From a virus: DNA of 41,299 nucleotides. A program made the translations under genes and the position numbers. Shown here one piece after another: positions 1 through 41,299 of the stretch. The stretch spans positions 1 through 41,299 of the IMG/VR virus record IMGVR_UViG_3300037329_000042, one strand, 5' to 3'. The first letter of the stretch is position 1. Every line of letters begins with the position of its first letter. Below the pieces are notes generated by a model that worked only from the letters and a program-made list of their open reading frames with translations, was not told the origin of the DNA and made no database searches.

Positions 1-138
1 GTTTGCTGTTGTAGATCTATCACTCGCATTTTTTAAATGCCTTATATGGCTTTTTAACCATGTTTTGCTTGCCGTTTTTCTTGCCTGTTTTTTAGCGTTA
101 AAATCATTATAGTTTACGCTTGCGAATGTCATATTCAT
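1..138 (-). CDS. Hypothetical protein, 3' end outside window
   Basis: Open minus-strand frame of 46 codons beginning MNMTFASVNYN and running off the left edge without a stop. Its ATG shares its A with the TAA of the upstream gene (TAATG), the same coupling used by other genes in this cluster, which supports this start. The visible part is rich in Lys, Arg and Ala with no recognisable motif. A second in-frame ATG lies two codons later. Function unknown; incomplete. Confidence 0.55.
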   Translation of the reverse strand, partial: MNMTFASVNYNDFNAKKQARKTASKTWLKSHIRHLKNASDRSTTAN

Positions 139-356
139 TAGTTGATCCTTGCGTTTAAAATGTTGCTTGCGTTCAATGTATCGACCCATACGCCATTTTT
201 TTTGACACTGCACTTAGTTACATAATAGTGATTATGATCACGCATAGAAACGGTTTTATAACCGTTTATTGTTGCGTACCTTTTCGCGCCTTGCATTGTT
301 TTACTAGTATCAAAATGCTCATACTGATCCGTAGTAATTCCGTAAATAATAGTCAT
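138..356 (-). CDS. Small hypothetical protein (72 aa)
   Basis: Not recognised as a named family. The protein starts MTIIYGITTDQ and carries a GAKRYAT segment followed by a basic, aromatic stretch, giving a compact alpha/beta-looking small protein without membrane segment or cysteine motif. It is coupled to both neighbours by one-base TAATG overlaps, so it belongs to one translationally linked run of early-type genes. Function unknown. Confidence 0.7.
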   Translation of the reverse strand: MTIIYGITTDQYEHFDTSKTMQGAKRYATINGYKTVSMRDHNHYYVTKCSVKKNGVWVDTLNASNILNARIN

Positions 357-784
357 TATGCTTGCACCTCATTAATTTTATATTGTGCTGATTTCATCCA
401 TTGTTTTACGACTGAATATAACGGATCGATACTATTAACTTTTTTCAACTGTTTACCATCGTAATAATGAATTAAACAATCGGTTTTTTGTTGTGTGTCA
501 TATTCTAAAGTATGAATATTATTTTCATAACACACTTTTAATAATTCGCTATTGTGAACACTTGAAAATATCACATGAGTGTATCCGTGCGGTTCGCTAA
601 TGACTTTTTTAGCCACTTCTGTGAACTCATTCATAGTGATCATTCTAGTACCGCATTTTCGCGCTATGTGAATAAATGAAGTGTTATCAATAAAACATTT
701 TTTATCAATGTCTAGATCGCTTTTATATTCTTGCACAAAATGATCAACGGCTTTTACTACGGTATCAAAGTTAAAATTATTCAT
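356..784 (-). CDS. Hypothetical protein (142 aa)
   Basis: Unknown protein, probably cytosolic and globular: no signal peptide, no membrane span, mixed charge. It begins one base after the stop of the upstream gene and its own stop overlaps the next start by one base, so the three genes are almost certainly one transcript with coupled translation. No catalytic motif could be assigned. Confidence 0.7.
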   Translation of the reverse strand: MNNFNFDTVVKAVDHFVQEYKSDLDIDKKCFIDNTSFIHIARKCGTRMITMNEFTEVAKKVISEPHGYTHVIFSSVHNSELLKVCYENNIHTLEYDTQQKTDCLIHYYDGKQLKKVNSIDPLYSVVKQWMKSAQYKINEVQA

Positions 785-1315
785 TTATAGATCCTCATTT
801 AATATTAACGCTATGCCGATCCTATATTGATCATTATCATCGGCTTTTAATAAATCATTTTCGTCATAGTCATGTATTCTATTTTCATCAACTAACACTT
901 TAATTATTTGATCCCACCACCAATTTAAACCATCAATATAATGTTGCGTACCATAATCAAAAGTTGGTCTAATTAATTCAGCATTAGCATGTAAAACTAA
1001 TGTATCTTTTATAGTTTGCTGCAAACTATCAGATAGCCATGTTTTCATTTCTTCATAAGTGACGCATTCAAAAATGCATTCCATATCGCGCTTTATTGAA
1101 AACCGGAAAGGGTTTTCCATTTCCCGATCTTCTTCTTTCTCATAGTCGATCCATAACTCAATAATTGAGCTTTCAAAGTTTGCGTGATCGTCCATAAACA
1201 GTATAAATTTTGGCATAGTGTCATTGTGCCATGAATCATCGTTTAACTCAGATAGCCATTTTTGATCTAAATCATCCAATGAGTTTGGGTGTTCTGCTTT
1301 CCATAAATTATTCAT
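785..1315 (-). CDS. Acidic hypothetical protein (176 aa)
   Basis: Strongly acidic throughout (many Asp/Glu, for example DYEKEEDREMENPF and a DYDENDLLKADDNDQ stretch near the C-terminus) with several Trp. No known domain recognised. Acidic small phage proteins can be DNA mimics or inhibitors of host enzymes, but nothing here proves that. It sits directly upstream of the 142-residue gene with no spacer between stop and start. Confidence 0.7.
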   Translation of the reverse strand: MNNLWKAEHPNSLDDLDQKWLSELNDDSWHNDTMPKFILFMDDHANFESSIIELWIDYEKEEDREMENPFRFSIKRDMECIFECVTYEEMKTWLSDSLQQTIKDTLVLHANAELIRPTFDYGTQHYIDGLNWWWDQIIKVLVDENRIHDYDENDLLKADDNDQYRIGIALILNEDL

Positions 1316-1320
1316 AATTG

Positions 1321-1794
1321 CTAACCTTCAAAACTGTTTACATAAATGCGGAAAACATCACCATGGCAATGAGTCATTGTGTGCCATTGATTAACCGATC
1401 CAATGACTAGACCTTGTGATCCGTCTTGACCGTTTATAATGTCATTACATGCTGCAGAACCGCCAACCGGATGATATATTGACTCATTAGTAAAACCTAA
1501 ACAGGCGTTCAACATTGGATCATAGATAGCCATTAAACGCTGATTAGAATCCGGATAAAATACTTCTACCATTTTTAACCTATTGTTTTGATCAATATCA
1601 GCTTTAAAGTTACGGCATAAAAAAAGCGCATTAACAGATCGTTCCATCTTTTCAGAAGGGTATGATCCAACGTTAAAGAATGAATCCTTAAAATAATGCA
1701 ACATACCGATCATATTTATATCTGCGCTGATACTAGTAGAATAGTTCTTCTTTTTGTCGCTGAATATGACTCTTACTGATTGTAATTCTTTCAT
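1321..1794 (-). CDS. Hypothetical protein (157 aa)
   Basis: Unknown protein of mixed composition, starting MKELQSVRVIF. It contains a central Gly/Ala/Ser-rich stretch (PVGGSAACNDI) and a C-terminal segment with His and Cys (WHTMTHCHGDVF) that might bind a metal, though no spacing typical of a known zinc finger is seen. It lies 11 bases downstream of the 164-residue gene and 5 bases upstream of the acidic gene in the same operon. Confidence 0.65.
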   Translation of the reverse strand: MKELQSVRVIFSDKKKNYSTSISADINMIGMLHYFKDSFFNVGSYPSEKMERSVNALFLCRNFKADIDQNNRLKMVEVFYPDSNQRLMAIYDPMLNACLGFTNESIYHPVGGSAACNDIINGQDGSQGLVIGSVNQWHTMTHCHGDVFRIYVNSFEG

Positions 1795-1805
1795 AATATT
1801 AACCC

Positions 1806-2300
1806 TTATTTACAATTTTTTCTGATTGATGCCATTTCGAATATATAATCTTGACCTGCAATGTAATGCCAACGATTGTTAATACATTCTATGCGTTCTA
1901 ACCACCAATTCGGAAACATATTTAAATTATACGTCAAACAGCTTTTAACGCGGTTTTTAGACTTTCTATGCCCACCGACAAGATCAGTTATCTTATCAAT
2001 ATCTTGTTCGCTCAATTCGCGCCAAAAATCATAAGTATTATAAGCCTTGTCTCTTTTTTGACCGTTACATAATTCTCTTAAAGTAAATCGCTGATTAGTC
2101 AATAAAGCATCTTTTTGTCTTTTTGTGCCGTGGTTTTCAACATAATTAAAGACTTCTGATTTGGTACCGTAAAAAATACCGTTTTTATGAGTATTAGGTA
2201 AATTACCTAGCGTTTGAATACTAAAACCATTTTTACCATATAATTCATGTTTAGCTATTTTAAGTATTTTATTGCCGTTTATATCTCTTGATAGTTTCAT
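1806..2300 (-). CDS. Basic hypothetical protein (164 aa)
   Basis: Basic protein with many Lys, Arg and Asn (KNGFSIQTLGNLPNTHKNG; HRKSKNRVKSC), suggesting nucleic acid binding, but no recognised domain. The stop of the preceding 46-residue gene lies only two bases before its ATG. Function unknown. Confidence 0.68.
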   Translation of the reverse strand: MKLSRDINGNKILKIAKHELYGKNGFSIQTLGNLPNTHKNGIFYGTKSEVFNYVENHGTKRQKDALLTNQRFTLRELCNGQKRDKAYNTYDFWRELSEQDIDKITDLVGGHRKSKNRVKSCLTYNLNMFPNWWLERIECINNRWHYIAGQDYIFEMASIRKNCK

Positions 2301-2302
2301 TT

Positions 2303-2443
2303 TTATTGCCCTTTCTGGTTTAATTTAAGTTCACGCTTTAAACGCGCGATACGTTGCTTCATTGCTTTTTTTGGTAGTAATTCACTGCAGACCGTAAACC
2401 CGTTTATATGGATCGGCATTACATAACTATTGATTTTATACAT
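2303..2443 (-). CDS. Small basic hypothetical protein (46 aa)
   Basis: Short reading frame starting MYKINSYVMPI and ending in a Lys/Arg-rich helix (MKQRIARLKRELK). It is preceded by a clear Shine-Dalgarno sequence (AGGAG, eight bases before the ATG), fills the gap between its two neighbours and ends two bases before the next ATG. These features make it a likely real gene. The basic amphipathic C-terminus hints at DNA or RNA contact; function unknown. Confidence 0.65.
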   Translation of the reverse strand: MYKINSYVMPIHINGFTVCSELLPKKAMKQRIARLKRELKLNQKGQ

Positions 2444-2455
2444 TTGTTTTACTCC

Positions 2456-2647
2456 TTATGAAAAATTCACATCACCAAAACGATCAACGTAAACTTCACA
2501 AAAATCATAGATGTAAATTGTGTGGTCCGACTCTTCGCAAAAGTCACATTGTAAACAAGTATCAGTCAACAATTTTGCAACGTCCGGTGTAGCAATGCCA
2601 TTACAGTTTAAAGCGTAAACTGCTTTTATCAGAGATTGTCTATTCAT
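2456..2647 (-). CDS. Small Cys-containing hypothetical protein (63 aa)
   Basis: First gene of the left minus-strand operon. Its middle has CLQCDFCEESD plus a later Cys, so a small metal site is possible but not established. The Shine-Dalgarno sequence is weak. Upstream, on the minus strand, lie a candidate promoter (2680-2708) and a repeat array (2735-2787), consistent with this gene leading the operon. Function unknown. Confidence 0.62.
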   Translation of the reverse strand: MNRQSLIKAVYALNCNGIATPDVAKLLTDTCLQCDFCEESDHTIYIYDFCEVYVDRFGDVNFS

Positions 2648-2679
2648 TTTTTTTGCGTCCGTTTTGTTTCGATAGGTTT

Positions 2680-2708
2680 AATATATAGATCTATAGTCGC
2701 ATTGTCTA
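2680..2708 (-). promoter_or_regulatory. Candidate promoter for the left operon
   Basis: On the minus strand TAGACA (2708-2703) and TATATT (2685-2680) are separated by 17 bases, about 35 bases upstream of the first gene (ATG at 2647). The -35 box is a partial match to the sigma-70 consensus. Placement fits, but the prediction rests on sequence alone. Confidence 0.38.
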
Positions 2709-2734
2709 CAACTATTTTATATTTATTTTATGTA

Positions 2735-2787
2735 TATAGATGTTTTGACGTTTGTATAGATGTTTTGACGTTTGTAGACTTTTTGAC
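2735..2787. repeat. 20-bp direct repeat, two full copies and a degenerate third
   Basis: The unit TATAGATGTTTTGACGTTTG is repeated exactly with a 20-base period (2735-2774). A weaker third copy (TAGACTTTTTGAC) follows about 18 bases on. About two helical turns per unit places each copy on the same face of DNA, as for iterons or repressor sites. Confidence 0.7.
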
Positions 2788-2844
2788 TTCACGCTTATTT
2801 TGACCCTCCTTTATTATCTAACCAATACCAAAATAAAACCAGAT

Positions 2845-2900
2845 CGATGATTCGATGATTCGATGATTCGATAACTCGATTGATTCGATAACTCGATTTA
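2845..2900. repeat. 8-bp tandem repeat (CGATGATT/CGATAACT)
   Basis: Three exact CGATGATT units (2845-2868) followed by CGATAACT, CGATTGATT, CGATAACT and a partial unit. A simple-sequence tract that probably varies in length between isolates. Confidence 0.75.
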
Positions 2901-3056
2901 TTGAATAATTGGCAATCGGTCTACAAGCCGCGTCACGCATGACTATAAACGAATGCGGTTTGTCAATTGTACAAAAAACGACCGATAATTTTTGGTGCTA
3001 AGTAATTGATTTATAACGATTTGATGATTTTACCGAAAAAAGTCAATAAAATCAAA

Positions 3057-3277
3057 GACCCCCCACTGGATCGACTAGTAAGTTCTTGATTTCATTGAAT
3101 ATTATGATTTGACCGGATTTATGCGTTTTTTGCTACACCCCCCACTGGATCGTTTGAGAGTCATCCAGGTGCCAGGCAGCAACCCAGGTGCTAGGCAGCA
3201 ATCCAGGTGATCGACTAAAAAATTTGCTAGACCCTCCACTGGATCGTTTGAGATTTGCTAGACCCCCTACTGGATCG
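3057..3277. repeat. Four dispersed copies of GACCCCCCACTGGATCG
   Basis: Copies at about 3057-3073, 3136-3152, 3230-3246 and 3261-3277, all in the same orientation, with one or two changes each. Copies 2 and 3 are followed by TTTGAGA and copies 3 and 4 are preceded by ATTTGCTAGA, so the last two form a 31-bp tandem unit. The fourth copy ends just before the HNH stop codon, where CCCCTA and TAGGGG can pair. Possible protein-binding or packaging-related sites; role unknown. Confidence 0.75.
3165..3210. repeat. 19-bp tandem repeat (CCAGGTGCCAGGCAGCAA)
   Basis: Two and a half units with a 19-base period starting at 3165, 3184 and 3203, lying between copies 2 and 3 of the ACTGGATCG repeat. Its G+C content is clearly higher than the surrounding DNA. 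Confidence 0.7.
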
Positions 3278-3279
3278 TG

Positions 3280-3687
3280 CTAGGGGAAGTCAGACATTTT
3301 AGTTACTGCAGGTTTGTTGCGTTTGGCTTTCTCTTCACCTGTTTTTACATTGTGGTGTCGTGGACAAAGAGATTGTAGGTTGCTCATGTCATATGGATCT
3401 GAACCATCAGCTATTTCTAGGATGTGATCAACTACATTGGCAAGGGTAGATTGGTTGTATTTAAGACACCGCACACAGAGTGGGTTTCTCAATAAGTGTA
3501 CCCGTCTTATTTTTCGCCACTTCGCAGTATTGTAGATGTTTCTACCACGGTGATCAATGTGGTGAGTGTATTTAGACCTACCCGCTTGAGTTTGGACCGT
3601 CTTATGTTTTGTACACCTGGGGCTGGTCTTACTACCGTCATGCTCAACAGCAATATTACAGCCACCAAATGTACATAGGCGCTTCAT
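3280..3687 (-). CDS. HNH endonuclease
   Basis: A 135-residue HNH-family nuclease, which cuts DNA through a metal-bound beta-beta-alpha site. Visible elements are the zinc pair CVRC (71-74), the catalytic VVDHI (His 88), then NLQSLCPRHHN (103-113) supplying Asn, the second Cys pair and the final His. An extra N-terminal set (Cys 5, 10, 25 and His 28) may bind another zinc. In HK97-like phages a free-standing HNH protein commonly sits near the terminase genes and helps packaging. Here no terminase is in view, so the packaging role is inference. It overlaps the preceding gene by TAATG and ends inside a repeat-rich region. Confidence 0.88.
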   Translation of the reverse strand: MKRLCTFGGCNIAVEHDGSKTSPRCTKHKTVQTQAGRSKYTHHIDHRGRNIYNTAKWRKIRRVHLLRNPLCVRCLKYNQSTLANVVDHILEIADGSDPYDMSNLQSLCPRHHNVKTGEEKAKRNKPAVTKMSDFP

Positions 3688-3947
3688 TATACTTTGGGTG
3701 CTTCAACTGCAGGTTTTACCGGTGCCTTTACTGCTTCAACTGGCGCTACTTCTTTCTTATCTGATTTAGGTTTGCCTAGTTTCGTATCAGGAACCACCGG
3801 CAACTCAAACTTTTTAGCTGGCACAATTTCTGCGACTTCACCTTCTAACACTTCATAAAGATCAGCATTGGCTGCATAGTACTTTTGACTAACGATAAGT
3901 TCTTTACCTGACTTCTTTACTTTGACTCTCAATTCATGATCTAACAT
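3687..3947 (-). CDS. Small Lys/Pro/Ala-rich protein (86 aa)
   Basis: Starts MLDHELRVKVKKSGKEL. This ATG is chosen over an upstream one at 3989 because AGGAG stands nine bases before it. The N-terminal half looks like a small beta-domain; the C-terminal half is a low-complexity Lys/Pro/Ala/Val tail likely to be disordered. It is coupled to the HNH gene by TAATG. Such proteins are found near phage packaging genes but have no known function. Confidence 0.7.
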   Translation of the reverse strand: MLDHELRVKVKKSGKELIVSQKYYAANADLYEVLEGEVAEIVPAKKFELPVVPDTKLGKPKSDKKEVAPVEAVKAPVKPAVEAPKV

Positions 3948-4015
3948 GTGTTTGTTCTCCTGTGTTAACACCTCACAATAATACACCAACCATGCGACTA
4001 TGCAAATATCTATTG

Positions 4016-4043
4016 TTTATACCTTTTAACATATATATAACAA
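4016..4043 (-). promoter_or_regulatory. Candidate promoter for the HNH operon
   Basis: Minus-strand TTGTTA (4043-4038) and TATAAA (4021-4016) are separated by 16 bases, about 70 bases upstream of the 86-residue gene. The outermost 12-mer repeat copy (4050-4060) lies seven bases upstream of the -35 box, so a protein bound there could contact or block polymerase. Confidence 0.42.
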
Positions 4044-4049
4044 ACTGTA

Positions 4050-4528
4050 CGTCCTAGTACAGTTAAAAGTGCTTAAATTAGCAAACCAACATGGTTCTAG
4101 GGCTACATCAAATCCGTCCGAGTACGGTCCTAATCCGTCCGAGTATACTAGGACGTAATTTTTTTAACGATAACAATAACTTACAACCAAAAAAACCCAT
4201 CCGTCCCAGAATATCGCGACTCTCTGAAACTTTCTAAATATATCTGACATATTATAACTACTACATATACTATTAATAGACAGTTTAACTATATATATTA
4301 TTTAGCTAGATACATAGTCTATACTATAATAAATATTAACTATAATCTGAAAAAGTTGTCCTATAAGTCTAAGATCCTAGGACGGATGCTCTACAGGCTA
4401 TATGGTTAAAAGGATACAGCCGTCCTAGTACAAAAAACGTACTTGGACGGGAAACCTATCAAATTCTCTGTAGACCATATACACCAACACATACAGCCGT
4501 CCTAGTATTCTGGGACGTACTCGGACGG
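4050..4528. repeat. Array of about eleven 12-mers, CCGTCCNAGTAC
   Basis: In the gap between divergent operons (3948-4644) the 12-mer recurs in both orientations. Plus-strand copies are at 4050-4060, 4114-4125, 4135-4146, 4201-4212, 4420-4431 and 4497-4508. Minus-strand copies are at about 4143-4155, 4377-4385, 4439-4450, 4507-4517 and 4517-4528. The seventh base varies (T, G, C, A) while the GTCC core is fixed. Some copies form inverted pairs: 4420-4450 gives a stem of 12 bases with one mismatch. The spacing and conserved core suggest binding sites of a single protein, as operators or origin iterons. Confidence 0.8.
4213..4370. other. Very A+T-rich core inside the 12-mer array
   Basis: About 160 bases with almost no G+C runs, free of 12-mer copies and of reading frames, flanked on both sides by array copies. 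The arrangement resembles a DNA-unwinding element beside iterons, but could equally be a promoter-rich spacer. Confidence 0.45.
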
Positions 4529-4584
4529 ATTTAAAACTAGCAGCTTATACACATCCATACCTATAAAAATACCAAACATACAAG

Positions 4585-4613
4585 GTGACAAACAGGTTTA
4601 AATATATCATAAT
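4585..4613 (+). promoter_or_regulatory. Candidate promoter for the phosphatase/receiver cassette
   Basis: GTGACA (4585-4590) and CATAAT (4608-4613) are separated by 17 bases, leaving a leader of about 25 bases before the ATG at 4645 with AAAGG as ribosome site. A second TATAAT at 4622-4627 lacks a matching -35 box. The nearest 12-mer copy ends 57 bases upstream. Confidence 0.5.
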
Positions 4614-4644
4614 ATTACTTTTATAATAAAACAAAGGCTTACAC

Positions 4645-5142
4645 ATGAAAATAATAGTAGATTTAGACGGGACATTGTTTGACAACAGAGCTAGGGCACA
4701 TTTAATACCACCAACAGACAAACAGTGGTCAACTGCAGCGTGGAAACCTTTTAATGAAGCATGTCTCATATATGATAAACCAATACTTCACGTTATCGCA
4801 CAAGTCAAAGCATTGTATTGGGGTATACCAGGACCATCCAAGCAGCTAATATTCTTAACCAGTCGAGGGGAAGACGCCGAACCACAAACCAAAGAACAAT
4901 TAGTAATACACTTCCCTAAACATGTATTTCAACGACAAAGATTAATAATGCGACAAATGGATTGTAACCATTTACCTGTAGAGTTTAAAGACAGGATGTT
5001 GGAACGTATTGTTAAACCGGAAGATAATGGTATAGCGATACTGTTTGACGATCATCCTGGGATCATTGAAATGGTCAAAATCAACTACCCACGGATAATA
5101 GCGGTTCAGGTTGACAGTTATTGTTCAAGTCTACAGAAATGA
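4645..5142 (+). CDS. HAD-superfamily phosphatase
   Basis: A 165-residue haloacid dehalogenase fold protein with all four motifs intact: DLDGT (6-10, nucleophile Asp 6 and acid/base Asp 8), LTSR (71-74), Lys 115 and FDDH (134-137, metal ligands). The small size without a large cap is like the 3'-phosphatase part of phage polynucleotide kinases and phage nucleotidases, so a nucleic-acid end or nucleotide substrate is likely but unproven. It is the first gene of a plus-strand cassette whose other members are a membrane coiled-coil protein and a receiver domain, placed just after the 12-mer control region. A protein-phosphate substrate in that cassette is only a speculation. Confidence 0.82.
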   Translation: MKIIVDLDGTLFDNRARAHLIPPTDKQWSTAAWKPFNEACLIYDKPILHVIAQVKALYWGIPGPSKQLIFLTSRGEDAEPQTKEQLVIHFPKHVFQRQRLIMRQMDCNHLPVEFKDRMLERIVKPEDNGIAILFDDHPGIIEMVKINYPRIIAVQVDSYCSSLQK

Positions 5143-5204
5143 CTTAGACCATAGTTTAAAAAGCTGATACCATTCAATAAAATAACAACGATGGATGGTA
5201 TCTA

Positions 5205-5525
5205 GTGTTTGGCCTTGAAAACAACGAAGTGTTTAAATATTTATGGGCCTTAGTCATTATACCCATAGGTTTTTGGATCAATAACATACTCACAGAACGA
5301 AAGTTAGCAAAGAAACGTACATCACAGACAATGACCAAGGCAGAGATAAAAGAACTCATTGCTGAATTAGAAAAGACAATCAACGAAAAAATTGATAAAG
5401 TCGTAAAAGACCAAGAAGAACTTGAAGCAGATTTCAAAGTGATTAACAGGGATTTTATGAAGTTTGTTGATACTTTCTATTCCAAGTTAACCGAAATTAC
5501 ATTAAAGATATTGGGGAAACAATGA
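5205..5525 (+). CDS. Single-span membrane protein with coiled coil (106 aa)
   Basis: One N-terminal membrane span (about residues 11-30, LWALVIIPIGFWINNIL) followed by basic residues and a long charged helix (about 45-85) with heptad-like Leu/Ile spacing, likely a coiled coil. The start is GTG at 5205: an in-frame stop just upstream rules out an earlier start. The layout resembles XhlA-like or inner-spanin-like phage proteins, but there is no lysis gene beside it. Instead it overlaps the receiver-domain gene by ATGA, so the two products are made together and may interact at the membrane (inference). Confidence 0.68.
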   Translation: MFGLENNEVFKYLWALVIIPIGFWINNILTERKLAKKRTSQTMTKAEIKELIAELEKTINEKIDKVVKDQEELEADFKVINRDFMKFVDTFYSKLTEITLKILGKQ

Positions 5526-6013
5526 GACGTTTACGAGTGTTACTGGTAGGTATTGGCGGTGGTTCTATGTCTGTCGTCTGTGATGCCTTGTTGCATTCAG
5601 GTATCGAGTTTAGAAAGGTCAATGATAGCGATCTTGCACTACCTCTGATAAAAGAGTACGAACCTAGTATAATCATCATGGATATTAAATCGCCACAGAT
5701 AGCAGATAACCATCTTTATAAACAGGTAAGGTCCAATCCTGAAACTGAAAACATACAGTTCATTTGCCTATCTGCAGACGATAACGTGAAAGATGTTATG
5801 ACCGGCGTAAAACTAATGGTGGTAGATTTCATTGAAAAACCAATAGCAATACAGACGCTACTTGACCACATTATGATCCTCGATTTTTCCGCAAGCATCA
5901 CACAAGAACTTAAAGGGTTTGAAACCAACGTAAAATTAATGTGCGCTAAATATAATGTTGACAAGCATCAGTCAACTAAGTATTCTAAACATTCCAACAA
6001 CCTACTGTCCTAG
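5522..6013 (+). CDS. Orphan response-regulator receiver (REC-like) domain
   Basis: A receiver-fold protein of 163 residues. It has the beta-3 phospho-acceptor in IIIMDIKSP (Asp 54), the beta-4 switch residue in CLSAD (Ser 84) and the beta-5 FIEKP (Lys 106, Pro 107). The acidic pair that normally follows beta-1 and binds magnesium is missing: the segment reads VLLVGIGGGS. It is therefore either a degenerate pseudo-receiver or one that works without normal metal binding. No output domain follows; the C-terminal 40 residues are polar and Lys/Ser/Asn-rich. A phage receiver could titrate or mimic a host two-component regulator. It is the last gene of the cassette and is followed by a terminator. 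Confidence 0.78.
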   Translation: MRRLRVLLVGIGGGSMSVVCDALLHSGIEFRKVNDSDLALPLIKEYEPSIIIMDIKSPQIADNHLYKQVRSNPETENIQFICLSADDNVKDVMTGVKLMVVDFIEKPIAIQTLLDHIMILDFSASITQELKGFETNVKLMCAKYNVDKHQSTKYSKHSNNLLS

Positions 6014-6040
6014 TTTTTTGGTGTGATTGTAAATCCTTTT

Positions 6041-6068
6041 AGCCACTTTTTATAGGTGGCTTTTTTTT
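6041..6068 (+). terminator. Rho-independent terminator
   Basis: Perfect AGCCAC/GTGGCT stem (6041-6046 with 6056-6061) with a nine-base loop, followed by an eight-T run, 28 bases after the receiver gene. It ends the 4645-6013 cassette. Confidence 0.85.
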
Positions 6069-6116
6069 GCCCGATGATTAATACTGTATAAGTAATAAAC
6101 AACTGAGCATACACCC

Positions 6117-6548
6117 ATGGATCGTTTAAGATCATACATTTTTGTTGCACTGATTGGTGTCAATTGGGGAACCTTGATATTAATGTCAATACCTCTACTA
6201 TGCGTAGCATACATTACTGACCAGTTTTTAGTTAAAATACGCTGGCAATATTCAATACTGATCGCACAAGACCACTACGTCCACGCTATAATGGGCGGTC
6301 ATCACTTAACAACCATATCATCGATGTTAGGCCACCTGCAGTTAAACGGTAGCACCACAGGCGATATAGCGGCTAAGTTCGTCAATTGGTTATTCAAGAC
6401 AGCTATCAACCAGGATGATCATTGTCTGGTGTCCATGGAAGAAAGCGATATATTTACGTTCAGTGCTAGACGTGCAATATTAGGTTCATTAATATACTAT
6501 TCATCTGTATACTGGTCCTTTCAACTTGTCACATACTTATTGAGGTAA
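6117..6548 (+). CDS. Conserved phage membrane protein
   Basis: A protein of 143 residues with hydrophobic segments near the N-terminus (about 7-35) and C-terminus (about 120-142). The middle follows a pattern widespread in phage proteins of unknown function: a GG motif, then TISSMLG (about 66-72), then a DHCLVSMEE segment (about 101-109). That family is often found beside lysis or late genes, but its job is not established. Here it begins the block that leads into the adhesin genes, after the terminator of the previous cassette. Confidence 0.72.
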   Translation: MDRLRSYIFVALIGVNWGTLILMSIPLLCVAYITDQFLVKIRWQYSILIAQDHYVHAIMGGHHLTTISSMLGHLQLNGSTTGDIAAKFVNWLFKTAINQDDHCLVSMEESDIFTFSARRAILGSLIYYSSVYWSFQLVTYLLR

Positions 6549-6552
6549 TACC

Positions 6553-6921
6553 ATGAGTTCAGTAAAATCAGCAAGAAAATCGGCAATTCACAGAAAAGCC
6601 ATTGATATTACAAAGGCAGTTTCTAACGTAAATAGTACCCTAAACGGTCACATGAGCGAAGTACTTATCTACGCTGCAGCGATGCACAAAATTAATCTTG
6701 ATGCGATTGCTGCGAGTGATACTGATATGATAATTGATGCAGCCGATGTTGCTTTTTATGATGCTGCGTTTAACGAGCAAGTTTTTGCCTTGAATGCAAC
6801 ATTAGCAAGATTGTTACCGTTACTAGGTTTGCAAACAGGAGAAGTCACCAAAGCCGATTATATTGCATCGGTAAACCAGACACAGCTTACTGAATATATA
6901 GCCGCGTTCGACAAGTCGTAA
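6553..6921 (+). CDS. Hypothetical protein (122 aa), adhesin operon
   Basis: Mostly helical, Ala- and Asp-rich protein starting MSSVKSARKSAIHRKA, with a basic N-terminus and no membrane segment. It lies five bases after the membrane protein gene and four bases before the fibre gene. Its place suggests a virion component or fibre-assembly protein, but no family was recognised. Confidence 0.68.
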   Translation: MSSVKSARKSAIHRKAIDITKAVSNVNSTLNGHMSEVLIYAAAMHKINLDAIAASDTDMIIDAADVAFYDAAFNEQVFALNATLARLLPLLGLQTGEVTKADYIASVNQTQLTEYIAAFDKS

Positions 6922-6924
6922 ATT

Positions 6925-8892
6925 ATGTCAATTACAATTGCTGACTACAGCTATCGACAACTGATAACAGGTAATGCCCCCGCTTCTAGTTTAAGTGGGT
7001 TTGTTGCACTTATTACCGAAGCAAACGTTGACTCTACATTTTTCGATAATGTAGATAATGGTGGCGGTGATGTACGTGTATCTATTAATTCTGATGGTAC
7101 AAGCCAGCTCCCCTTAGAAATTGTTCTTTGTAATACTGCAACTGATAAGTTAATAGCGTGGGTTAGATTTCCTACATACTCAACAAGTGCAAGAGAGTTG
7201 TATGTATTCTCACGCAACACAGGACAAACACAGCCAGCAGTCACAGCAACATACGGGCGCAACAATGTATGGCAAGACCAAAAAAGAGTTTATCACTTAG
7301 ATGGTTCATCTTTTACGGACAGTACAGGTAGTTCAGATTTAGTGCAAAGGTCAGGTAGTACTCCTCCCACAAGAACAGGCCCGTTCGACTCTCCTGTTGC
7401 TGACTTTGATGGGTCTACTACGCTAAAAGCCACAAATGGCATTAGTGCTGTAAGAAGTATGGCGGTTTCTGTTTGGGTTTTAAGAGATACTGGCGGCCCT
7501 AGTGAGGGGGCAGTATTTGGAACAGATGATATAACCAATGATAATATTGATTTTGGTACTAGATTTGATTTAGTAGGCTCGCAAACAGACAATACAGACA
7601 CATACAAAAGCGCGATAAAAGGTAATATAGCGCAAGGCGCTCCGAGCAATTCTTCACCTTTAAATGTTTGGCATAGAATAACATTAGTAAAGGACGGGGA
7701 CACCGGTAGGTTTTATAAAAATGGCACAGAGCTTGTAAACTGGTTTTTATTTACTGAAACTTTAACAGTAGTCGATTTATTAGTAGGTGTTGGGCAACAG
7801 AGAGACGAGTGGCAAGGTGGGCAAGCTGAATTTATCATACAAGATTCTGTGCCTTCCCCCAATACATTAAGTTTAGAATACGCAAACCAAAGTAACCCTG
7901 CAACATTCTGGACACAATCAACACCTGACGACCCTAGCGGTGGCGGTGGCGGAACAGAATACGATTTAACATTAAATCAAGGTGTATATTCTCTCACAGG
8001 TCAACCCGTTTCGTTATTAAACGAACGTGCTATATCGCTTGACCAAGGTAGTTACGATTTAACAGGCCAACCGGTAGATTTATTAACCGAACGTGCTATA
8101 TCGCTTGACCAAGGTAATTATTCAACAACCGGTGCAATTTTTACCTTTGATTATGTTGTACCTTTAAACTATAACTTCTTATTAAACCAAGGTATATATT
8201 CTATCACAGGTCAAATAATTAACCTGTTAACAGAACGTGCTATATCACTCGACCAAGGTAATTACGATCTAACAGGTCAACCTGTTTCGTTACTAACAGA
8301 ACGTGCTATATCACTCGACCAGGGTAGCTACGATATAACCGGACAACCTGTTTCTTTATTAGCTAACCGGTCCTTATCGCTTGACCAGGGCAATTACGAT
8401 GTAACCGGACAACCAGTAAACTTACTTGCTGATAGGGTATTGGATCTTCAACAGGGTTCATACACAATTACCGGTAGATCTATTACGTTTAGATACATAG
8501 AAACAAACGCCTATAATCTAGTGTTAGGTCAGGGTAGTTATAGCACTATTGGATCTGATTTTACGTTTGATTATGTGGTGCCAAACCAATACAATATCAC
8601 CCTTGCGTCAGGGTCATATTCTACCACTGGTGATGAAGTATCGTTGTTAGTTGAAAGAATGTTAACGATGGGTGCAGGTTCATATAGTAGCGAAGGGTTG
8701 CCTATAACAGCACTGTTTCACAGGCAATTAACAATGGATGCTGGCGTATATACTACGGTTGGATCATCTGTTAGTATTGCTTACATCGAGTTTTCAGGGT
8801 TTGAAATTGGTAGTTACTCAATTAGTTTTGTGCAAACACCTGTTCAGGCGTATTATGATGACTTATTAGTCAACACAACATACAAACATTAA
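6925..8892 (+). CDS. Virion adhesin/fibre with LamG-like domain and repeats
   Basis: A 655-residue protein, likely a surface fibre that binds host sugars. Residues about 1-125 resemble DUF2341 (the LIAWVRFPTYS and VYHLDGSS segments). About 130-335 looks like a LamG/concanavalin A-like jelly roll (VADFDGS, MAVSVWV, NVWHRITLVKDG), a carbohydrate-binding fold. A GGGGG hinge then leads to about twelve repeats of 22-26 residues with the core QGSYDLTGQPVSLL. The C-terminus ends in a short unique tail. Downstream genes encode further virion-like proteins. It is transcribed opposite to the main tail operon, so it may be a later acquisition or a separately regulated host-range module. No chaperone or enzymatic motif is seen. 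Confidence 0.78.
   Translation: MSITIADYSYRQLITGNAPASSLSGFVALITEANVDSTFFDNVDNGGGDVRVSINSDGTSQLPLEIVLCNTATDKLIAWVRFPTYSTSARELYVFSRNTGQTQPAVTATYGRNNVWQDQKRVYHLDGSSFTDSTGSSDLVQRSGSTPPTRTGPFDSPVADFDGSTTLKATNGISAVRSMAVSVWVLRDTGGPSEGAVFGTDDITNDNIDFGTRFDLVGSQTDNTDTYKSAIKGNIAQGAPSNSSPLNVWHRITLVKDGDTGRFYKNGTELVNWFLFTETLTVVDLLVGVGQQRDEWQGGQAEFIIQDSVPSPNTLSLEYANQSNPATFWTQSTPDDPSGGGGGTEYDLTLNQGVYSLTGQPVSLLNERAISLDQGSYDLTGQPVDLLTERAISLDQGNYSTTGAIFTFDYVVPLNYNFLLNQGIYSITGQIINLLTERAISLDQGNYDLTGQPVSLLTERAISLDQGSYDITGQPVSLLANRSLSLDQGNYDVTGQPVNLLADRVLDLQQGSYTITGRSITFRYIETNAYNLVLGQGSYSTIGSDFTFDYVVPNQYNITLASGSYSTTGDEVSLLVERMLTMGAGSYSSEGLPITALFHRQLTMDAGVYTTVGSSVSIAYIEFSGFEIGSYSISFVQTPVQAYYDDLLVNTTYKH
7969..8760 (+). 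repeat. Internal repeats of the fibre gene
   Basis: About twelve units of 66-78 bases encoding Gly-Ser/Asn-Tyr-x-x-Thr-Gly repeats. Several adjacent units are nearly identical at DNA level (for example around 8025-8130 and 8230-8330), sharing GAACGTGCTATATC and related blocks. Length change by recombination is likely. Confidence 0.82.
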
Positions 8893-8904
8893 AGGTTAAA
8901 CATT

Positions 8905-9327
8905 ATGGCTGGTTACAATAAGTTTCATAAATTCATCGCAGATGTACATAACGGTGTGCATAATCTTTCTACTAACACAATTAAAGTCTATTTGACTCTT
9001 ACAGCACCTTCTCAGGCAGATGATGCCGTGAAAGCAGACTTAGCAGAAATAACAGCAGAAAACGGGTATGCAGCCGGCGGTGTAACTATCCCGATCACTT
9101 CATCTGCTCAAACGGGCGGTAACTACGAACTAGATGTAGACGAAACACCTATCGTAATTACTGCAGCCGGTGGTACTGTAGGACCGTTTAGATATGCTGT
9201 TTGTTACAACGATACAGCAGCAAACGATCCGTTAATATCGTTCTTTGATTATGGTTCAGCGTTAACGTTAAATGACGGTGAAAAACTTAACATAACACCA
9301 AGCGACAATCTTTTTGTGAGTTCGTAA
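8905..9327 (+). CDS. Virion structural protein (beta-rich, 140 aa)
   Basis: Belongs by pattern to a common phage structural family with an N-terminal segment on forming a virion part, a NGYAAGGVTIP strand region (about residues 52-62), a central GGTVGPFRYAVCYND block (about 88-102) and a C-terminal FFDYGS element. Such proteins are usually minor tail or head-decoration proteins of unknown precise role. It follows the fibre gene by 12 bases and precedes another small beta protein by one base, so the three are probably made together. Confidence 0.72.
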   Translation: MAGYNKFHKFIADVHNGVHNLSTNTIKVYLTLTAPSQADDAVKADLAEITAENGYAAGGVTIPITSSAQTGGNYELDVDETPIVITAAGGTVGPFRYAVCYNDTAANDPLISFFDYGSALTLNDGEKLNITPSDNLFVSS

Positions 9328-9328
9328 A

Positions 9329-9652
9329 ATGTCCTGTATTCAAAACAAAATAGTCAAGGGTAGAGGTAACGAAGTTGCCTTGAAGTTTGAGTTTAAACCT
9401 CCTTTTAGACAATTAGGTTTGAATAACTTTAATAAGATTGAAGTAGAAATTAATGGTACTACTTATGATACTGACGGACCAGAAGTAACCGTAATAACAG
9501 CTAAAGAATTACATTTTTCTATTGGTGTTGACACTCAACTTGACATTGGTGAATATGAAATAACCGTTACAGGGTTTAATCCTAAGTACTCTAACGGTTA
9601 TGAATTGGCATCGAATGCGATATGTAGACTTGGTAAGGTAGTGGTCGTTTAG
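9329..9652 (+). CDS. Small beta-sandwich virion-associated protein (107 aa)
   Basis: Predicted beta-rich protein starting MSCIQNKIVKGRGN, with the alternating pattern of an Ig-like or baseplate-protein N-terminal domain (VEINGTTYDTDGPEV; GEYEITVTGFNP). Last gene of the plus-strand adhesin block. Its stop codon lies inside a strong stem-loop and overlaps the end of a convergent minus-strand gene. Exact role unknown. Confidence 0.68.
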   Translation: MSCIQNKIVKGRGNEVALKFEFKPPFRQLGLNNFNKIEVEINGTTYDTDGPEVTVITAKELHFSIGVDTQLDIGEYEITVTGFNPKYSNGYELASNAICRLGKVVVV

Positions 9653-9666
9653 ACCCTACCTATACC
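9632..9666. terminator. Stem-loop at convergent gene ends, possible bidirectional terminator
   Basis: GGTC (9643-9646) pairs with GACC (9652-9655) around a five-base loop. Below a one-base bulge GGTAG (9637-9641) pairs with CTACC (9656-9660), and the outer GGTA/TATACC extends it. It spans both stop codons of the converging genes. There is no clear T-run on either side, so termination efficiency is uncertain. Confidence 0.5.
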
Positions 9667-9792
9667 CATATCAAGTAACCTTTGTAGGTTCTCAACTTCT
9701 GCTTGTGCTTGTTGAACATTACTTCTTGCTCTCTGTAATTGCGATACACCTTTCTTTTTCTTGTTCCTTCTCTTGTTTTTGCTTGCTGGCAT
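9649..9792 (-). CDS. Small basic coiled-coil protein (47 aa)
   Basis: Frame starting MPASKNKRRNKKKKG, with a very basic N-terminus followed by a Gln/Glu/Leu-rich helix (QQAQAEVENLQRLLD) typical of a short coiled coil. A GTGGAG ribosome site stands eight bases before the ATG. It overlaps the 3' end of the PapB-like gene by 74 bases in another frame, so one C-terminus is constrained by the other. Likely real, function unknown. Confidence 0.55.
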   Translation of the reverse strand: MPASKNKRRNKKKKGVSQLQRARSNVQQAQAEVENLQRLLDMGIGRV

Positions 9793-10033
9793 TGTATCCA
9801 CTCCACGTTAATTCTTTAACTTGCTCAATGAATGTCATTGCATCATTATACTTGACCAATGCACGTTTGAGATTACTTTCATCTACAGCGCCAAGGGCAG
9901 CTAACGATACATCCATACCATCCACTATGTGTAACTCCATGGCCCTCACAATGTCTGGTGACCGTATGTTGGTTAACTTCACCACTATTAAGAATAGCGC
10001 CTTAGACTCCATTCCAGGCACATAATACTTCAT
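9719..10033 (-). CDS. PapB/FocB-like transcription regulator
   Basis: A 104-residue protein whose residues about 5-72 match the pattern of the adhesin-operon regulator family (PapB/FocB, PF03333): VPGMES, then a helix, then LTNIRSPDIVRAMELHIVDG, then a helix-turn-helix (SLAALGAVDESNLKRAL). Family members bind A/T-rich sites as oligomers and regulate fimbrial genes in enterobacteria. In the phage it probably controls early or middle genes or host surface genes (inference). The C-terminal 30 residues are Lys/Glu/Gln-rich and overlap a second small gene. Its ATG overlaps the stop of the upstream membrane-protein gene as ATGA. Confidence 0.66.
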   Translation of the reverse strand: MKYYVPGMESKALFLIVVKLTNIRSPDIVRAMELHIVDGMDVSLAALGAVDESNLKRALVKYNDAMTFIEQVKELTWSGYNASKQKQEKEQEKERCIAITESKK

Positions 10034-10203
10034 AGTGGTAGACTGTAATAGGCACCAACGAAAAACGTTAGCATAAATAGTAAACCAAGAACCTTCAAGA
10101 TACTCGTTACTAATGCAGGTCGCTTAACTTCAAGCGCGACCAAAGCACCTATTACAATGAATGAAATAAATGCACTAACGATGATAAAATCTGTTGTTTC
10201 CAT
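10030..10203 (-). CDS. Two-span small membrane protein (57 aa)
   Basis: Reads METTDFIIVSAFISF and has two hydrophobic spans (about residues 6-24 and 35-53) around a short basic loop (EVKRPA). A strong AGGAG stands nine bases before the ATG, and the TGA overlaps the PapB-like start as ATGA. The small holin-like layout leaves several possible roles; none can be chosen. Confidence 0.68.
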   Translation of the reverse strand: METTDFIIVSAFISFIVIGALVALEVKRPALVTSILKVLGLLFMLTFFVGAYYSLPL

Positions 10204-10205
10204 AA

Positions 10206-10928
10206 TTAATTACTCCTAACATATTGATATTTTATTTTCATGTACCCAAACTCGACAAGTAGTTCGTCTGTCCATGTTTGAGCCATAAACTGTTCACGGG
10301 TGTTACCATTTGCATGTCGTGTCATTTCGTAAACCGGTACCCGTTGAAACGTGACATTTTCACCTGTTCCACTTGCTTTATCAATGCCTGAGAACAGTTC
10401 TAATTGCGAAAGATTACAATGTAGTTCAATGTTTTCATTGCGTAGTTTAATATTTTCTTCACACAAATCTACACCTTCTTTACCAGTAGTTTTAAGAAAA
10501 GCGTTAAGAATGTCACGGTCTTTTTTTAACTCTTTAACCTGTTTTTCTAACTCAGTAATTTTAATGTCTCTCAATTTAGTAAAACTATTAGCTAATAATA
10601 TTGAAGAGTCACAGGCATTTTTTATAGATGTTATTTCTCCTTCTAAACCGGCTAACTTCACCTTTAATTCAAGGTTGCAACGATTAGTAAGTAAAAGAAG
10701 TTCATCTGAAGAATTACTGTGTAAACGACTCGTCAAATCAATGTTTTTATCTACTAATTTAGCGTTTCTAATAGATAGTGCGTTAAATTTAAAATTATCT
10801 AAACTGGCCTGTTCCCTTAACTTATTGGCTTCATAGCTAAGATACGCCATTGTTTCAGCGTCACGAAGAGTTAAAAGCCCTTCAACTGTCAACGTAATTT
10901 CTGTACCGTCTTTTAATGTGATTTTCAT
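10206..10928 (-). CDS. Coiled-coil protein with C-terminal WTDELLV module
   Basis: A 240-residue protein with an N-terminal beta-hairpin start (MKITLKDGTEITLTVEG), a long heptad-rich coiled coil (about 30-175) and a C-terminal module at about 197-232. The module core, TREQFMAQTWTDELLVEFGY, is clearly related to the twin modules at the end of the ssDNA-binding protein encoded at 14601-15716. Shared end modules suggest that the two proteins dock onto the same partner, perhaps at the replication fork (inference). The ATG overlaps the stop of a small HTH-like gene as ATGA. Confidence 0.7.
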   Translation of the reverse strand: MKITLKDGTEITLTVEGLLTLRDAETMAYLSYEANKLREQASLDNFKFNALSIRNAKLVDKNIDLTSRLHSNSSDELLLLTNRCNLELKVKLAGLEGEITSIKNACDSSILLANSFTKLRDIKITELEKQVKELKKDRDILNAFLKTTGKEGVDLCEENIKLRNENIELHCNLSQLELFSGIDKASGTGENVTFQRVPVYEMTRHANGNTREQFMAQTWTDELLVEFGYMKIKYQYVRSN

Positions 10929-11086
10929 AAACCTTTAAACTCCCAAATTAATATTCTTTTACCAGGTACCCTACCGATTGGTTCGTACCCTTTATAATGA
11001 CCATAACAACTTTTTACTTGTGTAACTGTACGACCTTTAACACCAAACTTTAAGGCCAGTTCTGTCGTAGTGTATGTAACTGGCAT
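10925..11086 (-). CDS. Small HTH-like DNA-binding protein (53 aa)
   Basis: Begins MPVTYTTTELALKFGVKGRT. The helix-turn-helix pattern TTTELALKFGVKGRTVTQVK (about residues 6-25) followed by a short wing with IGRVPGKRILIW resembles excisionase/AlpA-type winged regulators. Coupled by ATGA to the coiled-coil gene; ribosome site AAAGG. Probably a small regulator; target unknown. Confidence 0.65.
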   Translation of the reverse strand: MPVTYTTTELALKFGVKGRTVTQVKSCYGHYKGYEPIGRVPGKRILIWEFKGL

Positions 11087-11120
11087 TTTAATTACCTTTT
11101 AATTAGTGTCACTTTACTGA

Positions 11121-11228
11121 CTACTTACTGTTAAAAAAATCGTCTATCTCTTCATTGAAATAAACGAGTAAGAGTACTACGACAAATGTAACTGCAGTTA
11201 CTAACAATATCAGTCCTAGATCAATCAT
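11121..11228 (-). CDS. Tiny single-span membrane protein (35 aa)
   Basis: Reads MIDLGLILLVTAVTF and is almost entirely one hydrophobic span (about 3-24) followed by an acidic tail (FNEEIDDFF). AAAAGG precedes the ATG by about eight bases, and it lies directly downstream of a good promoter candidate. Probably real, function unknown. Confidence 0.55.
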   Translation of the reverse strand: MIDLGLILLVTAVTFVVVLLLVYFNEEIDDFFNSK

Positions 11229-11258
11229 TTTAATTGCCTTTTGTGTGAGTGTGAATTA

Positions 11259-11287
11259 ACTATAAACGATAAATATAATAATATCAA
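11259..11287 (-). promoter_or_regulatory. Candidate sigma-70 promoter
   Basis: Minus-strand TTGATA (11287-11282) and TATAGT (11264-11259) with an exact 17-base spacer, just after the primase-helicase stop and about 30 bases upstream of the 35-residue gene. It would drive the small-gene operon 11228-9649 separately from the replication operon. Confidence 0.55.
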
Positions 11288-11288
11288 A

Positions 11289-13781
11289 TTATTTGTGAAT
11301 ACTTTCTAAACTTTCAAATCTTCCTACTACCCCGTCTGGATCTTCACTGTATTTTTGCTTTGCAATATCATTGGTTTTTACACCTTTGAAGAAATACCGT
11401 CTACGGATACCGTCAGTGGATTTACTTTCACGCGACTTAACTATCAACAGATGACTAGAATCTAACATTTTAGTAAACTTAACCGCACCAATAGGAATTT
11501 TAATACCTTTATCACGACACCAACGCTGATAAACCATATAAAGATCGTCTACATACGTTATTGCTGCAGGTGTCATTAAACAACACTCTTCACAGAATGA
11601 AGCCAGTGGAAAGGTGTCGTACTTAATATCATCAACATAGTCTTTTGAAAGTTCACAAACTGTGACCTCCATCCCGTTCTGGATCAACCGAGCCAAACCT
11701 GCTAATGCAAAATTTAAGACACCAGCTATTGATTGTGGTGAACATAACCTGTCTGATAAACCTCTATCTTCTTTACCTGCAAATGAAACTGTCATAGGAA
11801 AAGGCCACATACGACCGGCTAATGCACCGGACGAATCCGCGAATTGTGGAAACTCATTTGCTTGTATGATCATCAAAGGCCATAGGTCACAATCAGCACC
11901 GTCCTTGTATTTACGATTGTAGTAAACAGAGTCACCACCTGTGATTGATTTAAGCCTGTTTAAGACACGATCTTTCACCATGTGACTAATGCTATTAGCT
12001 TCAGGTATTATTGCAACCTTGGCCTTGCTGAGTGCGCTAATTGCATCGTGTTCTATAAGACTTTCCATTGATGGTGATGCAATATTATGTTTACCAACCA
12101 ACGATGAAATAACCCTAGCGTGAGTACCCTTACCGGATCTAGTTTTACCTATCATCAATGCACACTTACCATGGGTCCGGTTCGGTATTAAACATAGCCC
12201 GTATAATTCCTGTACCTGCAACATCATTTCAGGATTGTTAGGCCATTGTTGCTCAACGAAACTGATAAACTCTTCGCATGTGGCAGCAGGATCAAAGTCA
12301 TAGTCAAGCATATTAATGTCAAAGAAGTTCGCACTGTGTGGTTTCAATACAGCCTTACCGTTTTCAATTTCAACGATACCATTTTTCATTATGAGCGAAG
12401 TCATTTGGTTTTTACTCCTATCATCCAAATACATACCACGCTTTAAATTTCTTTCAAACACCTGGATCTTCATCACATCCAATATATTTTTTACTTTTGA
12501 TGCAGACAGTAACCAACAGGCAAACTTATTTAATATCTGAGCAGACATATCTTCGTCTGATACTTCCTCCCAATGCTTACCATTAAACTTATAGAACATA
12601 CTGTCGAACCGCATTAATGTTTTGTTAGGGTAGTTCTCACCGATGAATTTTATACTATGCTCATATGAAGTGGACTTTTCAGTTATTAAAGCACTGTTCA
12701 TTTTTGCGGTAGTTTCTGTGACAAAACCGATGTCGTGTTCAGTAGGTGTAAACTCTCTGTCAGGTTTACTGGTTTTAATTAATGATTTATTATGATCCCA
12801 ACCACCTGCAGGTTCAGGTACATCACCCCATTTTACAGAGGTGGCTGTTTTACAACCTAACGCATTCTTAGCAAATATGTATGCTCGTTCAACATAGGTA
12901 GCAAACATCGGATATTCTTTGTCTTGCCACGGTGGATCACATCTTGGGTTAAAATGTTCCCATAGTATCTGAGTAGTTTCTTCTGCATACAACCCACGAT
13001 CATAACCAAATGATGCTACACGTATCAAATTGAGCGACCCTGAACCAGAAACACTGATAGGCGCATGGTTAGCAGCAAAGTTGATCATCTGTTGTCTGTA
13101 TACCGGTGTTTCGTTGTAACCGGTACCATCAAGGTATGCTTGTCTACTACCAACAAACTTTTCTAACTCTTTTGATTTAACTTCATCGAGTTTAAACGCC
13201 GATATTATTTCTTCGTAGCTGTACTCAAAATCAATTTCAGCACTGTTATCTTGCATGACAATATATGTCTTTGGGGCAATTGGATCTTTAAGGTGTAAAA
13301 AGCCAGGTATCCGCAACACCCTACATGGATCTATTACTTGTTCATCCGAACCTAGATACAACGCAATTTGCTTTTGCATTCTGTTGTACTGAGTGACCGT
13401 AGTACAGCCAGTGACAGGCCAATATATGTGACCATGAGTTTCATCACGACCAGTTATAAAAGCCGGTTTTAACGGGTAATCTACTAACACTTTAGAACCG
13501 TTATCAATGTCAGCAAAAGCCCAATTGTATTCAATTATATTTTCAATCTTTCTACCGTGACCATCGGTAGGGTTTACTGTTACATAAACACCGTAACCCT
13601 TATTCTGTAATCTCTGTATTTCAGGTAATGCAGAATCTAAACTTGCACTAAAATTTTCTGGTATTAAGTCTTTGTTATCAGAGTCTACATCACTAAAGAG
13701 TTGCCAGAATACAGGTGTATTTGCATCACCTCTCAATAGTTCAATGTATTTTCGAGCCTGATTTAAGTCAGTACTCGACAT
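11289..13781 (-). CDS. Primase-helicase (AEP primase plus SF3/D5-like helicase)
   Basis: An 830-residue fusion that both unwinds DNA and primes synthesis. The N-terminal part fits RepB-type archaeo-eukaryotic primases: FADID (89-93; metal-binding Asp 91 and 93), GHIYWPV (117-123) and DPCRVLRIPGFLHLK (151-165). The C-terminal part has the D5/SF3 helicase signature: Walker A GKTRSGKGT (545-553), Walker B VAIIPEA (589-595), and sensor Asn 642 in IIQANEFP. It is the last gene of the minus-strand replication operon, one base after the 85-residue gene, and is followed by a fresh promoter. With the DNA polymerase at 23164-25227 it makes the phage largely self-sufficient for replication. Confidence 0.88.
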   Translation of the reverse strand: MSSTDLNQARKYIELLRGDANTPVFWQLFSDVDSDNKDLIPENFSASLDSALPEIQRLQNKGYGVYVTVNPTDGHGRKIENIIEYNWAFADIDNGSKVLVDYPLKPAFITGRDETHGHIYWPVTGCTTVTQYNRMQKQIALYLGSDEQVIDPCRVLRIPGFLHLKDPIAPKTYIVMQDNSAEIDFEYSYEEIISAFKLDEVKSKELEKFVGSRQAYLDGTGYNETPVYRQQMINFAANHAPISVSGSGSLNLIRVASFGYDRGLYAEETTQILWEHFNPRCDPPWQDKEYPMFATYVERAYIFAKNALGCKTATSVKWGDVPEPAGGWDHNKSLIKTSKPDREFTPTEHDIGFVTETTAKMNSALITEKSTSYEHSIKFIGENYPNKTLMRFDSMFYKFNGKHWEEVSDEDMSAQILNKFACWLLSASKVKNILDVMKIQVFERNLKRGMYLDDRSKNQMTSLIMKNGIVEIENGKAVLKPHSANFFDINMLDYDFDPAATCEEFISFVEQQWPNNPEMMLQVQELYGLCLIPNRTHGKCALMIGKTRSGKGTHARVISSLVGKHNIASPSMESLIEHDAISALSKAKVAIIPEANSISHMVKDRVLNRLKSITGGDSVYYNRKYKDGADCDLWPLMIIQANEFPQFADSSGALAGRMWPFPMTVSFAGKEDRGLSDRLCSPQSIAGVLNFALAGLARLIQNGMEVTVCELSKDYVDDIKYDTFPLASFCEECCLMTPAAITYVDDLYMVYQRWCRDKGIKIPIGAVKFTKMLDSSHLLIVKSRESKSTDGIRRRYFFKGVKTNDIAKQKYSEDPDGVVGRFESLESIHK

Positions 13782-13782
13782 A

Positions 13783-14040
13783 TTATATCCCTTTTAAAAT
13801 AGACTCAGCTTGATCAACCTTTTCTGTTTTTATCGGTGGTGGTTGGTTAACAGACAAGTACTGCTTTAACGTACCTTCTGCATAATCACCAGCCAAAACC
13901 ACGGCACTAAAACCGTGTTTAGCGACTAATAATTGCAACCGTTCTTGGTTATTACGGTAGGTTTCAAAGACTGCTACTTGTCTTGAGTTTCTATACGCTG
14001 CCAACCTTTCACGTATCAGCTTTAATTTATCGTCTTTCAT
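13783..14040 (-). CDS. Small helical protein (85 aa)
   Basis: Helical protein starting MKDDKLKLIRERLAAYRNSR. The segment LQLLVAKHGFSAVVLAGDYAEGTLKQYL (about 34-61) looks like a helix-turn-helix that may bind DNA, followed by a Pro/Lys-rich tail. It overlaps the VRR-NUC gene by four bases and precedes the primase-helicase by one base, so a replication role is likely by context. Confidence 0.68.
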   Translation of the reverse strand: MKDDKLKLIRERLAAYRNSRQVAVFETYRNNQERLQLLVAKHGFSAVVLAGDYAEGTLKQYLSVNQPPPIKTEKVDQAESILKGI

Positions 14041-14471
14041 TTCTCTAAACCCTGTAAAAATAGATTATATACGGCGTTAACATCACCTTCATTACCGGCG
14101 AACCATGCAATGCCACCTTGATCACGTATGAAGTTTATTGCCCTGTATTGCCCTGCTTCACGACTCTTTTCATTGGACGTAGCTCGCTTTAGTACCTTAG
14201 TTAAAGTACCATCTTGTTTGACTTCAAACATTGTAAAGACTGCTACTTCTTTACCCACCATGTTAGGTGTAATAAGAACTTTTGTACATCCAATTAGATC
14301 ACCAAACTTCATTTCAGCATTTAATTTTGGTGATTCATTACCTAGACCGAACCGAAAGAATCGACCATCATCGGTAGTTACAGCGCCAGAGTTATTACGC
14401 ATCAATCGCATACCTAAAGAAGATGCGGCTAACCGCACCCTCTTAGTAGCTTCACTTTCCAGTGTTGCCAT
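14037..14471 (-). CDS. VRR-NUC domain nuclease (junction-resolvase-like)
   Basis: A 144-residue PD-(D/E)XK nuclease of the VRR-NUC family, which cuts branched DNA and acts in recombination or branch resolution. Visible signature: conserved Glu near the N-terminus (LESEATKRV), RNNSGAV (about 25-31), GRFFRFGLGN, FGDLIGCT (catalytic Asp in DLIG) and MFEVK (catalytic Glu/Lys, about 81-85), then AGQYRAINFIRDQGGIAWF. All catalytic positions appear intact and length is typical. It lies within the replication operon next to the ssDNA-binding protein. Confidence 0.85.
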   Translation of the reverse strand: MATLESEATKRVRLAASSLGMRLMRNNSGAVTTDDGRFFRFGLGNESPKLNAEMKFGDLIGCTKVLITPNMVGKEVAVFTMFEVKQDGTLTKVLKRATSNEKSREAGQYRAINFIRDQGGIAWFAGNEGDVNAVYNLFLQGLEK

Positions 14472-14583
14472 TGTGTTGACCCCAAGTTGACAGAATTATC
14501 TGTACAGCTATCGAAACCATAGACCGGTTAAGGTTAGGTTCGTGTTTAACAGGTGGGATAACGGGGACTACAGAACGCCCCAT
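14452..14583 (-). CDS. Small hypothetical protein (43 aa)
   Basis: Frame starting MGRSVVPVIPPVKHE that fills the gap between the ssDNA-binding and VRR-NUC genes and overlaps the latter by 20 bases. AAGGGG stands just before its ATG, a little close for an ideal ribosome site. Supported by position and reading frame only. Confidence 0.45.
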   Translation of the reverse strand: MGRSVVPVIPPVKHEPNLNRSMVSIAVQIILSTWGQHNGNTGK

Positions 14584-14600
14584 TACACCCCTTTTGTAAC

Positions 14601-15716
14601 TCACTTTGGCATACCTGGTAAAGCTGGTCCAGCAGGTTTAGACGGTGAAGCAGGACTAGCAGGTGCAGAATCTTGCGTGATCGTCATAAGACCTTCACTA
14701 ACTAACAATTCATCTGTCCAACCTTCAATAGCCAAATAAACCTCGCGTGTAAACTCACCAGCAAGTGCAGTCATGGTATAAGTAGGGCCAGCAGGTTTCG
14801 CCGGTAAAACAGGTGGTGCAAGATACTGCTTACCAGGTGCAGACGGACCAGCAAGGCCAGCAGGTGAAGCAGGGCCAGCAGGTGAAGCAGGTCCAGCCGG
14901 TGTAGCAGGTGCAGCCGGTTCGGTGATTGTCATATAACCGTTACTGACTAACAATTCATCTGTCCACCCATCAATAGCTAGATAAACCTCGCGTGTAAAC
15001 TCACCAGCAGCCGGTGTCATAGTATAAATACGTTTAGCCGGTGAAGCCGGTCCAGTAGCTTGCTTTGCTTGACCAGCAAAACCTGTTGGTTGACAATTAC
15101 TATTAGTGACAGCCATGTTTGCAAAAGTCTGTGTTGATTTACGTGCAGGGCCAGCACCACCACCTATTGATTCATCGTCAAAACATTTCTGAATGTTAAT
15201 TACTTTTATGACAATGATGCTCGTCTTATCTTCTAGTGTGTAAGCAGATACTAGAAGTTCGACTCGACCCCAACAACCGGCATAAACTTCTTTCGGATTA
15301 AGTTCAATACCCCCTGTATGATCAGCACAACCGATTGGATCAGTGTTTTTAGCACCCATTAACCACTTGCCGACACTTGCTTCATTGGGTTGGTTAATTA
15401 ACTTGTTACCGTTATCGTCTTTCTTCCAATCATGATCACCGTTGACCCACTTAGGAGGGTAGGCAATAGAACGAATTTCAGGTGCATCTTGGAATGAGCA
15501 ATTCCATTCCTCCTGACAGACTTCCTCTAAAGCAATCTGAATATTACTAATATCGGTTGATTCTGTACCGATATGAGCAGGTAATGTACCTGCCATTGGG
15601 AACGCCATTCTAAGACCATACTTACCAACATCACCTTCTTTACGTGGTTTTTGTGGTGTTACCAAATGCGGGTAATGGATCTGACAGAAATTTGTTATTA
15701 CTTCACGATTTGCCAT
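14601..15716 (-). CDS. Enc34/DUF2815-like ssDNA-binding protein with repeated tail modules
   Basis: A 371-residue protein. Residues 1-200 match the DUF2815 (PF10991) ssDNA-binding OB-fold family typified by phage Enc34 (IHYPHLVTPQK; YPPKWVNGDHD; NPKEVYAGCWGRV). It coats single strands during replication. The tail is unusual: two copies of a 35-residue module (about 231-265 and 313-347), each with TREVYLAI, WTDELLVS and a GYM/GLM end, joined by collagen-like Pro-Ala-Gly/Ser linkers (about 266-312 and 348-371). The same module ends the 240-residue coiled-coil protein. The twin tail probably acts as a docking arm (inference). Family members normally have a shorter tail. Confidence 0.84.
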   Translation of the reverse strand: MANREVITNFCQIHYPHLVTPQKPRKEGDVGKYGLRMAFPMAGTLPAHIGTESTDISNIQIALEEVCQEEWNCSFQDAPEIRSIAYPPKWVNGDHDWKKDDNGNKLINQPNEASVGKWLMGAKNTDPIGCADHTGGIELNPKEVYAGCWGRVELLVSAYTLEDKTSIIVIKVINIQKCFDDESIGGGAGPARKSTQTFANMAVTNSNCQPTGFAGQAKQATGPASPAKRIYTMTPAAGEFTREVYLAIDGWTDELLVSNGYMTITEPAAPATPAGPASPAGPASPAGLAGPSAPGKQYLAPPVLPAKPAGPTYTMTALAGEFTREVYLAIEGWTDELLVSEGLMTITQDSAPASPASPSKPAGPALPGMPK

Positions 15717-15717
15717 G

Positions 15718-15972
15718 TTATTTATTTCCTTTAATTATTGTTTGTGCGTATGTACAGCACTGCTTATTTACGTTAAGGATGCTTTCTACCATTACTGGTA
15801 ACGACTTACTAAAATCTTTATTTACCATTCCAACCATCAAGCTGTTGGTAAAATCAGTTACACCAGCGAACCACATCATTTTCATGGCTTTATACTGTGT
15901 GCTACCCATTAGTAACTCGGGATAAACTTGGACCATGAAAGCATCAAAGTTTTGTTCTAAGTCTATTTTCAT
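15718..15972 (-). CDS. Hypothetical protein (84 aa), replication operon
   Basis: Helical protein starting MKIDLEQNFDAFMVQVYP, with a central aromatic segment KAMKMMWFAGVT typical of small phage proteins found between DUF2800 and DUF2815 genes. No known function. It overlaps the DUF2800 gene by four bases and precedes the ssDNA-binding gene by one base. Confidence 0.68.
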   Translation of the reverse strand: MKIDLEQNFDAFMVQVYPELLMGSTQYKAMKMMWFAGVTDFTNSLMVGMVNKDFSKSLPVMVESILNVNKQCCTYAQTIIKGNK

Positions 15973-17144
15973 ATTTTAACACTCCCGAATACACCAACCG
16001 CATTGGTTAGCTTATCTGGTCTTTGTGCAACCCTAGAATCAGAGGTGCCAACCAGTGTTAAACCAACAGTAGGTGTTTTATAATACTTGTGAGCTAATTC
16101 ATTACCCACAAACGGTTTTACTGCAGTCTTACCTTTTAATCTTTTATTGTATAAGTCATCCTCATTAGCACCATTTTTCAATGCTTCATCAATGAAACCT
16201 TGTTCATCTTCAATTATAGCCCTTGCGATACCTTTAACTAGTTTGTGACCAGGTATCTTTAAACCGCTACGGGCCAAGAATTGTACACGATCCTTTATTG
16301 CTTCAATTGATTTAATCATTACATCAGCATCTTCAAATATAGCAATTAAGTGTTCAGGTGAAGCAAGTTCAATACTACTGTCAAGTTTAAGTAAGTTCAT
16401 CTGGTCCGTAATTCTGGTACCACAAAACCCACGGGCTTTACAGTACTTGCAATGCTTGCCAGATTTGCGTGGTGCATTCTTTTCCTTTGCTAAACTGTGT
16501 GTGTAAGAATATGCTTTATGCCAAGAAACAATTTCAGACATGTTATAGGTTTTACTTCTAACGGTTCCGTCAACATGATCTTTGTTTGGTTGAACTATAA
16601 AGGTGACAACATGATCAACTTTATCCCACAACTCAAATGTATCTAATGCACCAATTGAATAACCGGCTAACTGAGCATTACCATCTAAACTGTCCATGCC
16701 GTAAATTTCTTGTTTACCGTTTACCTCTACCCAAACAAAACCATTCTTGTAATCACCAACGTAAAGTACCCTATTAACTAAATCTACCCCAATATAATCG
16801 CTGGTACCCCATAGTAGATCCTTATCGATACTACTTAGAACAACCCTCTTTTCAATGTGAGAGGTGACAGTTTTTATGCTACTGAACTTGTATAAAACAT
16901 CCAAACATTCTTGAGCAGCATCCATCATTGGACCATTAACTTTGTACTTGTTAAAATACATCCCTTTTAGATCTACTGCTTGTAAACCAAAAGAGAATGC
17001 AAACTCAATCATTTCATGGACAGCAGTACCTTTTTCCGATGCCGAACTTGATTCATCTTCGCCATAAGACCCCATGTTAACACTGTCAGGGCAAGACATA
17101 ATTCTACCCTGAGCAGACATACCATGGGCGCTATGAGCAGCCAT
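15969..17144 (-). CDS. DUF2800 nuclease (PD-(D/E)XK, RecB/Cas4-like)
   Basis: A 391-residue phage nuclease of the DUF2800 family, related to RecB and Cas4 nucleases and thought to act in recombination. It shows the family start MAAHSAHGMSAQGRIMSCPD, EKGTAVHEMI (His of motif I), LLWGTSDYIGV (Asp), VGDYKNG (catalytic Asp/Lys) and QLAGYSIGAL. A late CKYCKARGFC segment gives three Cys like Fe-S or zinc clusters of the superfamily. The start is set at 17144, where the ATG overlaps the upstream TAA as TAATG and gives the exact family N-terminus; earlier in-frame starts are less likely. Confidence 0.85.
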   Translation of the reverse strand: MAAHSAHGMSAQGRIMSCPDSVNMGSYGEDESSSASEKGTAVHEMIEFAFSFGLQAVDLKGMYFNKYKVNGPMMDAAQECLDVLYKFSSIKTVTSHIEKRVVLSSIDKDLLWGTSDYIGVDLVNRVLYVGDYKNGFVWVEVNGKQEIYGMDSLDGNAQLAGYSIGALDTFELWDKVDHVVTFIVQPNKDHVDGTVRSKTYNMSEIVSWHKAYSYTHSLAKEKNAPRKSGKHCKYCKARGFCGTRITDQMNLLKLDSSIELASPEHLIAIFEDADVMIKSIEAIKDRVQFLARSGLKIPGHKLVKGIARAIIEDEQGFIDEALKNGANEDDLYNKRLKGKTAVKPFVGNELAHKYYKTPTVGLTLVGTSDSRVAQRPDKLTNAVGVFGSVKI

Positions 17145-18040
17145 TAGCTTTTCCATGCAGCCAACCAATCAACCATGACTTGCTTAAATTGACTAATTTG
17201 ACTGTAGTGAACGCCAGCGACAACCTCTGTGTTATATGGTTTCAACTGCTCAATGACGGTAGTGTCAACAAACTCTTTATGTTCAGTGCCAGCCAAGGTG
17301 TAAATTTCTTTAACAGTTTCATCTGTTGCTTGAAAGTCAGCAAGGAGAGTAAGCATAAAAGTTTTTAAGCGTGGATACTCACTTGTCTTGAGAGAACCGA
17401 ACACAACCTGTTCACCGTTCTGTTCTGCTTTAAACTCTTCGACAAACACTTCTTTTAAGTCATCCCAATCTAACTCGTAATCATCAATCAAATTTTTGCA
17501 AACAATGATGATCTCATTTCTAATTGCTGTATACGGATCAGCAACCTTTGCAGGTAAAGAAGGACCAGCCGGTAAAGCCGGTGAAGCAGGACCAGCCGGT
17601 TTGGTTGCTATAGTACCAGGTAAAGTAGGACCAGACGGTAAAGCCGGTTTAGTTTCTTCTATCTCAACTACTGAACCACCTTGAGGGTTAAGAGGGTAAT
17701 CTGCGTAGAATTTTTCACCGATAGCTTTATCAAGACCTTTAAATAAACGCCATTTCTTACCGCCTTTAACCTCAGTAGAATTGCATTTACCTTTGGTTGC
17801 TGCGTGAATACCACTAACCCACGGACGACCTTCATCGTCTAACTCACCCAACTGTTCTTTTGCAATCGGTTCATCCCCACTAAGATCAACAATCGGTTGA
17901 GTGGGTAGCTCAGTTACAGCAGCTTGATTACCTTCTACAATTAGGTCATCATTCAAATCTTGTGTCACTGCAGCGAGTTTAGTTAGCGCAAGTATTGCAC
18001 CATGTATCGCCAGTGCTAAGTCAGTTTTTTTCATTTTCAT
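17144..18040 (-). CDS. Conserved phage protein with Pro/Ala/Gly linker (298 aa)
   Basis: First gene of the minus-strand replication operon. Residues about 65-105 carry a widespread phage pattern (DDEGRPWVSGIHAATKGKC, then WRLFKGLD) of unknown function. About 131-170 is a Pro/Ala/Gly/Ser-rich linker resembling those of the ssDNA-binding protein, followed by a helical domain (about 170-298). The repeated linker DNA is shared with the gene at 14601-15716. Position next to DUF2800 suggests a recombination or replication accessory role (inference). Confidence 0.7.
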   Translation of the reverse strand: MKMKKTDLALAIHGAILALTKLAAVTQDLNDDLIVEGNQAAVTELPTQPIVDLSGDEPIAKEQLGELDDEGRPWVSGIHAATKGKCNSTEVKGGKKWRLFKGLDKAIGEKFYADYPLNPQGGSVVEIEETKPALPSGPTLPGTIATKPAGPASPALPAGPSLPAKVADPYTAIRNEIIIVCKNLIDDYELDWDDLKEVFVEEFKAEQNGEQVVFGSLKTSEYPRLKTFMLTLLADFQATDETVKEIYTLAGTEHKEFVDTTVIEQLKPYNTEVVAGVHYSQISQFKQVMVDWLAAWKS

Positions 18041-18079
18041 ATCCTATAAGTTAGTTTGATGTTTCGACTTGGAGACACC

Positions 18080-18107
18080 ACTATACATACTAAAATTAAA
18101 TTTGCAA
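18080..18107 (-). promoter_or_regulatory. Candidate promoter, minus-strand replication operon
   Basis: Minus-strand TTGCAA (18107-18102) and TATAGT (18085-18080) are separated by 16 bases, about 40 bases upstream of the ATG at 18040. The -35 hexamer is its own reverse complement and also serves the divergent promoter. Confidence 0.55.
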
Positions 18108-18130
18108 ATATTATTTTATTATCTTAATAT
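18102..18130 (+). promoter_or_regulatory. Candidate promoter, plus-strand modification/replication operon
   Basis: TTGCAA (18102-18107) and TAATAT (18125-18130) with a 17-base spacer, about 30 bases upstream of the first plus-strand gene (ATG 18161, ribosome site AAGG). It shares its palindromic -35 box with the opposite promoter, so both operons should fire together or compete. Confidence 0.55.
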
Positions 18131-18160
18131 CAATCTACTTTATACAAACAAGGTTTATTT

Positions 18161-18505
18161 ATGAAACGTTCAGAGTGGATGTATGGACTATTAATGGCTG
18201 AAAACAACAGCAGAACAGACGGTAGATTTTTTATAGAAAGCCCAAAGTACTCGATAGATCTTTATCAGTTTATACCTGGCTATAAGGCCTATTGTGAAAA
18301 TAAGACGTTCAGACAGCGTGAAACAATTTACATAAAGATTAACTATAAAATATCATTAAACCAACGTTTTTACGTCATGCCTTATATTATCTTTGGTGTT
18401 AACTTATTTGCAGTAGAAGGGTTGGATGGTTCCATTGAAAGTTATCAAAACACTAGACTCGAAGCCGAGCAAAAATGCAAGGAATTAAACAATGGCAACA
18501 AGTAA
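18161..18505 (+). CDS. Hypothetical protein (114 aa)
   Basis: First gene of the large plus-strand operon. It begins MKRSEWMYGLLMAENNSR and has a Tyr-rich, mixed alpha/beta sequence without a membrane span or metal motif. Its 3' end overlaps the methylase gene by 14 bases. Function unknown; early expression and position next to methylases suggest a role in takeover or protection (inference). Confidence 0.7.
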   Translation: MKRSEWMYGLLMAENNSRTDGRFFIESPKYSIDLYQFIPGYKAYCENKTFRQRETIYIKINYKISLNQRFYVMPYIIFGVNLFAVEGLDGSIESYQNTRLEAEQKCKELNNGNK

Positions 18506-19076
18506 CACAAGGCGTAATGCAGACGCAAGGGGTGATGACTTATATACAACCCCACCATGGGCTATTCGTGCATTACTAAGTCGTGAAAAGTTCAGTGGTA
18601 ACATTGTAGATGCCGGTTGTGGTACTGGCAACATAGTAAACGTACTAGTAGACGGGGGTTATGATCGCGAAGATATAACAACAATAGATAAATATGATCA
18701 GGGATACAAAGAAATTGATGTATTGATGGATTATGCAGACTTTGACCCCTATGAAACTATTAATAATGTTATTAGTAATCCACCTTTCTTGTTGTTTATA
18801 CCCTTCGTTTTAAAGTCACTGAAGTTAGCAACGAAAAAAGTGGCAATCTTTGCACGTATAAACTCGTTAGAAACTATGAAACGTTTTAATGCAATCCATC
18901 AGAACAACCCTCCAACTAGAATTTGGTCGTTTGTTAATCGGGTTAAGTGTGCCAAAGGCGGTGATGACGGTAAGAATGATGGTAGTGTTATGTACTGTTG
19001 GTTAATTTGGGACTTTAAGGATACAACCGGCGTGACTATTCTTGATTGGATTGATGACGAAAAAGGTAGCATGTAG
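18492..19076 (+). CDS. DNA adenine (N6) methyltransferase
   Basis: A 194-residue S-adenosylmethionine-dependent methylase. Motif I DAGCGTGN (40-47) binds the cofactor, and motif IV NPPF (96-99) is the amino-methylase catalytic site. The length is short, typical of phage adenine methylases with a small or absent target domain. No restriction enzyme gene lies nearby, so the likely role is self-protection against host restriction. It is immediately followed by a cytosine methylase. Confidence 0.8.
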   Translation: MATSNTRRNADARGDDLYTTPPWAIRALLSREKFSGNIVDAGCGTGNIVNVLVDGGYDREDITTIDKYDQGYKEIDVLMDYADFDPYETINNVISNPPFLLFIPFVLKSLKLATKKVAIFARINSLETMKRFNAIHQNNPPTRIWSFVNRVKCAKGGDDGKNDGSVMYCWLIWDFKDTTGVTILDWIDDEKGSM

Positions 19077-20456
19077 ATGAATGTTTTTGCAGCGTTCGAT
19101 GGTCACTCTGGCGGTCAAATAGCATTAAAAGTTATAGGGTTAGAACCAACCAAATACTATGCAAGTGAGATTGATAAATACGCAATGCAAGCAACACAAG
19201 CCGTGTTTTCTAACACTATACAAATGGGTGATATAACCAGGTGGCGAGAATGGTCAATTGATTGGTCTACGATTGATTTATTCATAGGCGGTTCCCCATG
19301 TCAAGGTTACTCTATGGCTGGCAAAATGGCCGGTACTACAGCAGTACTAAACGGTGAAAAAATAATTGTCGATAGTAGAGAAACGTACCTAGCGTTAAAG
19401 TGGGCCGGCGCAGAGTTTTTAAGTCAGTCTTATTTGTTCTGGGAATACATTTTATTACTAGATCATATCATGTCAGTCAACTCTAATATTAAGTTCTTCC
19501 TTGAGAATGTGAAGATGAAAAAGCAATTCTTAGATTTAATTACCGGCGCAATAGGTGTAGAACCTATTTTTATTAACAGTGCGTTAGTTAGCGCACAGAA
19601 CAGACAGCGATACTACTGGTGTAATTGGTTTACATTTCAACCAAAAGATAAGGGTATTGTGTTAAAAGACATTCTTGAAAGTGAGGTTGAAAGTTCGTTT
19701 TTCCATAGTGATAGTGCAATTAATTATATACAACAAGGTAATGAGAAGTGGCAACAAGCAGGATCTAGAAGGGCAGACAGATATACTCAATCAGAAGATA
19801 AAGAAAAATCATTTTGTCTGACTGCTAACATGCACAAAGGCGTTCCATATAATTATTTAGAGGTTAAAGGAATTGAAAGAGTAGGCACAGCATCAGACAT
19901 TAAAGGACATGACTACAATAAACGTATTTATTCACCGAATGGTAAAGCACCAACATTAGCCGCGGCAACAGGGGGCAACTTAGAGCCTAAAGTATCAATA
20001 CAACAAACACTTCGAGGTTTTAATAAAGGAGGTGAAAAGGCGCTAGACGGTAAAACCCCTACATTAAGCGCAAATAGTTGGGAACATAACAATAAACTTA
20101 AAATAAGTGCTGGTTGCACTGGGCGTAACCCTAGAATAATAAGAGAAACTAAAAGCGGTAAGGCGTTATGTTTAACAGCTAATTACTACAAAGGCGTAGA
20201 TGCAGATACTCGTCCTATGGTTGCAAAACCTGACGCAATCGGTAAAGAATTTAAAGAATGCCTTAAAAACATTCACTATCGCAAACTAACCCCACGCGAA
20301 TGCGGCAGACTGCAAACAATACCAGAGGACATTTTAGACACATTATTAAGCGCCGGTATAAGTAACAGCCAGCTATACAAAATGTTTGGTAACGGTTGGA
20401 CGATTGACGTTATCGCTCACTTGTTTACATTAATGCAAATCGACAGGATGTTATAG
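19077..20456 (+). CDS. DNA cytosine-5 methyltransferase
   Basis: A 459-residue C5 methylase. Motif I region FAAFDGHSGG (4-13), motif IV GGSPCQGYS (71-79, catalytic Cys 75), motif VI FLENVK (141-146), motif VIII QNRQRYYW (174-181), motif IX LTPRECGRLQTIP and motif X QLYKMFGNGWTIDVIAHL are all present. About 35 extra residues lie between motifs IV and VI, and the target-recognition region (about 185-410) holds several APTL/CLTAN-type repeats. It starts directly after the adenine methylase stop. Together they would give the phage DNA two kinds of methyl mark against host restriction. Confidence 0.88.
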   Translation: MNVFAAFDGHSGGQIALKVIGLEPTKYYASEIDKYAMQATQAVFSNTIQMGDITRWREWSIDWSTIDLFIGGSPCQGYSMAGKMAGTTAVLNGEKIIVDSRETYLALKWAGAEFLSQSYLFWEYILLLDHIMSVNSNIKFFLENVKMKKQFLDLITGAIGVEPIFINSALVSAQNRQRYYWCNWFTFQPKDKGIVLKDILESEVESSFFHSDSAINYIQQGNEKWQQAGSRRADRYTQSEDKEKSFCLTANMHKGVPYNYLEVKGIERVGTASDIKGHDYNKRIYSPNGKAPTLAAATGGNLEPKVSIQQTLRGFNKGGEKALDGKTPTLSANSWEHNNKLKISAGCTGRNPRIIRETKSGKALCLTANYYKGVDADTRPMVAKPDAIGKEFKECLKNIHYRKLTPRECGRLQTIPEDILDTLLSAGISNSQLYKMFGNGWTIDVIAHLFTLMQIDRML

Positions 20457-22169
20457 ATGCCAAAGATTAAACGCCCTCACGACTACCAAGAACAAGCCAT
20501 AACTGACATCTTTGATGAATGGTTAGCTGGTGTGATTAATGTTTGCTTAGTGGCACCCACCGGCGCAGGTAAGACTATTATAAAAGCATTCGTAGCTAAA
20601 CGATGGTTAGCAAAAAACCCTGACGGTGTAGCTATAATATTTGCACACAGGGACATACTGTTAAACCAAATAGCAATGTCAATAGCCATGGTTGGAATAC
20701 CTCACCGCATGTTATGTTCCAAAGCAACCGAACGACTAATATCTAATGCACAAATAGAAGAGTTAGGCGAAACGTTTATCACTGACAATTCACGATTAAT
20801 AATTGCATCGGTCCCCACTTGGATCAAGCGCGACACCACATTGTTAGATGAAGCGATCGGACTATGGTTATTAGATGAATGTCATCACTGCCTTGCAGAT
20901 AATATGTGGGGACTAGCAGTTAAACCATTAGTAAACGCTATAGGGTTGGGTGTTACAGCAACCCCAAAACGTGCGGATAACAAGGGTTTAGGTAGGCACA
21001 CAGACGGTGTATTTGACAGCATAGTAGAAACGCCTGGCATGGGTGAACTTATCAACAGAGGTAGGTTATCAGATTATAAGGTTTATACCCCACTAGATCG
21101 AGTAGACATGACCGGCATTAACAAAACCAAAGGTGGTGATTGGAACCAACTTAAACTAGCAAAGGCAACAGATAAAGCAGAAATTACCGGTGACGCTTAC
21201 AAACACTACAAGCGATTAGCAGACGGAAAGCAGGGTATAATATTTGCAGCAAGTATTGCCCATGCAGATCATGTTGCCAAAGAGTTTCGAGACAAAGGTG
21301 TCAATGCCGTATCACTATCAAGTAAAAGCAAAGAGACTTACAGACAGCAAAAGATCCGAGAGTTCAGGCAAGGTAAAATAGATCTACTGGTAAACTATGA
21401 TTTGTTCGGTGAAGGCTTTGATGTACCTGCAGTCGCAGTGATCCAGATGTTACGTAAAACAGAATCCTATGCTTTGTTCATGCAAATGTTTGGACGGGGA
21501 TTAAGAGTGTTTGAGGGTAAAGAGTTTGGCATACTGATTGACCACGTAGGCAACGTTGATCGTCATTGTCGTTACTTAGCGCACGTACATGATAGCCCTG
21601 TTTGGACACTTGATAGATACGATGACACTAAAAAATCTAGCAATGATGGTTTAGATATATTATCAAGAACGTGCCCTAAGTGTAGGAACTATTACAAACC
21701 TAGTTCAGCAAACATTAACTCATACGTATGTCCTCAGTGTACTCACAAAGAGACACAAAAACAACGTGATGAAACAGCCAAAAAGAGATTAGAAGATGAT
21801 GGAATATTGGTTGAATACGACACCGGTTGGCAAGTCAAAGTCATGGCCCAGATTAAGAAAGTCGATGAACGACCAGAGGACATGAAAGCTCGAATGACTT
21901 ATGCAAACATGAGTCATATGATTGTTTCATCCGCGGTAAAAAAGCACACTATTCGTCAAACCAACCAAACCAAGCTACGATATTGGGTGGTGCAGTGGTG
22001 TAACGAAATAGGTTTTAAGAAGGGTTTAAGTATTAGTATTGTTCAAGGTGAGTTTAATCGACAGTTTGGACATAACGTATTTGTTGCACAAACAATTAGT
22101 ACCAGTGAAGCCAAAGAATTAACAAACAGAATTATCGTAAATATGCTTGACAAGTGTATGTTTAACTGA
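20457..22169 (+). CDS. SF2 DEAD/DEAH-box helicase
   Basis: A 570-residue superfamily 2 helicase. Q-like segment DYQEQAI (9-15), Walker A APTGAGKT (33-40), DECH box (140-143), motif III TATP (167-170), then the second RecA domain with GIIFAAS, DLLVNYDLFGEGFDVP and motif VI QMFGRGLR. A four-Cys zinc element (CPKC and CPQC, about residues 400-425) follows. This is the usual phage replication/recombination helicase of Enc34-like modules. It starts directly after the cytosine methylase stop, so the modification and replication genes share a transcript. Confidence 0.87.
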   Translation: MPKIKRPHDYQEQAITDIFDEWLAGVINVCLVAPTGAGKTIIKAFVAKRWLAKNPDGVAIIFAHRDILLNQIAMSIAMVGIPHRMLCSKATERLISNAQIEELGETFITDNSRLIIASVPTWIKRDTTLLDEAIGLWLLDECHHCLADNMWGLAVKPLVNAIGLGVTATPKRADNKGLGRHTDGVFDSIVETPGMGELINRGRLSDYKVYTPLDRVDMTGINKTKGGDWNQLKLAKATDKAEITGDAYKHYKRLADGKQGIIFAASIAHADHVAKEFRDKGVNAVSLSSKSKETYRQQKIREFRQGKIDLLVNYDLFGEGFDVPAVAVIQMLRKTESYALFMQMFGRGLRVFEGKEFGILIDHVGNVDRHCRYLAHVHDSPVWTLDRYDDTKKSSNDGLDILSRTCPKCRNYYKPSSANINSYVCPQCTHKETQKQRDETAKKRLEDDGILVEYDTGWQVKVMAQIKKVDERPEDMKARMTYANMSHMIVSSAVKKHTIRQTNQTKLRYWVVQWCNEIGFKKGLSISIVQGEFNRQFGHNVFVAQTISTSEAKELTNRIIVNMLDKCMFN

Positions 22170-22205
22170 TAATTTAATATTATTATATTTAATAAGGTGT
22201 ACAAG

Positions 22206-22388
22206 ATGGAAACTATAGCAGTCTACGCAGACAGAAAAACTAACAAACGTGTAACGGTGTTTAAGGTTGAGTTACTTGACACAGGTGCCCGTATACACTA
22301 TGCCCGTATTGGTCATAAACAAACACAAGTTACTGGTCGTAGTAACTTCAAAGACAACTACTATAATGTTGCCGGTATCGTTGTATGA
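22206..22388 (+). CDS. Small hypothetical protein (60 aa)
   Basis: Starts METIAVYADRKTNKRV. This ATG is chosen over a GTG three codons upstream because AAGGTG then serves as ribosome site. Small basic beta-rich protein without known domain. It overlaps the next gene by ATGA. Confidence 0.65.
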   Translation: METIAVYADRKTNKRVTVFKVELLDTGARIHYARIGHKQTQVTGRSNFKDNYYNVAGIVV

Positions 22389-22594
22389 TAACTCATGTGT
22401 TTTTGGAACATAACGACTGCAATATACTTACCTGTCCTGTTTGTATAGATGGTATTTGCCACTGTACACTTTGCGGTGGCACTGAAAATAGCTTGCCAAG
22501 CGAGTGTCCTGGTAAGCAAATGACGACAGATCAAGAAATACAAGTTTACAACGATGCAATAGATTACAAAAACGGCAAGTGGTCATCAACTTGA
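22385..22594 (+). CDS. Small Cys-rich (zinc-binding) phage protein (69 aa)
   Basis: Contains CPVCIDGICHCTLCGG followed by ECPG (about residues 17-42), a metal-binding pattern seen in many phage proteins of unknown function. One or two zinc sites are likely. It overlaps the upstream gene as ATGA and lies in the polymerase/helicase operon. Role unknown. Confidence 0.74.
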   Translation: MITHVFLEHNDCNILTCPVCIDGICHCTLCGGTENSLPSECPGKQMTTDQEIQVYNDAIDYKNGKWSST

Positions 22595-22617
22595 TCGAAC
22601 ATAACGGGGATACTCTT

Positions 22618-22791
22618 ATGCCTAACGATTCATCAAGACGTTTTATAGCCTACATGAAAGGTGTAAGGGCAGCACGTAAAACAAATAAACCAACGAATCC
22701 GTACACTCATAAAGCGTCACAGCAACAATGGGAAAACGGATACCACGATAGAAAACAAGAACTACTAGGTAAGGAATTTGACGATGGTTGA
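22618..22791 (+). CDS. Ribosome-modulation-factor-like protein (57 aa)
   Basis: Starts MPNDSSRRFIAYMKGVRAAR with GGGG as ribosome site; an upstream GTG is less likely. The pattern A-x3-G-x3-A, then NPYT, then QWENGYHDR follows the layout of RMF (G-x3-A, CPY, W-x2-GW), the small protein that dimerises ribosomes in resting bacteria. Length is also that of RMF. The Cys of the CPY element is Asn. Resemblance is by pattern only, and a general phage family of the same layout exists without tested function. Confidence 0.62.
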   Translation: MPNDSSRRFIAYMKGVRAARKTNKPTNPYTHKASQQQWENGYHDRKQELLGKEFDDG

Positions 22792-22978
22792 GATTATAGG
22801 TTTGGTTGCAATATTAGTTGGTGCATTGTTGTTAACAATATTTACAGTAGTAATTTCTATCTGGTCTACACAAGGTGGTGTTGATAAGTTTACTAGGTTT
22901 TTCGCCTTAATTTGTTGTGTTGGTACCTGCATAGCCTGGTATGAAATATTTACGTCAATTACGTTAACGGTTAACTGA
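22784..22978 (+). CDS. Two-span membrane protein (64 aa)
   Basis: Starts MVEIIGLVAILVGALLL with AAGGA eight bases before the ATG. Two hydrophobic spans (about 4-28 and 41-60). It overlaps the RMF-like gene by eight bases. Small, basic in the loop; function unknown. Confidence 0.66.
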   Translation: MVEIIGLVAILVGALLLTIFTVVISIWSTQGGVDKFTRFFALICCVGTCIAWYEIFTSITLTVN

Positions 22979-22990
22979 GGGTAAAAACTA

Positions 22991-23167
22991 ATGATCACGT
23001 CTATAGGGTTTCTGATTTATTCATTTATTATATGGGATTTAGTATGGTGGTTAGAAATTCCGTCAATGAATTGGGCGCAACGAACAATAGTTATTCTTGT
23101 TCTCTTAATGTTAATTGTTATCGATTTGATCATATACGATCACATACAAAGGGGTAGGAAGAAATGA
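22991..23167 (+). CDS. Two-span membrane protein (58 aa)
   Basis: Starts MITSIGFLIYSFIIWD, with spans at about 4-20 and 31-50 and a basic C-terminus (HIQRGRKK). GAGGG precedes the ATG, and its TGA overlaps the polymerase ATG as ATGA. It follows another small membrane protein, so the two may form a pair. Function unknown. Confidence 0.65.
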   Translation: MITSIGFLIYSFIIWDLVWWLEIPSMNWAQRTIVILVLLMLIVIDLIIYDHIQRGRKK

Positions 23168-25227
23168 AGCATAACTTTCTGTCATACGATGAAGAATCAT
23201 TTCCAAACTTCTATAGCCTGGTTGCCATTGATCATACCACAGAAACTTTGATCAGCATTGAGGTTTCATGGCGCAAGAACGAATTGTATAAATTGCGTGA
23301 GTTGTTTGAACGCTGGATAAGACACGATTACTACATGGTCGGTTTTAACAACATCGGTTACGATTACCCATTACTTCATGCGATCATGGAAGATACATTC
23401 ATTCGAAACGCATACGACATTTATCGTATAAACGACATGATCATTAAGACACCCTTTAATGAACGTATTAAGAATGTAATACCTGCATATAAAGTGTTGG
23501 TTAAACAGATTGACCTGTTCAAGATCCATCATTTTGACAATGTAAATAAGTCTACCAGCCTGAAAAAGATTGAGTTTGTTATGCGAGCTAAATCAATTGA
23601 GGAATCAAAGTACCCTTTTGGTGTTGCGTTACCTGAGACTGATCAAGCTGCAGATGAAACCCTTAATTATAATAAGTCAGATACACGAAACACAAAAGAG
23701 TTCTTTGACTACTCTTACAAGCAGATTGAATTTCGCTTTATGATGACGGAAAAATACGACAAGAACTTTATAAATCACAACGACACAAAGATAGGTAAAG
23801 ACTATTTTATAATGGCGCTAGAAAAAGCCCTCGTTAATTGTTATGACCATAATCGCAAACCAATACAAACCCACCGCACAGGTATAAAACTGAGTGAATG
23901 TATTTTTCCGTATATACAGTTTATTCGACCTGAGTTTAAAAATGTTTATAACAAGTTAATCAAGACAGTCGTTTACGAAACCAAAGGTTCACTAAAATTA
24001 TCTGCAGTGTTAGACGGTTTTAGTTTTGACTTTGGTTTAGGTGGTATTCACGGTAGCGTTAAAGGTGCCAAATTCTTATCAGATGACGACTTCATTATAG
24101 TTGATGCAGATGTGACAAGTTTTTATCCAAAGCTCGCCATAGTCAATCGCGTGTATCCTGAACACCTAACAGAAGTGTTTTGTGATGTGTATGAAGATGT
24201 TTTCCAACAAAGAGCTAGTCATCCTAAAGGCACTGTAGAGAACGCAGCAATGAAGTTAGCATTAAACGGTGTCTACGGTGACAGTAATAACAAGTACAGT
24301 GTATTTTATGACTCAAAATATACAATGACAGTTACAGTTAACGGACAATTGCTACTATGTATGTTAGCTGAACAATTAATGGCCATACCTGGTTTAACTA
24401 TGATCCAGATCAACACTGACGGTATGACTGTAAAATTACCAAGGCAATACCAGAAACATTACGATCAAGTTTGTGAGTGGTGGCAAAAACTAACTTCTTT
24501 AAATCTTGAGTTCATAGAATACAAAGAAATGATTGTGCGTGACGTTAACAGTTACATAGCAATACCATTTAAAGGTAAGGTTAAGTTTAAAGGTGCTTAT
24601 GTCCATACGGGCGCACATGAGGGCGGTGAACTAGACTGGAACAAAAACCATTCATCATTGATTGTCAAGAAAGCTGCAGTAAAGGCTATTTTAGAAGGGG
24701 TACCCGTGGATCGATTTATACGCAACCACGACAATATATACGACTTCTTTAAAGTGATTAGTGTTGGTAAACGGGATGGGGTCCAAACTCGTTATAATGT
24801 CATGTGGGAAGGTAAGGTTATTGCAACAGATAAGATAAATGAACATCACAATAGAGTGACAAGGTATCTGGTATCAGACATTGGTTTAAAGTTGACTAAA
24901 ACAATGCCACCTTTAAGACGTAGAACCAAGAACGTAGATATGATTTTTCCATTGTGGCGCAGTAAAAAAGATACTGGATGTAACAAGAACCTAAAGGTAA
25001 CGTCACTTATCGAGTATGAAATTGCTAGGCAAAAAGGGTATAAAACTAAAGATGGGGGCACGTATGAAATAGGTAAATTAAGAATGTTTGAAGTAGCAAA
25101 GGATATGTTGTGTACAGTGCATGACAAGGTAGGGTCAGATAAAGCATCTGACTATGATATTAACTATGACTATTACATCGGTGAAGCCGAGAAACTAGTT
25201 CACGCAATGAGTACTGATGATGATTGA
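23164..25227 (+). CDS. Family B DNA polymerase with proofreading exonuclease
   Basis: A 687-residue replicative polymerase. Exonuclease motifs: Exo I SYDEES (Asp 9, Glu 11), Exo II GFNNIGYDYPLL (about 60-71), Exo III YNKSD (169-173). Polymerase motifs: A DVTSFYP (316-322), B KLALNGVYG (364-372) and C INTDGM (416-421). In motif C the usual first acidic residue of the DTD signature is Asn, leaving Asp 419, as in other small phage B polymerases. The palm is compact and is followed by about 260 residues of thumb/tail. Last large gene of the plus operon; it overlaps its upstream membrane-protein gene by ATGA. Confidence 0.85.
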   Translation: MKHNFLSYDEESFPNFYSLVAIDHTTETLISIEVSWRKNELYKLRELFERWIRHDYYMVGFNNIGYDYPLLHAIMEDTFIRNAYDIYRINDMIIKTPFNERIKNVIPAYKVLVKQIDLFKIHHFDNVNKSTSLKKIEFVMRAKSIEESKYPFGVALPETDQAADETLNYNKSDTRNTKEFFDYSYKQIEFRFMMTEKYDKNFINHNDTKIGKDYFIMALEKALVNCYDHNRKPIQTHRTGIKLSECIFPYIQFIRPEFKNVYNKLIKTVVYETKGSLKLSAVLDGFSFDFGLGGIHGSVKGAKFLSDDDFIIVDADVTSFYPKLAIVNRVYPEHLTEVFCDVYEDVFQQRASHPKGTVENAAMKLALNGVYGDSNNKYSVFYDSKYTMTVTVNGQLLLCMLAEQLMAIPGLTMIQINTDGMTVKLPRQYQKHYDQVCEWWQKLTSLNLEFIEYKEMIVRDVNSYIAIPFKGKVKFKGAYVHTGAHEGGELDWNKNHSSLIVKKAAVKAILEGVPVDRFIRNHDNIYDFFKVISVGKRDGVQTRYNVMWEGKVIATDKINEHHNRVTRYLVSDIGLKLTKTMPPLRRRTKNVDMIFPLWRSKKDTGCNKNLKVTSLIEYEIARQKGYKTKDGGTYEIGKLRMFEVAKDMLCTVHDKVGSDKASDYDINYDYYIGEAEKLVHAMSTDDD

Positions 25228-25390
25228 CAAAGACATAGTAAACAAATTAATACTTCACTTCAACACTGGTAGATTTAACACTATTGTTGATGGGATAGAC
25301 CACGGTGATTTAATACAGATACTAGAAGAAGTATTAACGCACCGTGATACTTTAGAGCAGATAGCAGAACTATCTAAGCCCATGGTTTAA
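25220..25390 (+). CDS. Small hypothetical protein (56 aa)
   Basis: Frame starting MIDKDIVNKLILHFN (an ATG one codon earlier at 25217 is equally possible) that overlaps the polymerase 3' end and closes the plus-strand operon. Helical and acidic. Its stop overlaps that of the convergent holin-like gene. Likely real by position; function unknown. Confidence 0.55.
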   Translation: MIDKDIVNKLILHFNTGRFNTIVDGIDHGDLIQILEEVLTHRDTLEQIAELSKPMV

Positions 25391-25875
25391 GACTTTTTAC
25401 CACCAAACTTTTCCATAGCACCAACAACTATTTTACCCATGTGTGGGGCAGCAAAGTAAAAAGCAAGTATTAGCATTACTGCTCCACTCATTCGATCCGC
25501 TTTATTATCTAAAGCTATTTCACTGGCTTTTAGTTTCTGGTACGTACTCGCAGCACCATCAATCAATACACCCATTTCATTTACAGGTATGGTTGCGTCA
25601 ACCCAAGGTGATATAACACCCATAATAGTACTGACACAATACATGCCTAACCAAACAGCAGTTATCGCAACAGCAAGTGTCCTACGTGCTATATTCTGAC
25701 CCTTGGTTGTCTCCATCCAATCAGCTATAAATTTACGTACTTGTTGTGCCTTATTGTTTCTATCCGCGACTTTTTCTTCGTCAGTATAAAACAAAGCGTC
25801 ACCGGCCCTTTCTATAATACCTAACCCTTGTGTTACATGCTTTTCCGTACCAAAAATTTTACCCCAAATGCTCAT
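25387..25875 (-). CDS. Holin-like membrane protein (3TM/GTA-holin type)
   Basis: A 162-residue protein with a basic/charged N-terminal part, the segment GQNIARRTLAV (about 60-70), and two clear hydrophobic spans (about 68-92 and 130-150) with a polar stretch between. This is the layout of the three-span phage holins (GTA_holin_3TM-like), which open the inner membrane at lysis. The start at 25875 is favoured over an ATG 21 bases upstream because GGAG stands eight bases before it and it overlaps the DUF5675 stop as ATGA. Last gene of the tail operon. Confidence 0.68.
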   Translation of the reverse strand: MSIWGKIFGTEKHVTQGLGIIERAGDALFYTDEEKVADRNNKAQQVRKFIADWMETTKGQNIARRTLAVAITAVWLGMYCVSTIMGVISPWVDATIPVNEMGVLIDGAASTYQKLKASEIALDNKADRMSGAVMLILAFYFAAPHMGKIVVGAMEKFGGKKS

Positions 25876-26240
25876 GATCTTATCTCCAATAACCAATCAT
25901 CTTCACCAAACCAACCAAGTAACAATTGACATGCTTCAACGCTATCATGTGCTACACCATTTTTAATAAACATACATGGACCCAGACAACCCTCTAAGTC
26001 ATACACAAAGTTAACAGGATGTATTTCGATGAACGTGCGGCCCTCTACGTCGATCAATTTATACCAACGATGTTTGCCTGTATGATCTCGTTTGACCTTG
26101 TAGACTCCTTCTTTGATACATGAGACAAAAGGTTTATTATCCAACCATGGTCGTTCTAATATCGATATTACCTGACCGTTTGGTAACTCTAGCAAACTTT
26201 CAGTCCTATCTTTGTAATACGTTCTGACTGCAGTTCTCAT
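25872..26240 (-). CDS. DUF5675 family protein, candidate lysis enzyme
   Basis: A 122-residue protein matching DUF5675: LERPWLDNKPFVSCIKEG (28-45), DVEGRTFIEIH (64-74) and HPVNFVYDLEGC (74-85). The family is found beside phage holins and endolysins. The His 74 to Cys 85 arrangement (IH...EGC) resembles the active site order of L,D-transpeptidases, so peptidoglycan attack is possible, but this has not been shown for this protein. No other endolysin is visible in the window. It overlaps both neighbours by four bases. Confidence 0.72.
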   Translation of the reverse strand: MRTAVRTYYKDRTESLLELPNGQVISILERPWLDNKPFVSCIKEGVYKVKRDHTGKHRWYKLIDVEGRTFIEIHPVNFVYDLEGCLGPCMFIKNGVAHDSVEACQLLLGWFGEDDWLLEIRS

Positions 26241-26950
26241 ATATCACCTAATTGATTTATATAACCTTCGGCAACAGACTTATAATCTTCAACTGTTGCA
26301 TCATCCACCGATTTCTTAGCCTGTAATCGAATACGCCTTGTTGATTGAATAATGGTTCTAAAATTTATAGCAGCTTGCTCAATATTTAATGCAGTTTCTT
26401 CAACCGTGGAAAAACCTCCGGTGTCAAACCACGACTGAAGCATTTCAGGAACGTTCTCAATTAAACTTCCGTCAGCTCTCCATTGCTTCACTTCCTGTTC
26501 AACAAATTGATATTCAATAACCGTGAACTTACCACGCGAAACAAACCGTTCACATGCCTGACTTGCAGCTTGATCGATTAACTCTTTTGCGTCAGATTTA
26601 GTCTGAATCAAATCTTTGTGAAGGGGTAAAAAATAACCAGCGTCTTTTAGCTGTTGTGTTATTAACATCAAGATTTCTCTGAATCCTCGTAATTCAGGAG
26701 GTTGATAATCAGGTTCATCTTTTTCTGTAAACTCAGTCCCATCAAACGTGTAAAACCGCCCTTCAAATCTACCTACATGTGCTGTTTCACCTTCCCCCAA
26801 TTCAACTACTAAAAACTCATTAATTAATGTTTCAAGCGGTGTGGTTTCGGGATCATCTGATTCTGTATCTTCGGCTTCTCTAACAAGATACTTGGATAAC
26901 TTTGCTACACGTATAATATCATTGTTATTGTTTACTATTGTAAAATACAT
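26237..26950 (-). CDS. Hypothetical tail-associated protein (237 aa)
   Basis: Starts MYFTIVNNNNDIIRVAK with AGAGG five bases before the ATG; an upstream start would overlap the tail-tip gene and is less likely. The N-terminal 90 residues are acidic and beta-rich; the rest is helical. No recognised family. The position between the tail-tip gene and the lysis genes suggests a tail-fibre partner or chaperone (inference). Confidence 0.66.
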   Translation of the reverse strand: MYFTIVNNNNDIIRVAKLSKYLVREAEDTESDDPETTPLETLINEFLVVELGEGETAHVGRFEGRFYTFDGTEFTEKDEPDYQPPELRGFREILMLITQQLKDAGYFLPLHKDLIQTKSDAKELIDQAASQACERFVSRGKFTVIEYQFVEQEVKQWRADGSLIENVPEMLQSWFDTGGFSTVEETALNIEQAAINFRTIIQSTRRIRLQAKKSVDDATVEDYKSVAEGYINQLGDI

Positions 26951-26952
26951 AA

Positions 26953-29900
26953 TTACCTCTTTATGCTCCAACCACCAGACCAAGACCAAGATGTGTTTGT
27001 CGCTCCATCATATCCGGTTTTTTTAATTTGAACGCTATAACGACCAGATGGCCGCGTAGTTGTAAAGTCGTGCAGGGCAGTTGGGTTTGTAACAGGCACA
27101 CCTCTATCGCTGGCTTTATAGCCTAGACTTGCGCCACTAGGGGCAGGGGCGACGCATTTGACTTCTAAGCGCATTCTGCATTCAATTTCATCACCGCTAT
27201 TACCAGGGCCACCACCGCCAAAGTTATTTTTAAATGCGCGGCCTGATATAGCTAACGTGTTACTAATTTGAAAGTTGCCTAAATTTGGTGGCACTGTAAA
27301 CGCGTAAACTTCAACCCAACCAGAGAAGGAAAAACCGTTGCCAGTATAGGCATCTGAATCATCGTATTGGTCAGATGATGCCTGCCCATCATTACCTTTG
27401 GGACCAGTTGGTCCTTCTGGTCCTTCCGGTCCTTCCGGTCCATCAATAGTTAGAATCACAGACTCAGAAACAGTAACGTTGCTAATGTTATGTCTAAAGT
27501 TTACAGTGACATTTCTGGTTCCACTACCAAACACTGACGTTTCACTAGTTGATTCAGTACCAGTGTCATTACCAATAGCTGTTGTAAATGTGTCATTTGT
27601 CTGTCTGTAAACTGTTATTGCTCGTTGTGCTACTAATGAGCCGCCACGATAAAACTTACCAGTTAATGTAGTATTGGTCGCGGTAGGTACATAATTACTG
27701 TCTTTATCCTTGGTATAAATCAATCCATTATTGTTTTCAATAAAACCATAAACGGCGTTTGCACCTGGGTTACCATCAGCAACGTCAACAATAGTGACAG
27801 CATCAACAACTAACGAACCATCTTTGAGTTGTATGGTTTTACTATTGTTGACTTGTGCCCTATTGTAACTTTGGCTGTATCCTAAATCAGTGTTTCCGTC
27901 ATATAATTTTATTGATCCTGACGATACAGTAGTGATTGATCCACTTTCTATTTTAATAATATCTAGCGATACATTTTGGTTTCCGTTTTCTTTTAACGCT
28001 AATCCTTGTGGGTAACGGATTTGATAGAATAAAGGTGAAACCCCTCTTTCACCATCGAACAGGATTGAAAACACTTGTGATACTGTTACACCTTCATAAG
28101 TAAACGTAAACGTTCTTGTTGATTCATAATCTGATTCACCAGCACTTATACCATTAGGTGACCCAACCTCTTCACGAGTCAGTTTACCTGTACTTGGGAC
28201 AACAACTATGTTTCTAGTTCGGGTTGCAACAGTTGCCCCGTCTTTATAGAAAGTGCATACGCAAGATAGCTTAGTAGCCGATGACGGGGTATATACACCG
28301 TCTTGATCAACTTTCCATGTTGTACCTTGATTACATGCAATAGAACCATAAACACCGTCTTTTCCATTATCACCTATGTATTTACGAAAAGTATAATCGC
28401 TAAAAGTGTTTGAATCTTCTTCCGTGTTATCAACATAAGTGCCGATATAAGTACCTAACGTTTCTCCATTATTGGCGGTGAAGGTTGTTCCATTGTTAGA
28501 ATATTTTATGTGTAAATAGCTACTTATACCGTCTGTTACCGAGTATTCAACACCTAATTCGGGTATAAACTTTGCGGCATTGCCTGGTGTGTAATTTCCA
28601 TCACCATTTGTGTCAACTGAGCTACGAATGTACTTATGTGTTGAATTAAAAGTTACAGTCCAGCCAGTTGTCCCGTTCGCACTGTACTCAACTCTGACGT
28701 TATTCCCATCGATACCATCGTCATAATCTGTGCCTTTGATTGGGGAATATCCATCTTCACCATTTATCCCATCAACACTTAACACGACACTTTCTGTTAC
28801 TTCAACACCCGAAGAATTATGGCGAAATTTAAACCGAACTACATTTGTTCCACTTCCTGTGGCGGAGGAAGATGTTGTTACCTCCCCTGTAGCAGTAAAG
28901 TTGCTGACACCAAAGTAATCTCCGTTACCACTTCTATTAGCAGTAAATGATCGAGTCGCTATCTCAGCGCCACCACGGTACAAGGTACCTGTTACTTGAG
29001 TACTTGTTTGGCTTGGCGTGTAATTACCGTCTTTATCTTTAAGAAAAACCAAACCATTAGTGTTTTCAATACTCCAATATAGTGCGTCAGTACCATCGTC
29101 ACCATCAGCAACATCAACAATAGTGACCGCATCAACAACCAACGAACCATCTTTGAGTTGTATGGTTTTACTATTGTCTACTTGCGATCTGTTGTAACTT
29201 TGGCTGTATCCTAAATCAGTGTTTCCGTCATATAATTTTATTGACCCATTTACAACGGTAGTGATTGATCCGCTTTCTATTTTTATAATATCTAGCGATA
29301 CACTTTGATTACCGTTTTCTTTTAACGCTAATCCTTCTGGGTAACGGATTTGATAAATAACGGGGCTAAATCCATTTTTTGTTTTACTGACACTAAATCT
29401 TTTAGTGATTGAAGGGTAATCTAATCTAGTGGCTGTTAAGTCTACAAAAGCGTTATCAACACCTAAATTAGTAATTGTAAAAGTAGTACCTGTTAATACA
29501 CCAGCAACACCATTGCTTGTTGTTGCGCTAACATTCCACGCAGCAGTATCATCGACAGCACCTAAATATATTTTAAACGTAGTTTCAGCACCAGTGTACG
29601 ACAATACTGTACCATCGTTTGTAGCTGGCAATGTATGTGATTCACTTGTTAAAACACCACTTAAAGCCGGTGCCCCTTCAGCACCATCACCCACATCTGG
29701 TTGAGCTATCCACTGATAAAAAGGTAAATAATCAGCAGTTATTAATATTGTACTCGATGTTCTTGCCGTAGCTATGCCATAAAATGCTTTACCTGAGGGG
29801 CTTAAACTTGGGTTAGTACCGTTTTCATCATCGGCATACGCTACCCATGTATAGAATACTTGCTCTACACCGTTAATCTGTATATCAACCCATTCACCCC

Positions 29901-32352
29901 TGGTAACACCGTTAATCAAAGATTTTAAGCGATACTCAATAAAATAAGTTACATCTTCTATAATAGGGGAAAGATTAAATATTTTGGCATCACCCCAATA
30001 AACAACAGTCGAACTTTCAGAAGTGTAATACCTCCACTCGTATGTTCTACTCTGAAACAATGGTGTAGGTGGTTCAACAACTATTCTACCTGGCACAACA
30101 TCTGACACGTTGGGTGCAACAGTAGGTGTTACTAAAGCATCTATATCAAAGCTGTAATTACCTTCAGTTCCCTCGTTGCCAATACCTATAGCAACAATCC
30201 TAGAAGTATATGATCCAGTAATTATGTCAGTTAACAACAGCGGTGGGAATGATAACTTTGGTTCGTTATATACAATAACACCAGGTTCCTCTGTATTTTC
30301 AATTTCAACAGCATAATAAGAAACATTTGCATCTACTAATGGTTCAAAGTTTAAGTAGTAATTGTCTTGTATGTTTAGTATTTCAAAACCAACCACCGCT
30401 ATCAATTTATCTTGTGTTGGTGGTTTAGCAAAAGGTGTTGGGTCAGGTATCACATTAGGATCGGGTGAATAAAATTCGTCAGCATAACCGATACAATCTA
30501 AATCGATACCACCGTTATCATTCTCTTTTAGTTCGACGATGCGCCAAAGAGATTCATCATGTTTTGATATGTTAGATGAATACTCTATTACATCACCAGC
30601 TTCAAGCAACCATCCAATAGGTCCAACTGGCAGCGTAAGCGTCCTTGGTTGTCTTGACACCCTAGCGTCTACCATGGCCCAAAAGAAACCCTGTTGTAGC
30701 TCTGTTACGTATTCTAACTGTTCTGACTCAAAGTTCTCAATACCTCCATCTTCAGCTAACCATGAATTGTATATTCCACTATTAATCGGTGGGAATGTAG
30801 CTTCAACATCAACCTCAATTAAATCGCCGGTTTCTGCATCTTCTGAAGTGTCAGGAACTAGCTGTTTTACCTTGTAAGTGAGCCTTGTTATTTTATCAGT
30901 AAAATCGCCTGAGCTATAATCTGGATCACCTTCTAAATCGTCCTCAGTGAAAGTGTAAGCAGGTGCAGTAATAGTTTCAGCCCTTACTAGAAATTCACCG
31001 TAATAATCGCTGGTGTAAAGTCTAGCGCCTTCAATCCATATACTCATATTGTCAGTTAACGGTTTACCGGTATCTAACTGCACATCGAACTTAATACTAT
31101 TTATGCCAGGATTACCGTCCGAACCTGGCAAGTTGTCAAAATGATTTGCTAGTGTAGTTATGTTTTCTTCACTAACACTGACATTTCTATTACCGGCCCC
31201 ATAATCAGTTGAGCGTAGAAAATCATAATATTGTAACGCTGGATTTCTAAGGTAGTTTTGATTAGCTTGTGGTCCTGTACCCACTCTTGGATCGTAAACA
31301 TCTTTTCCGAGTACAGGAACAGTAAACTCAGGATTAGACTGAACCCAATCATCACGGTTTCTATTTTTTACAAATAGTAATGTAAGACCCTTACCAAACA
31401 TTCCATTTAGACGATTTCTTTCGTTTGTGTCCATTCCTTCGCGCCAAAAATTTAACTTGCTGTTAGTTTTTATTGCGGTATTGTTTTCACTAGGGCTTAA
31501 CACACGATACGACCAACCACCTACATCAGTAGAATTTCCTGTAACATTGGTCATGTCTACTTTTTCTGCACCCTTTCTAAGGTTAGCAACATCAACGTTT
31601 GTTAATTGTCCTATCCCCACTACGTAGATCCACGTAGTAAAATAATGCCTGTAACTTGTCCGGCTTTTTCTATGCTGCAATCTAAGGATAGGTACAGGTG
31701 TTACGTTCTTGTACCCGTATATAACAGGCAAAGAAGGAGGTTTGACGTCTTGAGTTATAACACCACTTGGGTTACTTATATATCTAGTCTTTTGCTCGTC
31801 TGTGAATACGGTGCTGGCCCAATTCATTATCAAATCATTAGGGTGTCTTTCTTGGTGACTTGAGTTTAGTACGTACCAACCATTGTCAGTTTCTAAATCA
31901 CCTAAAGCCGAGTCTATAGTCAACGTAATAAATCTATCTTGTAAACCGCCCTCAATAGAATGAGACAAACCCCATGCTGTTCTAACTGGTATTGCATAAT
32001 CTTCAAACACAACACCATTGACAACAATTACTCTCATTATTTCAGTGGGTTTGTTTATATATCTTTCTGCTCTAATAGCATCAATAATATCTAGATCAGT
32101 TACGCCAAACGAAATATCTACTTTATCTGATCCCGTTTCTGCTTTTCTACTAATACCCTCTAGTTCTGTTAAGTGATTGTTCGGTGTGTAAGTGTTACCG
32201 TCATAAGTTAACTCGTTTCTATGATCTGTATAGTAAAGTATGAAGTTATTACCATCATCGTAAGCGTCACCCAAGTTTATCTTTATTAAATTGGCATATT
32301 CAAAGTCATCTGACTCTAATGCCTGTATTATTGAAACCGGTGCATTATTCAC
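26953..32352 (-). CDS. Tail tip/central fibre protein (host-specificity type, 1799 aa)
   Basis: The largest protein in the window. It starts at GTG, sharing a base with the upstream TAG (TAGTG). The N-terminal 600 residues look like the hub of a lambda J-like tail tip (GVTDLDIIDAIRAERY; QYYDFLRSTDYGAGN; WLLEAGDVIEYSSN). About 640-830 is FN3-like. From about 840 onward there are Ig-like repeats, including a near-exact duplication (about 990-1085 and 1434-1527), separated by short Gly-Asp/Gly-Glu bends. A collagen-like Gly-Pro-Glu run (about 1634-1653) precedes the C-terminal 145-residue tip domain. It should attach to the tape measure end of the tail and recognise the host surface. Confidence 0.8.
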   Translation of the reverse strand: MNNAPVSIIQALESDDFEYANLIKINLGDAYDDGNNFILYYTDHRNELTYDGNTYTPNNHLTELEGISRKAETGSDKVDISFGVTDLDIIDAIRAERYINKPTEIMRVIVVNGVVFEDYAIPVRTAWGLSHSIEGGLQDRFITLTIDSALGDLETDNGWYVLNSSHQERHPNDLIMNWASTVFTDEQKTRYISNPSGVITQDVKPPSLPVIYGYKNVTPVPILRLQHRKSRTSYRHYFTTWIYVVGIGQLTNVDVANLRKGAEKVDMTNVTGNSTDVGGWSYRVLSPSENNTAIKTNSKLNFWREGMDTNERNRLNGMFGKGLTLLFVKNRNRDDWVQSNPEFTVPVLGKDVYDPRVGTGPQANQNYLRNPALQYYDFLRSTDYGAGNRNVSVSEENITTLANHFDNLPGSDGNPGINSIKFDVQLDTGKPLTDNMSIWIEGARLYTSDYYGEFLVRAETITAPAYTFTEDDLEGDPDYSSGDFTDKITRLTYKVKQLVPDTSEDAETGDLIEVDVEATFPPINSGIYNSWLAEDGGIENFESEQLEYVTELQQGFFWAMVDARVSRQPRTLTLPVGPIGWLLEAGDVIEYSSNISKHDESLWRIVELKENDNGGIDLDCIGYADEFYSPDPNVIPDPTPFAKPPTQDKLIAVVGFEILNIQDNYYLNFEPLVDANVSYYAVEIENTEEPGVIVYNEPKLSFPPLLLTDIITGSYTSRIVAIGIGNEGTEGNYSFDIDALVTPTVAPNVSDVVPGRIVVEPPTPLFQSRTYEWRYYTSESSTVVYWGDAKIFNLSPIIEDVTYFIEYRLKSLINGVTRGEWVDIQINGVEQVFYTWVAYADDENGTNPSLSPSGKAFYGIATARTSSTILITADYLPFYQWIAQPDVGDGAEGAPALSGVLTSESHTLPATNDGTVLSYTGAETTFKIYLGAVDDTAAWNVSATTSNGVAGVLTGTTFTITNLGVDNAFVDLTATRLDYPSITKRFSVSKTKNGFSPVIYQIRYPEGLALKENGNQSVSLDIIKIESGSITTVVNGSIKLYDGNTDLGYSQSYNRSQVDNSKTIQLKDGSLVVDAVTIVDVADGDDGTDALYWSIENTNGLVFLKDKDGNYTPSQTSTQVTGTLYRGGAEIATRSFTANRSGNGDYFGVSNFTATGEVTTSSSATGSGTNVVRFKFRHNSSGVEVTESVVLSVDGINGEDGYSPIKGTDYDDGIDGNNVRVEYSANGTTGWTVTFNSTHKYIRSSVDTNGDGNYTPGNAAKFIPELGVEYSVTDGISSYLHIKYSNNGTTFTANNGETLGTYIGTYVDNTEEDSNTFSDYTFRKYIGDNGKDGVYGSIACNQGTTWKVDQDGVYTPSSATKLSCVCTFYKDGATVATRTRNIVVVPSTGKLTREEVGSPNGISAGESDYESTRTFTFTYEGVTVSQVFSILFDGERGVSPLFYQIRYPQGLALKENGNQNVSLDIIKIESGSITTVSSGSIKLYDGNTDLGYSQSYNRAQVNNSKTIQLKDGSLVVDAVTIVDVADGNPGANAVYGFIENNNGLIYTKDKDSNYVPTATNTTLTGKFYRGGSLVAQRAITVYRQTNDTFTTAIGNDTGTESTSETSVFGSGTRNVTVNFRHNISNVTVSESVILTIDGPEGPEGPEGPTGPKGNDGQASSDQYDDSDAYTGNGFSFSGWVEVYAFTVPPNLGNFQISNTLAISGRAFKNNFGGGGPGNSGDEIECRMRLEVKCVAPAPSGASLGYKASDRGVPVTNPTALHDFTTTRPSGRYSVQIKKTGYDGATNTSWSWSGGWSIKR
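27772..28025 (-). repeat. Internal duplication in tail-tip gene, distal copy
   Basis: About 254 bases, highly similar to 29101-29354, at an exact offset of 1329 bases (443 codons, so in frame). It encodes YQIRYPQGLALKENGNQ through VTIVDVADG. Confidence 0.82.
29101..29354 (-). repeat. Internal duplication in tail-tip gene, proximal copy
   Basis: Partner of 27772-28025. The copies differ by scattered substitutions, concentrated near SITTVVNGS versus SITTVSSGS, and have no indels between them. A third, more distant Ig-like module lies between the two copies. Confidence 0.82.
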
Positions 32353-32939
32353 TATGATAAGTCCTCTACGGCGTTTAATATTAGTGTCATATCTTGATTC
32401 TCAGATGCTTCAGTTGATACCTCTATTACACTATCAGAAATTAAGGTCCATGCCACTCCATTAACAGTAACAGCTTCATTTATTGATACAGATTTCTGCA
32501 ATTGATTAGTCAACCTAATAACACTTGTTCCAGTTTTTATAGCGGTAGAACCAACAATTTCATACACTTTTGTATGGTTAGCAAAGGTGATAATATCACC
32601 AGATTTTAATTGCCAAATACCATCGGATTTTAATGCTATGTCTCGCAAACCTACTGCATAATTATTATTGGATTTTATACCTTCAACTGGTTCTGTACCT
32701 CGACTATACCCTAAACGTGGGTGTATATATGTCATTTTTGTATCATGTGCATCTGATAGTTTTGCTTTTATGTCTCTACCTTGATCCATAGGCATATCAA
32801 TAGTGACAAGTTCTATATCGTATCTGTGATGACCTTTACCGCGCTTTCTACGTCTTAATGATAAAGTATCAATTACAAACTGATTTCGATTTTCAGTTAG
32901 TGAAAATTCAGCCCAAGGATAATCGCTTATGTCATACAT
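32352..32939 (-). CDS. Tail protein (distal tail/hub-like, 195 aa)
   Basis: Follows the pattern of a phage tail protein found after the tape measure: PWAEFSLTENRNQFVIDTL (8-26), RRRKRGKGHHRYDIELVT (about 29-46), then HPRLGYSRG, then a beta-rich middle (SGDIITFANHTKVYEIVG, about 117-134) and a C-terminal strand set. It probably builds the distal tail ring or tip connector between tape measure and fibre (inference). Its first 53 codons are duplicated in the chimeric gene directly upstream. Ends at TAG overlapping the GTG of the tail-tip gene. Confidence 0.74.
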   Translation of the reverse strand: MYDISDYPWAEFSLTENRNQFVIDTLSLRRRKRGKGHHRYDIELVTIDMPMDQGRDIKAKLSDAHDTKMTYIHPRLGYSRGTEPVEGIKSNNNYAVGLRDIALKSDGIWQLKSGDIITFANHTKVYEIVGSTAIKTGTSVIRLTNQLQKSVSINEAVTVNGVAWTLISDSVIEVSTEASENQDMTLILNAVEDLS

Positions 32940-33234
32940 TATCTTTTACCTTTATTTCTTCTACCACGTTGTCCTAACTCATACAGTGCAGTATCTAAGT
33001 CTTTACCTTGATCCATTGTCATGTTAATAGTGACAAGTTCTATATCGTATCTGTGATGACCTTTACCACGTTTCTTACGTCTTAACGCTAAAGTATCAAT
33101 TACAAACTGGTTTCGGTTTTCGGTTAGTGAAAATTCAGCCCACGGATGATCGCTTATGTTATACATTATCTTTTACCTTTATTTCTTCTACCACGTTGAC
33201 CTGACTCATACAGTGCAGTATCTAAGTCTTTACC
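32781..33234 (-). repeat. 227-bp tandem duplication
   Basis: Two units, 33234-33008 and 33007-32781, with a constant 227-base offset. Each holds the last about 22 codons of the tape measure gene and the first about 53 codons of the next tail gene, including its TAATG start. The copies have diverged by scattered substitutions. Confidence 0.9.
32939..33166 (-). CDS. Chimeric 75-aa gene from tandem duplication
   Basis: Residues 1-53 are nearly identical to the start of the following 195-residue tail protein (PWAEFSLTENRNQFVIDTL and RKKRGKGHHRYDIELVT are shared). Residues 54-75 (GKDLDTALYELGQRGRRNKG region) are nearly identical to the tape measure C-terminus. It is thus made by the 227-bp tandem duplication, with intact TAATG coupling on both sides. 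It is probably translated. Whether the short product is useful, harmful to tail assembly, or neutral is unknown. Confidence 0.7.
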   Translation of the reverse strand: MYNISDHPWAEFSLTENRNQFVIDTLALRRKKRGKGHHRYDIELVTINMTMDQGKDLDTALYELGQRGRRNKGKR

Positions 33235-35490
33235 ACCTCGACTTTTTAACTTCCGTATCATAGCCCTAGTTATTTGTTCTGCAGATGCGTTATCGCCACC
33301 AGTAATATAAAAGTTGTCACCACCTTTACCGCCATTCATCATGTTTGCTGTTTCTTCACGACTAGTAACACGACTACCACCTTGACCACCTTTAACCATA
33401 ACCCCGTTTACTAGCTCGTTACCATATTCTGAAACGATACCAAACATATCTTGAGGAATGACACCGCCTTTATCGAACGTACCTGCAAAAGCTGCAGCTA
33501 TACCACCAATAGCTTGTGCAAACGGTTGTGTTTCCGATAATGCTTTACCCATAGCAGCAGGGGCTAACCCAGGTCCATATATAGGTATTGCAGCAGTTGA
33601 AGTATATGCGTTTAGACCAGCTTGTAATGAAGCCTGTTGAGCATTTAAATTCATAGCAACAGCAGTAGGTACAGCAGCAGTTTTATCTAAGATTTTTCGT
33701 AACGTCCATAATAATAATTCTTGCGCGGCCCACTCACCAAAGAAAGCGACTAAACTTTTTGTTGCACCTACGAATATATTTTTTAATCCATCACCAAGGT
33801 TGTCAGACTCCAATATGGCACCAGAAAACGCTTCACCAAAAGACTTAGTAAAGTTGGTTAAACTACCTTCAACAACTTCATCGAATGTTTGTAGTTGATC
33901 CTCTAATGCTATAATGTATCGTTCTATACCTGTTGCTTGTATTCTACGCTTATTTTTTTCGTACTCTTCATCTAATGCTGTTAAATCTTTACCATGCTTT
34001 TTCAACATACTGCGTTCTGCAGTGTATTGCATGGCAAGTCTTGTTAGTTTATCAGTTCCTAAGCGTTCTTCAATTGCTGCCACTTCATTTATTTGACTTT
34101 CATATTCTTTTAGTAAATCTGCCAACTCTTTGTTAGCAGCAGCTTTTTTCTTTGCAGCTTTGGCATCAGCTTTATCTTGTTTTGCAGTTTCTTTCGCTTT
34201 ATCTTGTATAGCTTCAAGCTCACGTTCGGCAAGAATTAATATTTCATAAAGATTAGCAATATCAATTACTTGTTGCTTACCTGCTTTCTGTTCTACTGCT
34301 AATTTTAGTTTTAAGGCACGTTCTGTTTCTAGCAGTTGAGACTTTGACTTACCAGCAGCATCAACTTGATCCCTTAATGAATCTACTAGTTTTTTATTTG
34401 ATTCTGTCCAATCGTTTAACTTGTCTGATCCTACATCACCAACGGTTTCACCGTACTCTTTGATTGCAACGTTTGAATCTTTGATTATTCTTAGTTGTGA
34501 TTCTCTTGACTCTTTTTCTGAACGTAAATCTACAATAGCATCTTTCGTTCTTTTTTCGGCTTCAGCTAAAAGTGTATTATGAAGTTTTCTCATAGCAGAA
34601 TCTTTACTTAGACTTTCAGTTGTTCTTCTTTGTATAGCCTCCGCGTTTTTTTTAGTTTCTACATTTTCCTTTGCTGATTTTATCCGTTTATCAATCGCTT
34701 TTATTTCTTTGTTTGCTACTTCAATTGCTTTGTTTCTACCGTCTGTTAAAACTTGAGCTTGCAGGGCGGTTAAACCCATTTCTTTTTTAAGCCCTTCTAG
34801 TTCTTCTCTTAACTCTTTTACTTTTTCGCCAGAGTCAACCAAAGAAGGTACTAAGACATTTAACAGCATTGCGCCGATAGCGATACCAGCACCAATCAAG
34901 GCACCCTTGGGTCCAAAACCACCCGCTAACTGTGAACCCTGTTGTCCTAGTATGACAAACGCCGCGGTACCCATCTGAGCCTGAACTGCAATATCCTGTA
35001 GCTGGAAACCAACGTTTGACATTTGACCACGTAACCCCCGCATAGATCCTTGGGTCTTAGTCATTTCTTTACGTTGCAATTGGAAGGCTGTTACAAGTTC
35101 ACGAACTTTATTCTTCTGAGCGTCTGTAGCACTGGCACCCAAACGCATTTGAGCGTTCAAGATCTCTATCTCTTCTGAGCCGAGTTTAGCACCTTGAGCA
35201 AGTTGTTTATATTGGTTACTTACTGCTCTAAATGCTTTTTCTGATCTTATACTTTCACGATTTAAACGTTTCATTTCTGCTTGAGCAGATTTAGTATTAT
35301 CGACAACAGCTTTTACAGATACCCCGTATTTATCCGTCATTGTCTTGGCAAGACGATCCATGTCAGAGTTTGTACCATCAGCAGCGTCACCCATACCGAG
35401 CATGGTTAGACTCATTGTTTTAGCACCTTTAACAGCACCATCAACATTCATCTTAACGGTATAAACTAGGGTTTTTAATTGATCAGCCAT
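33166..35490 (-). CDS. Tail tape measure protein
   Basis: A 774-residue tape measure, which sets tail length and is ejected on infection. The N-terminal part is helical. The typical segment GFQLQDIAVQAQMGTAAF, then LGQQGSQLAGGFGPKGA (about 161-197) leads into a hydrophobic span (about 198-216), as in the TMP_2 family. A long coiled coil (about 220-530) and a Gly-rich end follow. At roughly 1.5 angstrom per residue the tail would be near 115 nm (inference). The start overlaps the T chaperone stop as TAATG. Its last 22 residues recur in the next, chimeric gene. Confidence 0.86.
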   Translation of the reverse strand: MADQLKTLVYTVKMNVDGAVKGAKTMSLTMLGMGDAADGTNSDMDRLAKTMTDKYGVSVKAVVDNTKSAQAEMKRLNRESIRSEKAFRAVSNQYKQLAQGAKLGSEEIEILNAQMRLGASATDAQKNKVRELVTAFQLQRKEMTKTQGSMRGLRGQMSNVGFQLQDIAVQAQMGTAAFVILGQQGSQLAGGFGPKGALIGAGIAIGAMLLNVLVPSLVDSGEKVKELREELEGLKKEMGLTALQAQVLTDGRNKAIEVANKEIKAIDKRIKSAKENVETKKNAEAIQRRTTESLSKDSAMRKLHNTLLAEAEKRTKDAIVDLRSEKESRESQLRIIKDSNVAIKEYGETVGDVGSDKLNDWTESNKKLVDSLRDQVDAAGKSKSQLLETERALKLKLAVEQKAGKQQVIDIANLYEILILAERELEAIQDKAKETAKQDKADAKAAKKKAAANKELADLLKEYESQINEVAAIEERLGTDKLTRLAMQYTAERSMLKKHGKDLTALDEEYEKNKRRIQATGIERYIIALEDQLQTFDEVVEGSLTNFTKSFGEAFSGAILESDNLGDGLKNIFVGATKSLVAFFGEWAAQELLLWTLRKILDKTAAVPTAVAMNLNAQQASLQAGLNAYTSTAAIPIYGPGLAPAAMGKALSETQPFAQAIGGIAAAFAGTFDKGGVIPQDMFGIVSEYGNELVNGVMVKGGQGGSRVTSREETANMMNGGKGGDNFYITGGDNASAEQITRAMIRKLKSRGGKDLDTALYESGQRGRRNKGKR

Positions 35491-36061
35491 TATCGCAATA
35501 CCTCTTTTAGATCACTAATTGATTGTACAACGCTAACAGTAGATTTGCGATACTTTATAATTGGTTTGTCTTTGTTCGCGTCAATAGAAAAGAAAGCAGC
35601 CCACCATTCTAACTCTGATTCGGGCCACTCTTCTATCTCAAATACGGGTCTTAATGTTTTCATTGCAATCTGTTTTACAAGAAGTAATACGGGACTGCTT
35701 AATATTTCTTTTTTTTTGCTTTCAAGCCTGGTGCCGGTGGGTTTATTTCACCAAACGATTTAGCTAATATTGAGTAAATATCATCAAACATATCATCAAA
35801 CAATTTATCTACTGCATCATCGTCTGAACCATCCACAGGTGCAGGGTAAAGCAAGACACCATCTTCACCGCATAATACTGTAACTAAGCTAGACGCAAAC
35901 AACCTTTGATTCTTAATTGAATCTATAAGTTCTTTTGAAAGCTCTTTATCATACAGTTGAAAACGTCTGTTACTTGCTGCAACGTTCATTCTCTTTATAA
36001 TATAGATTAGCGGCTTTTGTTTAGCATCTTCATCTTGTATTTCAATCCTTAATTCCTTCAT
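35490..36061 (-). CDS. Tail assembly chaperone GT, frameshift product (190 aa)
   Basis: Predicted fusion made when ribosomes slip back one base at the A-AAA-AAG site (35714-35708) near the end of the G gene. It joins 118 residues of G to 72 residues from the -1 frame. The extension has the T-type motif EEWPESELEWWAAFFSID (about 143-160 of the fusion), common in tail chaperones that coat the tape measure. The -1 frame is open from the slip site to its TAA at 35490, which overlaps the tape measure ATG. A stand-alone start (ATG at 35663, 57 residues) exists but has no good ribosome site. Confidence 0.78.
35699..36061 (-). CDS. Tail assembly chaperone G (120 aa)
   Basis: Short chaperone of the lambda G type, the major product of the G/GT pair. 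It starts MKELRIEIQDEDAKQKPLIY and is followed by helical and acidic parts (VDGSDDDAVDKLFDDMFDD, about 76-94), ending in a Lys run (KAKKKKY) encoded by the slippery A tract. It lies between the tail tube and tape measure genes, exactly where G/GT genes sit. Little sequence conservation is expected in this family; position and frameshift are the main evidence. Confidence 0.76.
   Translation of the reverse strand: MKELRIEIQDEDAKQKPLIYIIKRMNVAASNRRFQLYDKELSKELIDSIKNQRLFASSLVTVLCGEDGVLLYPAPVDGSDDDAVDKLFDDMFDDIYSILAKSFGEINPPAPGLKAKKKKY
35708..35714 (-). promoter_or_regulatory. Programmed -1 frameshift slippery site A-AAA-AAG
   Basis: On the minus strand, nine A followed by G; the G gene frame reads AAA AAG over the heptamer A AAA AAG, the most efficient class of -1 slip sequence in bacteria (as in dnaX). 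Three codons later (AAA TAT TAA) the G frame stops, while the -1 frame stays open. Confidence 0.82.
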
Positions 36062-36069
36062 AAATTACC

Positions 36070-36528
36070 TTATGCCGTAACTGGATCTGTGAAGTCAACT
36101 ATTGAGTTTTGTTTACCAGGTACAGTGAACATCATAAACTCTTCACCGCTAGGATCATCAATTTCATAACCGAGTGACTTGAATAAGAATGTACCAATTG
36201 TGCCGGTACCTGCAGCATCGGCATCAGGTTTGTCGGGAAACTCTACTTTTATTAGCATTTCTTTTTCAGCTTTACATGCAGTTATAAACGCTTTTTGCTC
36301 AGTAGAAGAACTAAACAGTTGACCTTTTACCGATTTATCTGGCGCATCACGCAGACCAGAACCGTACTTAACTTGTCGATCAGCTAAAGTAGTTTTTGCT
36401 TTTGCTTCACTAGTTATACCTAACGCACCAACAGATATAACCCCTGGGATCGGTGTGTAAGTTGGGGTTTCTATATCTAAGCTAAAGCTAACGATTGTAC
36501 CAGCGGCTAATATTGCTTCAAGTGACAT
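36070..36528 (-). CDS. Major tail (tube) protein
   Basis: A 152-residue protein with a tail-tube like pattern: N-terminal MSLEAILAAGTIVSFSLD, then alternating beta segments (KTTLADRQVKYGSGL; GQLFSSSTEQKAFITA; GTFLFKSLGYEIDDPSGEEF). Located between the tail terminator and the G/GT chaperones, which is the normal place for the tube protein. It should polymerise into the tail tube around the tape measure. The family is divergent, so the call relies partly on order. Confidence 0.76.
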   Translation of the reverse strand: MSLEAILAAGTIVSFSLDIETPTYTPIPGVISVGALGITSEAKAKTTLADRQVKYGSGLRDAPDKSVKGQLFSSSTEQKAFITACKAEKEMLIKVEFPDKPDADAAGTGTIGTFLFKSLGYEIDDPSGEEFMMFTVPGKQNSIVDFTDPVTA

Positions 36529-36531
36529 GAT

Positions 36532-36885
36532 TTATACCTCGTATGTTTGAATGTTAACAGTGGTCGATCTAAAGGGTTGATCTTTCACTTTTGTACCAAT
36601 GCTACCAACTGTAACAAATATACGCTGGTAATCACTATTAGATGAATTATGTAACGTTTCTAGCTGATTTACAAGCATTTCAATATCAGCGTCATCTACT
36701 GTTACTATTTTCAATTCCCACCTATCTGACTTACCTGTTTTACTACCGTCTAACAGCGTAGTGAAATTATGATTCAAATGCTTGTAACTGACTGCAGGTA
36801 ATGTTGCATTTTCAGGCACATTATCTAAGTAAGCATTAACAGGTCTTAACGCTAACAAAAGTCTTTGTAAAGCTATTAATTTCAC
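36532..36885 (-). CDS. Tail terminator protein
   Basis: A 117-residue protein like lambda U/HK97 tail terminators: LRPVNAYLDNVPENATLPAVSYKHL with the conserved LPAV-Y motif (about 29-33), a mid-region VTVDDADIEMLVNQLETL and a C-terminal strand. It caps the tail and joins it to the head. Three bases separate it from the gp10-like gene and the tube gene follows four bases later. Confidence 0.74.
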   Translation of the reverse strand: MKLIALQRLLLALRPVNAYLDNVPENATLPAVSYKHLNHNFTTLLDGSKTGKSDRWELKIVTVDDADIEMLVNQLETLHNSSNSDYQRIFVTVGSIGTKVKDQPFRSTTVNIQTYEV

Positions 36886-36887
36886 GG

Positions 36888-37412
36888 TTAACCAACCTTA
36901 TTTAATTGTTCAATAATTATGTCAGTAATACTTGCTGCATTTGATGACCACGCATTGTCTAAGAATGGTTTAGGTGAAATACCAGGGTGCATCGGTTCTC
37001 TGTCTTGACCTTTTGAATCCCTAGCTCTTGACCTAAATGTTTCTCGCGTAGCGGTCCTAGAACCAGATGATAGTGAGTGTTTCTGTACACCACCCTGTAG
37101 CCAGAAAGCGACCAATGGTGAGGGTTTATATTGGTTAGCAATATTAACGCCAGGCATGTTAGTAAATACACCTACACTACCAGCCGGTTGACCGTCTTTG
37201 CCAATTACTGCAGTAGAAGAAATAAGATTTATTAATTTGTCGTTTGAATAGTTCATAGTCAACATAGACCGAGCGTTAGACTTAGCTGCAGCTTCAACTT
37301 GAGCCATTGATTGCTTTATCGCTAATCTACCCATTTCAGCAACATCTTGCTCAAACACATTTAATTGTGAGTTTATTTCTTCCATGCCTTGAATTGTTAT
37401 GCTTACAGCCAT
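36888..37412 (-). CDS. HK97 gp10-like tail completion protein
   Basis: A 174-residue protein of the HK97-gp10 family: N-terminal GMEEINSQLNVFEQDVAEM, then a helix (AIKQSMAQVEAAAKSNARSM), and a C-terminal segment PGISPKPFLDNAWSSNA with the FLD/RPA-like end typical for the family. It joins the neck and the tail tube. Its ATG overlaps the stop of the head-closure gene. Confidence 0.78.
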   Translation of the reverse strand: MAVSITIQGMEEINSQLNVFEQDVAEMGRLAIKQSMAQVEAAAKSNARSMLTMNYSNDKLINLISSTAVIGKDGQPAGSVGVFTNMPGVNIANQYKPSPLVAFWLQGGVQKHSLSSGSRTATRETFRSRARDSKGQDREPMHPGISPKPFLDNAWSSNAASITDIIIEQLNKVG

Positions 37413-37723
37413 TAGAACTCCCTGCTACCGGTTATGATCATATCTTTTTCTTTGTCATCCGGTTTAACCATATCTACATTGTAGGTACCATCTTTCCACT
37501 CAAACAAATTGTTTTGACTGACTCTTTTATCAAAGTTACACAACACGCTGATATATTCACTAGTTATTGCAAATCCAGCTTTTATGATCTCAGTACCACT
37601 AATTATTTGAACATTACATCTTAGCTTAAATACTTTTTCAGGTGGTTTTTGTTTACCAAACTGATCTAACTCTTTTGGTATACCTAGAATATAAGCGACA
37701 TGTCTTTTTCTACCTGCTTGCAT
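37412..37723 (-). CDS. Head-tail adaptor/head closure protein
   Basis: A 103-residue protein like SPP1 gp16/head-tail joining proteins: starts MQAGRKRHVAYILGI, has a beta-barrel pattern and ends ...TYNVDMVKPDDKEKDMIITG, as in the family, where the last strands read a D/G-rich loop. It plugs the connector after packaging. One-base TAATG overlaps link it to both neighbours. Confidence 0.74.
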   Translation of the reverse strand: MQAGRKRHVAYILGIPKELDQFGKQKPPEKVFKLRCNVQIISGTEIIKAGFAITSEYISVLCNFDKRVSQNNLFEWKDGTYNVDMVKPDDKEKDMIITGSREF

Positions 37724-38217
37724 TAGTTTAATATCCTTAGTGCATTAAACATAACAGTTGTCATTTTAACGTCCACATGACTCTCTCTTACATTATAAAG
37801 ATCAGCGACAATAATCCTACACGCATGTTTTACTATCTCAGGTGGTGTCACGTAGCCAGCAATATAAGTCACTATAACAGGATCAGCATCCTTGGGTATT
37901 TTACTGATAGTCATTCGCTCAGAAAAACTGTTAAAAGAGTGAGTGATAGCATCTTCACCTGATAATACTGTTTCAATACTTTGAATTGGATTGTAAGGCA
38001 AGAAGAAACTTGAAGCCACTGGATCGACTTGTATTTTTATTCTGCAACTACTGTAAAGACGTTTTGTATATTTTTCTGCAATATCACTGGCGGCTAAAAT
38101 TAATGACTCAATATAACTATCATCATCGTAAAAATCGACAATGTTTAGATGGTCTTTTGCTTCATCAACTGTTATGACGGTAAGCGGGTTTATCCTATCT
38201 ACTATTTTACTAAACAT
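37723..38217 (-). CDS. Head-tail connector protein (gp6-like)
   Basis: A 164-residue helical protein of the HK97 gp6/SPP1 gp15 connector family: VDEAKDHLNIVDFYDDDSYI (about 18-37), then LILAASDIAEKYTKR (about 40-54), a beta region LPYNPIQSIETV and a C-terminal helix set (PPEIVKHACRIIVADLY). It binds the portal exit to build the neck. It is the first tail-side gene after the capsid terminator. Confidence 0.82.
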   Translation of the reverse strand: MFSKIVDRINPLTVITVDEAKDHLNIVDFYDDDSYIESLILAASDIAEKYTKRLYSSCRIKIQVDPVASSFFLPYNPIQSIETVLSGEDAITHSFNSFSERMTISKIPKDADPVIVTYIAGYVTPPEIVKHACRIIVADLYNVRESHVDVKMTTVMFNALRILN

Positions 38218-38231
38218 TGTAAATCTTCCAA

Positions 38232-38265
38232 TAAAAAAGGGGTAACTGTTTTACCAGCACCCCTT
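38232..38265 (-). terminator. Terminator after the major capsid gene
   Basis: Minus-strand AAGGGGT (38265-38259) pairs with ACCCCTT (38243-38237) across a 15-base loop, and the stem is followed by a run of T. A smaller inner hairpin (GGTAA/TTACC) is also possible. It lies between the capsid stop and the connector start, so it may lower transcription of tail genes relative to capsid. Confidence 0.72.
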
Positions 38266-38285
38266 ATAATTAACTAATCAACTTA

Positions 38286-39608
38286 TTACGCAGGGCCAGC
38301 GGTAGTCGCAGCACCTATGATAATAGCATCATTTTTACCAACGATCTCGTAAAATTCTTTGTCGACCTTCATTACTGTACAACCATCTACAGAATAAGGA
38401 TCTGGTAAGAACTTATCAATGGCACCTGGTGACATATAGAATGCTTCATTAAGTTTACCAAAAATCAAGAATGGTGCATTGGCAACCGTATAATTAGGCA
38501 TGTCATCATCAAGTACAATTGGATACCCAAGTAAAGATAATGTCTCACCCATATAACCTGCAGCAAAGATAGGACGGTCATCAGCATCACGAACCTTCAT
38601 AATACGGTTCATAAACTTACGATTAAACTCCCACTTAGCGCCATTAAGATACTTACTTGGTAACGCTGTTGTGAAGTCAATCAACCAATCAACTAACTCT
38701 TTGTCTGTTGCTGGTACATCACCTGAAACACCAGTACCAATGACAGGGTAAAAGTCTAGATCACGCGAACCGGTACCAAACGTAGGTTTAAATGATTCAC
38801 CCGTACCGTTTGTAATGTTAATACGATTACTAGATAATATTCCACGCATTGCCTTTGAAGTACCATCACCAAACAATATTTGTAACCCAATGTAACGGCC
38901 CATTTCTTCGTCAAGTAATCGCATTAACTGACCATACAAGTCTAAGTCACTACCCATCATTGCTTCATCTGTAATACGTGGTTTAGCATTAAGTTTGGCA
39001 ATGTGATTTAACACTTCACCATACGCTTGAACATCAGTTTCGGCAATATCTGTTCCAGCGACACTTTCCAAGCCTTTTTGCACAGAAGGAAATGAAATTA
39101 ACACTTCTTCACGCAATACTCGCGGCATATTACGTACACCAACTTGACCTACAATTGGGTAAGACTCACGCGCACGTTCTATGATTGCAGCCGATAAAAC
39201 TTCATCAACTGATTCCAAGCCGAAACTAGTTTCAGTCAAGTTTAGTGCATTTTTAACACCATCAACCATGTGGATTCTAAATTCTTCAACAGATTTAGTT
39301 TTATCGATAGTACCATTACGCATGAACGAGCCAAGTGACTTTTGAATAGCAACATCCATATCACCTTTGGTCAACTTCGTACCAGGAATACGTTGTGACT
39401 TAATTTTTAAATTAAGATCAGCAACAACATTCTTCATTTCATCCATAGCTTCAGCATGAGTAGTAGCTTGCGTAGCAAACTGTGTGGCAATTTCTTCACC
39501 TTTGGTTTCAGCATCGGTTTGTTTGGCAAGTAGTAAGGTGTATTTTGCTTGCGTAGCATCAAGGTTTTCTTGTGCTTTTAGTAGCAAGGCTTTTAATTCT
39601 TCGCCCAT
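38286..39608 (-). CDS. Major capsid protein (HK97 fold)
   Basis: A 440-residue HK97-type capsid precursor. Residues about 1-105 form a helical, Ala/Gln/Glu-rich scaffolding (delta) domain, removed by the protease during maturation. The mature part starts near the segment TLMR-like GSFMRNGTIDKTKSVEEF and contains typical features: SYPIVGQVGVRNMP, AGTDIAETDVQAYGEV (E-loop region), LQILFGDGTSKAMRGIL and the P-domain LNGAKWEFNRKFM with PIVLDDDMPNY. AGGAG stands six bases before the ATG. It is flanked by the protease gene and a terminator. Confidence 0.9.
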   Translation of the reverse strand: MGEELKALLLKAQENLDATQAKYTLLLAKQTDAETKGEEIATQFATQATTHAEAMDEMKNVVADLNLKIKSQRIPGTKLTKGDMDVAIQKSLGSFMRNGTIDKTKSVEEFRIHMVDGVKNALNLTETSFGLESVDEVLSAAIIERARESYPIVGQVGVRNMPRVLREEVLISFPSVQKGLESVAGTDIAETDVQAYGEVLNHIAKLNAKPRITDEAMMGSDLDLYGQLMRLLDEEMGRYIGLQILFGDGTSKAMRGILSSNRINITNGTGESFKPTFGTGSRDLDFYPVIGTGVSGDVPATDKELVDWLIDFTTALPSKYLNGAKWEFNRKFMNRIMKVRDADDRPIFAAGYMGETLSLLGYPIVLDDDMPNYTVANAPFLIFGKLNEAFYMSPGAIDKFLPDPYSVDGCTVMKVDKEFYEIVGKNDAIIIGAATTAGPA

Positions 39609-39671
39609 GATGGACTCCTATTAAATAAAGTTAAGTTATGATTTCGAATCATCGTTATCCCAACAATGTTT

Positions 39672-39688
39672 AATAGTGTCCCACTATT
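39672..39688. other. Perfect 7-bp inverted repeat at protease-capsid junction
   Basis: AATAGTG (39672-39678), three bases, CACTATT (39682-39688), spanning the protease stop codon. It could form an mRNA hairpin in the protease-capsid transcript, perhaps affecting RNA stability. It has no T-run, so it is not a typical terminator. Confidence 0.55.
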
Positions 39689-40316
39689 ATTTGAACAAAG
39701 TATATCTTTGTAATTCAGCTAGGTCAAATTTTGCTTTTTCAGTTTTAGGTTTGTAAGCACTGCAAATAGCCATTGCCTGTTTTCTACTCATACCACCATC
39801 ACGCAATAATCTTTCTATTTCACGTACAGACGGTAATATACCTTCTGCCATTTGTGATTTTATAGAAACCATAACCGAATCTTCGTTACATGCGAAGTTT
39901 ACAAACGAAACTTCTTTTACATGGACCGACTTTAAGTAGTTTATATTTTTCTTAGCATCATACATTTCATCAAGTACGTTGTAACCCATACTAAGCATTT
40001 TTATATCACCGCGTTCGGCTAATATCTCAATGTCTTTACCCATTGACGTAGGTGCAAAATCACCCTCAATAAGAAACCCTTTTGAATCTTCTTCAAAGGT
40101 GTCGATACCACCAATCGGTAAACTATCGTGCTTGTGACCCCAAAAGAGTATAGGTGAAGTACCTTTTTGTTTATGGATTTTTATCGACTCAGCGTAACAA
40201 CCATCAAGTGCTACATCCCCCGCTAGATCTTCAACATTTTTGACGTTACCATAGGCGGTAAACTTTCTGGTACCACTGACCGTTTTGATCTGGCAATCCA
40301 TGTTTAATTTATTCAT
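39687..40316 (-). CDS. Prohead protease (HK97 family S78)
   Basis: A 209-residue maturation protease that cuts the capsid scaffold domain. Catalytic His region LFWGHKHDSLPIGG (58-71; His 61 or 63) and nucleophile Ser 109 in KMLSMGY (107-113); the C-terminal third is a helical tail. The start MNKLNMDCQIK is chosen because GAGGA lies eight bases before it; an in-frame upstream ATG would add a Lys/Thr-rich stretch within the portal 3' end. It overlaps the portal stop by eight bases. Confidence 0.86.
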   Translation of the reverse strand: MNKLNMDCQIKTVSGTRKFTAYGNVKNVEDLAGDVALDGCYAESIKIHKQKGTSPILFWGHKHDSLPIGGIDTFEEDSKGFLIEGDFAPTSMGKDIEILAERGDIKMLSMGYNVLDEMYDAKKNINYLKSVHVKEVSFVNFACNEDSVMVSIKSQMAEGILPSVREIERLLRDGGMSRKQAMAICSAYKPKTEKAKFDLAELQRYTLFK

Positions 40317-41299
40317 TTGGTATATCCTCTGTCTTTGGTTCAGGATCACTAGGTTCGTCTTGGTTGTTACCTTGTTGAGCAAGTAATCGATTTTGTTCTT
40401 GCAACTTCTCTATATCTGTTAGTCTACCAAATGTAAAGTTGTTTGTGTCTATTGCGTGAACATCATCACCTTCAATTCTATCACGACCTAGATCCTCGCG
40501 CATTTCACCCATGCTAATAGCACCGGTTGAAAACTCTTTTGACAATGCTTCAACTTGAGATAATCTATCACCGCGAGCATATTTCGTAACGTCCATAGAC
40601 CACTTAAACTTGCCGTCAGCGACAATATTCATTGCAGCTTCAAGTTTGGTTATCAACGGTATTAAAGAGTCTCTAAGGTACGCTCTGTTGTTATCTTCGA
40701 GGGTTGTGTACTTAGCGGCTTCAAGTACACCTACTCTGTGTGGTGGTACGCGAAATATAGCGCAAATACCTACTTTACTAAATACCCTCTGCTCGATCAA
40801 CTCACTATCTGCAGGAGATAAACCAATACCTAGATACTTTGTTCCGTTCTCTAACAGTGGTGTATTACCTGCATTTTTTGCACCACCGAAACTTTCTTTC
40901 CATTGGGTACGCAACCTTTCAACACTGCTTTCTTCTTTAAATACTGAATCTGTGTAAAGTATTCCCCTTGGCATCGCCGAGTTTTGCATTAACGAACCAA
41001 GATAAGTTTCTTGCGATAAACCTACACCTAGTGACATTGCGTTTGTGGTTATTGGTGATAAACCTTTCAAACCATCTAAACTGTTAAGTTTAATGTGCAT
41101 TATATCATCACCGGCAAACATCATACCTGGTCTACCGTCATTAGTTACATATGTGTGATAAACATCACCGTTTTGATTAAACTCAGTTATTACATTTCTT
41201 TGATACCGAAAAGGAATTATCTCAGCGACATTGCCAAACTGATTGCGAATAGGTAGTGCATAAAAATTACCTAAAGTCTCCATCGAAGTTACATAAAAT
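40309..41299 (-). CDS. Portal protein (HK97 family), 5' end outside window
   Basis: The open frame continues to the edge, so the ATG at 41283 is internal and the N-terminal part is missing. The visible 329 residues match HK97-type portals: GNFYALPIRNQFGNV, IMHIKLNSLDGLKGLSP, NSAMPRGILYTDS, EQRVFSKVGICAIFRVPPHRVG, AKYTTLEDNNRAYL (the wing-stem region) and a Glu/Gln/Pro-rich C-terminal tail. The portal forms the ring for DNA packaging and the neck. Large terminase should lie just upstream, beyond the right edge. Confidence 0.9.
   Translation of the reverse strand, partial: FYVTSMETLGNFYALPIRNQFGNVAEIIPFRYQRNVITEFNQNGDVYHTYVTNDGRPGMMFAGDDIMHIKLNSLDGLKGLSPITTNAMSLGVGLSQETYLGSLMQNSAMPRGILYTDSVFKEESSVERLRTQWKESFGGAKNAGNTPLLENGTKYLGIGLSPADSELIEQRVFSKVGICAIFRVPPHRVGVLEAAKYTTLEDNNRAYLRDSLIPLITKLEAAMNIVADGKFKWSMDVTKYARGDRLSQVEALSKEFSTGAISMGEMREDLGRDRIEGDDVHAIDTNNFTFGRLTDIEKLQEQNRLLAQQGNNQDEPSDPEPKTEDIPNE

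Follow-up and report, generated by a model that had tools for sequence, protein, structure and literature searches.

A conserved pair of membrane-protein and receiver genes in a marine virus record and in Alteromonas phages, with a suggested role in the timing of lysis

The functional unit at the locus analysed here is a pair of adjacent genes (5205–6013), encoding a small membrane protein and a stand-alone receiver-fold protein, and not the set of three genes that includes the preceding HAD phosphatase gene. Seven phage groups share the pair, unrelated Alteromonas phages among them, and in the relatives it usually lies beside cell-bursting genes, which suggests an overlooked control on the timing of infected-cell bursting. 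The window, as the whole stretch of DNA under study is called below, comes from a virus of marine bacteria; it is an IMG/VR virus record 41.3 kb long, of siphovirus-type layout. Its capsid has its nearest relatives among Vibrio phages (1244 group, 48%); these closest capsid relatives yielded no match to the receiver, and none was obtained when the window region was compared with phages by megablast.

Organization of the locus and conservation of the pair

Three open reading frames are located on the plus strand where the earlier note had placed them: an HAD phosphatase gene (4645–5142, 165 aa), a gene for a single-span membrane protein with an N-terminal transmembrane (TM) segment (5205–5525, 106 aa, GTG start), and a gene for the receiver-fold protein (5522–6013, 163 aa). 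The latter two share a 4-nt ATGA overlap (5522–5525, plus strand) indicative of translational coupling, and an intrinsic terminator follows the pair on the same strand (6041–6068; −11 kcal/mol and z about −3.5 for 6041–6061). Of the promoter and terminator that the earlier note had assigned to the cassette, the terminator stands (z −3.46) and a specific promoter is at most putative, its best match being one of 25 promoter-like sites in an AT-rich stretch; a gap of 62 nt separates the HAD gene from the membrane gene, and a transcript common to the HAD gene and the pair is likewise no more than putative. An inverted repeat, GATACCAT/ATGGTATC, occupies 5160–5204, directly 5′ of the GTG codon with which the membrane gene opens. 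The repeat array reported ahead of the cassette is real, with nine CGTCCTAGTA-like sites in 4050–4527 against 1.3 expected for the whole window; the copies lie in both orientations in AT-rich non-coding DNA, and the array is a candidate replication origin or regulator-binding region.

The same two-gene arrangement was sought by tblastn and profile searches, and the pair was found in the window with its relative L001 and in six lineages of Alteromonas phages: R9Y1–3 with the metagenomic L018; H4/4 with R8W (Autographiviridae, Foturvirus); PT11-V19 with R22Y; PB15 with XX1924; the myovirus V22 with L022; and the schitovirus A5 with L023. At the 13 loci, the junction between the two genes is the 4-nt ATGA overlap in eight, an 11-nt overlap in two, and an abutment within 4 nt in three; the ATGA overlap is spread over four of the seven groups (besides the window, in R9Y1, L018, H4/4, R8W, PB15, and XX1924). 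The proposal that the membrane and receiver products act together, originally drawn from this overlap, thus gains support from the recurrence of the pair in seven phage groups. Among the annotated isolate records inspected, the pair occurs solely in Alteromonas phages, and scans of viral contigs with the PT11-V19 and PB15 receivers yielded nothing more. Receiver records from other phages (Listeria, Staphylococcus, and faecal 'Bacteriophage sp.') were discarded as mostly unannotated or host-like DNA; the record of Pseudomonas phage Y1 (L012), inspected closely, carries what look like host genes for chemotaxis and diguanylate cyclases, and the remaining records were assessed from the hit list alone. 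Several phage records, such as Listeria phage LM 4-11-1 and Y1, thus seem to contain response-regulator genes of the host, probably through contamination.

L001 carries all three genes adjacently on the same strand, with a receiver 96% identical to that of the window. Judged from the substitutions between the two, this comparison shows purifying selection on the membrane and receiver genes: all 7 changes in the membrane gene are synonymous, leaving an identical protein, and the receiver gene differs by 11 synonymous and 7 amino-acid changes (pN/pS 0.17). The HAD gene differs by 4 synonymous and 6 amino-acid changes. When window 6553–8892 is set against L001 3777–7266, another gene stands in place of the first one of the fibre region and the large fibre gene differs, with the adjacent pair nearly unchanged.

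By family assignment, the HAD gene encodes a nucleic-acid enzyme separate from the pair, of which it is only a neighbour, as one alternative in the earlier note had it. The protein belongs to the polynucleotide 3′-phosphatase family: it matches the PNKP phosphatase family phrog_415 (E 2e-30), scores just below the cut-off of Pfam PF25109 (27.5 against 27.6 bits), and bears the HAD motifs DxDGT, T/S, and DD. It contains no kinase domain. Its relatives are present in 916 phage records, many of them labelled polynucleotide kinase/phosphatase, and the gene can be located elsewhere, for instance in Vibrio phage VS-ABTNL-3. A cassette of all three genes, with the receiver as the protein that the HAD phosphatase dephosphorylates, would accord with the adjacency of the genes on one strand in the window and L001; however, the gene adjoins the pair in these two only and is missing at the pair loci of the six other groups, which, together with the enzyme family, makes such a cassette very improbable. 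The reading of the three genes as one set was accordingly rejected: in relatives, the HAD gene is indeed found apart, but the membrane and receiver genes stay together.

The receiver and its membrane partner

The receiver fold ascribed to the product of 5522–6013 is confirmed by a match to PF00072 above the curated cut-off (E 1.4e-10), an AlphaFold2 model of the protein alone with alternating beta-alpha order (pLDDT 78, pTM 0.70), and Foldseek matches of this model to the VicR, RpaA, DivK, RR468, and PhoB receivers (E 2.5e-8 to 5e-7). The protein shares with CheY-type stand-alone receivers (PF00072) the (beta-alpha)5 fold and the phospho-Asp, Ser, and Lys positions, retained as D54, S84, and K106 in line with the earlier reading of the sequence; however, it differs from them in the absence of the beta-1 acidic pair, in an extended alpha-5 of about 44 residues (the last helix of the model, 110–153, exceeds the canonical receiver length), in its co-production with a membrane protein, and in being encoded by a phage. 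In the window and L001, G10-I11 replaces the Mg2+-binding beta-1 acids, and on this residue evidence the window protein has the fold of a receiver without being a canonical phospho-receiver. The full phosphorylation site is retained in five of the seven groups; the PT11-V19 and R22Y receivers have kept the beta-1 acids and lost the phospho-Asp, Ser/Thr, and Lys. Because active-site residues have been lost in both the window and PT11-V19/R22Y, phosphorylation cannot be the shared mechanism, and the shared function must tolerate its loss, which fits a binding role.

The phage receivers (147–163 aa) have no second Pfam domain and no DNA-binding domain, a helix alone following the receiver of the window, and a PhoB-type transcription factor is thereby ruled out. 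The deposited label 'DNA-binding response regulator' at L003 6962–7423 and L011 4001–4462 (PhoB in the R8W paper) is attached to proteins without a DNA-binding domain. Support for a single origin of the phage receivers varied with the host receivers sampled: they form one group in a tree with 29 of these (support 92/88), but the grouping loses its support when 50 are included (3 changes), and either a single spread or repeated capture may lie behind them. The window receiver has a very long branch. The nearest Enterobacterales receivers (395 genomes) are 36% identical and are situated within open frames of about 290–340 codons.

In the partner protein of the window, hydropathy and charge place the TM at about residues 9–30 with basic residues after it, and its structural model, of low confidence, consists of helix throughout, in keeping with the single span and helical nature of the coiled-coil protein described in the earlier note. 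The partners of all groups measure 93–125 aa and have one hydrophobic span, weakly hydrophobic in V22 and A5, with basic residues at the end of it that faces the long soluble part. From hydropathy and charge alone, an N-out/C-in topology with a cytoplasmic tail is predicted, and the helical tail of the window partner is probably cytoplasmic. The R9Y and H4/4 membrane proteins are homologous (E 1e-3); for that of the window, no significant relative was detected among isolate phages. In PB15 and XX1924, the slot before the receiver holds an XhlA-family protein (phrog_937, 'hemolysin'), a family of lysis proteins known from PBSX-type cassettes, which has its span at the C-terminus rather than at the N-terminus as in the window protein, and the latter lies outside the family. 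An i-spanin reading of the membrane protein was abandoned, as the charges point to C-in and V22 and A5 carry their own Rz/Rz1 genes.

The architecture of the partner can be compared with that of LysF1b of mycobacteriophages, the deletion of which causes a severe lysis defect (PMC13056207), and of the releasin gp25 (DUF2730) of phage Mu (PMC9239132). Alike are the length of about 100 aa, one N-terminal TM, the basic residues, and a helical tail predicted to be cytoplasmic, and the likeness extends to the lysis setting in the Alteromonas relatives of the window. However, the resemblance is architectural and without sequence similarity, the window partner has no Pfam match to the releasin family DUF2730, and a receiver gene always comes after that of the partner here.

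Lysis-gene neighbourhoods and the proposed function

The partner gene is within or beside a lysis cassette in most relatives, but not in the window. In R9Y, a lysozyme gene comes after the pair, and in H4/4 and R8W a class II holin gene comes ahead of it. The pair is followed by an M15 endolysin and a 3-TM holin in PB15 and by DUF5675 and a 3-TM holin in XX1924, while in R22Y the genes for DUF5675 and a 3-TM protein converge on the pair, PT11-V19 being alike by gene size and order. In V22 and A5, the pair is succeeded by the gene for Rz, with that for the Rz1 lipoprotein embedded in it, and by a gene for a holin-like protein with 2 TMs; in A5 the annotated endolysin comes next. Since DUF5675 in XX1924 fills the slot of the M15 endolysin of PB15, it may be a lysis enzyme; DUF5675 stands beside a 3-TM holin-type gene in the window (25387–26240, minus strand), in L104 (2438–3237), and in L020 (5452–6440). 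The likely lysis genes of the window are these two on the minus strand (DUF5675, 25872–26240; 3-TM holin-type, 25387–25896). They lie about 19 kb from the pair, and the lysis reading is therefore weaker for the window itself; evidence from gene neighbourhood is in any case indirect. Tail-fibre or other tail genes are near the pair in the groups examined, and in the window the pair adjoins fibre-type genes (Laminin_G_3 in 6925–8892).

The reading preferred here, the probability of which is put at about even, is that the receiver binds the tail of the membrane protein and sets when the latter acts in lysis. Inserted N-out/C-in, the membrane protein would bind the receiver with its helical tail, probably at the extended alpha-5, and the two together would control lysis, in that the receiver restrains or frees a lysis protein of the LysF1b/releasin kind. 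Where the active site is complete, the setting of this switch could depend on host phosphorylation state; in the window phage, the receiver is more likely a fixed binding module, as the metal-binding acids are missing. A more specific and distinctly doubtful version holds that host kinases or acetyl phosphate would charge the receiver and so time the single-span lysis protein, giving a signal-gated lysis switch in Alteromonas phages, with the window and PT11-V19 lineages having a phosphorylation-independent timer. T4 lysis inhibition (holin T with the antiholins RI and RIII) embodies the same idea of a soluble partner that controls a single-span lysis protein; however, both the T domain and the site of RI action are periplasmic. 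We know of no sequence or fold relation between the pair and T, RI, or RIII.

Interference with host two-component signalling, as the earlier note suggested, is a possible but rather unlikely competitor. By binding host histidine kinases or the chemotaxis apparatus, a membrane-tethered receiver would block or divert signalling, during infection or against a superinfecting phage. The receiver fold is compatible with such a decoy, as are the loss of the active site in two groups, the nearness of tail-fibre genes, where exclusion genes can sit, and the restriction of the isolates to Alteromonas phages, which fits a host-specific target. However, a decoy has no need of a co-translated membrane partner and gives no reason to expect repeated siting beside genes for holin, endolysin, and Rz, and the residues lost differ from group to group; the position of the pair in relatives, mostly beside lysis genes, favours the lysis role over signalling interference.

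Two further readings are each judged improbable. Published annotation treats the receivers of V22 and A5 as CheY-like auxiliary metabolic genes, located in a host-recognition module common to both phages, and names that of R8W PhoB (PMC7289586, PMC10579305, PMC8228385), which would make the receiver a booster of host chemotaxis or phosphate metabolism. These proteins form the same receiver and membrane protein pair as in the window; they were published as single metabolic genes, the membrane partner and lysis context being unrecognised there. A metabolic role leaves the conserved partner and the lysis-side position unexplained, normal phosphorylation is impossible in two groups, and 147–163 aa without a DNA-binding domain do not make a PhoB. 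Alternatively, the pair may be a passenger that moves with tail-fibre genes in an exchanged host-recognition module and serves virion assembly or the fibres, in agreement with its closeness to fibre or other tail genes in the groups examined and with the whole module, including fibre and chaperone, common to A5 and V22 (PMC10579305). Nevertheless, the fibre genes and chaperones vary between groups while the pair stays, the genes beyond 6548 of the window are swapped in L001 while the membrane protein remains identical, and a virion location of a membrane protein is unlikely.

Searches of the freely available full-text literature turned up no account of the pair, nor of any receiver situated in a lysis cassette. 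The pair and its context correct the published CheY/PhoB 'metabolic gene' annotations, and the pair is present in the cultured phages H4/4, R8W, V22, A5, and R9Y1. Holin accumulation is regarded as the main determinant of lysis timing, joined in T4 by the sensing of superinfection. If the lysis-control reading is true, two-component signalling would be tied directly to phage lysis timing across several phage families, and under a signal-gated switch the phage would read the state of its host to time the burst.
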